Positions 1 through 46,356 of a DNA stretch of 46,356 nucleotides are shown piece after piece. The translations under genes were made by a program, and so were the position numbers. Origin of the DNA: a virus; the IMG/VR virus record IMGVR_UViG_3300006738_000013, positions 1 to 46,356 of that record; one strand, written 5' to 3'. The notes beneath the pieces are model-generated. The model did not search any database. It had not been told where the DNA came from and worked only from the letters and a program-made list of their open reading frames with translations. Positions within the stretch are counted from its first letter, which is position 1; each line of letters starts with the position of its first letter.

Positions 1-50
1 CCGTTGTTGTAGGGGTGGGCATGTAAATCAGAAAATAAAGCTATCTTCAT
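1..50 (-). CDS. Metallophosphoesterase, N-terminus only (runs off window)
   Basis: Sixteen codons are visible from an ATG at 50. They read MKIALFSDLHAHPYNN, and the gene continues beyond the left edge. A hydrophobic strand followed by S-D-L-H-A-H is the first metal-binding motif (D-x-H) of calcineurin-like phosphoesterases, the superfamily that includes SbcD/Mre11/T4 gp47 nucleases. The ATG overlaps the TGA of the Cys-rich peptide gene as ATGA, so the two are probably translationally coupled. Its place at the end of a recA/polymerase/SSB cluster fits a DNA-repair nuclease, but only the first motif is seen and a phosphatase is equally possible. Confidence 0.6.
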   Translation of the reverse strand, partial: MKIALFSDLHAHPYNN

Positions 51-232
51 ACACAGGTCCAGTAGGCAACACAGTAGCCGTTTGTCTCACAGAAACCACG
101 CCAACAATGGCCATAACCACAGACTGAATCATGATCGCACTCTATATCTGAGTTACGCTCTTCTACACTGTGTAACTGCTCAGAAGATACAAACGGAGAA
201 AATATAAATAATAAAATTATAATATAGTGCAT
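47..232 (-). CDS. Small secreted six-cysteine peptide
   Basis: This 61-residue protein begins with a short hydrophobic stretch (residues 3-15) that ends near S-S-E, which looks like an export signal. The remainder is acidic and then cysteine-rich, with Cys at 32, 38, 43, 48, 54 and 60. The spacing C-x5-C-x4-C-x4-C-x5-C-x5-C, with G-x-G-x-C-x-x-G-x-C in the middle, resembles small disulfide-rich extracellular modules. The ATG overlaps the upstream stop as TAATG, and the TGA overlaps the downstream metallophosphoesterase ATG as ATGA. That tight coupling argues it is a real gene. The function is unknown. An exported knot-like peptide (envelope modifier, superinfection exclusion or inhibitor) is inference only. 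It is odd to find it inside a DNA-replication operon. Confidence 0.6.
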   Translation of the reverse strand: MHYIIILLFIFSPFVSSEQLHSVEERNSDIECDHDSVCGYGHCWRGFCETNGYCVAYWTCV

Positions 233-450
233 TATATAAACTTTTCCTTGCCTCCTCTAATATGACTGATTTGTCTTTCTACGACCGAAGCTAAACTCTT
301 CTTCAGAGTTTCTTCCATTTCTTTTACATCAGACTCATAAGTCTCTTCTGAGTCCAATTGAGATCGAATAGATAAATCAACCCGAAGGCTCTCATAGTTA
401 CCAAGGTTAATAGTACGCCCAATAGAGAGCGTCGTTTCTAACACCTTCAT
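232..450 (-). CDS. Small conserved-type phage protein, unknown function
   Basis: A 72-residue acidic protein of unknown function. I place the start at ATG 450 because AGGTGG lies 5 nt upstream; an in-frame GTG at 459 would overlap that ribosome binding site. The N-terminal half (residues 4-30) looks like a small beta-sheet, with the run TLSIGRTINLGNYESLRVDL. The C-terminal half is a charged amphipathic helix that may self-associate. The G-R-T-I-N-L-G-N-Y-E-S pattern reminds me of short hypothetical proteins found near phage recombination genes, but I cannot name a family. It lies 19 nt after recA and overlaps the Cys-rich gene by one base, so all three are probably co-transcribed. Confidence 0.65.
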   Translation of the reverse strand: MKVLETTLSIGRTINLGNYESLRVDLSIRSQLDSEETYESDVKEMEETLKKSLASVVERQISHIRGGKEKFI

Positions 451-469
451 ACATACCACCTAACGGAGT

Positions 470-1522
470 CTAAATCAACTCCTTTCTTAGTACCGACTCA
501 ATTAATTCTGCTGTATCTTTATTTTCTTCTAAATATTTAACTGCTCCAGCTCTGCCTTGTCCTATGGATTCCCCATTATACTTGAACCAAGCACCACTTT
601 TCTCAATCAATCCTTTCTCGACGGCCATATCTATAATGTCACTTAGCTTATCGATACCCTTACCAAAGATGATATTTACGTAGGTTTCTTTAAACGGAGG
701 AGCACATTTGTTTTTGACAACTTTCACGCGCACTTTATTACCAATCACATCTTCCCCTTCTTTGATAGAAGAAGACCTATGAATGGAAGCTCTTATAGAG
801 CAATAAAACTTGAGTGCATTACCACCTGTCGTTGTCTCTGGGTTACCAAACACCACACCGATCTTCTGACGGGTTTGATTAATAAACATTAGACATGTAC
901 GAGTTTTACTCACTACAGCCGTAAGTTTACGCAAAGCCTGAGACATCATTCGGGCTTGCAAACCCATATGGTTTTTCTCCATGGAACCTTCTATTTCAGC
1001 TTTTGGTGTTAAAGCCGCTACAGAATCCACCACGATCAAATCTACGATGTTAGCTCTCACGATATCTTCAATGATATCTAGTGCTTGTTCTCCATAATCT
1101 GGCTGACTAAACAACAGCTTGTCTGTATCAATCCCAATCTTACTAGCGTAAAAAAGGTCTAATGCATGCTCTGCGTCAATGAAAGCGGCAGTACCACCCT
1201 GACGCTGACACTCCGCAATGGCGTGCAATGTCAGGGTGGTCTTACCAGAGCTTTCGGGACCATAGATTTCAACAATCCGACCCCGAGGATATCCACCAAT
1301 CCCGAAGACATAATCAATTCCCACAGAACCCGATGAGATAACTTCAATATTTCGATGGGGACTATCCCCCATCAACATTAAAGAACCATCTCCATGAGTC
1401 TTAGAAACATTACTCATAAGATCGGATAAAGCTCTAACCGTATCAGACGCTGGAGACGCTGGAGAACGAGTAGACTTATCTTTCTTTGAGTTGCTGCGAG
1501 TATTAGTAGATTTCAATTTCAT
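470..1522 (-). CDS. recA: RecA recombinase (bacterial type, full length)
   Basis: RecA forms ATP-dependent filaments on ssDNA and catalyses strand exchange. This 350-aa protein matches bacterial RecA nearly end to end. It has Walker A GPESSGKT (residues 88-95), the F-I-D-A-E-H-A-L segment with the catalytic Glu (118), and Walker B LIVVDS (162-167). Loop L1 lies around E-I-E-G (176-179) and loop L2 is [16 protein letters not shown] (225-240). The C-terminal [11 protein letters not shown]-x-I-G-Q-G segment is also present. It is clearly not a diverged T4 UvsX. An extra basic, Ser-rich tail of about 30 residues precedes the core. The gene starts 3 nt after the SSB gene. With the UvsY-like and gp32-like neighbours it probably drives recombination-dependent replication or repair. 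Confidence 0.96.
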
Positions 1523-1525
1523 GAT

Positions 1526-2491
1526 TTAACGCTTCGCTGCATTTTTCAACGCATCCAATTTCTTCTTCATTTCGATTTGTTTATCAGAATCAGAATCATC
1601 AGAGAGGATATCATCCCACTCATCCTTCTCCTGAGTCTCAAACTCATCATCATCCGACTTAGCGTACTTAGGAACAGCAGTCGCGGTAACACTTGAATCT
1701 ACAAAGTCATCATCATCAGGGGGCTCTTCTTTGGTTTCGAGATGAGCCGTCGCTGGCGCTACGGGTAAAGGCAAACTCGGACGACTGTTACGTGGATCCC
1801 AACTACCATCCCAAATCAATTGCTGCTCTTCATAGGTATAAAGTTTTACCGGAAAAGTATTATCAAGATCGTATAGATGGGATAACGCTTCAGGAACCTC
1901 CAACTCGGTGGGTTTTGCACCGATTTGAAGATCGTAACGAGTCCAGCCCTTATCTCCAGCCGAAGAAACTAAAGATGCATTGATTTTAAAGTTTCTACCA
2001 CTTTCAGGATGAGTCAAATCACCGTAATCCGCATCGCGAAAATACGATCTGACTTCTTGAAACAATTTCCAAGAATACTGCCAAATCAGAACCTTAGGAG
2101 TGCCGTCCTCGTTCAATGGATCTTTAACGTCAATAACGTTACTAATGACGCTTACAGATGTCTTCATGCGTCGAGCTAATTCTGCTTGACGAGGATCACC
2201 TGAGTTAAAATACTCGTTCACCTGCTCACAGAAATAACAAGGTAAACCCTCACCATGCTTCTTCGCACAGGCTAACGGAGGATTATTATTACCATGACCA
2301 ACCGGGATACCCCAGTGTTGACCACGAATCCGATAAAAAGACGATTCCGTTGGTCCACGTAATATACGGAACACACGCGGTTGACCCACCTGTACTTTCA
2401 AACGCTGAATGCGTTTACCACGACCAAAGCGATTATCGTCTTCTGCCATCTTATCTAAATCTAAACTTACAAAATTATCAAATTTACTCAT
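1526..2491 (-). CDS. Single-stranded DNA-binding protein, T4 gp32-like
   Basis: Coats ssDNA during replication and recombination. I start it at ATG 2491 (321 aa, MSKFDNF...) because GGAG sits 9 nt upstream and the preceding gene stops one base before; an in-frame ATG at 2524 would force a 32-nt overlap. The core carries a zinc-type set Cys75, His79, Cys85, Cys88, comparable to the His/Cys3 site of T4 gp32, followed by a long beta-rich OB-like region. The C-terminal third is disordered and very acidic, with runs of D and E around residues 255-300. This is the usual partner-binding tail of ssDNA-binding proteins, here followed by a short basic helix. It sits between the UvsY-like gene and recA, which fits a recombination/replication complex. 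Confidence 0.82.
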   Translation of the reverse strand: MSKFDNFVSLDLDKMAEDDNRFGRGKRIQRLKVQVGQPRVFRILRGPTESSFYRIRGQHWGIPVGHGNNNPPLACAKKHGEGLPCYFCEQVNEYFNSGDPRQAELARRMKTSVSVISNVIDVKDPLNEDGTPKVLIWQYSWKLFQEVRSYFRDADYGDLTHPESGRNFKINASLVSSAGDKGWTRYDLQIGAKPTELEVPEALSHLYDLDNTFPVKLYTYEEQQLIWDGSWDPRNSRPSLPLPVAPATAHLETKEEPPDDDDFVDSSVTATAVPKYAKSDDDEFETQEKDEWDDILSDDSDSDKQIEMKKKLDALKNAAKR

Positions 2492-2492
2492 T

Positions 2493-2975
2493 TTAGTTTT
2501 CTCCACTAAGGATTGTCGGTTCATTAAATGTTTTACGGTGATCAGCCCCAGCGTTTATCAACGCTTGTAATTTGTGACTGAGCGCACCACAAGTCGCCTT
2601 GAACAATTGCTTGTTCTTTCTGGCATCGATTAAATCAAATTTTATTTGTTGGTACTCCTTGTTAGTAATTACTGTGTTTCTAATCTTAGTCTCGGTTGCT
2701 TTTTCTCCTGCTGATTCAAAGTCCATTCGGACTTGCCTATCCAAAACTGCATAAAGTCTATCAAGCTGATATTCAATATGCTTCTCGCACCTCTCAGCTT
2801 CTGCCATGAGGTAGCCATACGCAGCACTCAACTCCGATTGCCGCATAAACTCATTATGAATGTTAGATTGATCAATTTTGACATCATTGACGGGGTCTAA
2901 TTCTGTATATAATCGCGTGAGGTCGAATGTCGCACCGTCAATAGTCATTCCGTGCTCAGCCTGCTTCTCTTCCAT
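2493..2975 (-). CDS. UvsY-like recombination mediator (probable)
   Basis: A 160-aa, mostly helical protein. From about residue 38 it reads as long charged helices: E-F-x-R-Q-S-E-L-S-A-A-Y-G-Y-L, then A-E-x-E-R-C-E-K, then T-E-T-K-I-R-N and N-K-E-Y-Q-Q-I-K. It ends in a helix with L-S-H-K-L-Q-A-L-I. This layout (a residue pair before Y-x-x-L, a T-E-x-x-I segment, a K-x-Y-x-x-x segment, then a closing helix) is what I recall for phage proteins annotated as UvsY, which load recombinase onto SSB-coated ssDNA. The position between DNA polymerase and SSB/recA supports that role. No enzymatic motif is seen. The family assignment is from memory and moderate. Confidence 0.5.
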   Translation of the reverse strand: MEEKQAEHGMTIDGATFDLTRLYTELDPVNDVKIDQSNIHNEFMRQSELSAAYGYLMAEAERCEKHIEYQLDRLYAVLDRQVRMDFESAGEKATETKIRNTVITNKEYQQIKFDLIDARKNKQLFKATCGALSHKLQALINAGADHRKTFNEPTILSGEN

Positions 2976-2978
2976 TAT

Positions 2979-4979
2979 TTATACTCCAGCTAATGGTTTC
3001 TTATCTCCCCAAGATATATCGCTGTAGGATATTTCAGCATAAATGGGGACTTTAAACTGCCAATTTTCAAATGCTTGTTTTATGGGAATTAGTAAATCAA
3101 TCTCCTCTTTATGTATGTAGAAGACAATCTCATCGTGAATGTTCATGACCATTGCCGAACGTTTCTCTTTTAATAGGTCATGGCATCGTCTCATTATGAT
3201 TTTGAACATGTCGGCTGCAGAGCTTTGGATTACAAAATTGACTGCCTGTCTATACCCACGCTCGCGTTGCCACCCTTCAATGTCTGTGTTCGTGAGAAAA
3301 TCAAGGTGCCTAACCCTACCAAAGTAGTTACGTACATAACCGTTCTTCTTCGCTAATGATTGGTACTTCTTAATAAAGGACGCAACGCCCACATAACGAG
3401 TCAAATACATATCAATATAATGTTGGGCCTGTCCCACATTTATGTCCAACGTCTCAGCTAACTTCGTTGGCCCAATCCCGTAAATGATACCGAAGTTAAC
3501 AGGTTTTGCAATAGTCCGTTGATCTTTTGTGACGTCTTCTATGTCGACGGCGAAAATTTCCGCAGCGGTACGTGAGTGTATGTCCTCATCATACGTATAC
3601 GCATGCATAAGAATAGGGTCTTTACTATAGTGCGCCGTCAATCGCAACTCAATTTGACTAAGATCGATAGGAACAATCAAAAAATCATCAGAGGGGGGTA
3701 CAAATGCCTCTCTGATTCCTGTTGAGCGCGGGATAACCTGGAGACTTGGACTGCGACACGTTAGCCTGCCAGTTACAGCAACTGCCTGACTGTAACTACA
3801 GTGAATTCGACTCCCAGCATCACAGTACTCACGTAAGGGATCAGTATAGGTATTCTTATTTTTATACCTATCTCGATATTCTAATAGTTTAGCTACGAAA
3901 GGAAAACTCCGAGATATACCTTTCAAAGCTTTCCTGTCAGTAGACATCTTACCTTTGGGAGTATACTGATTTGTATGAATCCCTTTATTCTGTAGAACTT
4001 TAGAAAGCTGACTAGGACTATTTAAATCGAAGTCACACCTAGCCATTTCTATTACTTGAGAATGGAGGTCGTCTATTTCCTTATTCAGAAATTTAGATTT
4101 ATCCATTAATAAATCTTGGTCTATATAAACACCTTCTTCTTCCATTGCACACAACACAGGAAGAACTTCTAGTTCCCGCTCATATACTTTAGCTTGAGTC
4201 TCATCGCTGTAGATCTCATTCTTAAAACGCTCAAACAATTTTAAAGTATAAAGGGTATCCCGACATGCATACTGCACCATGATGCTCACAGGGATATGCT
4301 CAAAGCCGAAGTCAGCTAACTTAATCTTCAATCCCCTAGCTAAACGCCTGCGGATATCAGCAATAATCTTTTCATAATAACTAGCCTTAGGATCAATGAA
4401 CTTAGTCGCTAGGTGTTTAAGGGCGTGCCTATCGTTCTCATCCAAAATATAATGCATCAGCATGGTGTCATGTATAACACCGCGAACATGGATGCCTTCC
4501 TTCACAAGCTTATGGTAATCAAACTTATAATTATGGAAGACGTAGTTCTTATCAGCGTGACCTAGAATCTCATTAAGAATGAGTACGCAGTCCTCCAAAT
4601 CTAATTGCTTCTCATCCCCCACATGACGCAACGGCAGGTAATAATTATGCTCGTCAGACCATGATAAAGACACACCGATTATCCGATGCTCCCACCTCAA
4701 CCCCTCTGTCTCTGTGTCGACAGCTACTGTTGAAGGATTGTCTTCAAGAAAACATTCAAAAGCTTCTAACAATTTAGGGACAGTATCTAAATTAACGCAT
4801 TTGTAAGTTTCATCAGCAGAAATAGCCTCGACATCTACCTCAGACAATACTTTAGCCAGTACTTGCTCTCTACTCTTAGGCTTAGAGGTCGAAGAGTTTC
4901 GAGTGCTTCGCTTTTTGTCTTTCGAGACGCTTCGCTTTATGTTTTTTGTGGTCTTGGACTGTTCTTTTCTTAAGCGCAT
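2979..4979 (-). CDS. polA: DNA polymerase, family A, with 3'-5' exonuclease
   Basis: Likely the replicative polymerase. In this 666-aa protein the N-terminal proofreading exonuclease shows Exo I D-T-E-T-E-G (88-93), Exo II N-Y-K-F-D-Y (150-155) and Exo III Y-x-x-x-D (237-241). The polymerase domain has motif A DLSQIELR (439-446), motif B R-x3-K-x3-F-G-x2-Y-G (488-501) and motif C H-D-E (615-617). No 5'-3' nuclease domain is present. The residue equivalent to E. coli Phe762 is Phe496. The first 40 residues are an unusual Lys/Arg/Ser-rich tail, encoded where this gene overlaps the upstream zinc-ribbon gene by 98 nt. The only ATG in that part is at 4979; its ribosome binding site is weak, so translational coupling or a later start is possible. 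Confidence 0.96.
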   Translation of the reverse strand: MRLRKEQSKTTKNIKRSVSKDKKRSTRNSSTSKPKSREQVLAKVLSEVDVEAISADETYKCVNLDTVPKLLEAFECFLEDNPSTVAVDTETEGLRWEHRIIGVSLSWSDEHNYYLPLRHVGDEKQLDLEDCVLILNEILGHADKNYVFHNYKFDYHKLVKEGIHVRGVIHDTMLMHYILDENDRHALKHLATKFIDPKASYYEKIIADIRRRLARGLKIKLADFGFEHIPVSIMVQYACRDTLYTLKLFERFKNEIYSDETQAKVYERELEVLPVLCAMEEEGVYIDQDLLMDKSKFLNKEIDDLHSQVIEMARCDFDLNSPSQLSKVLQNKGIHTNQYTPKGKMSTDRKALKGISRSFPFVAKLLEYRDRYKNKNTYTDPLREYCDAGSRIHCSYSQAVAVTGRLTCRSPSLQVIPRSTGIREAFVPPSDDFLIVPIDLSQIELRLTAHYSKDPILMHAYTYDEDIHSRTAAEIFAVDIEDVTKDQRTIAKPVNFGIIYGIGPTKLAETLDINVGQAQHYIDMYLTRYVGVASFIKKYQSLAKKNGYVRNYFGRVRHLDFLTNTDIEGWQRERGYRQAVNFVIQSSAADMFKIIMRRCHDLLKEKRSAMVMNIHDEIVFYIHKEEIDLLIPIKQAFENWQFKVPIYAEISYSDISWGDKKPLAGV

Positions 4980-5148
4980 CTTCTACTCGCTGTTTTGTAT
5001 TCAACTTAGAAATAACCGGCGTGCTCAACAGAAGCTTAAGGTCATTATCCCCACACTCAGGGCACACCAAAATATCTTGGTCTTTATAATTATATCGATG
5101 TTCTGACACTACCTCACAAGCAGTACACTTAAAATCATTAAGAATCAT
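4882..5148 (-). CDS. Zinc-ribbon protein (FmdB-like) with basic tail
   Basis: An 88-residue protein. The N-terminal half is a rubredoxin/zinc-ribbon knuckle pair, F-K-C-T-A-C (Cys9, Cys12) and C-P-E-C-G (Cys29, Cys32). It is followed by L-L-S-T-P-V-I-S, the arrangement of FmdB-type regulatory zinc ribbons. The C-terminal half is an extremely Lys/Arg/His-rich helix, probably nucleic-acid binding. Its final 98 nt overlap the start of the polymerase gene in another frame, and its own start overlaps the preceding gene by 11 nt. The function is unknown. A transcription- or polymerase-associated DNA-binding factor would suit the position, but that is inference. Confidence 0.7.
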   Translation of the reverse strand: MILNDFKCTACEVVSEHRYNYKDQDILVCPECGDNDLKLLLSTPVISKLNTKQRVEDALKKRTVQDHKKHKAKRLERQKAKHSKLFDL

Positions 5149-5716
5149 TTAACTTCCCCCGTAACTCTTCAAACGCCTCTTGAAATCTCTGTACATCCCC
5201 TTCACCACGTAACGTTACCACCCACAATAGGTAAGAAGGAAAGTTAGGTCTCTCAGAATCAAACAATGCGCGGCACCTGAAACCTTCCTCCATCAAAAGG
5301 TCTGAAAGCTCATCTGTTACGTAAAGAAGGATGGAATTCTTACGCCTAGTATCAACTTTTAAAATAAACTTCCCGTCATCACCCACAAACGAATGAAGGC
5401 ACTTGGTAGATTTAGTCGTATAACCCGATGACTCTAAGTAGTCTCGCACATAAAATATTAATTTATCTCTGAGTGTTCCTTCGTCTTTATATAAAAGGCG
5501 TCCCGGCTTCACATACCCCGCACGTTTTTTAGCAATACGCTGCGGAGGAACCTTCTTATACGGAGAGACTACCTCTTCTTTAGCTTTATTTAACTTAAGT
5601 AACCCCTCAGCAGTAAGGAAAACCTGCTTACACTCATAACGCAATAGACATTCATGATAAGGGCACTCACCCCCGCCCCCGTCATAATACTCACGACCAA
5701 AACAATCGGGTTGCAT
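5138..5716 (-). CDS. Cys-cluster protein, unknown function
   Basis: A 192-aa protein that I cannot assign. It opens with a compact metal-binding-like cluster, C-F-G-R-E-Y-Y-D...E-C-P-Y-H-E-C...E-C (Cys5, 18, 23 and 29). This looks like a small Zn or Fe-S knuckle. A basic linker (residues 45-75) follows, then an alpha/beta domain from about 80 to 190 that begins L-R-D-K-L-I-F-Y-V-R-D-Y-L. The gene begins as TAATG with the ribbon-helix-helix gene and ends overlapping the zinc-ribbon gene, so these three form a tight block just ahead of the polymerase. A nucleic-acid-linked role is likely from context alone. Confidence 0.62.
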   Translation of the reverse strand: MQPDCFGREYYDGGGGECPYHECLLRYECKQVFLTAEGLLKLNKAKEEVVSPYKKVPPQRIAKKRAGYVKPGRLLYKDEGTLRDKLIFYVRDYLESSGYTTKSTKCLHSFVGDDGKFILKVDTRRKNSILLYVTDELSDLLMEEGFRCRALFDSERPNFPSYLLWVVTLRGEGDVQRFQEAFEELRGKLNDS

Positions 5717-5892
5717 TAAACACGATCCAACTTCTCATCATAGTGCTTTCTAATCAGACTGCGTACTAACTCCGACACCGTGATGCCACAGTTCTCACCA
5801 TCAAGTAGAAGCCATTCATAATCTACAGGAGATACATAAATCTGAATTTTTACTTTTCTAGTACTTTTATCGCTACTTTTTTTTAAACGCAT
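5716..5892 (-). CDS. Ribbon-helix-helix DNA-binding protein (58 aa)
   Basis: A 58-codon gene with a perfect AGGAGG six bases before ATG 5892. The product has a basic N-terminus (MRLKKSSDKSTR), one beta strand KVKIQIYV (residues 13-20), a first helix around S-P-V-D-Y-E-W-L-L, a short turn with G-I-T, and a second helix V-S-E-L-V-R-S-L-I-R-K-H-Y. This is the Arc/MetJ/CopG ribbon-helix-helix layout, in which paired strands from a dimer enter the major groove. The gene stops as TAATG with the next gene. It lies just downstream of a 59-bp gap with promoter-like elements, so autoregulation or control of the block upstream of polA is plausible. It is a probable transcriptional regulator; the operator is unknown. 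Confidence 0.72.
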   Translation of the reverse strand: MRLKKSSDKSTRKVKIQIYVSPVDYEWLLLDGENCGITVSELVRSLIRKHYDEKLDRV

Positions 5893-5925
5893 GTCGCCTC
5901 CTAAGCGTACAATGGGGTGACCGAC

Positions 5926-5955
5926 CTACTACCAAAACGGTACACGGAAGGTCAA
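5926..5955 (-). promoter_or_regulatory. Candidate sigma70-like promoter
   Basis: In the 59-bp gap between primase and the ribbon-helix-helix gene, the minus strand carries TTGACC (5955-5950), an 18-nt spacer and TAGTAG (5931-5926). The -35 matches consensus 5/6, but the -10 only weakly. GGTGACC and GGTCAAC arms also form an imperfect inverted repeat here. A start about 7 nt downstream would give a short leader with the AGGAGG site. Confidence 0.25.
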
Positions 5956-6950
5956 CTATTCAAATTTAACAACTTAAACATCGAATAATCTACAGAATTA
6001 AATTTAACCGCAGAACCCATTAGATTCTTGTTTTCTTCATAACTTCTAGAGCCCGCATCCTTACCATCAGAATGCAGTACAACAGAACAATCACTTTGTA
6101 ATGAGTCAGCATACCTCTCAGCTTGAGGGTATGCATCTTTATCCCAGTAAAACATAACAGTCTTGAAACTATTCAAAATATTGAGCTGCCTCTTCGATAA
6201 AGACTTACCAAAAGACGCAACTGCTGGAAAAACTAACGATGCGCTAATCGCGTCAAACACACCTTCCGTCAAAACAACATTGTCTGAATTAATACTATCT
6301 AAATTGAATAAAAAATCTGATTGTTTATTCCCCAAAGGGTTCAAATACTTTCTACTGCTAACGTTAAAAATATCCCTAGCAACAAATGTAACAAAATCTC
6401 CGTCGTAAAAACATGGGATTATGATTCTTCCTGAGTACTTACCGTCATAACAATACCTTATATCATACTTTTTAATCTGGTCTGTACGCAACCCTCGTGC
6501 CTCTAAATACTCACACGCCTTAGCAAGTACCTTATCTATAGAAGGAATATTCACACGCTCAAGAACAGGAACAAAGGTGTTATCCATCTCCACCACCTCA
6601 TACTCAAATTCCTCTTCCTCTTCTTCCTTAAATAAGCTTTCTACAGCTTCCTCTACAGAAACATCTAGGTGAGACAGTGAATCTCCACACATCTTGAATA
6701 CATCAGAAAAACTTATTCCCTCTACGTCCGCAATAAAACGAACTGGAGATTTAGGGTCGTACTTACATCGCTGACAGTAAGGAAGACCAGCTGACAAGAG
6801 AATATAAAGGTGACCCGTAGTGTCACCACACATAGGACACAACACACGTACCCTATCAGTGTCACTTGTCTCCAATAAGGGAGAGAAACGAGACACTACA
6901 TATCCCTCAAAATCAAACTTTGAGAGAAACTCTTTTCTACTTAAATGCAT
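5952..6950 (-). CDS. DNA primase, zinc-finger plus Toprim
   Basis: Makes RNA primers for lagging-strand synthesis. The 332-aa protein has an N-terminal zinc finger, C-P-M-C (Cys38, 41) and C-Q-R-C (Cys59, 62), as in DnaG and T7 gp4. After an acidic linker with a run of Glu (about 109-117) comes a Toprim domain: T-E-G-V-F-D-A (228-234), F-Y-W-D-K-D-A (267-273) and D-G-K-D-A-G (295-300), which supply the acidic metal-binding residues. R-I-I-I-P-C at 175-180 fits the strand before the catalytic fold. It lacks a helicase domain, and a separate DnaB-type helicase lies nearby, so it is a stand-alone primase. The start overlaps the preceding gene by 10 nt. Confidence 0.9.
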   Translation of the reverse strand: MHLSRKEFLSKFDFEGYVVSRFSPLLETSDTDRVRVLCPMCGDTTGHLYILLSAGLPYCQRCKYDPKSPVRFIADVEGISFSDVFKMCGDSLSHLDVSVEEAVESLFKEEEEEEFEYEVVEMDNTFVPVLERVNIPSIDKVLAKACEYLEARGLRTDQIKKYDIRYCYDGKYSGRIIIPCFYDGDFVTFVARDIFNVSSRKYLNPLGNKQSDFLFNLDSINSDNVVLTEGVFDAISASLVFPAVASFGKSLSKRQLNILNSFKTVMFYWDKDAYPQAERYADSLQSDCSVVLHSDGKDAGSRSYEENKNLMGSAVKFNSVDYSMFKLLNLNS

Positions 6951-7426
6951 TTGCCTTCAAATATCCTAACTTCAGGGAGGTGATGATTAAAGAACTCTTC
7001 CTCTCTACACTCTGATTTAGCCTTTACTGTAAGGTCGTATATTTCATCTCTCAATTTTTTTACTCTCTCCGAAAATTCAGAGGGGATGACAACCCCGTTC
7101 ATCCAATTCTTTATATCTTTCTTTGAGACCTCTAACCTTTCAGAAGCCTCTGTAGCTCCAATCTGACTGACTATCTGATATATAACCTCAACCTTCTTAC
7201 GCCGCCAGTAATTATCCTTAGTATACTTTGAAGCTGCATCAATATAATTTTGTTTATCTCGCCGTATAATAGGCCAAGAATGAATACGCTCGGCTAACGT
7301 CTCGGTATGATTACAGCGGACACATAGTCCTCTGCGTCCATAAGAAGAAGAATACTTAGAGACGCTGCACTTAACACACCCCTTTATAAGATCGGGCCAC
7401 CGCCCTGCACCACTGAATTTTGACAT
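6941..7426 (-). CDS. Zinc-finger / helix-turn-helix protein, unknown role
   Basis: A 161-aa protein with two CxxC knuckles (C-V-K-C at 17-20, C-V-R-C at 35-38). These are followed by a basic region and then a likely helix-turn-helix: I-G-A-T-E-A-S-E-R-L-E-V-S-K-K-D-I-K-N-W-M-N-G around residues 91-113, the spacing expected for Cro/XRE-type or resolvase-type HTH. An acidic helical tail closes it. AAGG lies 8 nt before ATG 7426. It overlaps the primase start by 10 nt. DNA binding is likely; whether it regulates transcription, recognises an origin or works with the primase cannot be told. Confidence 0.62.
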   Translation of the reverse strand: MSKFSGAGRWPDLIKGCVKCSVSKYSSSYGRRGLCVRCNHTETLAERIHSWPIIRRDKQNYIDAASKYTKDNYWRRKKVEVIYQIVSQIGATEASERLEVSKKDIKNWMNGVVIPSEFSERVKKLRDEIYDLTVKAKSECREEEFFNHHLPEVRIFEGKCI

Positions 7427-7482
7427 TGAACTAACCTTCTAAATCTAAAAAGGAGAGGAGTATAATAATATTATATGTTTTG

Positions 7483-7866
7483 TCATCCACGAATATGTTT
7501 AGAAGCAAACCAAATCCACATTCTAATAGCTAAGATACCTTCAGATGCAGACGAGTATAGTAATATAGACTTGCTATCTCCCTTCTTGAAACCAGCTTTA
7601 TAAACATTAGATTCATAAGATCTAACCAAAGAATACCCATCCACATTAAAATTCTTTATACCTTCCCAAATTAAGTAAACCGTAAAAGAGTCATAAATAG
7701 AAGGACTGAATTTAGAAAAGTCTCCCTCACCACCATACCTCTCATAATTCAAACCACTAGTGAAAACTGTCTCTGATGTTACCTCTACCCCTAGCATACC
7801 AGGCACCCACACCCATAAGGGGTGCCTTGAAACTCTGTATATTAAGTCTATCTCATTATCTGTCAT
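7483..7866 (-). CDS. Conserved-type phage hypothetical (WxWxPGM motif)
   Basis: A 127-aa soluble-looking protein with no enzyme motif that I can identify. Near the N-terminus it has H-P-L-W-V-W-V-P-G-M (residues 14-23), then P-S-I-Y-D-S-F-T in the middle, and S-A-S-E-G-I-L-A-I-R-M-W near the end. From memory, this arrangement (W-x-W-x-P-G-M, a central D-x-x-T, and a C-terminal E-G/A-x-L-x-A-L-type helix) recurs in short phage proteins of unknown function. It is followed by a 56-nt gap containing a TATAAT-like hexamer (7475-7470) but no convincing -35. Confidence 0.55.
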   Translation of the reverse strand: MTDNEIDLIYRVSRHPLWVWVPGMLGVEVTSETVFTSGLNYERYGGEGDFSKFSPSIYDSFTVYLIWEGIKNFNVDGYSLVRSYESNVYKAGFKKGDSKSILLYSSASEGILAIRMWIWFASKHIRG

Positions 7867-7884
7867 CGTAAAAAAGAAATACCA

Positions 7885-8376
7885 TCATAACCCACCAACC
7901 AAAAGCATGTTCTTCTCACAAAGAGAACACTCAGTACCCATGGAAGAATGAGAAGTTACCCTTTTCCTACAACCACTACACACATAAGTATAAGTACCTA
8001 AAGAAATTGAACTGCAATATAAAAATTCTTCATATGAATCAGGTATTATTTTCTCAACAATGAATCGTTGCCTCAAATTTAAAAACTCATAATAAATATC
8101 AAAATTACTATGGTCCCTGGAATAAACAAAATGCCCAGCCTCATGAAGTAAGGTGAGCTTATACTCATCGGGATAGGCTGCATGATAATCCTCATATAAA
8201 ACAATGCTGTTGGGATTAAACATAGCCTTGGCTGCCATACCATCCCCACTGGATGGCTCTACAGATACTGAGACACGCGGCAACCGTTCATGAGGAACAA
8301 ACAAATCAAACAACCTATAAAGTTCACACTCTAAAAAATCAGATGTAAACTGATTAATATTAATATTATGTAACAT
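7885..8376 (-). CDS. SprT/Spartan-like zinc metalloprotein
   Basis: A 163-aa protein with the zincin motif H-E-A-G-H at 78-82 inside a hydrophobic helix. It ends with a zinc ribbon, Y-x-C-S-G-C (Cys133, 136) and C-S-L-C (Cys150, 153). An HExxH helix followed by a C-terminal CxxC...CxxC ribbon is the architecture of SprT-like proteins, whose eukaryotic member Spartan degrades proteins crosslinked to DNA. The spacing from HEAGH to the ribbon is about 50 residues. A third zinc ligand is not obvious; His89 and Glu97 are candidates. The gene follows a possible promoter. A role in clearing DNA-bound protein or removing a host factor during replication is plausible but unproven. An ImmA/IrrE-type peptidase is the main alternative. 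Confidence 0.6.
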   Translation of the reverse strand: MLHNININQFTSDFLECELYRLFDLFVPHERLPRVSVSVEPSSGDGMAAKAMFNPNSIVLYEDYHAAYPDEYKLTLLHEAGHFVYSRDHSNFDIYYEFLNLRQRFIVEKIIPDSYEEFLYCSSISLGTYTYVCSGCRKRVTSHSSMGTECSLCEKNMLLVGGL

Positions 8377-8413
8377 ATTTATATACTCTTAATAATAAGA
8401 TACTGTATACATA

Positions 8414-8442
8414 TATGTACTACAACGAAACTCCTTTGTCAA
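8414..8442 (-). promoter_or_regulatory. Candidate promoter with overlapping palindrome
   Basis: The minus strand has a perfect TTGACA at 8442-8437, a 17-nt spacer and TACATA at 8419-8414. The -35 overlaps the stop of the helicase gene. The -10 is weak (3/6), but it lies inside the perfect 12-bp palindrome TACATATATGTA (8408-8419), which would suit a repressor site. It would serve the SprT-like gene and those after it. Confidence 0.35.
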
Positions 8443-9749
8443 GGTCCGTCATAAAATCTTCCATGAGCAAAGTCTGTACGCACCGTAACCTCCATCCCTG
8501 ATGTGCCGTCACGGTTCTTAGCTACAAACAAACGCATCTCTCGATTGTCTTTCTCCTTCTTATTCTGAGATAACCCTATGATGACATCTGCAATCATAGC
8601 CTTCCCAAAGTCCTCACTGATGTCAGCTACCGTAACCTGAGTCTTACTCAACGATGCTCTGTTAGCTTGCGTAGCAGTCCATATGGGAAGCTCCTCCTCT
8701 ACAGCCCACCCTCGTAGCGTCTCATAGATGTGAGAGTGCTCGTGACGCTTCTCTGTGTACTTCGCTGTGGACTGTAGTAGGTCTGCATAGTCTACCACTA
8801 TAAAGTCCGCAAAGAAGCCATTACGCCTTAAGTTCTCAGCACAAGACCTTAGGTTGTCCACAGTAACTGACTGAGTAGGATACTCCTTCACGTAAACCTT
8901 CCCATAAGCCGGGTTAGAAGCTATCTCTTTTAACTTCTTCTCAACTACATCAGGATGCTGCAACATCTCATTAGTCGTAAGACGAGAAAGACTCATGTCG
9001 AATCGATCTAAGTAACGGTCCTCACTCATCTCTAGAGTAAAGATTAAACCGTTAAGACCACGAAGCATGTTGAACTCAGCAATGTGCTTGAGCATCATCG
9101 ACTTGCCACGATTAGTGGGAGCGAGAATAACACCCATCTCTTTCTCGCCAAGACCACCACCGCGAAGGTAGTTGTCCAAATCCATAATGCCTGTAGGTAT
9201 TACATTCCTAACCACATTACGACGCTTTACACGCTCTTGAAAATCCTCAATGTCAGGATAAGATTGGCCAGCTTTGAATAAAATATCAGCTTTCGTGTAA
9301 GCCTCAGCGAAGACATTGGAGATGGCACCATAATCTCCCTTCTGATATGCAGCAGTCGCTGCAAGGAAAGCCTCCTGCATTAAGTTCTTCTTTACGAAAA
9401 GAACAACTCTATCTTCAATGTATCCAGCATCGGTAAGAGCATCGTCCTGTATGTTTATAAAAACTTGTCGGACATATTTTAATCGCTCTGAATCTAACCT
9501 CCCATTTCTTATATCTACTCTAAGTCTATCCTTAATAGCTCGCTCATTAATAACACTGCGAGTATCAAGGAAATGAGATCTTAAAGTGGAAAACATCCAA
9601 GCTAAATCTTTGTCAGTGAAGTAGCTGGGGGATAAATTATCCGCTGCGTAAGATAGGAAGCGAGGGTCTTTATACATCAGCGACAATATAGCGGTCTGAA
9701 AATCTAAATCGAATTCAACGTTTATGTCGCCTATAAATTCATCATGCAT
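8439..9749 (-). CDS. Replicative DNA helicase, DnaB/gp41 type
   Basis: Hexameric 5'-3' helicase at the fork. In this 436-aa protein the N-terminal helical region (1-165) corresponds to the primase-interacting collar. The RecA-like motor has Walker A A-P-T-N-R-G-K-S (210-217), L-E-M-S (239-242), Walker B FIVVDY (316-321), and A-T-Q-A-N-R-A-S with the conserved Gln of motif H3. F-V-A-K-N-R-D-G-T near the end matches the DnaB H4/arginine-finger region (K-N-R-x-G). The Walker A starts with Ala rather than Gly, which is allowed. The ATG sits inside the last codons of the upstream gene (8-nt overlap). It should work with the separate Toprim primase downstream. Confidence 0.9.
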   Translation of the reverse strand: MHDEFIGDINVEFDLDFQTAILSLMYKDPRFLSYAADNLSPSYFTDKDLAWMFSTLRSHFLDTRSVINERAIKDRLRVDIRNGRLDSERLKYVRQVFINIQDDALTDAGYIEDRVVLFVKKNLMQEAFLAATAAYQKGDYGAISNVFAEAYTKADILFKAGQSYPDIEDFQERVKRRNVVRNVIPTGIMDLDNYLRGGGLGEKEMGVILAPTNRGKSMMLKHIAEFNMLRGLNGLIFTLEMSEDRYLDRFDMSLSRLTTNEMLQHPDVVEKKLKEIASNPAYGKVYVKEYPTQSVTVDNLRSCAENLRRNGFFADFIVVDYADLLQSTAKYTEKRHEHSHIYETLRGWAVEEELPIWTATQANRASLSKTQVTVADISEDFGKAMIADVIIGLSQNKKEKDNREMRLFVAKNRDGTSGMEVTVRTDFAHGRFYDGP

Positions 9750-10515
9750 GTTTTGTATTTTCTATTTCGGCTTTCAATTTTTGATAAGAACTAAGTTCCT
9801 TAACGGATTCTCCCCACGCATCTTCAGCTATCAGCTCTAGATAAAGAGGAAGAGTCCTAAGATATCTAAACGGTATACGCTCCTTCCCTGGATAGCCCAG
9901 GAGCTTCAAAACAGATTTCCTTGATAACTTGGTAGCTTCCATCTGGAAGCTAATCATTTCTTCGTATATGAGGACGAGACTAGAACTAGGAGTCTCAATG
10001 ACTGAAGTAGATTGTTTGTCTTGGAGAGCAACGTTTACGTTATCAACACCTTCAGAAAAATAATCCAACTCATTTTCAAACGTCGCGCAGTATTGTCGAT
10101 ATCGACCAACAGAATTCCAATCCGAAAGCAACGATGTGACGTACTGAACACTCGGTGCGGTCTTCTTCCAAATGTCGTGATAGTAAAATTGAACTTCGAT
10201 AAATCGTTTGGCAGGGAAGCCGTAGTGAAGACAAATGCATGCCCCCACCACATAGGCTTTAAAGTTTTTCAAATTCCTCGAAAGGACACCATCCGTCAAG
10301 ATGGTCAAAAAGGGATTGTCTAAGTATTCGGCAAGCTTCTGTTCGTAAGTTTTGATGAAGTCTAAAAGGTGTGATCTCGTTGCGGTAACACGGTTTCCAA
10401 GTATGTTTTCTGTAAAAGTATCTGAGTTGCTAACGACATCTAAGTCTCTGTATTTAAATGATTTTCTTTTGAGGTTTCGACTTGTAAATTTCTCTTCGTT
10501 GTTTGTAAGGCCCAA
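9742..10515 (-). CDS. Unknown protein, operon leader before helicase
   Basis: About 257 aa and not recognised. There is no ATG in the first 190 codons, so the start must be non-ATG. I favour TTG 10515, which has GGAG 7 nt upstream; TTG 10560 is also in frame but has only AGGG. The protein is basic and Ser-rich at the N-terminus, helical in the middle (F-Y-Y-H-D-I-W-K-K) and has a helical C-terminus. It is the first gene after the terminator and gene-free region, and overlaps the helicase gene by 8 nt. A helicase loader or initiation factor is what such a position suggests, but no AAA+ or gp59-like motif is visible, so this is context only. Confidence 0.6.
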   Translation of the reverse strand: MGLTNNEEKFTSRNLKRKSFKYRDLDVVSNSDTFTENILGNRVTATRSHLLDFIKTYEQKLAEYLDNPFLTILTDGVLSRNLKNFKAYVVGACICLHYGFPAKRFIEVQFYYHDIWKKTAPSVQYVTSLLSDWNSVGRYRQYCATFENELDYFSEGVDNVNVALQDKQSTSVIETPSSSLVLIYEEMISFQMEATKLSRKSVLKLLGYPGKERIPFRYLRTLPLYLELIAEDAWGESVKELSSYQKLKAEIENTKHA

Positions 10516-10621
10516 GGCACTGCTCCGTGCTGGAAGTAGGTGGTACGATATTATCGACAAAAAGGAAACCCTAAATTTAAACTTTATTTATAAGTCCTTG
10601 GATTTACACCATTTTTTTCTA

Positions 10622-10640
10622 TGGCGACCTCGGGTCGCCA
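10622..10640. repeat. Strong inverted repeat (8-bp stem, 3-nt loop)
   Basis: TGGCGACC and GGTCGCCA flank the loop TCG, giving a perfect GC-rich hairpin in an otherwise AT-rich gap. On the minus strand it is followed by an A-run, and on the plus strand by no T-run, so it is not a terminator. It could be a leader RNA structure, a protein-binding site or part of an origin. Confidence 0.6.
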
Positions 10641-10773
10641 CAACTCGACAGCGAATAACGAGGCAGGAGCGAAGCGACTGGTGAGGGATTCTCGGAGAGT
10701 TAACTGAATAAAAAGAAAAAAAAGTAACAAAAAAAAGAAAAAACAATATTAAATATATAATCAGGTATAAAAC

Positions 10774-10805
10774 AAAAAGAAAAACCTTCCCCCTAAAGGG
10801 GGAAG
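10774..10805 (-). terminator. Rho-independent terminator
   Basis: On the minus strand a perfect 8-bp stem (CTTCCCCC / GGGGGAAG, 10786-10805) with a 4-nt loop is followed by GTTTTTCTTTTT (10785-10774). It lies 22 bp after the stop of the J-domain gene. This is the clearest terminator in the window and closes the structural/lysis/middle transcription unit. Confidence 0.88.
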
Positions 10806-10827
10806 TCAAAAAGAAAAATAAGTGCGC

Positions 10828-11301
10828 TTACGGAGCCCCCCCTATAATCTCCTCGTAAGCTTCCTTAACCGTCTGAAATTGTTCAGCATTCCCACCGTGG
10901 TCTGGGTGATATTCAAATACCAACGCTTTATAGACTGCTTTTATTATAAAGTCTGGTGCATCCTCACGTATATAAAGAACTGAATACGGAGAACTATCTT
11001 TGTTTAAGGTGGGTGACTTAGTATCTAGACCCTCCTGTGGTAATCCTTGGAGTGCCCGTTGTACTATTTTCTGATACATTATAGGTAAAGAGCTAGAGTC
11101 TATGTGGTTAAACAAATGTCTAGAGTAAGATATTACCTCATATAAAGCATCCGGTATTATAACCCAACAGTTATTATTCTTATTCCAAGTACGTAAGTTC
11201 TGGGTAATAGATAACGATAGAAAATTCTGTAATTCTTTGTCTTTAAAATACAGTTCTATAGCTTCTGAAATCTGATTGTATCTTAATACTAACTTACTCA
11301 A
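10828..11301 (-). CDS. J-domain (DnaJ-like) protein
   Basis: A 157-aa protein. Residues 105-155 form a J domain: Y-S-V-L-Y-I near the start of helix I, K-A-V-Y-K-A-L-V-F-E-Y in helix II, the invariant H-P-D (132-134) followed by H-G-G-N, and F-Q-T-V-K-E-A-Y-E-E-I in helix III. Such domains stimulate Hsp70/DnaK ATPase. The N-terminal 90 residues form a separate domain with T-W-N-K-N-N-N-C-W-V-I, a pattern I associate with other phage proteins that carry a C-terminal J domain. The start is TTG, overlapping the previous TGA, with GGTGA about 5 nt upstream. It probably recruits host DnaK to a phage complex. The target is unknown. Confidence 0.82.
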   Translation of the reverse strand: MSKLVLRYNQISEAIELYFKDKELQNFLSLSITQNLRTWNKNNNCWVIIPDALYEVISYSRHLFNHIDSSSLPIMYQKIVQRALQGLPQEGLDTKSPTLNKDSSPYSVLYIREDAPDFIIKAVYKALVFEYHPDHGGNAEQFQTVKEAYEEIIGGAP

Positions 11302-11693
11302 AATTTCACCATTGTTTTAATTATAGCCATACGTCCATAAGTTCTTGATATCCTTGGGATTTCTTGCTGTTCTAGAATCCACATACCCTTGATATAATTC
11401 CAAGGTAGGATAGCTAGTGCCGTATAATCCTCACCATGGGACGTTAAATTTAATCCTAAACCCTGACCAGCGTATGGACCTCCATAAACCTGAAACTCCT
11501 TTTGGTCTAAATCATTTACCGTTACTAAGCCTACAAGGTGGGTAACAAACTTTGCTTTTGCACCCCCTTTATTCTGAGAAATTACCCAACGTAAACCTTC
11601 CTTAGTAGTTATTGGTTCTACTGGATAGTTATGATGAAGAATTACCTCTGCAGTTGTCATGAGCACTACGTCTTGTGCTTTTATTGAATTCAC
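11298..11693 (-). CDS. Hypothetical protein
   Basis: A 131-aa protein of unknown function. I place the start at GTG 11693, which overlaps the upstream TAG as TAGTG and has GGAG 10 nt before it. An in-frame TTG at 11735 would overlap the neighbour by 43 nt without a ribosome binding site. The sequence looks alpha/beta with several beta strands: L-R-W-V-I-S-Q-N in the first half, then a Gly-rich segment V-Y-G-G-P-Y-A-G-Q-G-L-G-L, then T-A-L-A-I-L-P-W-N-Y. No catalytic motif is evident. It is sandwiched between the decarboxylase-like gene and the J-domain gene, with overlaps on both sides. Confidence 0.6.
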   Translation of the reverse strand: MNSIKAQDVVLMTTAEVILHHNYPVEPITTKEGLRWVISQNKGGAKAKFVTHLVGLVTVNDLDQKEFQVYGGPYAGQGLGLNLTSHGEDYTALAILPWNYIKGMWILEQQEIPRISRTYGRMAIIKTMVKF

Positions 11694-12187
11694 TAGTGAG
11701 GTTCTCCAATGATCATAGCCGCTAAGATTAAACAATAATGATAATTTGAATCCGCATTAGATATAGATTCATACCTAGTCAAAGGAATAGGAGATGTAGA
11801 TTTATTAAGAGATTCATACTCTTGAATTATCTCTTTTTTAGAAGAAGATAAATCTTTTCCATCACCGTATTGGTAATAATACATAATAGAGCCCCACTCC
11901 TTTTCATTAATTAAAGATATATCTCCTCTTATAGATTCTCCCTTAGTAACTTGAATAATAGTGCCGTATATGTAAGCATATCTAGTGTTGCTGGATTTCT
12001 TATTAAACTCCACCTCATCGACCAGGCGGAAATTAGAGTTAAGGACTCTAGCAACATCTATAAGTTTATACTTATCTATCCCTGCCTTTCTTTTAGCAAG
12101 GACTTCTGCTGCCTTTTCATTGGTCCACTTCCCTACACCAGAAGTTAACCACACATACTCTGGTTTTATAATCCCTATTCTTTCCAT
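11693..12187 (-). CDS. Pyruvoyl-dependent arginine decarboxylase-like protein, cleavage site lost
   Basis: A 164-aa protein that follows the layout of pyruvoyl-dependent arginine decarboxylases (PvlArgDC/AaxB), which make agmatine from arginine. The N-terminal part reads V-W-L-T-S-G-V-G-K (12-20), then R-K-A-G-I-D-K-Y-K-L-I-D-V (33-45), comparable to the family's G-x-G...A-L-x-x-A-G-I-x-x-x-N-L-V-x-V. A later W-G-S-I-M-Y-Y-Y-Q-Y-G segment (98-108) corresponds to the family's G-x-(I/L)-x-E-(Y/H) strand, and the C-terminal helix is similarly placed. Active enzymes self-cleave at a Ser-Ser pair right after N-L-x-x-V, but here the residues are Ala46-Arg47 and the following Pro-Pro is Asn-Ser. It is therefore unlikely to form the pyruvoyl group. 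The match is from memory and moderate. Confidence 0.45.
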   Translation of the reverse strand: MERIGIIKPEYVWLTSGVGKWTNEKAAEVLAKRKAGIDKYKLIDVARVLNSNFRLVDEVEFNKKSSNTRYAYIYGTIIQVTKGESIRGDISLINEKEWGSIMYYYQYGDGKDLSSSKKEIIQEYESLNKSTSPIPLTRYESISNADSNYHYCLILAAMIIGEPH

Positions 12188-12555
12188 CTTAATATTATCT
12201 TTTTTCTGTATATATCCATCGCTGGAGCCGTAGTTTTATTTCTTAGACCTTCAGCTACAGTAGCTTCATTAGTCTCTCCCTCATAGAGGTATAAAAGATT
12301 GATAGCTCCGTAGTCTATCTCAGCGATGCCACTGAATGAAGGGTCAGACCGAGACACAAAATTTAAGACCAATACATCATCACTATTTCGTATGATTGTG
12401 GCTGTGCCACTAGTGAAATATATGTTTTGTTTTTTAGCGTATTGTTTACCAGTTTTATACAGGAAAACTTTACCGATCATTACTGGGTAAGCGGGAGTCG
12501 TGCTATTAAGTTTAAGGAGAATCTTATCTCCTGTAGATAACTCAGTTATGTACAC
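12175..12555 (-). CDS. Hypothetical beta-rich protein
   Basis: A 126-aa protein without recognisable motifs. The first half resembles a small beta-barrel, with alternating hydrophobic strands such as D-K-I-L-L-K-L, V-M-I-G-K-V-F-L-Y and V-L-V-L-N-F-V. The second half is mixed and ends in a basic helix. It starts at GTG 12555, inside the last codons of the helicase gene, with GGGAG 9 nt upstream. It ends overlapping the decarboxylase-like gene by 13 nt. Its position suggests co-expression with the helicase; nothing more can be said. Confidence 0.55.
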   Translation of the reverse strand: MYITELSTGDKILLKLNSTTPAYPVMIGKVFLYKTGKQYAKKQNIYFTSGTATIIRNSDDVLVLNFVSRSDPSFSGIAEIDYGAINLLYLYEGETNEATVAEGLRNKTTAPAMDIYRKKIILRWKE

Positions 12556-14017
12556 TCACCAATTCTCCCACATCACTAATAATATCAATAGTAAAACACC
12601 GCTCAAGAGTATACGTTCGTAGACGTTCGAGGCTATGTTTTGCAAGGTATTTATTTGTTCGGTCGCTGAAATCGATAACAAGTAGTTTATCTTTTCGGTC
12701 ATGTAATCGCAGTCCTCTACCTACACGCTGGATAGCGCGAATATAACTATTCCCACCAGAGGCAAACACTAGGACATCTATATTAGGGATGTCCACGCCT
12801 TGATCTAATATACTACTTGATATTAGTATTTTTGTAATACCATTTTTAAAATTATTTATAGCCTCTGCTCTCTCTTCTGTCTCAAGACTTCCGTGTATAA
12901 ATTTATGGGGTACAAATTTACCCGAAGCAACAAGTAAATCACTTATTAAATGACCATGGTCTATCTTTTTAACAATGATTAAAATTTGTTTGCCAGCGTC
13001 GTTATACGTTAGAGCAGTGTCACATATAATCTTATTACGGTGGATGTTATTTACCACCCCATCTTCGTAAGCTGTCTGGTAATCAGTTCCTATAGGAATC
13101 GTAGGCTTATCTATATCTATAAATGTGATGTGCGTAGGAACACTCACCCCATCCTCAATCATCTCTTTGTTAGTAACCTTGTGACATACCTCTCCTGTGA
13201 GAGCAATCAGCTTTAAATCCTGCTTGTCACCGCGCTTAAAAGGCGTGCCGCTTAATCCAAATCGATAAGGTGCAGTGCAGTAACGAACGATGGAGAATAA
13301 ACCGTCTGAAGCTAACGTATGACACTCGTCGATAACTACAACCTTGATGCTTGTTAAAAGCTCCTCTACCTGACGCTTCCTCTCCCCCGACGTAGCCGTT
13401 ATTTTACTAGGATTGAATCGACGAGCTAGAGTATCAGCTGAAGCAATAGTGAACTTGCGTACATCCCACTTGTTAGACATCACAATGCCTACATCTTTAC
13501 TACCTAAACGTTTCTTAAAACGCTCATGAGTCTGGAAAACAAGGTCCTTACCCTTTACTAAAAAAAGAGTGGGTTCATCAATTGCCTTAATTACAGCAAT
13601 AGCTATCTCTGTCTTTCCACTGTTAGTCGCAGACCATAAAACTCCATGCTTCTTCTTAAGCATAGAATTTCCAGCTTTTATCTGATGAGACCTGAGAACT
13701 ACACCGTCTAATTCTATGTTTTTTATATTAGTAATAAGTTTAGGATTCTTAAAATCCCTGTGGTCTATTATATCAAACTTTATATTTGAATATTGTTTCT
13801 TATATAATTTAATTACCCTATCTTTTAAACCTGTAGGGAAAGCATTCTTAGCTTTACTGAAAAGCCTGGTGTATCCATCCCATGCGCGATTCTTATAAGC
13901 TGTAGAATGCCTGTATCCAGATTTCCTGAATCTTGTCGCCTTGTCTACAATGTCTGGGTCGTAAGACCCCTCAATAAAAGTATAATTAGAATGTATGTGT
14001 AATGTAGGATTAGCCAT
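12542..14017 (-). CDS. SF2 DNA helicase, UvsW-like
   Basis: A 491-aa superfamily 2 helicase. An N-terminal domain with Y-K-N-R-A-W-D-G-Y-T-R-L-F and F-P-T-G-L (about 41-64) is typical of UvsW-type and related phage helicases. The motor carries the Q-like segment L-R-S-H-Q-I-K-A (108-115), motif I A-T-N-S-G-K-T-E (130-137), motif II V-V-V-I-D-E-C-H (226-233) and motif III L-S-G-T-P (255-259). Motif V is I-S-S-S-I-L-D-Q-G-V-D-I-P (399-411) and motif VI is Q-R-V-G-R-G-L-R (430-437). UvsW unwinds branched DNA, R-loops and forks, and helps switch T4 to recombination-dependent replication. Here it lies outside the main replication block, after the lysis genes. Confidence 0.9.
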   Translation of the reverse strand: MANPTLHIHSNYTFIEGSYDPDIVDKATRFRKSGYRHSTAYKNRAWDGYTRLFSKAKNAFPTGLKDRVIKLYKKQYSNIKFDIIDHRDFKNPKLITNIKNIELDGVVLRSHQIKAGNSMLKKKHGVLWSATNSGKTEIAIAVIKAIDEPTLFLVKGKDLVFQTHERFKKRLGSKDVGIVMSNKWDVRKFTIASADTLARRFNPSKITATSGERKRQVEELLTSIKVVVIDECHTLASDGLFSIVRYCTAPYRFGLSGTPFKRGDKQDLKLIALTGEVCHKVTNKEMIEDGVSVPTHITFIDIDKPTIPIGTDYQTAYEDGVVNNIHRNKIICDTALTYNDAGKQILIIVKKIDHGHLISDLLVASGKFVPHKFIHGSLETEERAEAINNFKNGITKILISSSILDQGVDIPNIDVLVFASGGNSYIRAIQRVGRGLRLHDRKDKLLVIDFSDRTNKYLAKHSLERLRTYTLERCFTIDIISDVGELVSVHN

Positions 14018-14020
14018 AAA

Positions 14021-14425
14021 TTATAATTCCATCTCTATGCTATAAGATTTTCCTATACGATTTACGATAGCATCGATTGCCCACTTGTTAAGGGTGCTCA
14101 CTCGCATCTCTTTATTCTCGTCTCTGTCTATAACTAATCCCCATCGCCTCTGCTTATTAGGTGCTTTGGGGTGAGGAGCTAACCAATGAAGAACAATGAG
14201 GTCTAACTGTGGCATCGAATAGAAGATACGATAAACGCGCTCTACAAGCACCGACATGTCTGTGGTGAAGGAACCCACATGACAAGAGCCAGGATTCGTC
14301 CAGCAGCATAATTTGGACAGGCTAGTGTCTTTTATAAGTCTCTGGCACTCAGGAAACATTGAATCCAATTCGATAAGCATGGATTGCTTTCCTGAACGCC
14401 CTTTGACCAAACGGGCAATAAACAT
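14021..14425 (-). CDS. Hypothetical protein
   Basis: A 134-aa alpha/beta protein with no motif that I recognise. Features seen: a strand M-F-I-A-R-L-V-K followed by S-M-L-I-E-L-D, a Cys pair (C-C-W, about 40-41) with another Cys at 48, the strand L-D-L-I-V-L-H-W-L, and W-G-L-V-I-D-R-D followed by helices at the C-terminus. A short inverted repeat TGTAG-T-CTACA (14429-14439) lies just ahead of ATG 14425 and occupies the place of a ribosome binding site, which is not otherwise evident. It is 3 nt upstream of the helicase gene, so the two are probably co-transcribed. Confidence 0.55.
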   Translation of the reverse strand: MFIARLVKGRSGKQSMLIELDSMFPECQRLIKDTSLSKLCCWTNPGSCHVGSFTTDMSVLVERVYRIFYSMPQLDLIVLHWLAPHPKAPNKQRRWGLVIDRDENKEMRVSTLNKWAIDAIVNRIGKSYSIEMEL

Positions 14426-14476
14426 ATGTGTAGTCTACATCAACTCTATAAAAAGAAACAGTCTAAAAGAACGTTG

Positions 14477-14926
14477 TTATTCCATAAAGGTCATTACAAC
14501 AACAGTAACGCCAGCCCCCACGGCAGCGCCCCCAAGTACGCCCAAAGCGATTTTCCACCAAAGAGAGCTTTCAATCTTAGATATCTCATCAATCGATGCC
14601 AATTGTATCTGGTCCACTGCTTTATCTTTCTCAGAGATAATACTTAAAGATTCTTTTTTTTGTAAAACTAATTTTCTTTCTAAGGTGTCAATTTCTATAT
14701 CAGACAGTTTTCTTATTTCTGATATCTTTAATTCACACTCTTTAGGTAACAACTTTAATTTGGTGGATACCTTTAAAGCCACTTCATTGGTCATGCAATG
14801 GAGGTCTTCGGTTAATGATAACGTTGTACCAGCTTTATAGAGTTTTATTTCTTGAGCACACACAGTGCTACAAAAAGTGCATAGAACAATAATGACTATC
14901 AATTTCTTAATCATTAAGGACGTCAT
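14477..14926 (-). CDS. Exported coiled-coil protein with C-terminal TM (spanin-like?)
   Basis: A 149-aa protein. A signal peptide covers residues 6-24 (K-K-L-I-V-I-I-V-L...V-C-A before Q-E). A long charged coiled coil follows from about 55 to 115, then a Gly/Ala-rich transmembrane segment W-W-K-I-A-L-G-V-L-G-G-A-A-V-G-A-G-V (about 122-139). The start at ATG 14926 has AAGGA 5 nt upstream; the ATG four codons later has none. It overlaps the preceding membrane gene by 20 nt. No good lipobox is visible, so it is not a standard outer-membrane spanin. An envelope-spanning lysis protein is possible from context. It could instead be a virion-associated or superinfection-related membrane protein. Confidence 0.5.
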   Translation of the reverse strand: MTSLMIKKLIVIIVLCTFCSTVCAQEIKLYKAGTTLSLTEDLHCMTNEVALKVSTKLKLLPKECELKISEIRKLSDIEIDTLERKLVLQKKESLSIISEKDKAVDQIQLASIDEISKIESSLWWKIALGVLGGAAVGAGVTVVVMTFME

Positions 14927-15287
14927 TTAAATCCTTATTGATTGCTTCACTGTTTCCTTTCAGAAGCTCTTGTTGTTTACGAAGACGAGTTTTCTCAGCT
15001 TCTAATCTAGCTACTGCTTTAGTACGTACAGCTTCTTTCTTAAGATTAGATTCTCGTTCTATTTTTGCTTCTTCTTCTATATGATGACGACGTATATCTA
15101 TTACGTTATTGCGTTCTTCTTTGCGTATCTCAGTGGTGCGTTTAATGAGGGACAGGGCTGAGCCCCGTCCCCCCGATATCACCCAGCCGACAATACCTGC
15201 AATGAATAACCATGGAAGATACCAATGTTCTTTCCACCACGTAAGGCTGAAAATAGTTTTACAAAGGAATCTCCATATCAAATACAA
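14907..15287 (-). CDS. N-anchored coiled-coil membrane protein (i-spanin-like?)
   Basis: A 126-aa protein. The N-terminus has aromatic, hydrophobic segments ending in a clear transmembrane helix (W-Y-L-P-W-L-F-I-A-G-I-V-G-W-V-I, about 22-37). From about 45 to 115 it is a highly charged coiled coil rich in K/R/E. One TM followed by a coiled coil is the shape of inner-membrane spanins, and the partial overlap with the next exported coiled-coil gene recalls spanin pairs. The start is TTG 15287, with AAGG 11 nt before it; a better start was not found. Topology and function are inferred from shape and neighbours only. Confidence 0.48.
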   Translation of the reverse strand: MYLIWRFLCKTIFSLTWWKEHWYLPWLFIAGIVGWVISGGRGSALSLIKRTTEIRKEERNNVIDIRRHHIEEEAKIERESNLKKEAVRTKAVARLEAEKTRLRKQQELLKGNSEAINKDLNDVLND

Positions 15288-15294
15288 GATAATA

Positions 15295-15654
15295 TCAACC
15301 TTCTTCAGCGATAGCTTTCTCCGCAGCTAACTTGATTCGACTGCGTACCGCACTATGAATCTGCGTAGCAAAAGAACCACTGAACATACCAAGGACAAAT
15401 GCCGCTGCCCAAGACACAGGAAGGTCTGGAGGACCCCCGGTAAGGCCAGAGACGAGTCCAACTAAGCTTCCCATAGAAAGGACGCTTAAAGTGCCTCCTA
15501 CAGCCATAGGAAGGACCAGCATGCCCGACTTGCCCAAGGCGCTAGTCTTACGCCATTTCATTGGGATAAAAGGTTTCATCATAGCCATAAGGCTATAAGT
15601 GACACCACCAATGATGACAAGTGCTAAAGCTAATGAAAAGATCGTTTCAGTCAT
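15295..15654 (-). CDS. Holin-like membrane protein (three TM)
   Basis: A 119-aa protein with three probable transmembrane segments: residues 5-27 (I-F-S-L-A-L-A-L-V-I-I-G-G), 44-69 (G-M-L-V-L-P-M-A-V-G-G-T-L-S) and 79-96 (S-W-A-A-A-F-V-L-G-M-F-S-G). It ends in a positively charged tail. Small size, three TMs and a charged C-terminus match class I holins, which form holes in the inner membrane and set lysis timing. GGAG lies 5-6 nt before the start of the preceding ORF region here. It heads a three-gene membrane cassette immediately after the tail-fibre genes, a common place for lysis genes. No endolysin is adjacent, so the holin call stays tentative. Confidence 0.5.
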   Translation of the reverse strand: MTETIFSLALALVIIGGVTYSLMAMMKPFIPMKWRKTSALGKSGMLVLPMAVGGTLSVLSMGSLVGLVSGLTGGPPDLPVSWAAAFVLGMFSGSFATQIHSAVRSRIKLAAEKAIAEEG

Positions 15655-15683
15655 TTTAACTCCAAGTAAAAAGAATACTTACC

Positions 15684-18600
15684 TTAGCCTTGAGCGAAAT
15701 AATTACCTAGATTTCTTGCAAGGTGTATATCTCTATATCGAAAGCTGGCGTCTACTGCGGTTTCGTCGTTCAGCGCAATCGCTCTATTATCGCGGCAATG
15801 GAGTACGCGGGAGGTAGGATTTCCGTCTCCTTGTGCATCCTGACCACCTCGCACCCACTCCGTAGTGAATTCTAAAAGATAATAATCGGATGAACCTCCA
15901 TTACTGGCAAAAACCGTTCCGAAAATACTAAACTCAATATCAAAAGTGCTTCCTGTTGCTAATCCTGGCCATGCTGCTGCTGCTCCAGAAATATCTAAAC
16001 CTTCTTTCATTACAAATGAATTGTCATAGAAATACATAAATTGCCAATAAGGTTCTAAAGGATCGTAAGGAATAACAGTTCCAGCTCCGGTATTTCCCTG
16101 ACGTTGTAATTCAGTATTTTGAGTATGGGGAAGGACAACACCTTGGGCTACGGCTCCTCCCTGAAGCATCTCAGTTATTTTAAAAATTGAATCAACCATA
16201 TGATTACTGGCGACATTCCATACAAATTTAGCAAAGTTTTGTTGAACTCCAAATCCTCCAATAGATTGATACCACTCTGTTACCGAGTCTGGCCCATAAT
16301 TAAATATACCTACACACGTAGCTCCAGTGCCATCAGGGACGGCAATAGGAATAGCACCAACAGGGGTGGTCATATTAGTACACCACGATCTATAATTAGG
16401 GTGCCATAGTCTAACTACATTTTGATAGGGCCAATATAATTCAGGGTCAGCTGAGGTTCCACGTAGTACTCCATCTCCCGTCCCTTCTACTGTATTTTCA
16501 CAAAAATTAATATTTGCATATCCATGCATATTCGCAGGGCGAGCTGCTGGAATCGCCCCAGATGCGTTATCTCCTCCATGTCCAAAACCTGTAGCAGGAT
16601 TAATATCTACACATGCATGCACTGTATGAGTGGTAAATGTATTACTCACAACATCCATGGTGAAACCAATTACTGGAGTAAGTGTATTAGCTACTACCAC
16701 ACTTGATTCATGCCAAGGATTATTCCATGACCATTTAGCGTATAAAGGGGCTCTATCAAACGTGTTATTTTTTACAGTAAATACGGGTGGGAATTTAGAA
16801 ATTCTAAGTCCCATTAATTCATGAAGATCTTCTGTACTTGAGCCAACGGAACTATCTCTATTTATAGAAAATACATTATTGAGAACATCAACTACATTCT
16901 TTCTATACTTACGGGTTGAAGTAGAACCATCACCAAAATAACACCTTCTTAAATCAACACACGCTATAAAATAATCGGGGCTATTAGGAAGAGGGATTAG
17001 AGCTTGAGTACATGCTCCCCCTAAGAAGTTAAATCTTAAGGTACGTTGATCAACACTCCCTGTCCCATAAGTTTGTGGAACAAGAACAAATCCGCCTCCA
17101 TTTGTTCCTCCCGCCGCTTCATAAACACTATTAATTGTTATGGGAAGTACAGTTAATTCAGAGGTCAAATCGTTACCATGCATTTGATGCATAGCGGTTG
17201 CTACACCCGCATCAATATCAATTCTTATTGAATTATTTTTAACAGAAACATTAAACCACTCCCAAAAATTAGCATAACCACTATCAAAATCTCCTGTAGT
17301 AGGAGTAGAGGGGTCACTATAACCATTATGTTGAACAGCTAATAATCCAAAATTACCGTTTATTAAATTAAAATCATTATCACAAAATTCAAGCCACGGC
17401 TGAATATGAGGACCACCAGTTAAAATACCATTTGTTTTAGGTAGAACAACATCTCTAACGCGGTGCGTGATATAAACACCATTTATAAGACGATTAAGAG
17501 TACTATGTAGAATTTCATTACTAATGATATTACCATTAATTACTAATTTTGGACCTCGTCTAAAAGTTTCACTTATGCCAACAGTGGTTGAGTCATGATA
17601 AGAAGCAGTTAAACCAATTTCTATAGCTGTTAATTGTCGATGCGTAGTTGAAGTCCTTACTAAACAATCTTGAAAAACATTAAGAGAACAATTTGTTTGT
17701 CTTCCCGCAGCAATGTATATAATCGGGTTTCTATCTGATACAGAACCAGTAGAAGGATCTACAGTAAAATCAGTAAAATTATTACCACTAACATTTATAG
17801 TATCAGCACAAACAAATACATAACCACCATCATGACCTTCATCAAAAGGACTATAATAATTTAAATCTAATTCAGTTTTGAAATGATTATTATTTTTATA
17901 ATTAAAATCTTTAATATAAAATTTTCTAGCACTATAAACTGCAGTATCGTCTTCTATGCCAGCATAGTCTGAATCAGAACCTCTTATAGCTAAAAGTGCT
18001 CCAATTATATTACAGTCTGTTACTTCAATAAGTTGCCAGGTATTTTCTTCAAAATCTATATAGGCACTATTACCACTTAATAAATTATAATCTATAGGGT
18101 AATGAGTCTCCCAAAAAGAACTACTATTTACTTTAATATAAGACCTTAAGGTATCATACGAAGTACTAGTATTACCAACAGAACCAACACCTATGTATAT
18201 TCCCTGATAACAGGCATCAATATTACAACCATTAATGTCGATTCTAAAATAATTTAAATTATTCCTATAATAAAAATGCCCATTTACCTTCCAAAAATTA
18301 GATGCAGCACTAGTAGCAACTCCATCACTAAAATAAGTATAGTTATTTGCTTTATTTCCAGATTGTGCAAATTCTCCATCAGCGTGAACAGCTTTAGTAC
18401 AATTCCAAAAATTACATCCCGATAATTTTACCAACCCATATTGAGACAATACAGCTGTGTGGTATGTATGAAAAAGACAATTAGACACAAGAACATCAAA
18501 AGGAAAAGAACTGACAATACAACGACCATATGCAGTTACGCTAAGTCCTCGTTTATCAGGTCGTGGAGAAGTAGAGTCTGTTGCAGCTGTACCCTCTAAA

Positions 18601-21272
18601 TCTCCAATAAATTTACACCCTTCAATTTTAATATTTTGACCTAAATAATTAGGCGTAAAATTAATCCACCCCCTACCGTCAGATGGATAATCACTAGATG
18701 CTCCTTCCAAGTGGAATATTCCTTTAAAAGTACAGTCTGATATAGAAACATTCATATCTGTATTATTAATAGATACGCCGTTATAAATCTGATTTGCTTT
18801 ATCGGCCCTTGAAGAAAAAGTTATACCTTCAGATACCCTATCTGCTGGAGGCTCATGTATGCTAGAAAATGTGCAGCCTTCAAAGCTCACATTTTTACAA
18901 CTCTTGAGAATTAAACCACCGCCTTTTGGTTTAAAATTACATTTAGTAAATTTTATATCTTCATTTATATGATTTAGATTCTTAGTCTCAGAGCTAACCA
19001 AATAAACCATATAGATTGTATCGTTACCGTCATTGGCGGCAATCCATTCGCCTCTTCCTCCTCCTTCAAGCGTGACATTTTCTAACTTAAAGTCACTCAC
19101 TAAAGAAGCTAGATTAGTAGAAGTTACGGGTACAAAAATACCGGGAGCTACTACTGCGGATGAACCTGGAGAATCTTGAAACTCTAACGTAGCATTTGAT
19201 ATACACGGATAATCTTTAGCAGAAGTTATACTTAAATCTTTAAAGTAAATAGATTCACATTTGATATCATCATAGTTCTTAGTTACATCAGTGTAGTTAC
19301 CTAGATAGTCTCTCAGTTCAAAATATATTGGATCTGCCACATCTCCAGAACCTAATGTAATTTGTGTCCTATTTGGTCCATCACCAATGATAGTTGTGTG
19401 TGGTCCTACAAGTATCTTTTCATCTAAAGAATACGATCCTTCTCGAACATAAATAGTAGCCCCTCGTTTATAAGCATACGCTTGTTTTAAAGCTGCCTTA
19501 AGGCCAGCATTCCCAATATAATCTCCATGTGTATTAATACCGTCACCCACTGTAATAGTGGCGACTTTATTCATAGAGAGTCTTCTATTTAAATCTTCAG
19601 CATAAGTATCTGTAAATTGATCTATACGAGCGTTATAGACTTCTTTGAGAGAACCTATCTCAATAGCGTCTACATATTGATGAAGGGAAGTAGGATAATT
19701 AAGTTCAATTTCATACTTATTAGTTGCTACAAAGGGTTGAGGAAACCCAGCTATTTTACAAACATGTTCTCCATATACTTTTGATATAGAGCCTCTAGTG
19801 TTAACGTTACCAACTGCACCCTCTAAAATAAATATATTCGCCCCTTCATAATCTTTACTAAAATAACGAGTGGTATCTATTAAATACTCATTTCCCACAG
19901 AGTCTTCTAGACCTAATGCAGCAAGTATAGAAGATCCCGCTACATCGTTAGACCACGATCCTCTTATTGGTTCAGCATATCCATACTTCATCTCCTCAAT
20001 AAGAGATGCTAAAACTCTAAAGAAATCCTGTTGTTGTTTTATACGAGTTTCTATCCTTGTGGGGTGCATAGGAATTATCTTTTGTTGTCCATATGCAGAA
20101 GAAACAGGGTAATGAAAAGAGGCAGAAAGGGGATTAGGATCACCTATTAGAGAAAGACCGGACCAGTATTTAAATTGTCGGGAATCTGTTCTTCCAACCC
20201 CATCTGTGTCAAGGGGCCATGCATTGGGATCTTCTTCTCGACTTCCGTATTTTTCAGTCACCGAGAAGAACATAGGACGGCAATCCCATTTACTTGCTTC
20301 GTCTAATATATTGGCTGGCGTATCACCAGTACCAGTTAATCTCTCTGTTACTATATCTGTAATCTCTGGTACTTCAGCTGGAAAGCCACTAGGACCAGGA
20401 GCAGAATCTACTCTGATACCAGCAGGTAACCAAAGAATATTATTTTCTCTATCGTTTTGTATAAACTCAATTTCTTGTACAACTCCCCCACCTCCACCCA
20501 CAATAAAGTCTCTGACCGTATTATCTCTACGTTTAATTTCTATCTTGCCAGTATCATCAAATGTTCGCGTATTAGCACATTGGATATATCCAATGTCTAT
20601 TAAACCCCCACTAGCGTCTTTTGATTTAGGTTTCTCAATAATGCTTGTTTGGGGAGAGGTATAATCAGAAGAGGAGAGATCAATAGCGATGGCCGCAGTG
20701 TCAATAGGAATAATCGCAAGAGGAATACGAATTTTATTTGAATCTGTAGCGTCCTCAAAACCTGTACCACTAACAATAATGGTGGAACTCTGTGCCTTCC
20801 TTGTAGGTATTTCTGTTTCAAATTCTTTACCCCTCGGTTGTGGGATATCATCTCCAGAACTGTCTTTAATGGCACTGTTTACATGCGTGGGATCCCAAAA
20901 AGACCTTTCCTTATAATCAACAGGGTCTAATGTATACTCCAACATTAAATAATTTTTAGGACTGTTCTCTAGTAAAATTGCGTCTTGATTATCACGAGAG
21001 TTATTGAGGAAGTGATCTGTACCCTCTTTTGTAATTAGTCTTCCACTCCGGTCTATCGCTATACCGTTATAGACAGTGACATATAAGTCACTAGCTCCGG
21101 GAGGGGGAATAACTATTCTAAAACCCTCTAAAACAAAACCACCCCGGTAACCACCACTTAAAAGACGAGTGACATGGGCTCTTAAAGAATCAACAGTAAA
21201 AGTCGTTGAACCGTATTCAAAATCATCAAAGTCGATTCTTTCATTGGGTGATAGATTAAGTTCTTTAGGCAT
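15684..21272 (-). CDS. Giant tail spike/fibre with right-handed beta-helix
   Basis: An 1862-aa appendage protein. The N-terminal 560 or so residues are a non-repetitive base likely to attach to the baseplate. Around 567-640 come D-G-I-N-T-H-G-D, A-L-K-Q-A-Y-A-Y-K-R-G-A-T-I-Y-V and G-P-H-T-T-I-I-G-D-G, the entry typical of pectate-lyase-like beta-helices. From there to about 1500, short rungs recur with C/N-x-F turns (for example S-D-C-T-F, E-G-C-T-F, E-G-C-K-F, S-N-C-L-F, S-G-C-N-F, S-G-N-N-F). This fold is used by spikes that bind or cleave host polysaccharides. The C-terminal 350 residues are beta-rich and not assigned. Catalytic residues cannot be picked by eye. It is the last of four large appendage genes. 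Confidence 0.85.
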   Translation of the reverse strand: MPKELNLSPNERIDFDDFEYGSTTFTVDSLRAHVTRLLSGGYRGGFVLEGFRIVIPPPGASDLYVTVYNGIAIDRSGRLITKEGTDHFLNNSRDNQDAILLENSPKNYLMLEYTLDPVDYKERSFWDPTHVNSAIKDSSGDDIPQPRGKEFETEIPTRKAQSSTIIVSGTGFEDATDSNKIRIPLAIIPIDTAAIAIDLSSSDYTSPQTSIIEKPKSKDASGGLIDIGYIQCANTRTFDDTGKIEIKRRDNTVRDFIVGGGGGVVQEIEFIQNDRENNILWLPAGIRVDSAPGPSGFPAEVPEITDIVTERLTGTGDTPANILDEASKWDCRPMFFSVTEKYGSREEDPNAWPLDTDGVGRTDSRQFKYWSGLSLIGDPNPLSASFHYPVSSAYGQQKIIPMHPTRIETRIKQQQDFFRVLASLIEEMKYGYAEPIRGSWSNDVAGSSILAALGLEDSVGNEYLIDTTRYFSKDYEGANIFILEGAVGNVNTRGSISKVYGEHVCKIAGFPQPFVATNKYEIELNYPTSLHQYVDAIEIGSLKEVYNARIDQFTDTYAEDLNRRLSMNKVATITVGDGINTHGDYIGNAGLKAALKQAYAYKRGATIYVREGSYSLDEKILVGPHTTIIGDGPNRTQITLGSGDVADPIYFELRDYLGNYTDVTKNYDDIKCESIYFKDLSITSAKDYPCISNATLEFQDSPGSSAVVAPGIFVPVTSTNLASLVSDFKLENVTLEGGGRGEWIAANDGNDTIYMVYLVSSETKNLNHINEDIKFTKCNFKPKGGGLILKSCKNVSFEGCTFSSIHEPPADRVSEGITFSSRADKANQIYNGVSINNTDMNVSISDCTFKGIFHLEGASSDYPSDGRGWINFTPNYLGQNIKIEGCKFIGDLEGTAATDSTSPRPDKRGLSVTAYGRCIVSSFPFDVLVSNCLFHTYHTAVLSQYGLVKLSGCNFWNCTKAVHADGEFAQSGNKANNYTYFSDGVATSAASNFWKVNGHFYYRNNLNYFRIDINGCNIDACYQGIYIGVGSVGNTSTSYDTLRSYIKVNSSSFWETHYPIDYNLLSGNSAYIDFEENTWQLIEVTDCNIIGALLAIRGSDSDYAGIEDDTAVYSARKFYIKDFNYKNNNHFKTELDLNYYSPFDEGHDGGYVFVCADTINVSGNNFTDFTVDPSTGSVSDRNPIIYIAAGRQTNCSLNVFQDCLVRTSTTHRQLTAIEIGLTASYHDSTTVGISETFRRGPKLVINGNIISNEILHSTLNRLINGVYITHRVRDVVLPKTNGILTGGPHIQPWLEFCDNDFNLINGNFGLLAVQHNGYSDPSTPTTGDFDSGYANFWEWFNVSVKNNSIRIDIDAGVATAMHQMHGNDLTSELTVLPITINSVYEAAGGTNGGGFVLVPQTYGTGSVDQRTLRFNFLGGACTQALIPLPNSPDYFIACVDLRRCYFGDGSTSTRKYRKNVVDVLNNVFSINRDSSVGSSTEDLHELMGLRISKFPPVFTVKNNTFDRAPLYAKWSWNNPWHESSVVVANTLTPVIGFTMDVVSNTFTTHTVHACVDINPATGFGHGGDNASGAIPAARPANMHGYANINFCENTVEGTGDGVLRGTSADPELYWPYQNVVRLWHPNYRSWCTNMTTPVGAIPIAVPDGTGATCVGIFNYGPDSVTEWYQSIGGFGVQQNFAKFVWNVASNHMVDSIFKITEMLQGGAVAQGVVLPHTQNTELQRQGNTGAGTVIPYDPLEPYWQFMYFYDNSFVMKEGLDISGAAAAWPGLATGSTFDIEFSIFGTVFASNGGSSDYYLLEFTTEWVRGGQDAQGDGNPTSRVLHCRDNRAIALNDETAVDASFRYRDIHLARNLGNYFAQG

Positions 21273-21273
21273 C

Positions 21274-24200
21274 CTATTCCCCTAACTCAGTGGTCTCTGT
21301 TTTACACTGAATTCCAGCAGCACAAAATAGATTTTTTATATTTACTATATCTTCGTTGAATAACAATGAGAGATAGTTACCACCAAGTAAATAAGGTCTG
21401 TAATCATTTCCAAAACCTTCGGTGGTTGTTTCTCCGCTACCCACTATAACTTTTGTAGACGGTGGGTGATCGTATCTGAAGTATACTGTTCCTGAAGTAG
21501 TGTATATATTACCCGAACTAGAGGAGTATTCAACGTATTCCTCTACGATACCGTAATCACGTCCAGCAGGGTATTGGGTGAAAGTAGTAGGAAACCCATC
21601 TGGGTAATTTATCCCAGTGTAAACGCCCCCTATCCTATTTCTGAATTGGGGTTTCCTAGCAGCTTCAGGAAAGACTGCAACTTCTAGAGTGGCCACTGTA
21701 ACATCAGTAAAAGCTGGACTCACTATCATCCTTGGTCCTGTGGCAGGGTCGGCATCTACATCTACAATCGTCCTTTCCTCACCTATTGGTATACCTCCAC
21801 CACCATCAGCTGTAACTAATACCTTACGTCCAATTAGGGCTTTAGATACTGGGCCAGCAACTTTTATCTCCAAATTAGTACCAGGATTATTACAAACAAA
21901 GTTATTAGCCAATTGAGCAGGGACTCCCATACCTTTCAATAGATAAGGACCCATATCAAATCTTTCTGCGTCATCTACCCTTGTACTGGTTGGGTGAATC
22001 TCAATAAGAGTACTTACTATCCCTCCTAGACCAGTATTTGGTATTGGTATGCCTCCACTATCAATAATCCCTGGTTCCATTATAAAGGTATTAGTTGATG
22101 TATCTATAGACTCTATAGTGTGTATTAAATTAGTATCTAAAGCACTGAATACGGTAGTAACAGACGCTCCTATAAGATCTTTATATCGTTTATATAATTT
22201 AGGATCAAAACTTAAACCCCGTATAGATAACTCAGCACTCGCTGCAACATTAACTGAACTTTCTACTACCCCTCTTATCACTGGAGAGGATAAAGAATTA
22301 CCTGGTATTTTTAAATTATTCTTAACAACTGAATATTTACCAAAAAGAATACTATCTGGAGTGTCACTGTTGTACTCTACTGGGTGGTAAACCCCAGCTA
22401 TAAGCTTATCCGTAGTTTCATTGATATTTATCTTCCCCATACCTACATCTTTATCTTTCACTAACTCCTTCTGGAATCCAAATCCAAAATAAAATCCCCC
22501 CGAAAGTAATGAAGTTGTAGGCACGTTTAATGTAAATTTATTAACTTTTAATTCTATTGAAGTACCAGGGGGGTAAATCGCCCCAATACTTTCAGCCACA
22601 TGAATAGTAAATCTTCCGTAGTGTAGACCCAGACTGTTTACACACTCTGTAACCTGTACATCTTCTCCCCCATTTGCTCTATCCACAGTGACATGAAAAT
22701 CTCCCTGAATTTTATCTGGAAATAGTTCTGGATAATCTACCCAAAGATACCCCCCTGCTCCCATCGTTGCTGGGCTAAGAGCTTCTCCACTCCCTAATAT
22801 TCTATAAGCAGTTCGATCTGTAATGACGAAACTAACTATCTCTCCTAAAGGAGGCTCTACTGTAAGAGTACTAGTACCACTGTCCCAATTTGTTATTCGA
22901 TGAACAGTCCTCCAATCTATTCGTGTATCTGGTGCCAATATCTCTAGACCTCGACCTACTATTTGAGACCCGGCTGCGATGAAGGCGTCTATAGTATTTT
23001 TAACACTCAAATCTACTTCCAACGTATTCAGATCAACTCCCATAGCAGCCACTTCTGCCCAAGGAACTAAAGGAGGAGCAATAAGTTTTTTAGGACCAGG
23101 AAATTTATATATGGCTGTCTCATCTTGGGAATTAGGATCTATCCTAACAGAACCAATAGCTGAAGTTGGCTGGTCTACTAAGTCCTCAAATACATCCAGT
23201 AATCTAAACATATAACTTCCTGGATATATCGATCTGTGACCTCCTGCCCACTTATTTAGATTTAAAGAATTTAAAGAAGGATCAAAAGCTGAATTAACGT
23301 CACCTAAAGGAACTTCTGTTGCTTCTGATATATCTCCAGACTGTAATAAAGGTTGAATAATATATTTAGTACCAGAAGCAATCGCGGCACTAAAAGGTGT
23401 GCTCACATCAAATTCTAATTCACTACTGTTAAGTCCCCCTATTGCTACAATGCGACGACTTTCTCCTTCGGGAGCTGCTCCTAGAGGAGTCTTGGTGATA
23501 TACACCTCTTCACCAATAAGAGCGTGCGTAAAACGTTGGTGGTCATCAACAAGCTTAAGGGTACTTCCTAGAGCTGTAGTCGTCCTCTCAGTAGACGTAC
23601 TTAAATTATCAAAATGACGATAGTTTTGATGGGTCGTTAGTAAACTTAATCGAGATGCAAAAGGCACCATTGGAAAAGCATTTTCAAAAGCTGAGTTTAC
23701 ATTAACAGTCATTGTAACTGGTATAATACTTTCCCCATAAAAATGGTCATAAACTAAAGGAGTAGCAAAAAGAGTGATATCAAAATTACCTTTATCATCC
23801 GGTCCCGTAGAAAAATTTACTAATACATTTTCTGATTGACCAGGGTACTTATAATTATAAGTACCTAGTCTCAATACATCCAGGTGGGCATAACTCACAT
23901 CTGATACAATAGTAAAACTGCCAACCACACAATTTTTAACTAATCTTCCAACATTATTAACAGTGGTTATAAAAAACTCTTCTTCAGTACCAGCTGGTTC
24001 CCGCGCAAGACCAGAACGAAATATTAAAGCAGGATTTACAACTTCTTTTTCAGAGATTGGATTAGCGAAAACTCGTAAGAACTCATCCAAATTAAATTCG
24101 ATAGTGGTATCATCAACATTTATAACTGCCGTTGTTTCCAAGAAAGGAAGTCCAGCAGTAGAGCCTGTAACAGCTCCAATCTCAGTAGAATCAGACGAAT

Positions 24201-26259
24201 CTAATAAGGGGAACGGAGTTTCTTCGTGGAGATACCACCCATGGCTGTCTATAGGTGGAATACATTCTTTTTCAAAAGCAACAGTAAATTCTCCTGTAGC
24301 TCTTGTTTCTATAATTTCCCAATTACAGCTGGGTATAAATACCTGAGCTGCTTCAACAGTCATTCCGAAGTTATGATTCTTAGAGAGATAGGCTATTCCC
24401 AGGTCACTATTAAGAACAGTAAGTCTATTTAGGGTGAGGTCATTAGCTCCAATCCAAACAACTTCTTCTTGTGGAGTCCCTCTATCTAAAATGACGGAGA
24501 AGTTTTCTTCAGGAAAAATAGAACTATCATCTACATAGAGTTCTTGGTCAGCATTAGCTGCGGCGGGGACGATAGTTCCTTTATAAAGCTTACGAATTCT
24601 ATAGGTACAATTTCCCAACGGGCTAGGAAAAGCTATAGATACCGATACAGCATTAACGGCTCCATAAGTTGTAATTGTTCTTATGGCACCTGTATTAGCC
24701 CCTACAAGGTCCTCAATGACTTCTAACTCATCTCCATAATTCGTATCCCCATTCTGGGTAACAAACGGATTAGTTGCGTCAAGAAGTAGTATATCTGTAG
24801 ACGCTGCGTCAGCAACACTCGTAGTAGCCCCAGCAGCACTTAAAGGGTAGTAGGTACCAGAGGCAGAAGTCTTTGCGTTAAAGACTTCAATTGGTTCTCC
24901 CACTGCATGATTGAATCTAAGTAATGATTTAGTCCCTGAGACATCTGTGGGGTCTGCCACAAGATTTAAAGTAGTTCCTACTCTAGATAGGACTTCTAAA
25001 GTTTCTTCATTGTCTGATCCACGATTTATCGTTATAGAGAATGGTTCTGATACATTCGCTGCAGCACCCGTAGAGGCAGTGGCGACAGTCCCATCTGTAA
25101 AAGGATTAAGTAGTTTAGTAAAATCTACAGAGTAATCTACTAATTTTGTAGAATTAATGATTTTACCTTTATGACTTATAAAGGTGCCTCTAGCGTTATC
25201 TAAGGAACCTCCTGGGTGTGCTGGTGGACCTGGGTAAGCGGCAGTAGTTATTTCGTATAAGACCTCTGTAATGCTAGGGCTAGGGGGTATTACGGGAAAC
25301 GGTGTACCACCATTTACAATTATTTCATGTTTTGAGACAGAGAATATAGTCCTACCAGTAATCGCAAAAGCGGGGGAGAGTATGCTTACTACATCTCCTG
25401 TATCTATAGTGGGTACGGGGGGATCGTTTTCGGGAAAGAAAGTATCCGCTAGCAACAATAGAGACATATCTCCTGTAATAGCAGGAGCATTCAGGGTAGA
25501 AGTTCTAATTGGAATATATTTACTTCTAGATAACTCAATTGGGATAAGACCCTCACGAAGTTTTAGAATCCCAGATAAGTCTCTGTCGTAATAATCATAG
25601 CTAGCAGACTCTTCAGTGGTTGGAGAATTCTTATCAAATATAAGATTCCCATATTGAGGAATATTATGATTAAGCTCAGTTAGAAAATCTAAGTCATGCG
25701 TATTAGTGAATCGTACAGTGTCATCTACTAAAGCTTCTCTTCCATCAGCTAAGGTAACTATATTCCCATAGGTACTGAATAAATTATTTATATTATAAGA
25801 AACATTAAGGTCAGGTAGGGAAATGAAAGTACCACTAGAGAATATAAGGTGGTGAGTTAACACTTCTTCTACGGGGTAGGGGGTGAGGGAAGCGTTAGGA
25901 CCAGTTGTAATATTTAGAGGGTCGTCAATTTCTATATGGGTATAGTAATTTCTATTCAGCGTAGTAACTTGAGAGACTTTAGGTCCTACGATTAGTTCGA
26001 CGAAGTTTACTACTGCTTCTCTGGTATGCCTGGGTCCATAGGCGACACCTTTTACAACAGCTCTCCACAGGTCATCATCACTAAACAGTGCTGGAGGTCT
26101 AGCAGCGGCGAGATCGATACCTAATTGAGTAAGGTACTCAGACGTTGACGTATCGAGCATCACATTGTCATACACCCCATGAAGGGCGCTAATCAGTTGT
26201 TCTGCTGTTTCGACACTGAGGAAAGTCTTAGCACCTGGTGGAAGAATAGTTTTAGGCAT
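21274..26259 (-). CDS. Large baseplate/fibre-associated structural protein
   Basis: A 1661-aa protein. Residues 1-110 are helical (T-A-E-Q-L-I-S-A-L-H-G-V-Y and W-R-A-V-V-K-G-V-A-Y-G) and may dock to the baseplate. The rest is almost entirely beta-rich, with several units of the type strand, F-P-x-x-F-x-V-x-x-D-R-G, E-E-V, N-x-L-T-V, H-x-x-G. These are seen for example around residues 570-640 and 1150-1210, and the same unit appears within the gpJ-like protein. I cannot assign a named family. It begins as TAATG with the LamG gene and its stop lies one base before the beta-helix gene. A tail-fibre connector or baseplate-periphery protein is the likely role. Confidence 0.68.
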   Translation of the reverse strand: MPKTILPPGAKTFLSVETAEQLISALHGVYDNVMLDTSTSEYLTQLGIDLAAARPPALFSDDDLWRAVVKGVAYGPRHTREAVVNFVELIVGPKVSQVTTLNRNYYTHIEIDDPLNITTGPNASLTPYPVEEVLTHHLIFSSGTFISLPDLNVSYNINNLFSTYGNIVTLADGREALVDDTVRFTNTHDLDFLTELNHNIPQYGNLIFDKNSPTTEESASYDYYDRDLSGILKLREGLIPIELSRSKYIPIRTSTLNAPAITGDMSLLLLADTFFPENDPPVPTIDTGDVVSILSPAFAITGRTIFSVSKHEIIVNGGTPFPVIPPSPSITEVLYEITTAAYPGPPAHPGGSLDNARGTFISHKGKIINSTKLVDYSVDFTKLLNPFTDGTVATASTGAAANVSEPFSITINRGSDNEETLEVLSRVGTTLNLVADPTDVSGTKSLLRFNHAVGEPIEVFNAKTSASGTYYPLSAAGATTSVADAASTDILLLDATNPFVTQNGDTNYGDELEVIEDLVGANTGAIRTITTYGAVNAVSVSIAFPSPLGNCTYRIRKLYKGTIVPAAANADQELYVDDSSIFPEENFSVILDRGTPQEEVVWIGANDLTLNRLTVLNSDLGIAYLSKNHNFGMTVEAAQVFIPSCNWEIIETRATGEFTVAFEKECIPPIDSHGWYLHEETPFPLLDSSDSTEIGAVTGSTAGLPFLETTAVINVDDTTIEFNLDEFLRVFANPISEKEVVNPALIFRSGLAREPAGTEEEFFITTVNNVGRLVKNCVVGSFTIVSDVSYAHLDVLRLGTYNYKYPGQSENVLVNFSTGPDDKGNFDITLFATPLVYDHFYGESIIPVTMTVNVNSAFENAFPMVPFASRLSLLTTHQNYRHFDNLSTSTERTTTALGSTLKLVDDHQRFTHALIGEEVYITKTPLGAAPEGESRRIVAIGGLNSSELEFDVSTPFSAAIASGTKYIIQPLLQSGDISEATEVPLGDVNSAFDPSLNSLNLNKWAGGHRSIYPGSYMFRLLDVFEDLVDQPTSAIGSVRIDPNSQDETAIYKFPGPKKLIAPPLVPWAEVAAMGVDLNTLEVDLSVKNTIDAFIAAGSQIVGRGLEILAPDTRIDWRTVHRITNWDSGTSTLTVEPPLGEIVSFVITDRTAYRILGSGEALSPATMGAGGYLWVDYPELFPDKIQGDFHVTVDRANGGEDVQVTECVNSLGLHYGRFTIHVAESIGAIYPPGTSIELKVNKFTLNVPTTSLLSGGFYFGFGFQKELVKDKDVGMGKININETTDKLIAGVYHPVEYNSDTPDSILFGKYSVVKNNLKIPGNSLSSPVIRGVVESSVNVAASAELSIRGLSFDPKLYKRYKDLIGASVTTVFSALDTNLIHTIESIDTSTNTFIMEPGIIDSGGIPIPNTGLGGIVSTLIEIHPTSTRVDDAERFDMGPYLLKGMGVPAQLANNFVCNNPGTNLEIKVAGPVSKALIGRKVLVTADGGGGIPIGEERTIVDVDADPATGPRMIVSPAFTDVTVATLEVAVFPEAARKPQFRNRIGGVYTGINYPDGFPTTFTQYPAGRDYGIVEEYVEYSSSSGNIYTTSGTVYFRYDHPPSTKVIVGSGETTTEGFGNDYRPYLLGGNYLSLLFNEDIVNIKNLFCAAGIQCKTETTELGE

Positions 26260-28643
26260 TAATAATCGCCTCCCATTCTTTCATCCTCAATACTTATTAC
26301 CGCGAAGATTTGCCAGATAGAGATCAATTTATGATTATCTTCTATATCCGTATTTATTAGTTTCTTATACATCTTCGGAAGTTTATTTAGTATAGAATCT
26401 AATCTGGTTTTTCTACCTAATATAGATGACTTTCCTTTATTTATTAAAAGTTGTCTATGGATATCCAATATATTTGGGTTCCCAGACACATCATACATCT
26501 GGCCTGTAATCATAGGATTGACAGTTTCTATTATTAAGAGTTTTGGTAATAATTCTTTAGCTACGAATATGTTTTTAACTTCAATAGTATTATCGCTAAC
26601 AAATCCACCAGATACAGGCACCACAGACCAAGCAGTGGGGTCGTATAGTAAGGGATTAAGAGCAGGATTAGCGAGCATTCTATTAGCGAATCTAACTACA
26701 ATATGTCGTGAGTCTATTATCTCTATAGTTTCTATATAATTACAGTCATTAGTCGTGAACTTACAATCATCTATAGTTACAACATCACCATTTTCATTAC
26801 AAAAAGTGGCTGAAACTGTGACTTCAGAGTCACACCCAAAAGGCGTGCAACAAAGATTAAAATAGAGACAAAGATTCTCAAGATGAGCAAGTCCTCCAAC
26901 ATAAACGAAGTTCGCTGACGTCATGTTCTCCATGGTGGCGTCACCTAAAGGATAAGCTCCTACATCTACGATTGTAGGATAGATATCCCCTATCGAATCC
27001 CCCATTCTGTAATAGCTTTTATTATCTGTAAGAAATGCTGAGTGGTAAGATATATCTTCTCTTCCATACCCATACAGTTCTGTAACCTCCGGTCCAGATA
27101 GGGCTCTATCCCAACTCGAAAACTCATCTATAAACCCTTTTAAAAGGGTCCAATCGTCTAGATCTATTACGGGATATGCGACGTCCCACCTGCCCCCTAC
27201 GCATGTATGGCGTGTAGTATCTATAAGAGAACCCGCCCCCCATGTATTGGTACCACAATCAACTCCGTCCATATATAAAGTAACGTCTAAACCAGACCCC
27301 ACAGTTACTATATGATGCCATTGACCATCTAATAAAGGAGGTGTCGTAAATATCTTAACGACACCATCCAATAAAAACTCCAATCTATCTGAAGATTCTC
27401 TATAATATAGACCTGCGCTGTCATTAGAAGGGTGGCTAGTGGCCCATACCCAGCCTGTCGTTAAGGGATCAGCAGTAACTTTCATCCAAACAGATATAGT
27501 ACCTTCTGCTGCAGTGCTCCACACTTGGCCAACCGGCAAGTCCAAGTGCTCTCCTACTGCCGCGTCACCACTAAAAGTAACGTAAGAAAGACCTTCTACA
27601 ACAGGACCGCTTTCGTCTCCTACTTGTACAGAGCTACAAGCTTCAGCACAGGGAGCTACAAACCCATTATTTAAAGTATTCCAAGTAACTCCACGAACAA
27701 TACTACTAGGGAGCGTATTAAACCCAGTAAGGTCACCTAAAGGATTTGCCCCTGCATCTTGAATTAGAAGATAATTATCCCCTGGAGTATCTCCAAAACG
27801 ATACCAACTTAGATTATTGGCGGCGAAAAATGAGAGGTCTGCTATACCGCCTCCCCTACCTTTATTATAAATTTCTAATACCTGTGCTGGGGTACAAACT
27901 ATATCCCAGTTTGATAACTCATCTATATCACCGTCGAAACACGAAGGAGGGTCGACTTGGGGGGTAGGATAAAGATTCCATCTATTTCCTACACAGAGAT
28001 GAGTTGTGTTGGGAGCCGCAAATGTGCCACCGCCAACCTCCGTCCCATAGCCCACGCCATCAATGTAAAGTATACAATTCTGGTTAATCCCTACAAGTTC
28101 TTTAGTTATCACCACATGATGCCAGTTTCCATCATCGAGTACTGGTTGCGGCGACCAAGTCACCATAGAATTTCCTATATACGCGACGATCTCATGCCCT
28201 ACGGTATAACCAATGCCATTGTCATTACTACCAAACCCTCCCCCGTCCATACACGCCCATATCCAACCGCCGTCAGGGGCAGGGGCTGATGAGGGTTTGA
28301 TCCATACAGATATAGTACTTGTTGTAGCCGCTACCCACTGCCATGTAGCGGGTCCCCCCAAATATTGAACCTGCACTTCATTAAGATGGATATACGGTAA
28401 GCCCCCCAAACTAGCATCATAAACGAGGTCACCGTTTACAGTGATCCTAGTACAATCAATACCAAGACCAGAACACCCTTCTGTACACACTTTAATAGCT
28501 ATAGGACTATTGATATCTATGCCCGTAGAACCGCATTCGGGAGATATAGAAGCAATGTAAGGTGCGACTACATCTTCTCCACCCCAAGGATCGTCAGCCC
28601 ACTCTTGAAGACCCCATCCTGGACATCCTGAACCAATAGCCAT
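26259..28643 (-). CDS. Tail protein with two LamG-type lectin domains
   Basis: A 794-aa protein. After an N-terminal Ig-like part with several Cys (about 26-90) there are two concanavalin A/laminin-G-like domains, roughly 95-280 and 350-545. Each shows T-I-S-V-W-(I/M)-K, then D-G-(N/Q)-W-H-H-(V/I)-V, L-Y-(I/M)-D-G-V, a C-V-G-(N/G)-R-W turn and G-x-I-D-E-(L/F)-S-x-W-D. Each copy is followed by the same tail, L-(S/Y)-(W/Y)-Y-R-(F/M)-G-D. The second half contains another Cys-rich beta region and a helical C-terminus. LamG domains bind carbohydrates or proteins, so surface attachment is probable. The gene lies between the two largest structural genes and couples to the next as TAATG. Confidence 0.8.
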   Translation of the reverse strand: MAIGSGCPGWGLQEWADDPWGGEDVVAPYIASISPECGSTGIDINSPIAIKVCTEGCSGLGIDCTRITVNGDLVYDASLGGLPYIHLNEVQVQYLGGPATWQWVAATTSTISVWIKPSSAPAPDGGWIWACMDGGGFGSNDNGIGYTVGHEIVAYIGNSMVTWSPQPVLDDGNWHHVVITKELVGINQNCILYIDGVGYGTEVGGGTFAAPNTTHLCVGNRWNLYPTPQVDPPSCFDGDIDELSNWDIVCTPAQVLEIYNKGRGGGIADLSFFAANNLSWYRFGDTPGDNYLLIQDAGANPLGDLTGFNTLPSSIVRGVTWNTLNNGFVAPCAEACSSVQVGDESGPVVEGLSYVTFSGDAAVGEHLDLPVGQVWSTAAEGTISVWMKVTADPLTTGWVWATSHPSNDSAGLYYRESSDRLEFLLDGVVKIFTTPPLLDGQWHHIVTVGSGLDVTLYMDGVDCGTNTWGAGSLIDTTRHTCVGGRWDVAYPVIDLDDWTLLKGFIDEFSSWDRALSGPEVTELYGYGREDISYHSAFLTDNKSYYRMGDSIGDIYPTIVDVGAYPLGDATMENMTSANFVYVGGLAHLENLCLYFNLCCTPFGCDSEVTVSATFCNENGDVVTIDDCKFTTNDCNYIETIEIIDSRHIVVRFANRMLANPALNPLLYDPTAWSVVPVSGGFVSDNTIEVKNIFVAKELLPKLLIIETVNPMITGQMYDVSGNPNILDIHRQLLINKGKSSILGRKTRLDSILNKLPKMYKKLINTDIEDNHKLISIWQIFAVISIEDERMGGDY

Positions 28644-28665
28644 TAGATAACATTCTCTTTAATCA

Positions 28666-31600
28666 CTAGAAACCACGTCCGCTACCTGGCGCACCACCTA
28701 TACTAGCTTCATCGTCAGACCACACTTCATCTTGTATATTAGGAAGAATAGCTATTTCCACATCTATCTCTCCTATAGGATATAAATCTGCACCTGGAGA
28801 AGTTATGTTTGTAAGTTGCATCCACAACTGCCACGGATAACTACCGACATTAGTAACGGGACCTGCAGTAGGAACACCCTGCGGAAATTGATGATATAAA
28901 GAAGGTAAAATAACCTTTGGCATTATCTTAGAGTGGACTGTGGTGTTAATACCATTTGTAGAACTATCAGGTCGCCAATCAAGTATCCCTACTTCATTGG
29001 TAAAAAAGTACATTGGAAGACCTTCAATACCTGGAAAAGCAATCTGTGGAACAGGACCGGGTAATACTTTAGGCATTATTACTGCCTGCTGACCAGCAGC
29101 ATTAGCAGGTCCTGTACCTAAATTATCTGTTCTTGAAGGAATCTCTGAAACTCCTAGCAAAAGAGATATCTGTACACCAGCACCAACACCACCTGTTAAA
29201 GGTTTAAGATTATCACTCCCCCCTACGTCATATTGCCCTAACCAACCAGAAATCGAAGTAATAGCAAAATTATGCGTAATTAAATGACCCCACATTAATC
29301 CACTAGAAAAATTAGAGGGACGTTGTCCTGGCATAGAAGCTAGATAAGGAGAAGTTAAATATACTGAAGTAGAAGAAACTAATCTATTCGGAGTTGGATC
29401 CCAAGCTTCATTAGGAGGAGTTAAAGCAGCATCACTTCCAAACTCTCCCTGAGTAAAATAACTTGGAACACAGAATTTTAAAGTCTTTCTCTGAATGGAA
29501 AGGTCTAGAATTCTTCTATCATCTATATAAGGGGCGGTAAGAATCATAGACCGGCTATTACTACTACCTCCTACCCTTAACGGACGAACAGTAGAAAGCT
29601 TTGTCTTATTGGCCCTAACACCACGTACTAAGACAGATAAAACGTTCATATCTAATGCAACTAAATCTACTCTTGATAATAAGAATTTAATAATTCCCTT
29701 ATCTCTACTGCAGTTAACATTAGGAGAGTTGTAAGCAGGAATATTAAACTGTGGATTATCGTCCGCAGGGTCTCCCCACAATTGATCACTAGGAATAAAG
29801 AAACTAGCCTTTAAATACCTAATCTCATTAACAGCTATAGCTCCAGTGTTTACTACACTACTGGTATATACTTTATTAGTATAAATCTCTGAATCAACTG
29901 GCTGAGCGCCTGCTCCCACAATAACTTCAGAAATGTTTTTATATCCCGCTTCTAATTGTAATTCAAAGGTATCTGTTACACCCACTAAAGCGTCTACAGA
30001 TAATAAAACATCTACAATTAATCCTGATTTATCATCATACCGCTCATCTAATACGGCATTAAATTTTAAAGTATCAACTGCTCCACCTCTCTGTGTAAGA
30101 GATGCTCCTGTTACGTCAGAATTAAGATATTTAGTAAAAACTCCTGCCGCAGGATCTCCGTTGATAATACTTGTCGCTGGTATATGCTGTTCGTAAATAT
30201 TTTCTGGAATCTTTTCAATATCATCTCGGATATCCCCGTTAGGATGTAAGTCTTCCAGTTTTATATTGGTCATGTACCAGAATACTTCTGTACCACCTAA
30301 GTTATATTCGTCGTCAGCCGCTCCCCCTGTCGCATTGTCTACTCTTGTTACTTTAAACCAAAAACCAATGATATTAGGATCATTAGGTTCTGTTACAGGG
30401 AGAGTAAAAGAATGCTTTGTAACAGTTAATTCATGAGTAACTGGATTTGAAGGCACAGGTGTTAACGAATCAACAGCAGTTACAACACCAGCAGCAGAAG
30501 CTATTACTTTATTAAGATCTGTACCCGTAGCCACTTGTACAATTTCAAGTTTAAGCCCTAAGGTATCTGTCCCCGGTGTAGGACATGAAAGCTTTCCATA
30601 AACGGTGAATACTAATTGCTGATCTAAACCAGGATTAACTAATCGTGGGTCTATAGGTATGAAACCATAAACATCATGTAGAACATTATTTCCAGCCGGA
30701 TCTTTAAAACTAGGAACACCAATAATACCCGCTTTACGCGCTATAGTTAGAGCATCAGTACCAGGAGATGGAAGTACCGTAGCATCTTTTTCAATTCTAA
30801 AAACACCACCTGTAGTAGCATCTTGATCATAAGCTAAATACGCATACGCTGGATAAGAAGACTCAAAATAACTAAGTCTATATTGACTATTAAAAGCATT
30901 ACCCGCCAACTCAGGTCCAGTAATTCTTCGTCGAGATTGAAGAACAACTTCAGTAACCACAAAATCAGCAGCACTCATATTTGTTAATTCTATATCTACA
31001 GTCTCTATCATCCTCTGAAAGTCATTAGGGAATCCACCATATTGTATAGTAGTAGCAGAAAAAGTATTAGTATTAGTTTGTGGAGATAAAACACCTAAAT
31101 TGGGTCGAGATTCAGATAAAGAATTATCACCAGCAACAAACGCAAAAGTATCCTGATCTATCAAAGGGCATTTAATACCAAAGCCTCTATAGTCAGCAGC
31201 AAGTCCTGGCATACCAGCATAAACAAAATTCTGTGCTGGCTGAAGATTAAGCATAACTGTTAGATAAGGATAATCATTAGATACATCATTAGTTGTAGGT
31301 AGATTCGGAGCCGCAGTATTATCTGCTGGAGCATTAAAACGTATTCTAGACCGAAGTTGAACACTACTTACATTTCCAACAGCGTAGCCATATACCTTTA
31401 GATATATATCATTCTGATGAGATTTATAGTGGGTACTTGTTGGGTCTGCATATCTCAACCTATTATCTAAACAAAAAGTTCCATATAAAGAATTTGCTTC
31501 ACTATTTGTTAAAATAGACCCAGGTATAGCCCAAATTGTACTAGATACCCCGTTTAACGCAGTAGCTGACCCACCAGTACTGTCCCATAAAGATGTGCCC

Positions 31601-33477
31601 GGTAACTTAGATTCAAATAGGTTTATCTCAGCTAAAGAATCATCTGCTCCCGTACCAGCAAACTTAATACGAGTAACGTTATCTCTTCCAGAAAGATCTG
31701 TCCCAGCAGCTAAAGTTGCAGTACCATCCTGTAGTACTAAACTATTAATATTAGGGGTAATAGCTCCTGACGATAAAGAAGTAACAACAGAAGTACTTTC
31801 TTCAGCAGAAGTGGCAATACCATGATGAATAGAAGAAATGATACCGTCAGTAGTCCCCTTACCGACCATTATTGTATTAGGAGTTGCCATACCAACACTG
31901 GGAACTACGGCACCTACAGGAATTATTTTAAGACGAGCACTAGACGCATTTCTATTTCCTGTCTCCTCGAAAGTAACACAAATACCTGCACCAGCAGCCC
32001 CTGAAGTATTATCTGAAGAGCCTACAAATAATTCTGTTGCAGTAGATCTAGAAGATTCAGTTTGTGCTGCACTACTTAATTTTGCCTGTGCAGGACCGTA
32101 AATAACAAAGTGTCCCACAGCATCCAAAAGCACAGCTTCTATACAAACACCTACAATTCCTGGGGTACCAGCCGCTAGCGAAGCGTCTCCTTTATACGCT
32201 GTATTAGTAGTACCTGCCGTATCAGGGTAAAGCATGCACACGTCACCAATAGCTAACCCGGCAGCTTCCTTACACGTAGCAATCATCTCGATTGCGCCGC
32301 GCATCTCACCAGCTACGGCAGTAGACTCAGGACCACCTACACGAACACCTCTAAAATCACTCAACCCTTTGTAACGAAAACATTGGTCTGCACTAGCTGT
32401 ACTTGTACCTCCCCAATACTCACTTGGTATTACCACTACGGTACCAGGGTTTGCAGCCTCTACTACCATAGCTACGGGAACTACATATGTTGTAGGGGTA
32501 GTGGCCATAGCGAATCTATCAGTACCCCGTACTAATCTACCCGCCGTATCACCTAGATATAAAAGTTCACCAACAGTAGTACCAACTAAATTTAAAATAC
32601 CTCCTATTGGTGCCGTAATCGATCCTGTACGAGATACTAATATCAAAGATTGATTAGGAATAGCCGTAGTAGTGGGTATTCGGGGGTATACTCTCTGCCC
32701 CGTTAAAGGTGCGTTAGGAACAAGAGCTGGCACCTCCCACCCACAATAAACCAAACCAATACAATCGGGGTTGGTAGTGCCGTGAGCAAGACCTACTGTT
32801 GGAACGATATCTCCGCTACCTGCACTAAAAAAATCAGTTGCAAGTGTATGTTGTCCTGTAATAGCAACAGCAGCACCAGTTTTTAAGGTTCCACTCCAAG
32901 GGGCGGGACCAATACCACCAGCATCATCAAAATAACAAAGTTGAAGACCCGCATTGGTAATAAGCTGATCGAATAAGTCTAAAGCATAATTCCTATCCTT
33001 AGCCCACCCCATGGCAGAAGGGCTACCACTAGGAAGAGAAGGATAATTATGATTCTGTGTATCTGTGTCAGCTTGATTAGTCTCTCCTGGTGCAGGAATT
33101 CTCACACCTGTACGCTCTTGAAGAACACCAATTACGACATCTACAACTTCAGTAGTAGCAGTGTTAGTACAGCGAATTAACCACGTACCAGCTTTATCTG
33201 GTATAAAAAGATTACCGGAAGCTAATGGATTTACACCTACTAGCGTTCCACCATTATTAGCTTCAAACCAAGCTTGATTATACGTCGTTCCTTCAGGAGC
33301 ATTTAAAATAGACCAAGTTATATCAACTATAGGCGCTACACTGACGGGATTGCCATCGGCAGGCAATGGACTATCATCGTAAGCTTCTAATATGACGTGT
33401 GTCCCATCAAAGGGAATATTGATATTGCTTCCGGCCCAAATTTGGGCTGGAGATGTACATTTTACATAGAGAGCCAT
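28666..33477 (-). CDS. Large tail/baseplate appendage protein
   Basis: A 1603-aa beta-rich protein. The first 120 residues look like an Ig/PKD-type domain (V-D-I-T-W-S-I-L-N-A-P, A-G-T-W-L-I-R-C-T-N). Residues 150-600 are rich in Gly, Ala and Thr with many short strands, as in tail-fibre shafts. In the later half two or more diverged beta-sandwich units seem to recur (for example L-V-F-T-V-Y-G-K-L...L-K-L-E-I and L-I-V-D-V-L-L-S-V...L-Q-L-E-A). AGGAG lies 8 nt before ATG 33477. No enzyme motif is visible. It directly follows the gpJ-like gene, where tail-fibre or baseplate-periphery proteins are usually encoded. Confidence 0.66.
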   Translation of the reverse strand: MALYVKCTSPAQIWAGSNINIPFDGTHVILEAYDDSPLPADGNPVSVAPIVDITWSILNAPEGTTYNQAWFEANNGGTLVGVNPLASGNLFIPDKAGTWLIRCTNTATTEVVDVVIGVLQERTGVRIPAPGETNQADTDTQNHNYPSLPSGSPSAMGWAKDRNYALDLFDQLITNAGLQLCYFDDAGGIGPAPWSGTLKTGAAVAITGQHTLATDFFSAGSGDIVPTVGLAHGTTNPDCIGLVYCGWEVPALVPNAPLTGQRVYPRIPTTTAIPNQSLILVSRTGSITAPIGGILNLVGTTVGELLYLGDTAGRLVRGTDRFAMATTPTTYVVPVAMVVEAANPGTVVVIPSEYWGGTSTASADQCFRYKGLSDFRGVRVGGPESTAVAGEMRGAIEMIATCKEAAGLAIGDVCMLYPDTAGTTNTAYKGDASLAAGTPGIVGVCIEAVLLDAVGHFVIYGPAQAKLSSAAQTESSRSTATELFVGSSDNTSGAAGAGICVTFEETGNRNASSARLKIIPVGAVVPSVGMATPNTIMVGKGTTDGIISSIHHGIATSAEESTSVVTSLSSGAITPNINSLVLQDGTATLAAGTDLSGRDNVTRIKFAGTGADDSLAEINLFESKLPGTSLWDSTGGSATALNGVSSTIWAIPGSILTNSEANSLYGTFCLDNRLRYADPTSTHYKSHQNDIYLKVYGYAVGNVSSVQLRSRIRFNAPADNTAAPNLPTTNDVSNDYPYLTVMLNLQPAQNFVYAGMPGLAADYRGFGIKCPLIDQDTFAFVAGDNSLSESRPNLGVLSPQTNTNTFSATTIQYGGFPNDFQRMIETVDIELTNMSAADFVVTEVVLQSRRRITGPELAGNAFNSQYRLSYFESSYPAYAYLAYDQDATTGGVFRIEKDATVLPSPGTDALTIARKAGIIGVPSFKDPAGNNVLHDVYGFIPIDPRLVNPGLDQQLVFTVYGKLSCPTPGTDTLGLKLEIVQVATGTDLNKVIASAAGVVTAVDSLTPVPSNPVTHELTVTKHSFTLPVTEPNDPNIIGFWFKVTRVDNATGGAADDEYNLGGTEVFWYMTNIKLEDLHPNGDIRDDIEKIPENIYEQHIPATSIINGDPAAGVFTKYLNSDVTGASLTQRGGAVDTLKFNAVLDERYDDKSGLIVDVLLSVDALVGVTDTFELQLEAGYKNISEVIVGAGAQPVDSEIYTNKVYTSSVVNTGAIAVNEIRYLKASFFIPSDQLWGDPADDNPQFNIPAYNSPNVNCSRDKGIIKFLLSRVDLVALDMNVLSVLVRGVRANKTKLSTVRPLRVGGSSNSRSMILTAPYIDDRRILDLSIQRKTLKFCVPSYFTQGEFGSDAALTPPNEAWDPTPNRLVSSTSVYLTSPYLASMPGQRPSNFSSGLMWGHLITHNFAITSISGWLGQYDVGGSDNLKPLTGGVGAGVQISLLLGVSEIPSRTDNLGTGPANAAGQQAVIMPKVLPGPVPQIAFPGIEGLPMYFFTNEVGILDWRPDSSTNGINTTVHSKIMPKVILPSLYHQFPQGVPTAGPVTNVGSYPWQLWMQLTNITSPGADLYPIGEIDVEIAILPNIQDEVWSDDEASIGGAPGSGRGF

Positions 33478-33488
33478 TAAAAAAACTC

Positions 33489-35414
33489 CTAAAGGATAGT
33501 AATATCCGAGGCGTATGCCACGCTGTCTGAATTTATCGTATAATCATCAGAAGGGGAGATAACTTTACAATTGGTAATACCTAAAATTCCCATCGCTCTG
33601 TCTATTATCTCCGCAACGATTACGTCATTTCCTATGTCCAGATTATTTATATAAGAGATGATAACTTGTCGCACTAAAAAAGTAGCCGTATCTATACTTG
33701 TCAAATCATTATCTATAGTAATGTCAGCGGTAACGGTAACAGCGGAACGTTTAGCCGGTCTTACGAGAACTTTTACTCCCGCAGATCGAACACCGGGATA
33801 ATTAATAAGGTCTAGTAAATTACCATCAACTACAGTTTGAGCTTCTTTTAAAAGACCTGTGTAATTTTCGTATATAGCAAACAAAGAACTCCCAGTAGGA
33901 AGAACCTTTTCCTCAAAAATCTCTATTTGCCCAGTTGCTTCATTAACAATAAAATCCTCAATTAATGCCCCGCCGCCGTCATATGTCTTAATCTCCCCAG
34001 GAAGCAACTGTACAAGCCTAGTAGCGCTTCCAAACCCAGGTGCTGGACATGAATATAAAAGAGGATTCTCATCCCCTAGAGGGTATTTATCTAACTGAAA
34101 ATATTTTCTATCTTCTTCAATATCAATATCTACAGCTTCACAAACAGTTACCGTATCTCCCACAGCATAAGCGGAAGTAGTTGCTGGAACTAAATTACTT
34201 AATGTAGTACCACTACTACTTTGATATTGAGTAACAAATGTATTTGCTGTCAGTGGGTTAATTATAATGAATATCTTATTAGAAACTGTAGCGGTAGGAA
34301 AACCATCTATACTATTTAATGTAAGGGCTGTTGCCGGTGCCGCTGGAGCAGCTAAAGAGTCTTGAGCGGGCCTTTCTTCGCTTGCTGAAAATATAGTACT
34401 AGAATCATCTACGTAAGCGTAAACGATATCTTCTTCAAAATTCTCTACTATCCTAGCTCTAGAAATAATTTGGCTAGTATCGGTGTCCGAAGTACCAATT
34501 AGACTTGCAGCGATAGCAGCTATAGTTCCTTTTGGGAGAGCAGCTACACTTTGACGTATTCTATCTCTAAACTCACCATCTGATTCTGGATTGATTCCCC
34601 CAGCTATAGATAGCTGATTTACAACTGATGCACCACTATAAGGAGAACCACTTACAATCTGATTTAAACGTTTAGCGGGAATATTACTTTGCACACCCAC
34701 AGAGGTACTTTTTACTTTAATAGGAGAACTTAAAAAATATCCATTAGGTTGTGTACCCGTCATAGTAGTTACACATTCTACTGAAAAAGTTACATTAGTA
34801 GGTTGAGCCCGTAAAGTAACACCTGTAGGTATAATTCTAGGAGCTTGGGCGCTATCAAATAACGTAACCAGACTTCCAAGGTTATCTATTTCATCTATCC
34901 CTGTAGAAGCGGCTGGATGACTATAAGTTACGTTAAAAGGAGCTGTCGCTGGAGCTTTCACAGTTAAAGTATTACCTGTAACACCACTTATCTCTACCTG
35001 TTCTACTTGCCCGCCTTCTCCTAGTTGAACAAAGAAAGGTACGGCAGGAAACTCAGCAGCGTCCACCACATAGATAGTTGATGCGTCAGCAGCTAAATCT
35101 GAGGCTAAAAAAGATCGTTTTAGATTTGTATCTGAAAATACAACTTCACCTATAGCAGATGTTGCTGGTAATCGAGTGACATTATATTCTTTAGCTCTAT
35201 CGTCTAGGGAACTTCCAGTCGCACTTCTCAAGAAGAATGACTCAAGGATAGTAAACATTTGAAAATACTGTTCAGCATCTTCAACAGCCATAACCTCAAG
35301 AATTGTGCGTATTACGCTCCCTACATTAAAATCTGACAGATTCGTATTATGATACAGATAATCCACTGCATCTGTAAGAATTTGCTGAGATGTTTTAGGA
35401 GTAAATTCGGCCAT
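33489..35414 (-). CDS. Baseplate wedge protein, gpJ/gp6-like
   Basis: A 641-aa protein of the Baseplate_J type. Signs are the N-terminal N-L-S-D-F-N-V-G-S-V-I-R-T-I-L-E-V-M-A (about 22-40), the following E-S-F-F-L-R-S-A-T-G-S-S-L-D-D-R-A-K-E-Y-N segment, and the central P-E-S-D-G-E-F-R-D-R-I-R-Q-S-V (about 280-295). The C-terminal part has V-R-S-A-G-V-K-V-L-V-R-P-A and a V-T-V-T-A-D-I-T-I region. An inserted beta module (about 100-170, with G-N-T-L-T-V) resembles units in the 1661-aa protein. gpJ-family proteins link the inner baseplate to fibres and occur in contractile systems, supporting a myovirus-like tail. Its neighbour upstream carries the gp25-like partner. Confidence 0.85.
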   Translation of the reverse strand: MAEFTPKTSQQILTDAVDYLYHNTNLSDFNVGSVIRTILEVMAVEDAEQYFQMFTILESFFLRSATGSSLDDRAKEYNVTRLPATSAIGEVVFSDTNLKRSFLASDLAADASTIYVVDAAEFPAVPFFVQLGEGGQVEQVEISGVTGNTLTVKAPATAPFNVTYSHPAASTGIDEIDNLGSLVTLFDSAQAPRIIPTGVTLRAQPTNVTFSVECVTTMTGTQPNGYFLSSPIKVKSTSVGVQSNIPAKRLNQIVSGSPYSGASVVNQLSIAGGINPESDGEFRDRIRQSVAALPKGTIAAIAASLIGTSDTDTSQIISRARIVENFEEDIVYAYVDDSSTIFSASEERPAQDSLAAPAAPATALTLNSIDGFPTATVSNKIFIIINPLTANTFVTQYQSSSGTTLSNLVPATTSAYAVGDTVTVCEAVDIDIEEDRKYFQLDKYPLGDENPLLYSCPAPGFGSATRLVQLLPGEIKTYDGGGALIEDFIVNEATGQIEIFEEKVLPTGSSLFAIYENYTGLLKEAQTVVDGNLLDLINYPGVRSAGVKVLVRPAKRSAVTVTADITIDNDLTSIDTATFLVRQVIISYINNLDIGNDVIVAEIIDRAMGILGITNCKVISPSDDYTINSDSVAYASDITIL

Positions 35415-35417
35415 CGT

Positions 35418-37505
35418 TTAGCTCATGGTAAGAACCAAGGGGATATAGGGGACATGTCCAATTATATGAACGTTAGTTTTTACTGAGACTGTATCTCCCG
35501 AGATATTTACAAACGTATCTGTAAGCTCTTTGATCCTACCATCACTTAACATAGTATCATTCAAAGATAAATAGAGATTAAAAGTTAGATTATTTGTGCC
35601 CTTTCTACCTATGACTGGGATCATTCCAAATCCAGGGTGAAGTCTTAGTTCTCCACGCTCAGTATTTAATTTTATATCTATAGCCTGTTTCATATTATCT
35701 TTTCCACCTATTATATCTAAATCTCCGTGTGGACTAATAGATAAATTAAATTCAGAGACACCCGTGGTTCCCATTGTGGATTTAATTAATAATAAATCTC
35801 TTCCAAGCACCTCTTCATAAGTACTACTCACAGCCTTAGCTGGATTGATCATAGTATTTATATCGCCCTCAGTATGTTCTATAGGTACTGGTACGTATAA
35901 AATATCTCCCGCAGTTAGAAATTTGTTAAATCCAGTTTGGTACGTGGGAGTTTGAGATATATAAGGATATTGCAAATCATTATACATCATTGTGAACTCA
36001 AAAAGCTCAGGACTTGAGTCTCCAGTCAGGTCTGCTACAAACCCTTCAGGGTCTATTTCCCCATCCGGTATAGTGGCCGGTACCATCATGTGTTCTGAGT
36101 CATTTAGATATGACGAATTACTACTAACGCCCCCCTTCGGTTGATTTGTAATTCCTCTTACGCCATTAGCGGCCCTACCAGCACCTACAGACAAAGCATT
36201 CATCTCTTCTACCCCTTGAGGAGAGAAGATTTTCATTACTGCCTTAGCTGTGTCATTTATTAGGTGGTCTGCGTACAACATGGTTTTCACATATTGACTG
36301 AACGCAGTAGTGTAATCTGCTGATTTACCGAATATCTTCTCGTATCTACTTTGTGACCCTTCTGAGATACCAAAAATAGAGTTAAGAGAATTCTTTGCTT
36401 CCCAGGCAGCACCTACCACAGCCGATACTGCAGCAGGACCTAATCCCATCCCACCAGACAGGAGTTCTGTCGCACTCATAACAAAATCATCTACATCATT
36501 TAAATAAGACAGATACTTTGAAACTAAGTTTAATGTTTCACCTATAGCATCATCCCCCACAGCCGGTACTGCTCGGCCAATTATGCCATTAAGTAATGCT
36601 GCTCCTCGTCGCATAGAAGCAACTTGAAAATGAACGCTTGTAGGGTCACTACTGAGCTTACTTACAATAGTAGAAAAGTTTACTTTTTGGATTAATTTAC
36701 CACTAATATTATAATCGTATGTAAACGGAGAAGAAGAATCTCTATTTGTAGTAAAAGTATCAGGTTCAAAAAACCAAGCTTCTTGTTCTTTATTATTGTA
36801 AAAAATCATATAAGTCTTATAGGAAAGACTTTTGGTTCGTTTTAGATCACTATAATTCCTAAATAGATTCCTAAGTTTAAGAAAGTTTAGATACCCAGTA
36901 GGTTCATTTAAAGTATGGGGTATAACATTATCAGGGTTTTGAGTGACTACGTGTGTCATTGCTGGGCGATAACCAGTTGTACCTGTTAACGTCATTTGTC
37001 TTAACAGAACGCCTTGTGACTCAACATACATTCCTCCACCTTGTGTGGGCACGATATGTGTAGCAAACGGCTCACTTACATTCATGGACTTCGGGTGCAT
37101 ATTAAAGAAATAAGACTGAACGTTAGCTACTTGATCACCACCAAGCATTCCAGACGCTAAACTATTTAAATCCGAGCCTAATAAAGAATTAACATTTAAA
37201 GGTGCCCAACCACCCCCAAAAAACCCACGCTTAAACTGAAATAAGGTAAATCCATAAAGATTCTGATTTTCATCAAATCTAGGAAATTGACCACCCTCAA
37301 TACTTTTAAGGGCTATATCCTGATGAGAATCAAATATTCTTGTAGCTGTACGTTTCTCAAATACATCTGATGCTTTTTCCGCGAAAGCATCAATAATGCC
37401 ACCTGTACTATTAGATGCAAGTGTCGAGAATTCTCCTGTACGACCCGCAAAGACCCCTCCTTCAGTCGCTATCGTACCTCCTGTAATACTAATTGGGAGT
37501 GCCAC
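35418..37505 (-). CDS. Baseplate protein with C-terminal gp25-like domain
   Basis: A 695-aa protein. I start it at GTG 37505, which overlaps the preceding TAG as TAGTG and has AGAGG 7 nt before it. An in-frame upstream ATG would add an arginine-rich stretch read from the neighbour's end. The C-terminal 110 residues (D-L-D-I-I-G-G-K-D-N-M-K-Q-A-I-D-I-K-L-N, then G-E-L-R-L-H-P-G-F-G) match the T4 gp25/P2 gpW lysozyme-like wedge family. Just before it lies F-L-T-A-G-D-I-L-Y-V-P-V-P, a LysM-like turn. The long N-terminal part is not assigned. gp25-type proteins nucleate sheath assembly, and here the domain is fused to a large partner. Confidence 0.72.
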   Translation of the reverse strand: MALPISITGGTIATEGGVFAGRTGEFSTLASNSTGGIIDAFAEKASDVFEKRTATRIFDSHQDIALKSIEGGQFPRFDENQNLYGFTLFQFKRGFFGGGWAPLNVNSLLGSDLNSLASGMLGGDQVANVQSYFFNMHPKSMNVSEPFATHIVPTQGGGMYVESQGVLLRQMTLTGTTGYRPAMTHVVTQNPDNVIPHTLNEPTGYLNFLKLRNLFRNYSDLKRTKSLSYKTYMIFYNNKEQEAWFFEPDTFTTNRDSSSPFTYDYNISGKLIQKVNFSTIVSKLSSDPTSVHFQVASMRRGAALLNGIIGRAVPAVGDDAIGETLNLVSKYLSYLNDVDDFVMSATELLSGGMGLGPAAVSAVVGAAWEAKNSLNSIFGISEGSQSRYEKIFGKSADYTTAFSQYVKTMLYADHLINDTAKAVMKIFSPQGVEEMNALSVGAGRAANGVRGITNQPKGGVSSNSSYLNDSEHMMVPATIPDGEIDPEGFVADLTGDSSPELFEFTMMYNDLQYPYISQTPTYQTGFNKFLTAGDILYVPVPIEHTEGDINTMINPAKAVSSTYEEVLGRDLLLIKSTMGTTGVSEFNLSISPHGDLDIIGGKDNMKQAIDIKLNTERGELRLHPGFGMIPVIGRKGTNNLTFNLYLSLNDTMLSDGRIKELTDTFVNISGDTVSVKTNVHIIGHVPYIPLVLTMS

Positions 37506-39559
37506 TATGGAACCTCTTCTGCTGCGTCTTCTGCTGCGGTTAATGCATTGTCTATACACTTATCGGCAGATTCTAATATACTTGCAACAGGCCCAATTAA
37601 GGTAGAATTTTTTAGTGCATTTTTTATTCCAGCTATATTTGGTGGGTCTTCATCAGCATACGTACCTATAGCCTCTGAAAGCTCTACTATTTCAGCGGCT
37701 GTAGCGGCTGCGGGAAAAAAGTCATCCAAAGCTAACGTTGCTATTTTTCCTACAACACCATCAGGACTTGCTAATGCTACTCCGATAGCATCTTTTTGTG
37801 CATATAAACTATTAGGATTAGCAAAATCTCCCTCCCCATCAGGTTGATTTAATGGATCTTGATCTGAGGGATAAGCATTTAAATTCTCCTTAGTATAAGG
37901 AGCCCCTGTATCTGGATCTTCACAAAGAAGACTAGTGGTATAAAACTCATCTTCGTCAGAAGTTAATCCTTCTGCACCATCTGCTTTTACAATAATTAAA
38001 ATCTCAATTGCCTTATCAAAATCTAACAACGGATTAAGTTCCTCACTCAACGTACTCATTGTAACATCCGCTAAGTTTCCAGGTGCAGCAGCTAGACTTA
38101 GTATATCCCCCTGTAAAACCATATTAAGATGATTAAGAATAATAGGGGTGGCATTCTTCACCACGGCTGCTAAAGGAGGATTAAGAACCTCAAGACTAAG
38201 TTCTAATGATTTTAATCCCTGAGCCATCGTTGTTATAATTTCTGGTCTTGGATCGGGCATCAGTAAGTTAAATACTTCCCCCGTAACAGCTTTCACTATG
38301 CATTCTGTTTGAAGTGCTTCTAAAGATTTACCAGTATCATTATCGATACCACTTGGATCACCATCAATGTCAGCTGCACCACCTACTCCAGCTATTTTAC
38401 AATAATCACTTCCCTCTATAATAACTCCCTCTTGAGAAGTCGGTGCGTCAAAAACCGATATAAAAGAATCAATAAGAATCCCCGCAACTTGTCCCGCAGG
38501 ATCTGTACTAACAGAAAACGCCCCTGCAAGAGACTCAAGTGTCCTATGCAACATCTGTAAATACGAAAATAAATCACCACTATCACCACGAGTGATCTCT
38601 ATCTTATCATGCTCTCTAGCAACTCTACGTAAACTTCCTCTCTCATTCTGTATATTTACTAATTTATCTTCTTCTATAGCATTTATATAAACATCTTTTT
38701 TTTCAGATTTTAATTTAAGGTCTTTACCAGATATTATATTAAAATTACCTCTAGGTAGAGATTCTGCATTTTCTCCCTGTCGTGCTATTCCCGCATGAAG
38801 AGTTATATTACTACGAGACATAACCACTATACGTCCTGAAGACCCACTAGGACGAGTTATAGTAGTTATTCCATCTTGAGAATTTGTTGTATATATTTCA
38901 TCAGCATTTCTAGTATCAACTTCTAGGTCTCCACTAGAATTAACGTTAAATTTAGAACCATTTATCCTAGCGTATGCTGTACCCATCTTAAGGGTGCCTG
39001 GAGAATCTCCACGATTTCTTTCATGCGGAAAGATGTGTGTAATCACCGGATTACCGTTCATACCCCCAATGTATTGAATGAGGCAGTGATCTCCATTCTC
39101 CTTCCCTGTATAACCTCCATAACCTATATTAGATGTTCCGGTAGGGACTACATATCCATAATTTTTAATACCACCAAACGGTATACAGAACTTAGCGCGA
39201 GGAATTATTGATCCACTATCAACAATCCCAGAAACACCTAATATAACCTTTACATCAGCCTCTATAGCCCACCCTTGACGATTACCCCCAGAACCAGCAA
39301 GAGCCTCTTTTTGATATCCATCACCTACTAATACTTGAGATTGTAAATTAGTCGGATTTAAATCCGCTAAATCATTAGTTGTATTACCTTCTTCATTAGA
39401 AAAATAAACTCTCATAATCACACCCTTTACAATAACCGGGGTGTACATCTCTTTAATATTACCTTTAGTGATCTCAGACGAAGGAGTCAGTCTGCTCTCA
39501 TTTGGCTTTTTGACGCCACCAGGGGTGCCACCACTTCTATTATTAAAAGTATCACTCAT
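37505..39559 (-). CDS. Baseplate spike/hub protein, gpV/gp5-like
   Basis: A 684-aa protein. In the first 200 residues an OB-fold-like domain includes A-K-F-C-I-P-F-G-G, then D-H-C-L-I-Q-Y-I-G-G and N-P-V-I-T-H-I-F-P-H, a pattern of gpV/gp5-like spike proteins. It is followed by a beta segment (about 230-300) with N-I-T-L-H-A-G and N-I-I-S-G-K-D-L-K-L-K-S. Such repeated strands are usual in trimeric spikes. The C-terminal half is helical and hydrophobic-rich, which is less typical and has no assignment. The start overlaps the hub gene as ATGA with GGA nearby. It should form the membrane-puncturing tip at the end of the tail tube. Confidence 0.72.
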   Translation of the reverse strand: MSDTFNNRSGGTPGGVKKPNESRLTPSSEITKGNIKEMYTPVIVKGVIMRVYFSNEEGNTTNDLADLNPTNLQSQVLVGDGYQKEALAGSGGNRQGWAIEADVKVILGVSGIVDSGSIIPRAKFCIPFGGIKNYGYVVPTGTSNIGYGGYTGKENGDHCLIQYIGGMNGNPVITHIFPHERNRGDSPGTLKMGTAYARINGSKFNVNSSGDLEVDTRNADEIYTTNSQDGITTITRPSGSSGRIVVMSRSNITLHAGIARQGENAESLPRGNFNIISGKDLKLKSEKKDVYINAIEEDKLVNIQNERGSLRRVAREHDKIEITRGDSGDLFSYLQMLHRTLESLAGAFSVSTDPAGQVAGILIDSFISVFDAPTSQEGVIIEGSDYCKIAGVGGAADIDGDPSGIDNDTGKSLEALQTECIVKAVTGEVFNLLMPDPRPEIITTMAQGLKSLELSLEVLNPPLAAVVKNATPIILNHLNMVLQGDILSLAAAPGNLADVTMSTLSEELNPLLDFDKAIEILIIVKADGAEGLTSDEDEFYTTSLLCEDPDTGAPYTKENLNAYPSDQDPLNQPDGEGDFANPNSLYAQKDAIGVALASPDGVVGKIATLALDDFFPAAATAAEIVELSEAIGTYADEDPPNIAGIKNALKNSTLIGPVASILESADKCIDNALTAAEDAAEEVP

Positions 39560-42500
39560 TCCTTGTTTCCATCTTTAGACTCTGGAAAAGATATACCACG
39601 TTTAGGCTCTTCAGAACGTGGTTTAGTGTCAAGCTGACGCCCTACACCCTTCTTACCAGTAAAGGTTCCTGGGATATCCAATCTAACTTTTTTACCTTTT
39701 TGGGTAAATTCAGAAGTTTTAAATACTTTACCCAAATTTTGTCTTTCAGTATTAGTTGGATCATCAGTTGACGGAGGCGCATATGCAAGCGTATCTGTTG
39801 CACTCATTGGTTGCCCCCGAGAAAATGATATGCTTGTAGTTAAAGCACCAGGGTAATTCCAATTATGATTTACTTGCTCTACATATACCGATAAATTCCT
39901 ATCAGGGCGATCAAGACGATAACCAGGACGCAACCCCGGCATTCCACGTAGAGTCATACTCCCACTCAAAAGCTCATGATTATGCTGACTCCATAAGTCC
40001 TGTAAGACTACCCACCGTACAAGAAGATTTCTTTGATAATTATGGTCTTTGCCCCCCGTCAATATCGCTTGGACGAATTCAGTGGTACCAGTTCTAGGTC
40101 GTACACCAAACCTGTAAATAGAAAGAGGAGTGACAATGGGCATCACTGCTCCTAAAAAGTACCTCTGAATTTCAGTACTTCCTACACCGTGTCCCCAATA
40201 TTCTAAGACATTAACTATATCGTAATCACCTCTAGTATGACTTTCTCTTACAACATCTTGCTCATAAACCACCATATAGTCTAATACGTGCCAATTAGTG
40301 TTGTCAGAACCACCCCCAAAAGCCACATCCGTAGTGACGTCCATTGCTTTATTTGTAAAATCATATGCAGACGTCCCAGATTCAAGAAGAGGACTACCCC
40401 CTTCATCTTCTTGACCTTCTTGACTATAAGGAGATTCCGATAAGGTATTACCGTCAGCAGAAGTCTGAATATTATAAAACTCAGTTTTTTTAGGAGAACT
40501 ACTAGTAGCAGCATTTTTAAGAACTCCTAATATGTTCTCAGTTTGAGCCATATCTAATTCTTTTGTAATTCTATTATTATCTGGAGATCTAAATATAGGA
40601 CGAGGAAGAGTAATATAAGTAGAGTTAGATTTTCTAGCTAATGGAATAAAGCTACCTTGAAGAGATACCGCAACATATTCTTCTATCTCTTTTTTACTAA
40701 CGCCTTCTTTTGCTAATGTTATCATTTCTACCAATAAAGAATTATTATTTACTCCTGTTTCTTTTATTTGAGAATATAAATTACTAATTCTTTTATGCCA
40801 CTCTTCGTCTATTTTCGATTCGTCCTCCTCCGTCAAGACATCACCATCTGCACCATATGGTGCAAAACCTGTAAGTTCAGGAGAATATACGCTAGCCGTG
40901 GCGACTTCTGTCTCTAATGTGGCCCCATCATCACCGACAGAAGTTAAAGCGCTACTTATAGCAGTTAAAGAAGCTGTATTTATGTCACCAGGAGTGATCT
41001 TAATTGCCTCACTACCTCCTACAAAAGTAGAACCAGTATTAACGACGAGCTGATCATTCATAGCTATAGGACGTGTAGCATCTCCTATTACACTCTTACC
41101 ACTACGAACAAAGCTCCCTGTAGATAGACTCTTACCAGAACCAATATCTTTTTCAGGAATTGGATAATTCGTAAACGGCTTAAGACGTAATACCGCTGCA
41201 GGAACCATCGGCATCGCACCTTCCATAGGTACGCCTAAACCATCTTTATCACTCACTGCAAATAAAGGAGTAGGTCTTAAATCGAAAAAAAGCTCATTCA
41301 TCGTTTCATTTGAATTTATCTGAAGTGCAGTAAATAAATCCCCTTGATGATGTACAAAACTAGGGTTTGCCCAATACCCATTAACATCCTCTAAATAATC
41401 AAGGCACAAAACATTGAATATAGTTTTTACTCCTGTTTTATAACTAGCATCTAAAGGTTGTGCGTACTGATTAGCTGTAGGAAACCCTGTTATAGAAGCT
41501 TCAGAATCTGTTGTCTGTTTTACTTCTTCTACAACAAATTTTAAAACAGTTTCTAAATCACCCTTTAACCCTTGTTCTTTTTCACTAACCTCTTTGTCGG
41601 CTATGATAGTTGACATATTATTTTTATATTTATCTGCATCAGCACCTCTTACTTTAAAAAAAGTATTATTAATAATACCTTCTTTACCTCGCACTATTTT
41701 TACATCTAAAGACTCCTTTTTAAACCTTGTCTTTAATCTTCTTATTCTCTCAGTTAAACCAGGGGCAGCATTAAGTCCATATGGAGTTACAGCCGCAACG
41801 GGGTCAGGGCTAATACTGGCCCATTTATCACTGACTCCTTCACTCGTATTAGTACTTTCCCCTGCAAGCTCATTGATAGCCCACGCAAGTTCACTAAGAG
41901 CAGTTTCATCATTCTTAGCTAAAGCTTGTTGGTGTATATCCCAAATCTCTGTAAAAGATATATCTTTTTTACTTCGTTTTATCTGCAAAGCAGTGGAGCT
42001 ATCCGGTAACTTTTCAGTATAACTTAACGGGAGCGCCCACTGACCCCCAAAACCTATAAACCTCATAAGATTTTGAAGAACAATATGGCGAGGTCTACCT
42101 TGAAGGGCAATGCCTCTATTGAGTAAGGCTACCCCTCCTAGATTTGATCCCATATCTTTTCTTATTACTTTATCTCCAGCCATTTCATGAGAGACTAGAT
42201 TCTCATTGTTGTATATCTTGGTACTTCTAACAGCTTTGCTAAAATCTGAACATTGGATACTATAGGTAGTTAATTTTCTACCTGACATATCTACAGATAC
42301 AGTTCTGGTAACATTGTTTACGTACCCAAAGAAAGTACGTACCATCCCTACATTATAGACATTACTATCACTTCTATTAGTGTTAAAATATATATTGATT
42401 ATATCCCCAGCAGCTATTTTATCTTCTACATAATCTACTCCTGGCAGACTCACAGTCGCAGAACCGCCTCCTAGAAGATGCTGAGATACAGCTACAGAGG

Positions 42501-42636
42501 TAATATAAGGGGAGAGGTCGATAACTTGAGAGGGGTCTTGTGGTCCTCTGTCATGCGTATGCACAATGCATAAGCATTTAGTATTAGCAGACCCTTTTGT
42601 ATCTACTCCTGGGCCATCTGGTCGTTGAATAGGCAT
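39556..42636 (-). CDS. Baseplate hub protein, gp27/gpD-like (probable)
   Basis: A 1026-aa protein. The N-terminal 150 residues are typical of tail hubs: I-D-L-S-P-Y-I-T-S-V-A-V-S, A-T-V-S-L-P-G, A-A-G-D-I-I-N-I-Y-F and V-R-T-F-F-G-Y-V-N-N-V, a strand order used by gpD/gp27-type proteins. The last 250 residues include W-G-H-G-V-G-S-T-E-I-Q-R-Y-F-L-G and P-G-L-R-P-G-Y-R-L-D-R-P, a likely second tube-like barrel. A long insert between them is low-complexity and variable. At 1026 aa it is much longer than most hub proteins. It directly follows the tape-measure gene and precedes the spike gene, as hub genes do. Confidence 0.68.
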   Translation of the reverse strand: MPIQRPDGPGVDTKGSANTKCLCIVHTHDRGPQDPSQVIDLSPYITSVAVSQHLLGGGSATVSLPGVDYVEDKIAAGDIINIYFNTNRSDSNVYNVGMVRTFFGYVNNVTRTVSVDMSGRKLTTYSIQCSDFSKAVRSTKIYNNENLVSHEMAGDKVIRKDMGSNLGGVALLNRGIALQGRPRHIVLQNLMRFIGFGGQWALPLSYTEKLPDSSTALQIKRSKKDISFTEIWDIHQQALAKNDETALSELAWAINELAGESTNTSEGVSDKWASISPDPVAAVTPYGLNAAPGLTERIRRLKTRFKKESLDVKIVRGKEGIINNTFFKVRGADADKYKNNMSTIIADKEVSEKEQGLKGDLETVLKFVVEEVKQTTDSEASITGFPTANQYAQPLDASYKTGVKTIFNVLCLDYLEDVNGYWANPSFVHHQGDLFTALQINSNETMNELFFDLRPTPLFAVSDKDGLGVPMEGAMPMVPAAVLRLKPFTNYPIPEKDIGSGKSLSTGSFVRSGKSVIGDATRPIAMNDQLVVNTGSTFVGGSEAIKITPGDINTASLTAISSALTSVGDDGATLETEVATASVYSPELTGFAPYGADGDVLTEEDESKIDEEWHKRISNLYSQIKETGVNNNSLLVEMITLAKEGVSKKEIEEYVAVSLQGSFIPLARKSNSTYITLPRPIFRSPDNNRITKELDMAQTENILGVLKNAATSSSPKKTEFYNIQTSADGNTLSESPYSQEGQEDEGGSPLLESGTSAYDFTNKAMDVTTDVAFGGGSDNTNWHVLDYMVVYEQDVVRESHTRGDYDIVNVLEYWGHGVGSTEIQRYFLGAVMPIVTPLSIYRFGVRPRTGTTEFVQAILTGGKDHNYQRNLLVRWVVLQDLWSQHNHELLSGSMTLRGMPGLRPGYRLDRPDRNLSVYVEQVNHNWNYPGALTTSISFSRGQPMSATDTLAYAPPSTDDPTNTERQNLGKVFKTSEFTQKGKKVRLDIPGTFTGKKGVGRQLDTKPRSEEPKRGISFPESKDGNKE

Positions 42637-42646
42637 TTAATAAATC

Positions 42647-44521
42647 CTATCCACCATTATCATTTACTGGTGAGCTATCTGCCTTCCCATTACGTTTCTC
42701 CTCCCAGGCACGCACCCAGGAGAGAATATCTGCCCCACCACCAGCCATCGCCCCTACTACTGAAGCTAAAAGTTGTAAGGGCATAAATGCGGCAGTCCAA
42801 TCTGTCTTAGTTAACTCTCCAGCAAGTTTATTAATCTGTTTCGTTACATCACCCATATTTTTCTCAATAGCGTCTAAATTCGCAAGCTGAACTTTATTTA
42901 TAGCCGCTCCTAACGTAGCTGACTGCTTTCCAAGTTTTAACAACGCATCGCTGTATGCGGCTATTTGACTAATTATTAAATCTTTTCCTCCAAAAGCCGT
43001 AATTTTCCCACCGAAATCTTCCACAGTGGATTCTGCGCCCAACTTCATCCCCTCAATTTCTTTTCTTAAGTCTCCAAAATTAAGATCTCCCCTACTCAAA
43101 AGCTCCATAAGCTTATCGGCTATGGTGTAAGTAATCCCTTCTTTTTTACCTACCTCAGCAAGTGCTACAGTTCCTGCTTTCTTATAACCAGCCCCACGGT
43201 GTGGACCATACTCAGTCATCACACCAACTAGCATTGCTAATATGCGATCTGTAGGACCACCCTCTTCAGCACCCTCTAAGAATTTCTTGTATTCTACAAA
43301 ACCCCTCGCCTTGAACATGGAGGGATCTATTCCCAATTTTTCGGCAGTCTTCCTATACTGACCAAGCATCGGGTTACCAAACCCCGCTGCACGCATCATG
43401 AGTAACTGCCCCGCCTCACCCCCTCCTGGAGCCGCTGCAGCTCCCGAAAGACTTCTTGCTAAGCCAGCCCCCACTACTGGCTGAAAAGCCCCAGGAGCCA
43501 TTAAAGAAGTAATAAGATTACCAACAGACCCAGCTTGCGTGCCGGTAATATTACCCGTCGCCATTACCTGTTGCTGTGCCATAGGAGCAAACGCAGATAA
43601 AAGAGCACGCATACGATACGATGACTCAGGACCCGCCCCTCTCCCTTCTGCGGCTCGCGCTTGTCCAAACAAACCCCCGGTAATAGGGTATGCCTTCCTT
43701 AAACCCATACCACCAGCTCGTAAAGCTCCCCACGTCGGCATAAACTCTTGAGGCTGCATTCCTGTAGCGTGACCTAAAGCAGAAATATTTCGCATTTCAG
43801 GTTTACTAGGGTCCATTCTAAAACCAAGACCACCCTCAAGCATCCTTAAATTTTGAGCCCCCTCAAAAGGACTAACACCTAACGTAGATAAACCTTTAAA
43901 ATCCGATCCTCCACCCCTAAGACCAAATGTATATCTACCGGCTTCCTCCCACTGTTGCCGTGCGCCATAAGCCTGTTTCATACCTCCCCACGCCATGCCT
44001 CCTTGAAGTTTTAAAGCGCCAGACACTGCTGCGAGTGCTGGAGCAGTTAATCCTTTTAAAACACCCCCCATGATAGGAACACCACCCACCACACTGCCAA
44101 GACCAGAGGCAAGCTTATCAATCATCCCCCGATATGTGTCACCAATTTTATCGAATATTCCTTTAGTTCCTTGACCTTGCCCAAATCCACCAAAAGCCGC
44201 ACCACCACCGCCACCATATGCACCACCACCACCGGCCCCTCTGCCTTGTCCGGTAAGCATTCCTAAAGAGGCGCTGATATTAGCTGCACCTACGGCATTA
44301 CTTGTATCACTAGTACGTTTAATCGTGGTCTGAAGAGCTTTTAACGCAGTGGTATACGTCTGGGCTCCAGTAGTAGCCTCTCGAAACTTATTTACAGCAA
44401 CACTACCCAGATTGGCCATGTTCTTGGTAACATCATCAATTGCACTTTGTACGCCTTCTAACTCTTTATGTAGAGAGCTTAATCTAGACTGTAAAATGCT
44501 GTCGCCAAGTTTCTCTGCCAT
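42647..44521 (-). CDS. Tape-measure protein (short, probable)
   Basis: A 624-aa protein. It starts with a coiled coil (residues 1-85), then a Gly-rich linker (about 95-120), followed by amphipathic and hydrophobic helices (V-V-G-G-V-P-I-M-G-G-V-L-K-G-L). The end is another helical/coiled part with a hydrophobic patch (about 575-605). Position decides the call: it lies directly after the frameshifted tail-assembly chaperone pair and before the hub gene. By the usual rule of roughly 1.5 angstrom per residue, the tail tube would be about 90 nm, a moderate length. Its ATG touches the TAA of the chaperone extension. A peptidase domain is not evident. Confidence 0.7.
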   Translation of the reverse strand: MAEKLGDSILQSRLSSLHKELEGVQSAIDDVTKNMANLGSVAVNKFREATTGAQTYTTALKALQTTIKRTSDTSNAVGAANISASLGMLTGQGRGAGGGGAYGGGGGAAFGGFGQGQGTKGIFDKIGDTYRGMIDKLASGLGSVVGGVPIMGGVLKGLTAPALAAVSGALKLQGGMAWGGMKQAYGARQQWEEAGRYTFGLRGGGSDFKGLSTLGVSPFEGAQNLRMLEGGLGFRMDPSKPEMRNISALGHATGMQPQEFMPTWGALRAGGMGLRKAYPITGGLFGQARAAEGRGAGPESSYRMRALLSAFAPMAQQQVMATGNITGTQAGSVGNLITSLMAPGAFQPVVGAGLARSLSGAAAAPGGGEAGQLLMMRAAGFGNPMLGQYRKTAEKLGIDPSMFKARGFVEYKKFLEGAEEGGPTDRILAMLVGVMTEYGPHRGAGYKKAGTVALAEVGKKEGITYTIADKLMELLSRGDLNFGDLRKEIEGMKLGAESTVEDFGGKITAFGGKDLIISQIAAYSDALLKLGKQSATLGAAINKVQLANLDAIEKNMGDVTKQINKLAGELTKTDWTAAFMPLQLLASVVGAMAGGGADILSWVRAWEEKRNGKADSSPVNDNGG

Positions 44522-45073
44522 TTAGTATTCTTCCTTAAATGACTCACTACCATCTAGTAGTTCTTCTATACCATTAACAGAGCTTTTTAGCCCACCAATT
44601 CCTTCTGAATTGGGAGGTACGATACCACGTTCCATCTTCTTTTTATATGCTCTTTTACTCCAATTAATTAATTTTTCTGCCTCTTCTGGAGGTAAATCTT
44701 CCATAATATTGGGTGTTAACCCAGCACGTACTTCTCTCTCCCACTTGTCAATTAAGGGATCTCCCAAACTGACAAATGCACCATCAATCTCGTACATCTC
44801 ACTCTTATTCTCTGAATAGTAATCTTCAAAGAATTCAACTACTAATTCAAAAATTGTATAACTTTGGAATTCAGGAGAGAGGGGAGATTTTTGGTATTTT
44901 TTTGTCCACCACACTTTCAATGGAGTGAGGGGATCTCCCGTTCCCTGGAGATTCAGAGCTGCTTGTAACTTTGCCGCCTCCATTAAAGGGAGACTCTTCA
45001 ACTTGGGGTTCATCTCCGCGAAAATTGACCTCAAAAGCGGCCACCTCCTTGTAAACAAGGTTGAGGACTTCAA
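44522..45073 (-). CDS. Tail assembly chaperone, frameshift extension (gpT-like)
   Basis: An open frame of up to 183 codons that overlaps the gpG-like gene by about 200 nt in another frame. It has no convincing start of its own: the first possible codon is TTG without a ribosome binding site, and later ATGs have poorly spaced sites. In tail-chaperone operons the second frame is normally read by frameshifting from the first, giving a longer G-T product that feeds the tape measure. The unique region is acidic and helical (V-V-E-F-F-E-D-Y-Y-S-E-N, P-E-E-A-E-K-L-I-N-W). A shift near the end of the first frame would yield about 270 residues. It ends directly before the tape-measure ATG. Confidence 0.68.
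   Translation of the reverse strand: MKSSTLFTRRWPLLRSIFAEMNPKLKSLPLMEAAKLQAALNLQGTGDPLTPLKVWWTKKYQKSPLSPEFQSYTIFELVVEFFEDYYSENKSEMYEIDGAFVSLGDPLIDKWEREVRAGLTPNIMEDLPPEEAEKLINWSKRAYKKKMERGIVPPNSEGIGGLKSSVNGIEELLDGSESFKEEY
44871..44903 (-). promoter_or_regulatory. Candidate programmed +1 (or -2) frameshift site
   Basis: The extension frame is +1 (equivalent to -2) relative to the gpG-like frame. Two sites suit a shift: a run of seven A (44903-44897) read as AAA-AAA-A, where Lys tRNA can re-pair, and the stop context TCC-TGA (44876-44871). Skipping one T there leads to GAA and open reading. A CCC-C at about 45008 is a third option. Confidence 0.5.
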
Positions 45074-45347
45074 GATCAGTCATATTCTCAGGATCAAACC
45101 ACTCAGGTTTTGATATTAAAGCAATTTCACAATGAGCAATCATCTCATTAAGCATCGCTGTGCCAGGATCAATTCCCTTACCCGTCTCAGGATTATAAGA
45201 ATGACCACCACAAAGCTCTGCTTTCCGGTGACCTAGCCTAGATAAATCTCTGATAGTAAGTTTTTTACAAGCAAATGTGCCCATATATCGATCACCACTA
45301 TCTTCAGATTGATAATCGATACTAAAAGACTTAGTTAAGTCCCGCAT
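44871..45347 (-). CDS. Tail assembly chaperone, gpG-like
   Basis: A 158-aa protein encoded between the tail tube and tape-measure genes. It has a beta-rich N-terminal part (F-S-I-D-Y, Y-M-G-T-F-A-C-K-K-L-T-I-R-D), helical segments including M-L-N-E-M-I-A-H-C-E-I-A-L, and L-N-L-V-Y-K-E-V-A-A-F-E-V. It ends with a disordered Ser/Pro/Gly tail, the usual place for a shift. Its location and the long overlap with a second open frame identify it as the short product of a G/GT pair that keeps the tape measure soluble during tail assembly. The sequence itself carries no signature that I could use alone. Confidence 0.7.
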   Translation of the reverse strand: MRDLTKSFSIDYQSEDSGDRYMGTFACKKLTIRDLSRLGHRKAELCGGHSYNPETGKGIDPGTAMLNEMIAHCEIALISKPEWFDPENMTDLEVLNLVYKEVAAFEVNFRGDEPQVEESPFNGGGKVTSSSESPGNGRSPHSIESVVDKKIPKISPLS

Positions 45348-45371
45348 ATCTTCCCCTAATTTTTAAACTTA

Positions 45372-45860
45372 TTAGATATTTTCAATTTCAGATTCGTCCA
45401 TCTGCTTAATTGCAACAAACGAACAATTCTCTGTTACTATACCACGGGAAGATACGTCAAACGTTTTACTAGCAGCTCTCACATCAGTGAACTGGGCAAT
45501 GATCATAGGACCCGGTTCCCCCGTAGCTGCGCTAGATGGGGGTCGAGTATGATGAATAGCCGCAGACATGGCACCTGAAGTTAGAATATTATTAAACTTA
45601 GGAAAGATACTTAGACCACCAGCATCTTCTAATTGATTACCTCGATACTCTTTAAGAGAAGAATCAACTAAACGAAAGAAAGCAGCACTCAAAGAAGCAC
45701 GATAAGCCACAGGAACGTGTTCACGTACTTCTAAGAACTCCAGTGTCTCAACCGGATTATAGTCAATGGCCTCTTCACCACTGACACCAGCACAATAACC
45801 AATAGGATGTTGATCGACAAAAAATCGAGCGCGGGCTCCGGTAAAAACTGGATGTGGCAT
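45372..45860 (-). CDS. Tail tube protein (probable)
   Basis: A 162-aa beta-rich protein: A-R-A-R-F-F-V-D near the start, then V-E-T-L-E-F-L-E-V-R-E-H-V-P-V-A-Y-R (36-53), a common strand-turn-strand in tail tube proteins of contractile phages. Later strands include I-I-A-Q-F-T-D-V-R and G-I-V-T-E-N-C-S-F-V-A-I-K. AGGAG precedes ATG 45860 by 6 nt. The protein is short, with no extra domain, and lies directly upstream of the chaperone pair, where the tube gene is usually found. A sheath gene would be expected further upstream, beyond the window edge. Confidence 0.72.
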   Translation of the reverse strand: MPHPVFTGARARFFVDQHPIGYCAGVSGEEAIDYNPVETLEFLEVREHVPVAYRASLSAAFFRLVDSSLKEYRGNQLEDAGGLSIFPKFNNILTSGAMSAAIHHTRPPSSAATGEPGPMIIAQFTDVRAASKTFDVSSRGIVTENCSFVAIKQMDESEIENI

Positions 45861-45872
45861 GAGTTACTCCTC

Positions 45873-46356
45873 TTATGCACCTTCTAGAGGGTTATACTGA
45901 CGGACAGCTTCCATAAGCTCCCATAAAATCCCTGAAATATCTTTGGGATCTACCGTGGGAGAGAAACCTTTATTTACAGCAAGTCCATTAACTGAGGACC
46001 GAAGTTGAACTCTAGTACCCGCCTCAAAATTTGCAGCAGCAGGAGTAACTGCACAATTTAATACGTTAGAGCCCTTGGCGCGAGTATAAGCTACCCAGCC
46101 ACCAGAACCAACGGCAAAAGGTGGTACGGAACCGCCAGCACTGTTGACATTGTCAGCAAGGCTAAGAAGACGAACCTGGCCACTAAGTGGGAAAGGGATA
46201 TCCCCCACAGCCTCATCCATTGCAACTACCACTCTGGTAGCGCCACCTGTAAAAGCGGTGGCAGTAGCGGCAGTAGTGGGGTCTTTGGTCAGAAGGGCCT
46301 CAGTTCCTCGTCGGTGTTGCCACACCTGATCTTCCCAAAGCTGAGGAATCTCAGGA
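45873..46356 (-). CDS. Structural protein, C-terminal part (truncated by window edge)
   Basis: The frame is open through the right edge, so only the last 160 codons are seen and the true start lies outside. The visible part begins P-E-I-P-Q-L-W-E-D-Q-V-W-Q-H-R-R-G. It continues with an Ala/Thr/Gly-rich beta region (R-V-V-V-A-M-D-E-A-V-G-D-I-P-F, G-Q-V-R-L-L-S-L-A-D) and ends with a helix, G-I-L-W-E-L-M-E-A-V-R. The GTG at 46325 is an internal Val codon rather than a start. Position just before the tube gene suggests a tail or virion component. I see no sheath signature and cannot name it. Confidence 0.6.
   Translation of the reverse strand, partial: PEIPQLWEDQVWQHRRGTEALLTKDPTTAATATAFTGGATRVVVAMDEAVGDIPFPLSGQVRLLSLADNVNSAGGSVPPFAVGSGGWVAYTRAKGSNVLNCAVTPAAANFEAGTRVQLRSSVNGLAVNKGFSPTVDPKDISGILWELMEAVRQYNPLEGA

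Follow-up and report, generated by a model that had tools for sequence, protein, structure and literature searches.

A phage protein with a predicted PvlArgDC fold and without PvlArgDC catalytic residues, encoded in a DNA-replication operon

We analyzed a window of 46,356 bases, an IMG/VR virus record in which nearly all genes lie on the minus strand, and found that a 164-aa protein encoded at 11693-12187 is a member of the PvlArgDC superfamily by descent and predicted fold. Judged by its sequence, it does not qualify as a PvlArgDC enzyme, since the defining catalytic features are missing, and loss of catalysis is well supported by the residues at the aligned catalytic positions. With its six orthologues it makes up a seven-member family from an uncultivated group of bacterial viruses, in which the gene belongs to a DNA-replication operon. 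In the best reading, with odds that we regard as about even, this PvlArgDC-fold protein, which would neither cleave itself nor decarboxylate, serves as a non-enzymatic binding or assembly subunit in a replication/recombination operon.

Homology to PvlArgDC

The gene at 11693-12187 is read from the minus strand, a detail omitted from the preliminary description, whose coordinates were correct; the opposite (plus) strand across this interval is riddled with stops. Translation recovers all three of the motifs reported earlier in PvlArgDC order, namely G17-V18-G19, A35-G-I-D-K-Y-K-L-I-D-V45 and G99-S-I-M-Y-Y-Y105, together with Ala46-Arg47 (GCT AGA, 12052-12047) at the place of the PvlArgDC Ser-Ser pair.

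The proposed homology to PvlArgDC is strongly supported by profile searches, shuffled controls and structure prediction. The Pfam profile PF01862 matches the protein at 24.9 bits (cut-off 22.7, E 2.2e-5) over its full length (protein residues 9-159 on profile positions 2-159 of 161), and NCBIfam TIGR00286 matches it with an E-value of 6.8e-7, its 29.1 bits failing the equivalog test with a curated cut-off of 106.95. Just two of the seven family members match PF01862 individually; the L003 orthologue, for example, scores 17.5 bits (E 2.5e-4), under the cut-off. When the seven phage proteins were compared with 14 canonical ones by hhalign, the probability was 95.3% over 151 aligned columns, and the canonical profile ranked six of the seven phage members over all 2,100 shuffled controls. 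The phage profile, searched against 581 whole genomes from two phyla, found a match in 1 of 284 genomes of one phylum and in 39 of 297 of the other. Each of the 11 genome loci fetched from this search carries a PvlArgDC gene, with canonical-profile scores of 107-285 bits.

The AlphaFold2 model of the protein has a pLDDT of 91.7 and a pTM of 0.85. The structure comparison suggested in the preliminary description, which had allowed for finding no structural match, yielded a predicted fold that matches PvlArgDC: a Foldseek search of PDB with this model returned the M. jannaschii enzyme (E 1e-8, probability 1.00; TM 0.59-0.65 to 1n2m/2qqd), the best matches being the uncleaved S53A proenzyme and the N47A forms, and no PDB match other than PvlArgDC at E <= 0.001. 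The positions retained from the enzyme look structural (P15, A37, A41, I43 and I/V51 in M. jannaschii numbering), whereas the catalytic ones are not retained.

Identity of the phage protein to real PvlArgDCs is about 17-20%. Searches with the 164-aa protein gave no match in PDB by phmmer, no homologue by tblastn in 50,697 phage records, none in a single-protein scan of IMG/VR, no match among PHROG families, and none among BFVD models at E <= 0.001. A HicB antitoxin match of the family profile was insignificant and is put down to chance, and Pfam matches to HSDR_N and DUF6371 were far under their cut-offs.

Loss of the catalytic residues

Homologues were reached via the neighboring helicase gene, which led to six other IMG/VR contigs that hold an orthologue at the same place, with 35-54% identity to the window protein. 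For comparison we used 32 canonical PvlArgDCs, of which 20 are cellular and 12 are on viral contigs. Residues are given below in the order window, L002, L003, L007, L005, L004 and L006, with the numbering of M. jannaschii PvlArgDC.

In Chlamydia AaxB, Ser53 becomes the pyruvoyl group and the Glu109 carboxylate aids cleavage (PMC2720952). Asn47, Ser53 and Glu109 are invariant in all 32 canonical proteins, and positions 52-53 read Ser-Ser in 31 of them and Thr-Ser in one. None of the seven phage proteins has Ser at position 53 (R, R, R, R, R, R, K), and position 52 is occupied by A, A, A, F, S, S and A. Asn47 is replaced by K, T, V, I, Y, Y and Y, Glu109 by Y, Y, H, Y, Y, Y and F, and the acid at position 35 by V, I, I, A, F, F and F. 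On the minus strand of the window, the codons of Ala46-Arg47, replacing the self-cleaving Ser52-Ser53, lie at 12047-12052, that of Lys41, replacing Asn47, at 12065-12067, and that of Tyr103, replacing Glu109, at 11879-11881. The helix alignment is ungapped, and MAFFT and hhalign give the same pairing at Glu109. Loss of the self-cleavage serines, first described for the window protein, therefore holds for the whole family and extends to N47, E109 and the acid at position 35 (7/7). The alignment of phage homologues at residues 46-47, proposed along with that description, indicates that none retains the loop Ser pair, and a pair displaced elsewhere in the loop is absent from all seven.

Other replacements introduce basic residues. 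At positions that are invariant in the enzyme, L38 is K/R in all seven phage members, as is S53, L31 is K in six of the seven, and E120 is K/R in all seven, the pairing of Glu120 being less certain. The spacing of L31, D35 and L38 corresponds to one helix face. Across the family 24 columns are invariant; W13, T22, N23, E60, Y72, Y74 and W98 are new invariant residues, accompanied by R/K47 and K/R32 (phage-protein numbering).

Age and selection

In a tree with canonical PvlArgDCs, the seven phage proteins group together with 100/100 support as a single clade, whose stem is very long; long branches meet at the base of this stem, so that the tree cannot place its junction with the enzymes. Because the seven members are one clade on a long stem, the loss of the catalytic residues is old. 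Among the family codons pS is 0.67-0.82 (near saturation) and pN 0.10-0.47, and this large excess of pS over pN indicates that the protein is under purifying selection. It diverges faster than DnaB (35-54% vs 64-79% identity). Recent decay is ruled out by the losses common to all seven members and by purifying selection.

The replication operon

The window carries a replication module (RecA, gp32-like SSB, family A DNA polymerase, primase and DnaB) as well as a long series of tail genes. The gene had been placed between a helicase and a J-domain gene, and both neighbors are confirmed, with one small gene on each side. The gene order common to the related contigs is, with all genes on the minus strand of the window, a UvsW-like helicase (12542-14017; ResIII and Helicase_C, phrog_16 DNA helicase), the small protein p126 (12175-12555; 126 aa), the PvlArgDC-like gene, the small protein p131 (11298-11693; probable GTG start, same-length homologues), the J-domain protein (10828-11301; C-terminal DnaJ domain with HPD, PF00226 at 35.1 bits), a conserved 272-aa protein (9742-10560; orthologues in 6/6 related contigs) and the DnaB-like replicative helicase (8439-9749; PF03796, phrog_19). 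The helicase and p126 genes overlap by 14 bases, p126 and the PvlArgDC-like gene by 13 bases, and p131 and the J gene by 4 bases, while the TAG stop of the PvlArgDC-like gene overlaps the probable GTG start of p131 (TAGTG). These gene-end overlaps suggest translational coupling.

Separate IMG/VR scans with the PvlArgDC-like family, p131 and p126 returned the identical six contigs; an eighth contig, L016, ends inside p131 and was left out of the co-occurrence. A J-domain search revealed none of the PvlArgDC-like, p126 and p131 genes near the J gene of further phages. The model of p131 (131 aa, pLDDT 77.8) is a predicted small beta barrel with a weak LSm/SH3-like match. The two small proteins were rejected as paralogues of each other (hhalign probability 0.6%). 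In a distant 162-kb phage (L021, IMGVR_UViG_3300019458_000024), a 148-aa gene that precedes the J-domain gene was likewise rejected as p131 or p126, scoring no better than shuffles and giving no match; the same contig holds a 1,583-aa ribonucleotide-reductase-like frame at 7484-12235, apparently with two intein-like insertions.

In the J-domain protein the N-terminal half is conserved, with an RTWNKK..CW..P motif and no Pfam match, and this half presumably resembles the HARP-type domains of annealing helicases. At 7885-8376 (minus strand) a 163-aa protein combines a HEAGHF zinc-protease-like motif with a C-terminal zinc ribbon that is weakly SprT-like. A 10-kb contig from another sample (L024, IMGVR_UViG_3300025114_001253) encodes a DnaB 100% identical to that of the window, which points to one phage, or two very close ones, in two samples.

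Proposed role and alternative explanations

We infer the functional role only from the neighboring genes and the residue swaps. As far as sequence and prediction can show, all catalytic residues were lost before the clade members diverged. The PvlArgDC-like protein most likely works as a single chain that stays uncleaved and, like its ancestor, probably assembles into a trimer. With catalysis lost while selection persists, the virus seems to have converted an enzyme to a binding or assembly protein; most likely it is a non-enzymatic subunit whose partners in the replication or recombination of the phage would be p126 and p131. We take the L31/D35/L38 helix region to line the arginine site at the PvlArgDC subunit interface. 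Based on Lys/Arg at 38, 53 and 120 and a hydrophobic residue at 35, the site that once accepted cationic arginine is now probably basic; it would no longer suit arginine and may instead bind an anion, for example nucleic acid, a nucleotide or the acidic surface of a partner. As the protein is not basic overall (22 K/R vs 21 D/E), nucleic-acid binding is not obvious. A more specific version, in which the fold of a pyruvoyl decarboxylase now serves, without enzymatic activity, as an anion- or nucleic-acid-binding replication/recombination subunit with p126 and p131, with the invariant Arg/Lys at the former pyruvoyl site, is tentative and in our assessment rather doubtful. Among the three roles proposed earlier, a scaffold or binding role fits better, and those of decoy subunit and host-enzyme inhibitor find no support.

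An unlikely alternative is that the family has gained a new, non-pyruvoyl active site built from W13, T22, N23, E60, Y72, Y74 and W98 together with R/K47 and K/R32. The 24 invariant columns hold across members that are just 35-54% identical to the window protein, and many of the invariant positions are not conserved in PvlArgDC. But these invariants are largely aromatic or small and structural-looking, no Cys or His is among them, and no other enzyme family was matched by sequence or structure (Pfam, PHROG, Foldseek vs PDB).

Another possibility, which we consider improbable, is that the protein acts on a host PvlArgDC as a decoy or regulator, entering its trimers to block or activate them and thereby altering polyamines. 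The active site of PvlArgDC lies between subunits, the fold has been retained in the phage protein, and regulation of a pyruvoyl enzyme by a dead paralogue has a precedent in the trypanosome AdoMetDC prozyme, an activator of its enzyme (PMC5201418). With about 17-20% identity and a rewritten site, however, mixed trimers are unlikely; moreover, the gene has a fixed place beside p126 and p131 in a replication operon, and the seven contigs yielded no polyamine gene. All of these contigs are fragments, and polyamine genes could lie outside them: arginase and agmatinase genes were not found in the seven, AdoMetDC (PF02675) had no match in the window or the six related contigs, and no second PvlArgDC was seen in any of them.

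That the protein is not a PvlArgDC relative, its likeness being the chance resemblance of an unrelated fold, is very improbable. Sequence scores outside the window's own copy are weak, phmmer is empty in PDB and the family profile gives just the insignificant HicB antitoxin match, but Pfam, NCBIfam, hhalign, the whole-genome back-search and the shuffle controls agree, and the confident AlphaFold2 model matches PvlArgDC alone. A functionless, decaying relic of an acquired metabolic gene is scarcely credible, since despite the missing catalytic residues and the faster change than in DnaB, the open frame is retained in seven diverged phages, the codons show a strong synonymous excess, the replacement residues are invariant and the predicted fold is confident.

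Comparison with known systems

The phage protein has the full-length predicted fold in common with PvlArgDC (PF01862, TIGR00286; 1n2m, 2qqd, 1mt1; Chlamydia AaxB). It is also similar in the order of the GVG, AGI and VxR/VSS elements, and structural Pro, Thr, Gly and Ala residues are conserved. Unlike PvlArgDC, the phage family is without Ser53, Asn47, Glu109 and the acid at 35, has Lys/Arg at 38, 53 and 120, and has its gene in a replication operon; the C-terminal half of the phage protein is shorter than in GVG-type PvlArgDC enzymes.

The best functional analogy may be the trypanosomatid AdoMetDC prozyme, a dead relative of a pyruvoyl decarboxylase that is under selection (PMC5201418, PMC2562514). 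Like it, the phage protein appears to be a catalytically dead, selected relative of a pyruvoyl decarboxylase, but the prozyme is of a different fold family and acts jointly with an active paralogue that its own cell supplies, whereas none was found in the phage contigs (fragments). In phages, AdoMetDC homologues have been converted to arginine or ornithine decarboxylases, according to the available part of PMC9992855. Both cases start from a pyruvoyl decarboxylase whose function changed; those proteins, as presented there, are of a different fold family and, unlike the phage protein studied here, stay pyruvoyl enzymes. That part describes no dead PvlArgDC among phage polyamine enzymes. AaxB of Chlamydia trachomatis is a PvlArgDC with lost activity (PMC2720952), but its inactivation reflects recent single mutations with the catalytic residues present, in contrast to the old, diverged clade in phages.

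PvlArgDC genes were also seen on other records. Sixteen IMG/VR contigs (L125-L140, match 4001 to about 4535) bear them, and all 12 of the 12 proteins read retain N47, S53 and E109, one having Thr-Ser; such genes may encode enzymes carried by phages, or the records may include host sequence. NZ_CP061967.1 (L043), a record named as a Klebsiella pneumoniae plasmid, contains at 504-962 an unannotated PvlArgDC with 52% identity to the M. jannaschii protein. This PvlArgDC is odd for the species and may be a contaminant.

Significance

Dead relatives of pyruvoyl-dependent decarboxylases are already known from the trypanosome AdoMetDC prozyme and from recent Chlamydia pseudogenes (PMC5201418, PMC2720952). 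The open-access literature searched yielded no description of dead PvlArgDCs that make up an old clade under selection, and none of the PvlArgDC fold outside metabolism. Annotation by the Pfam cut-off alone would wrongly place the gene among arginine decarboxylases and among the auxiliary metabolic genes for polyamines; the label arginine decarboxylase should not be given to the 164-aa protein. The conserved replacements provide a testable case of an enzyme pocket switching its ligand, and the trio of the PvlArgDC-like protein, p126 and p131 constitutes a small module for study in a phage replication operon.
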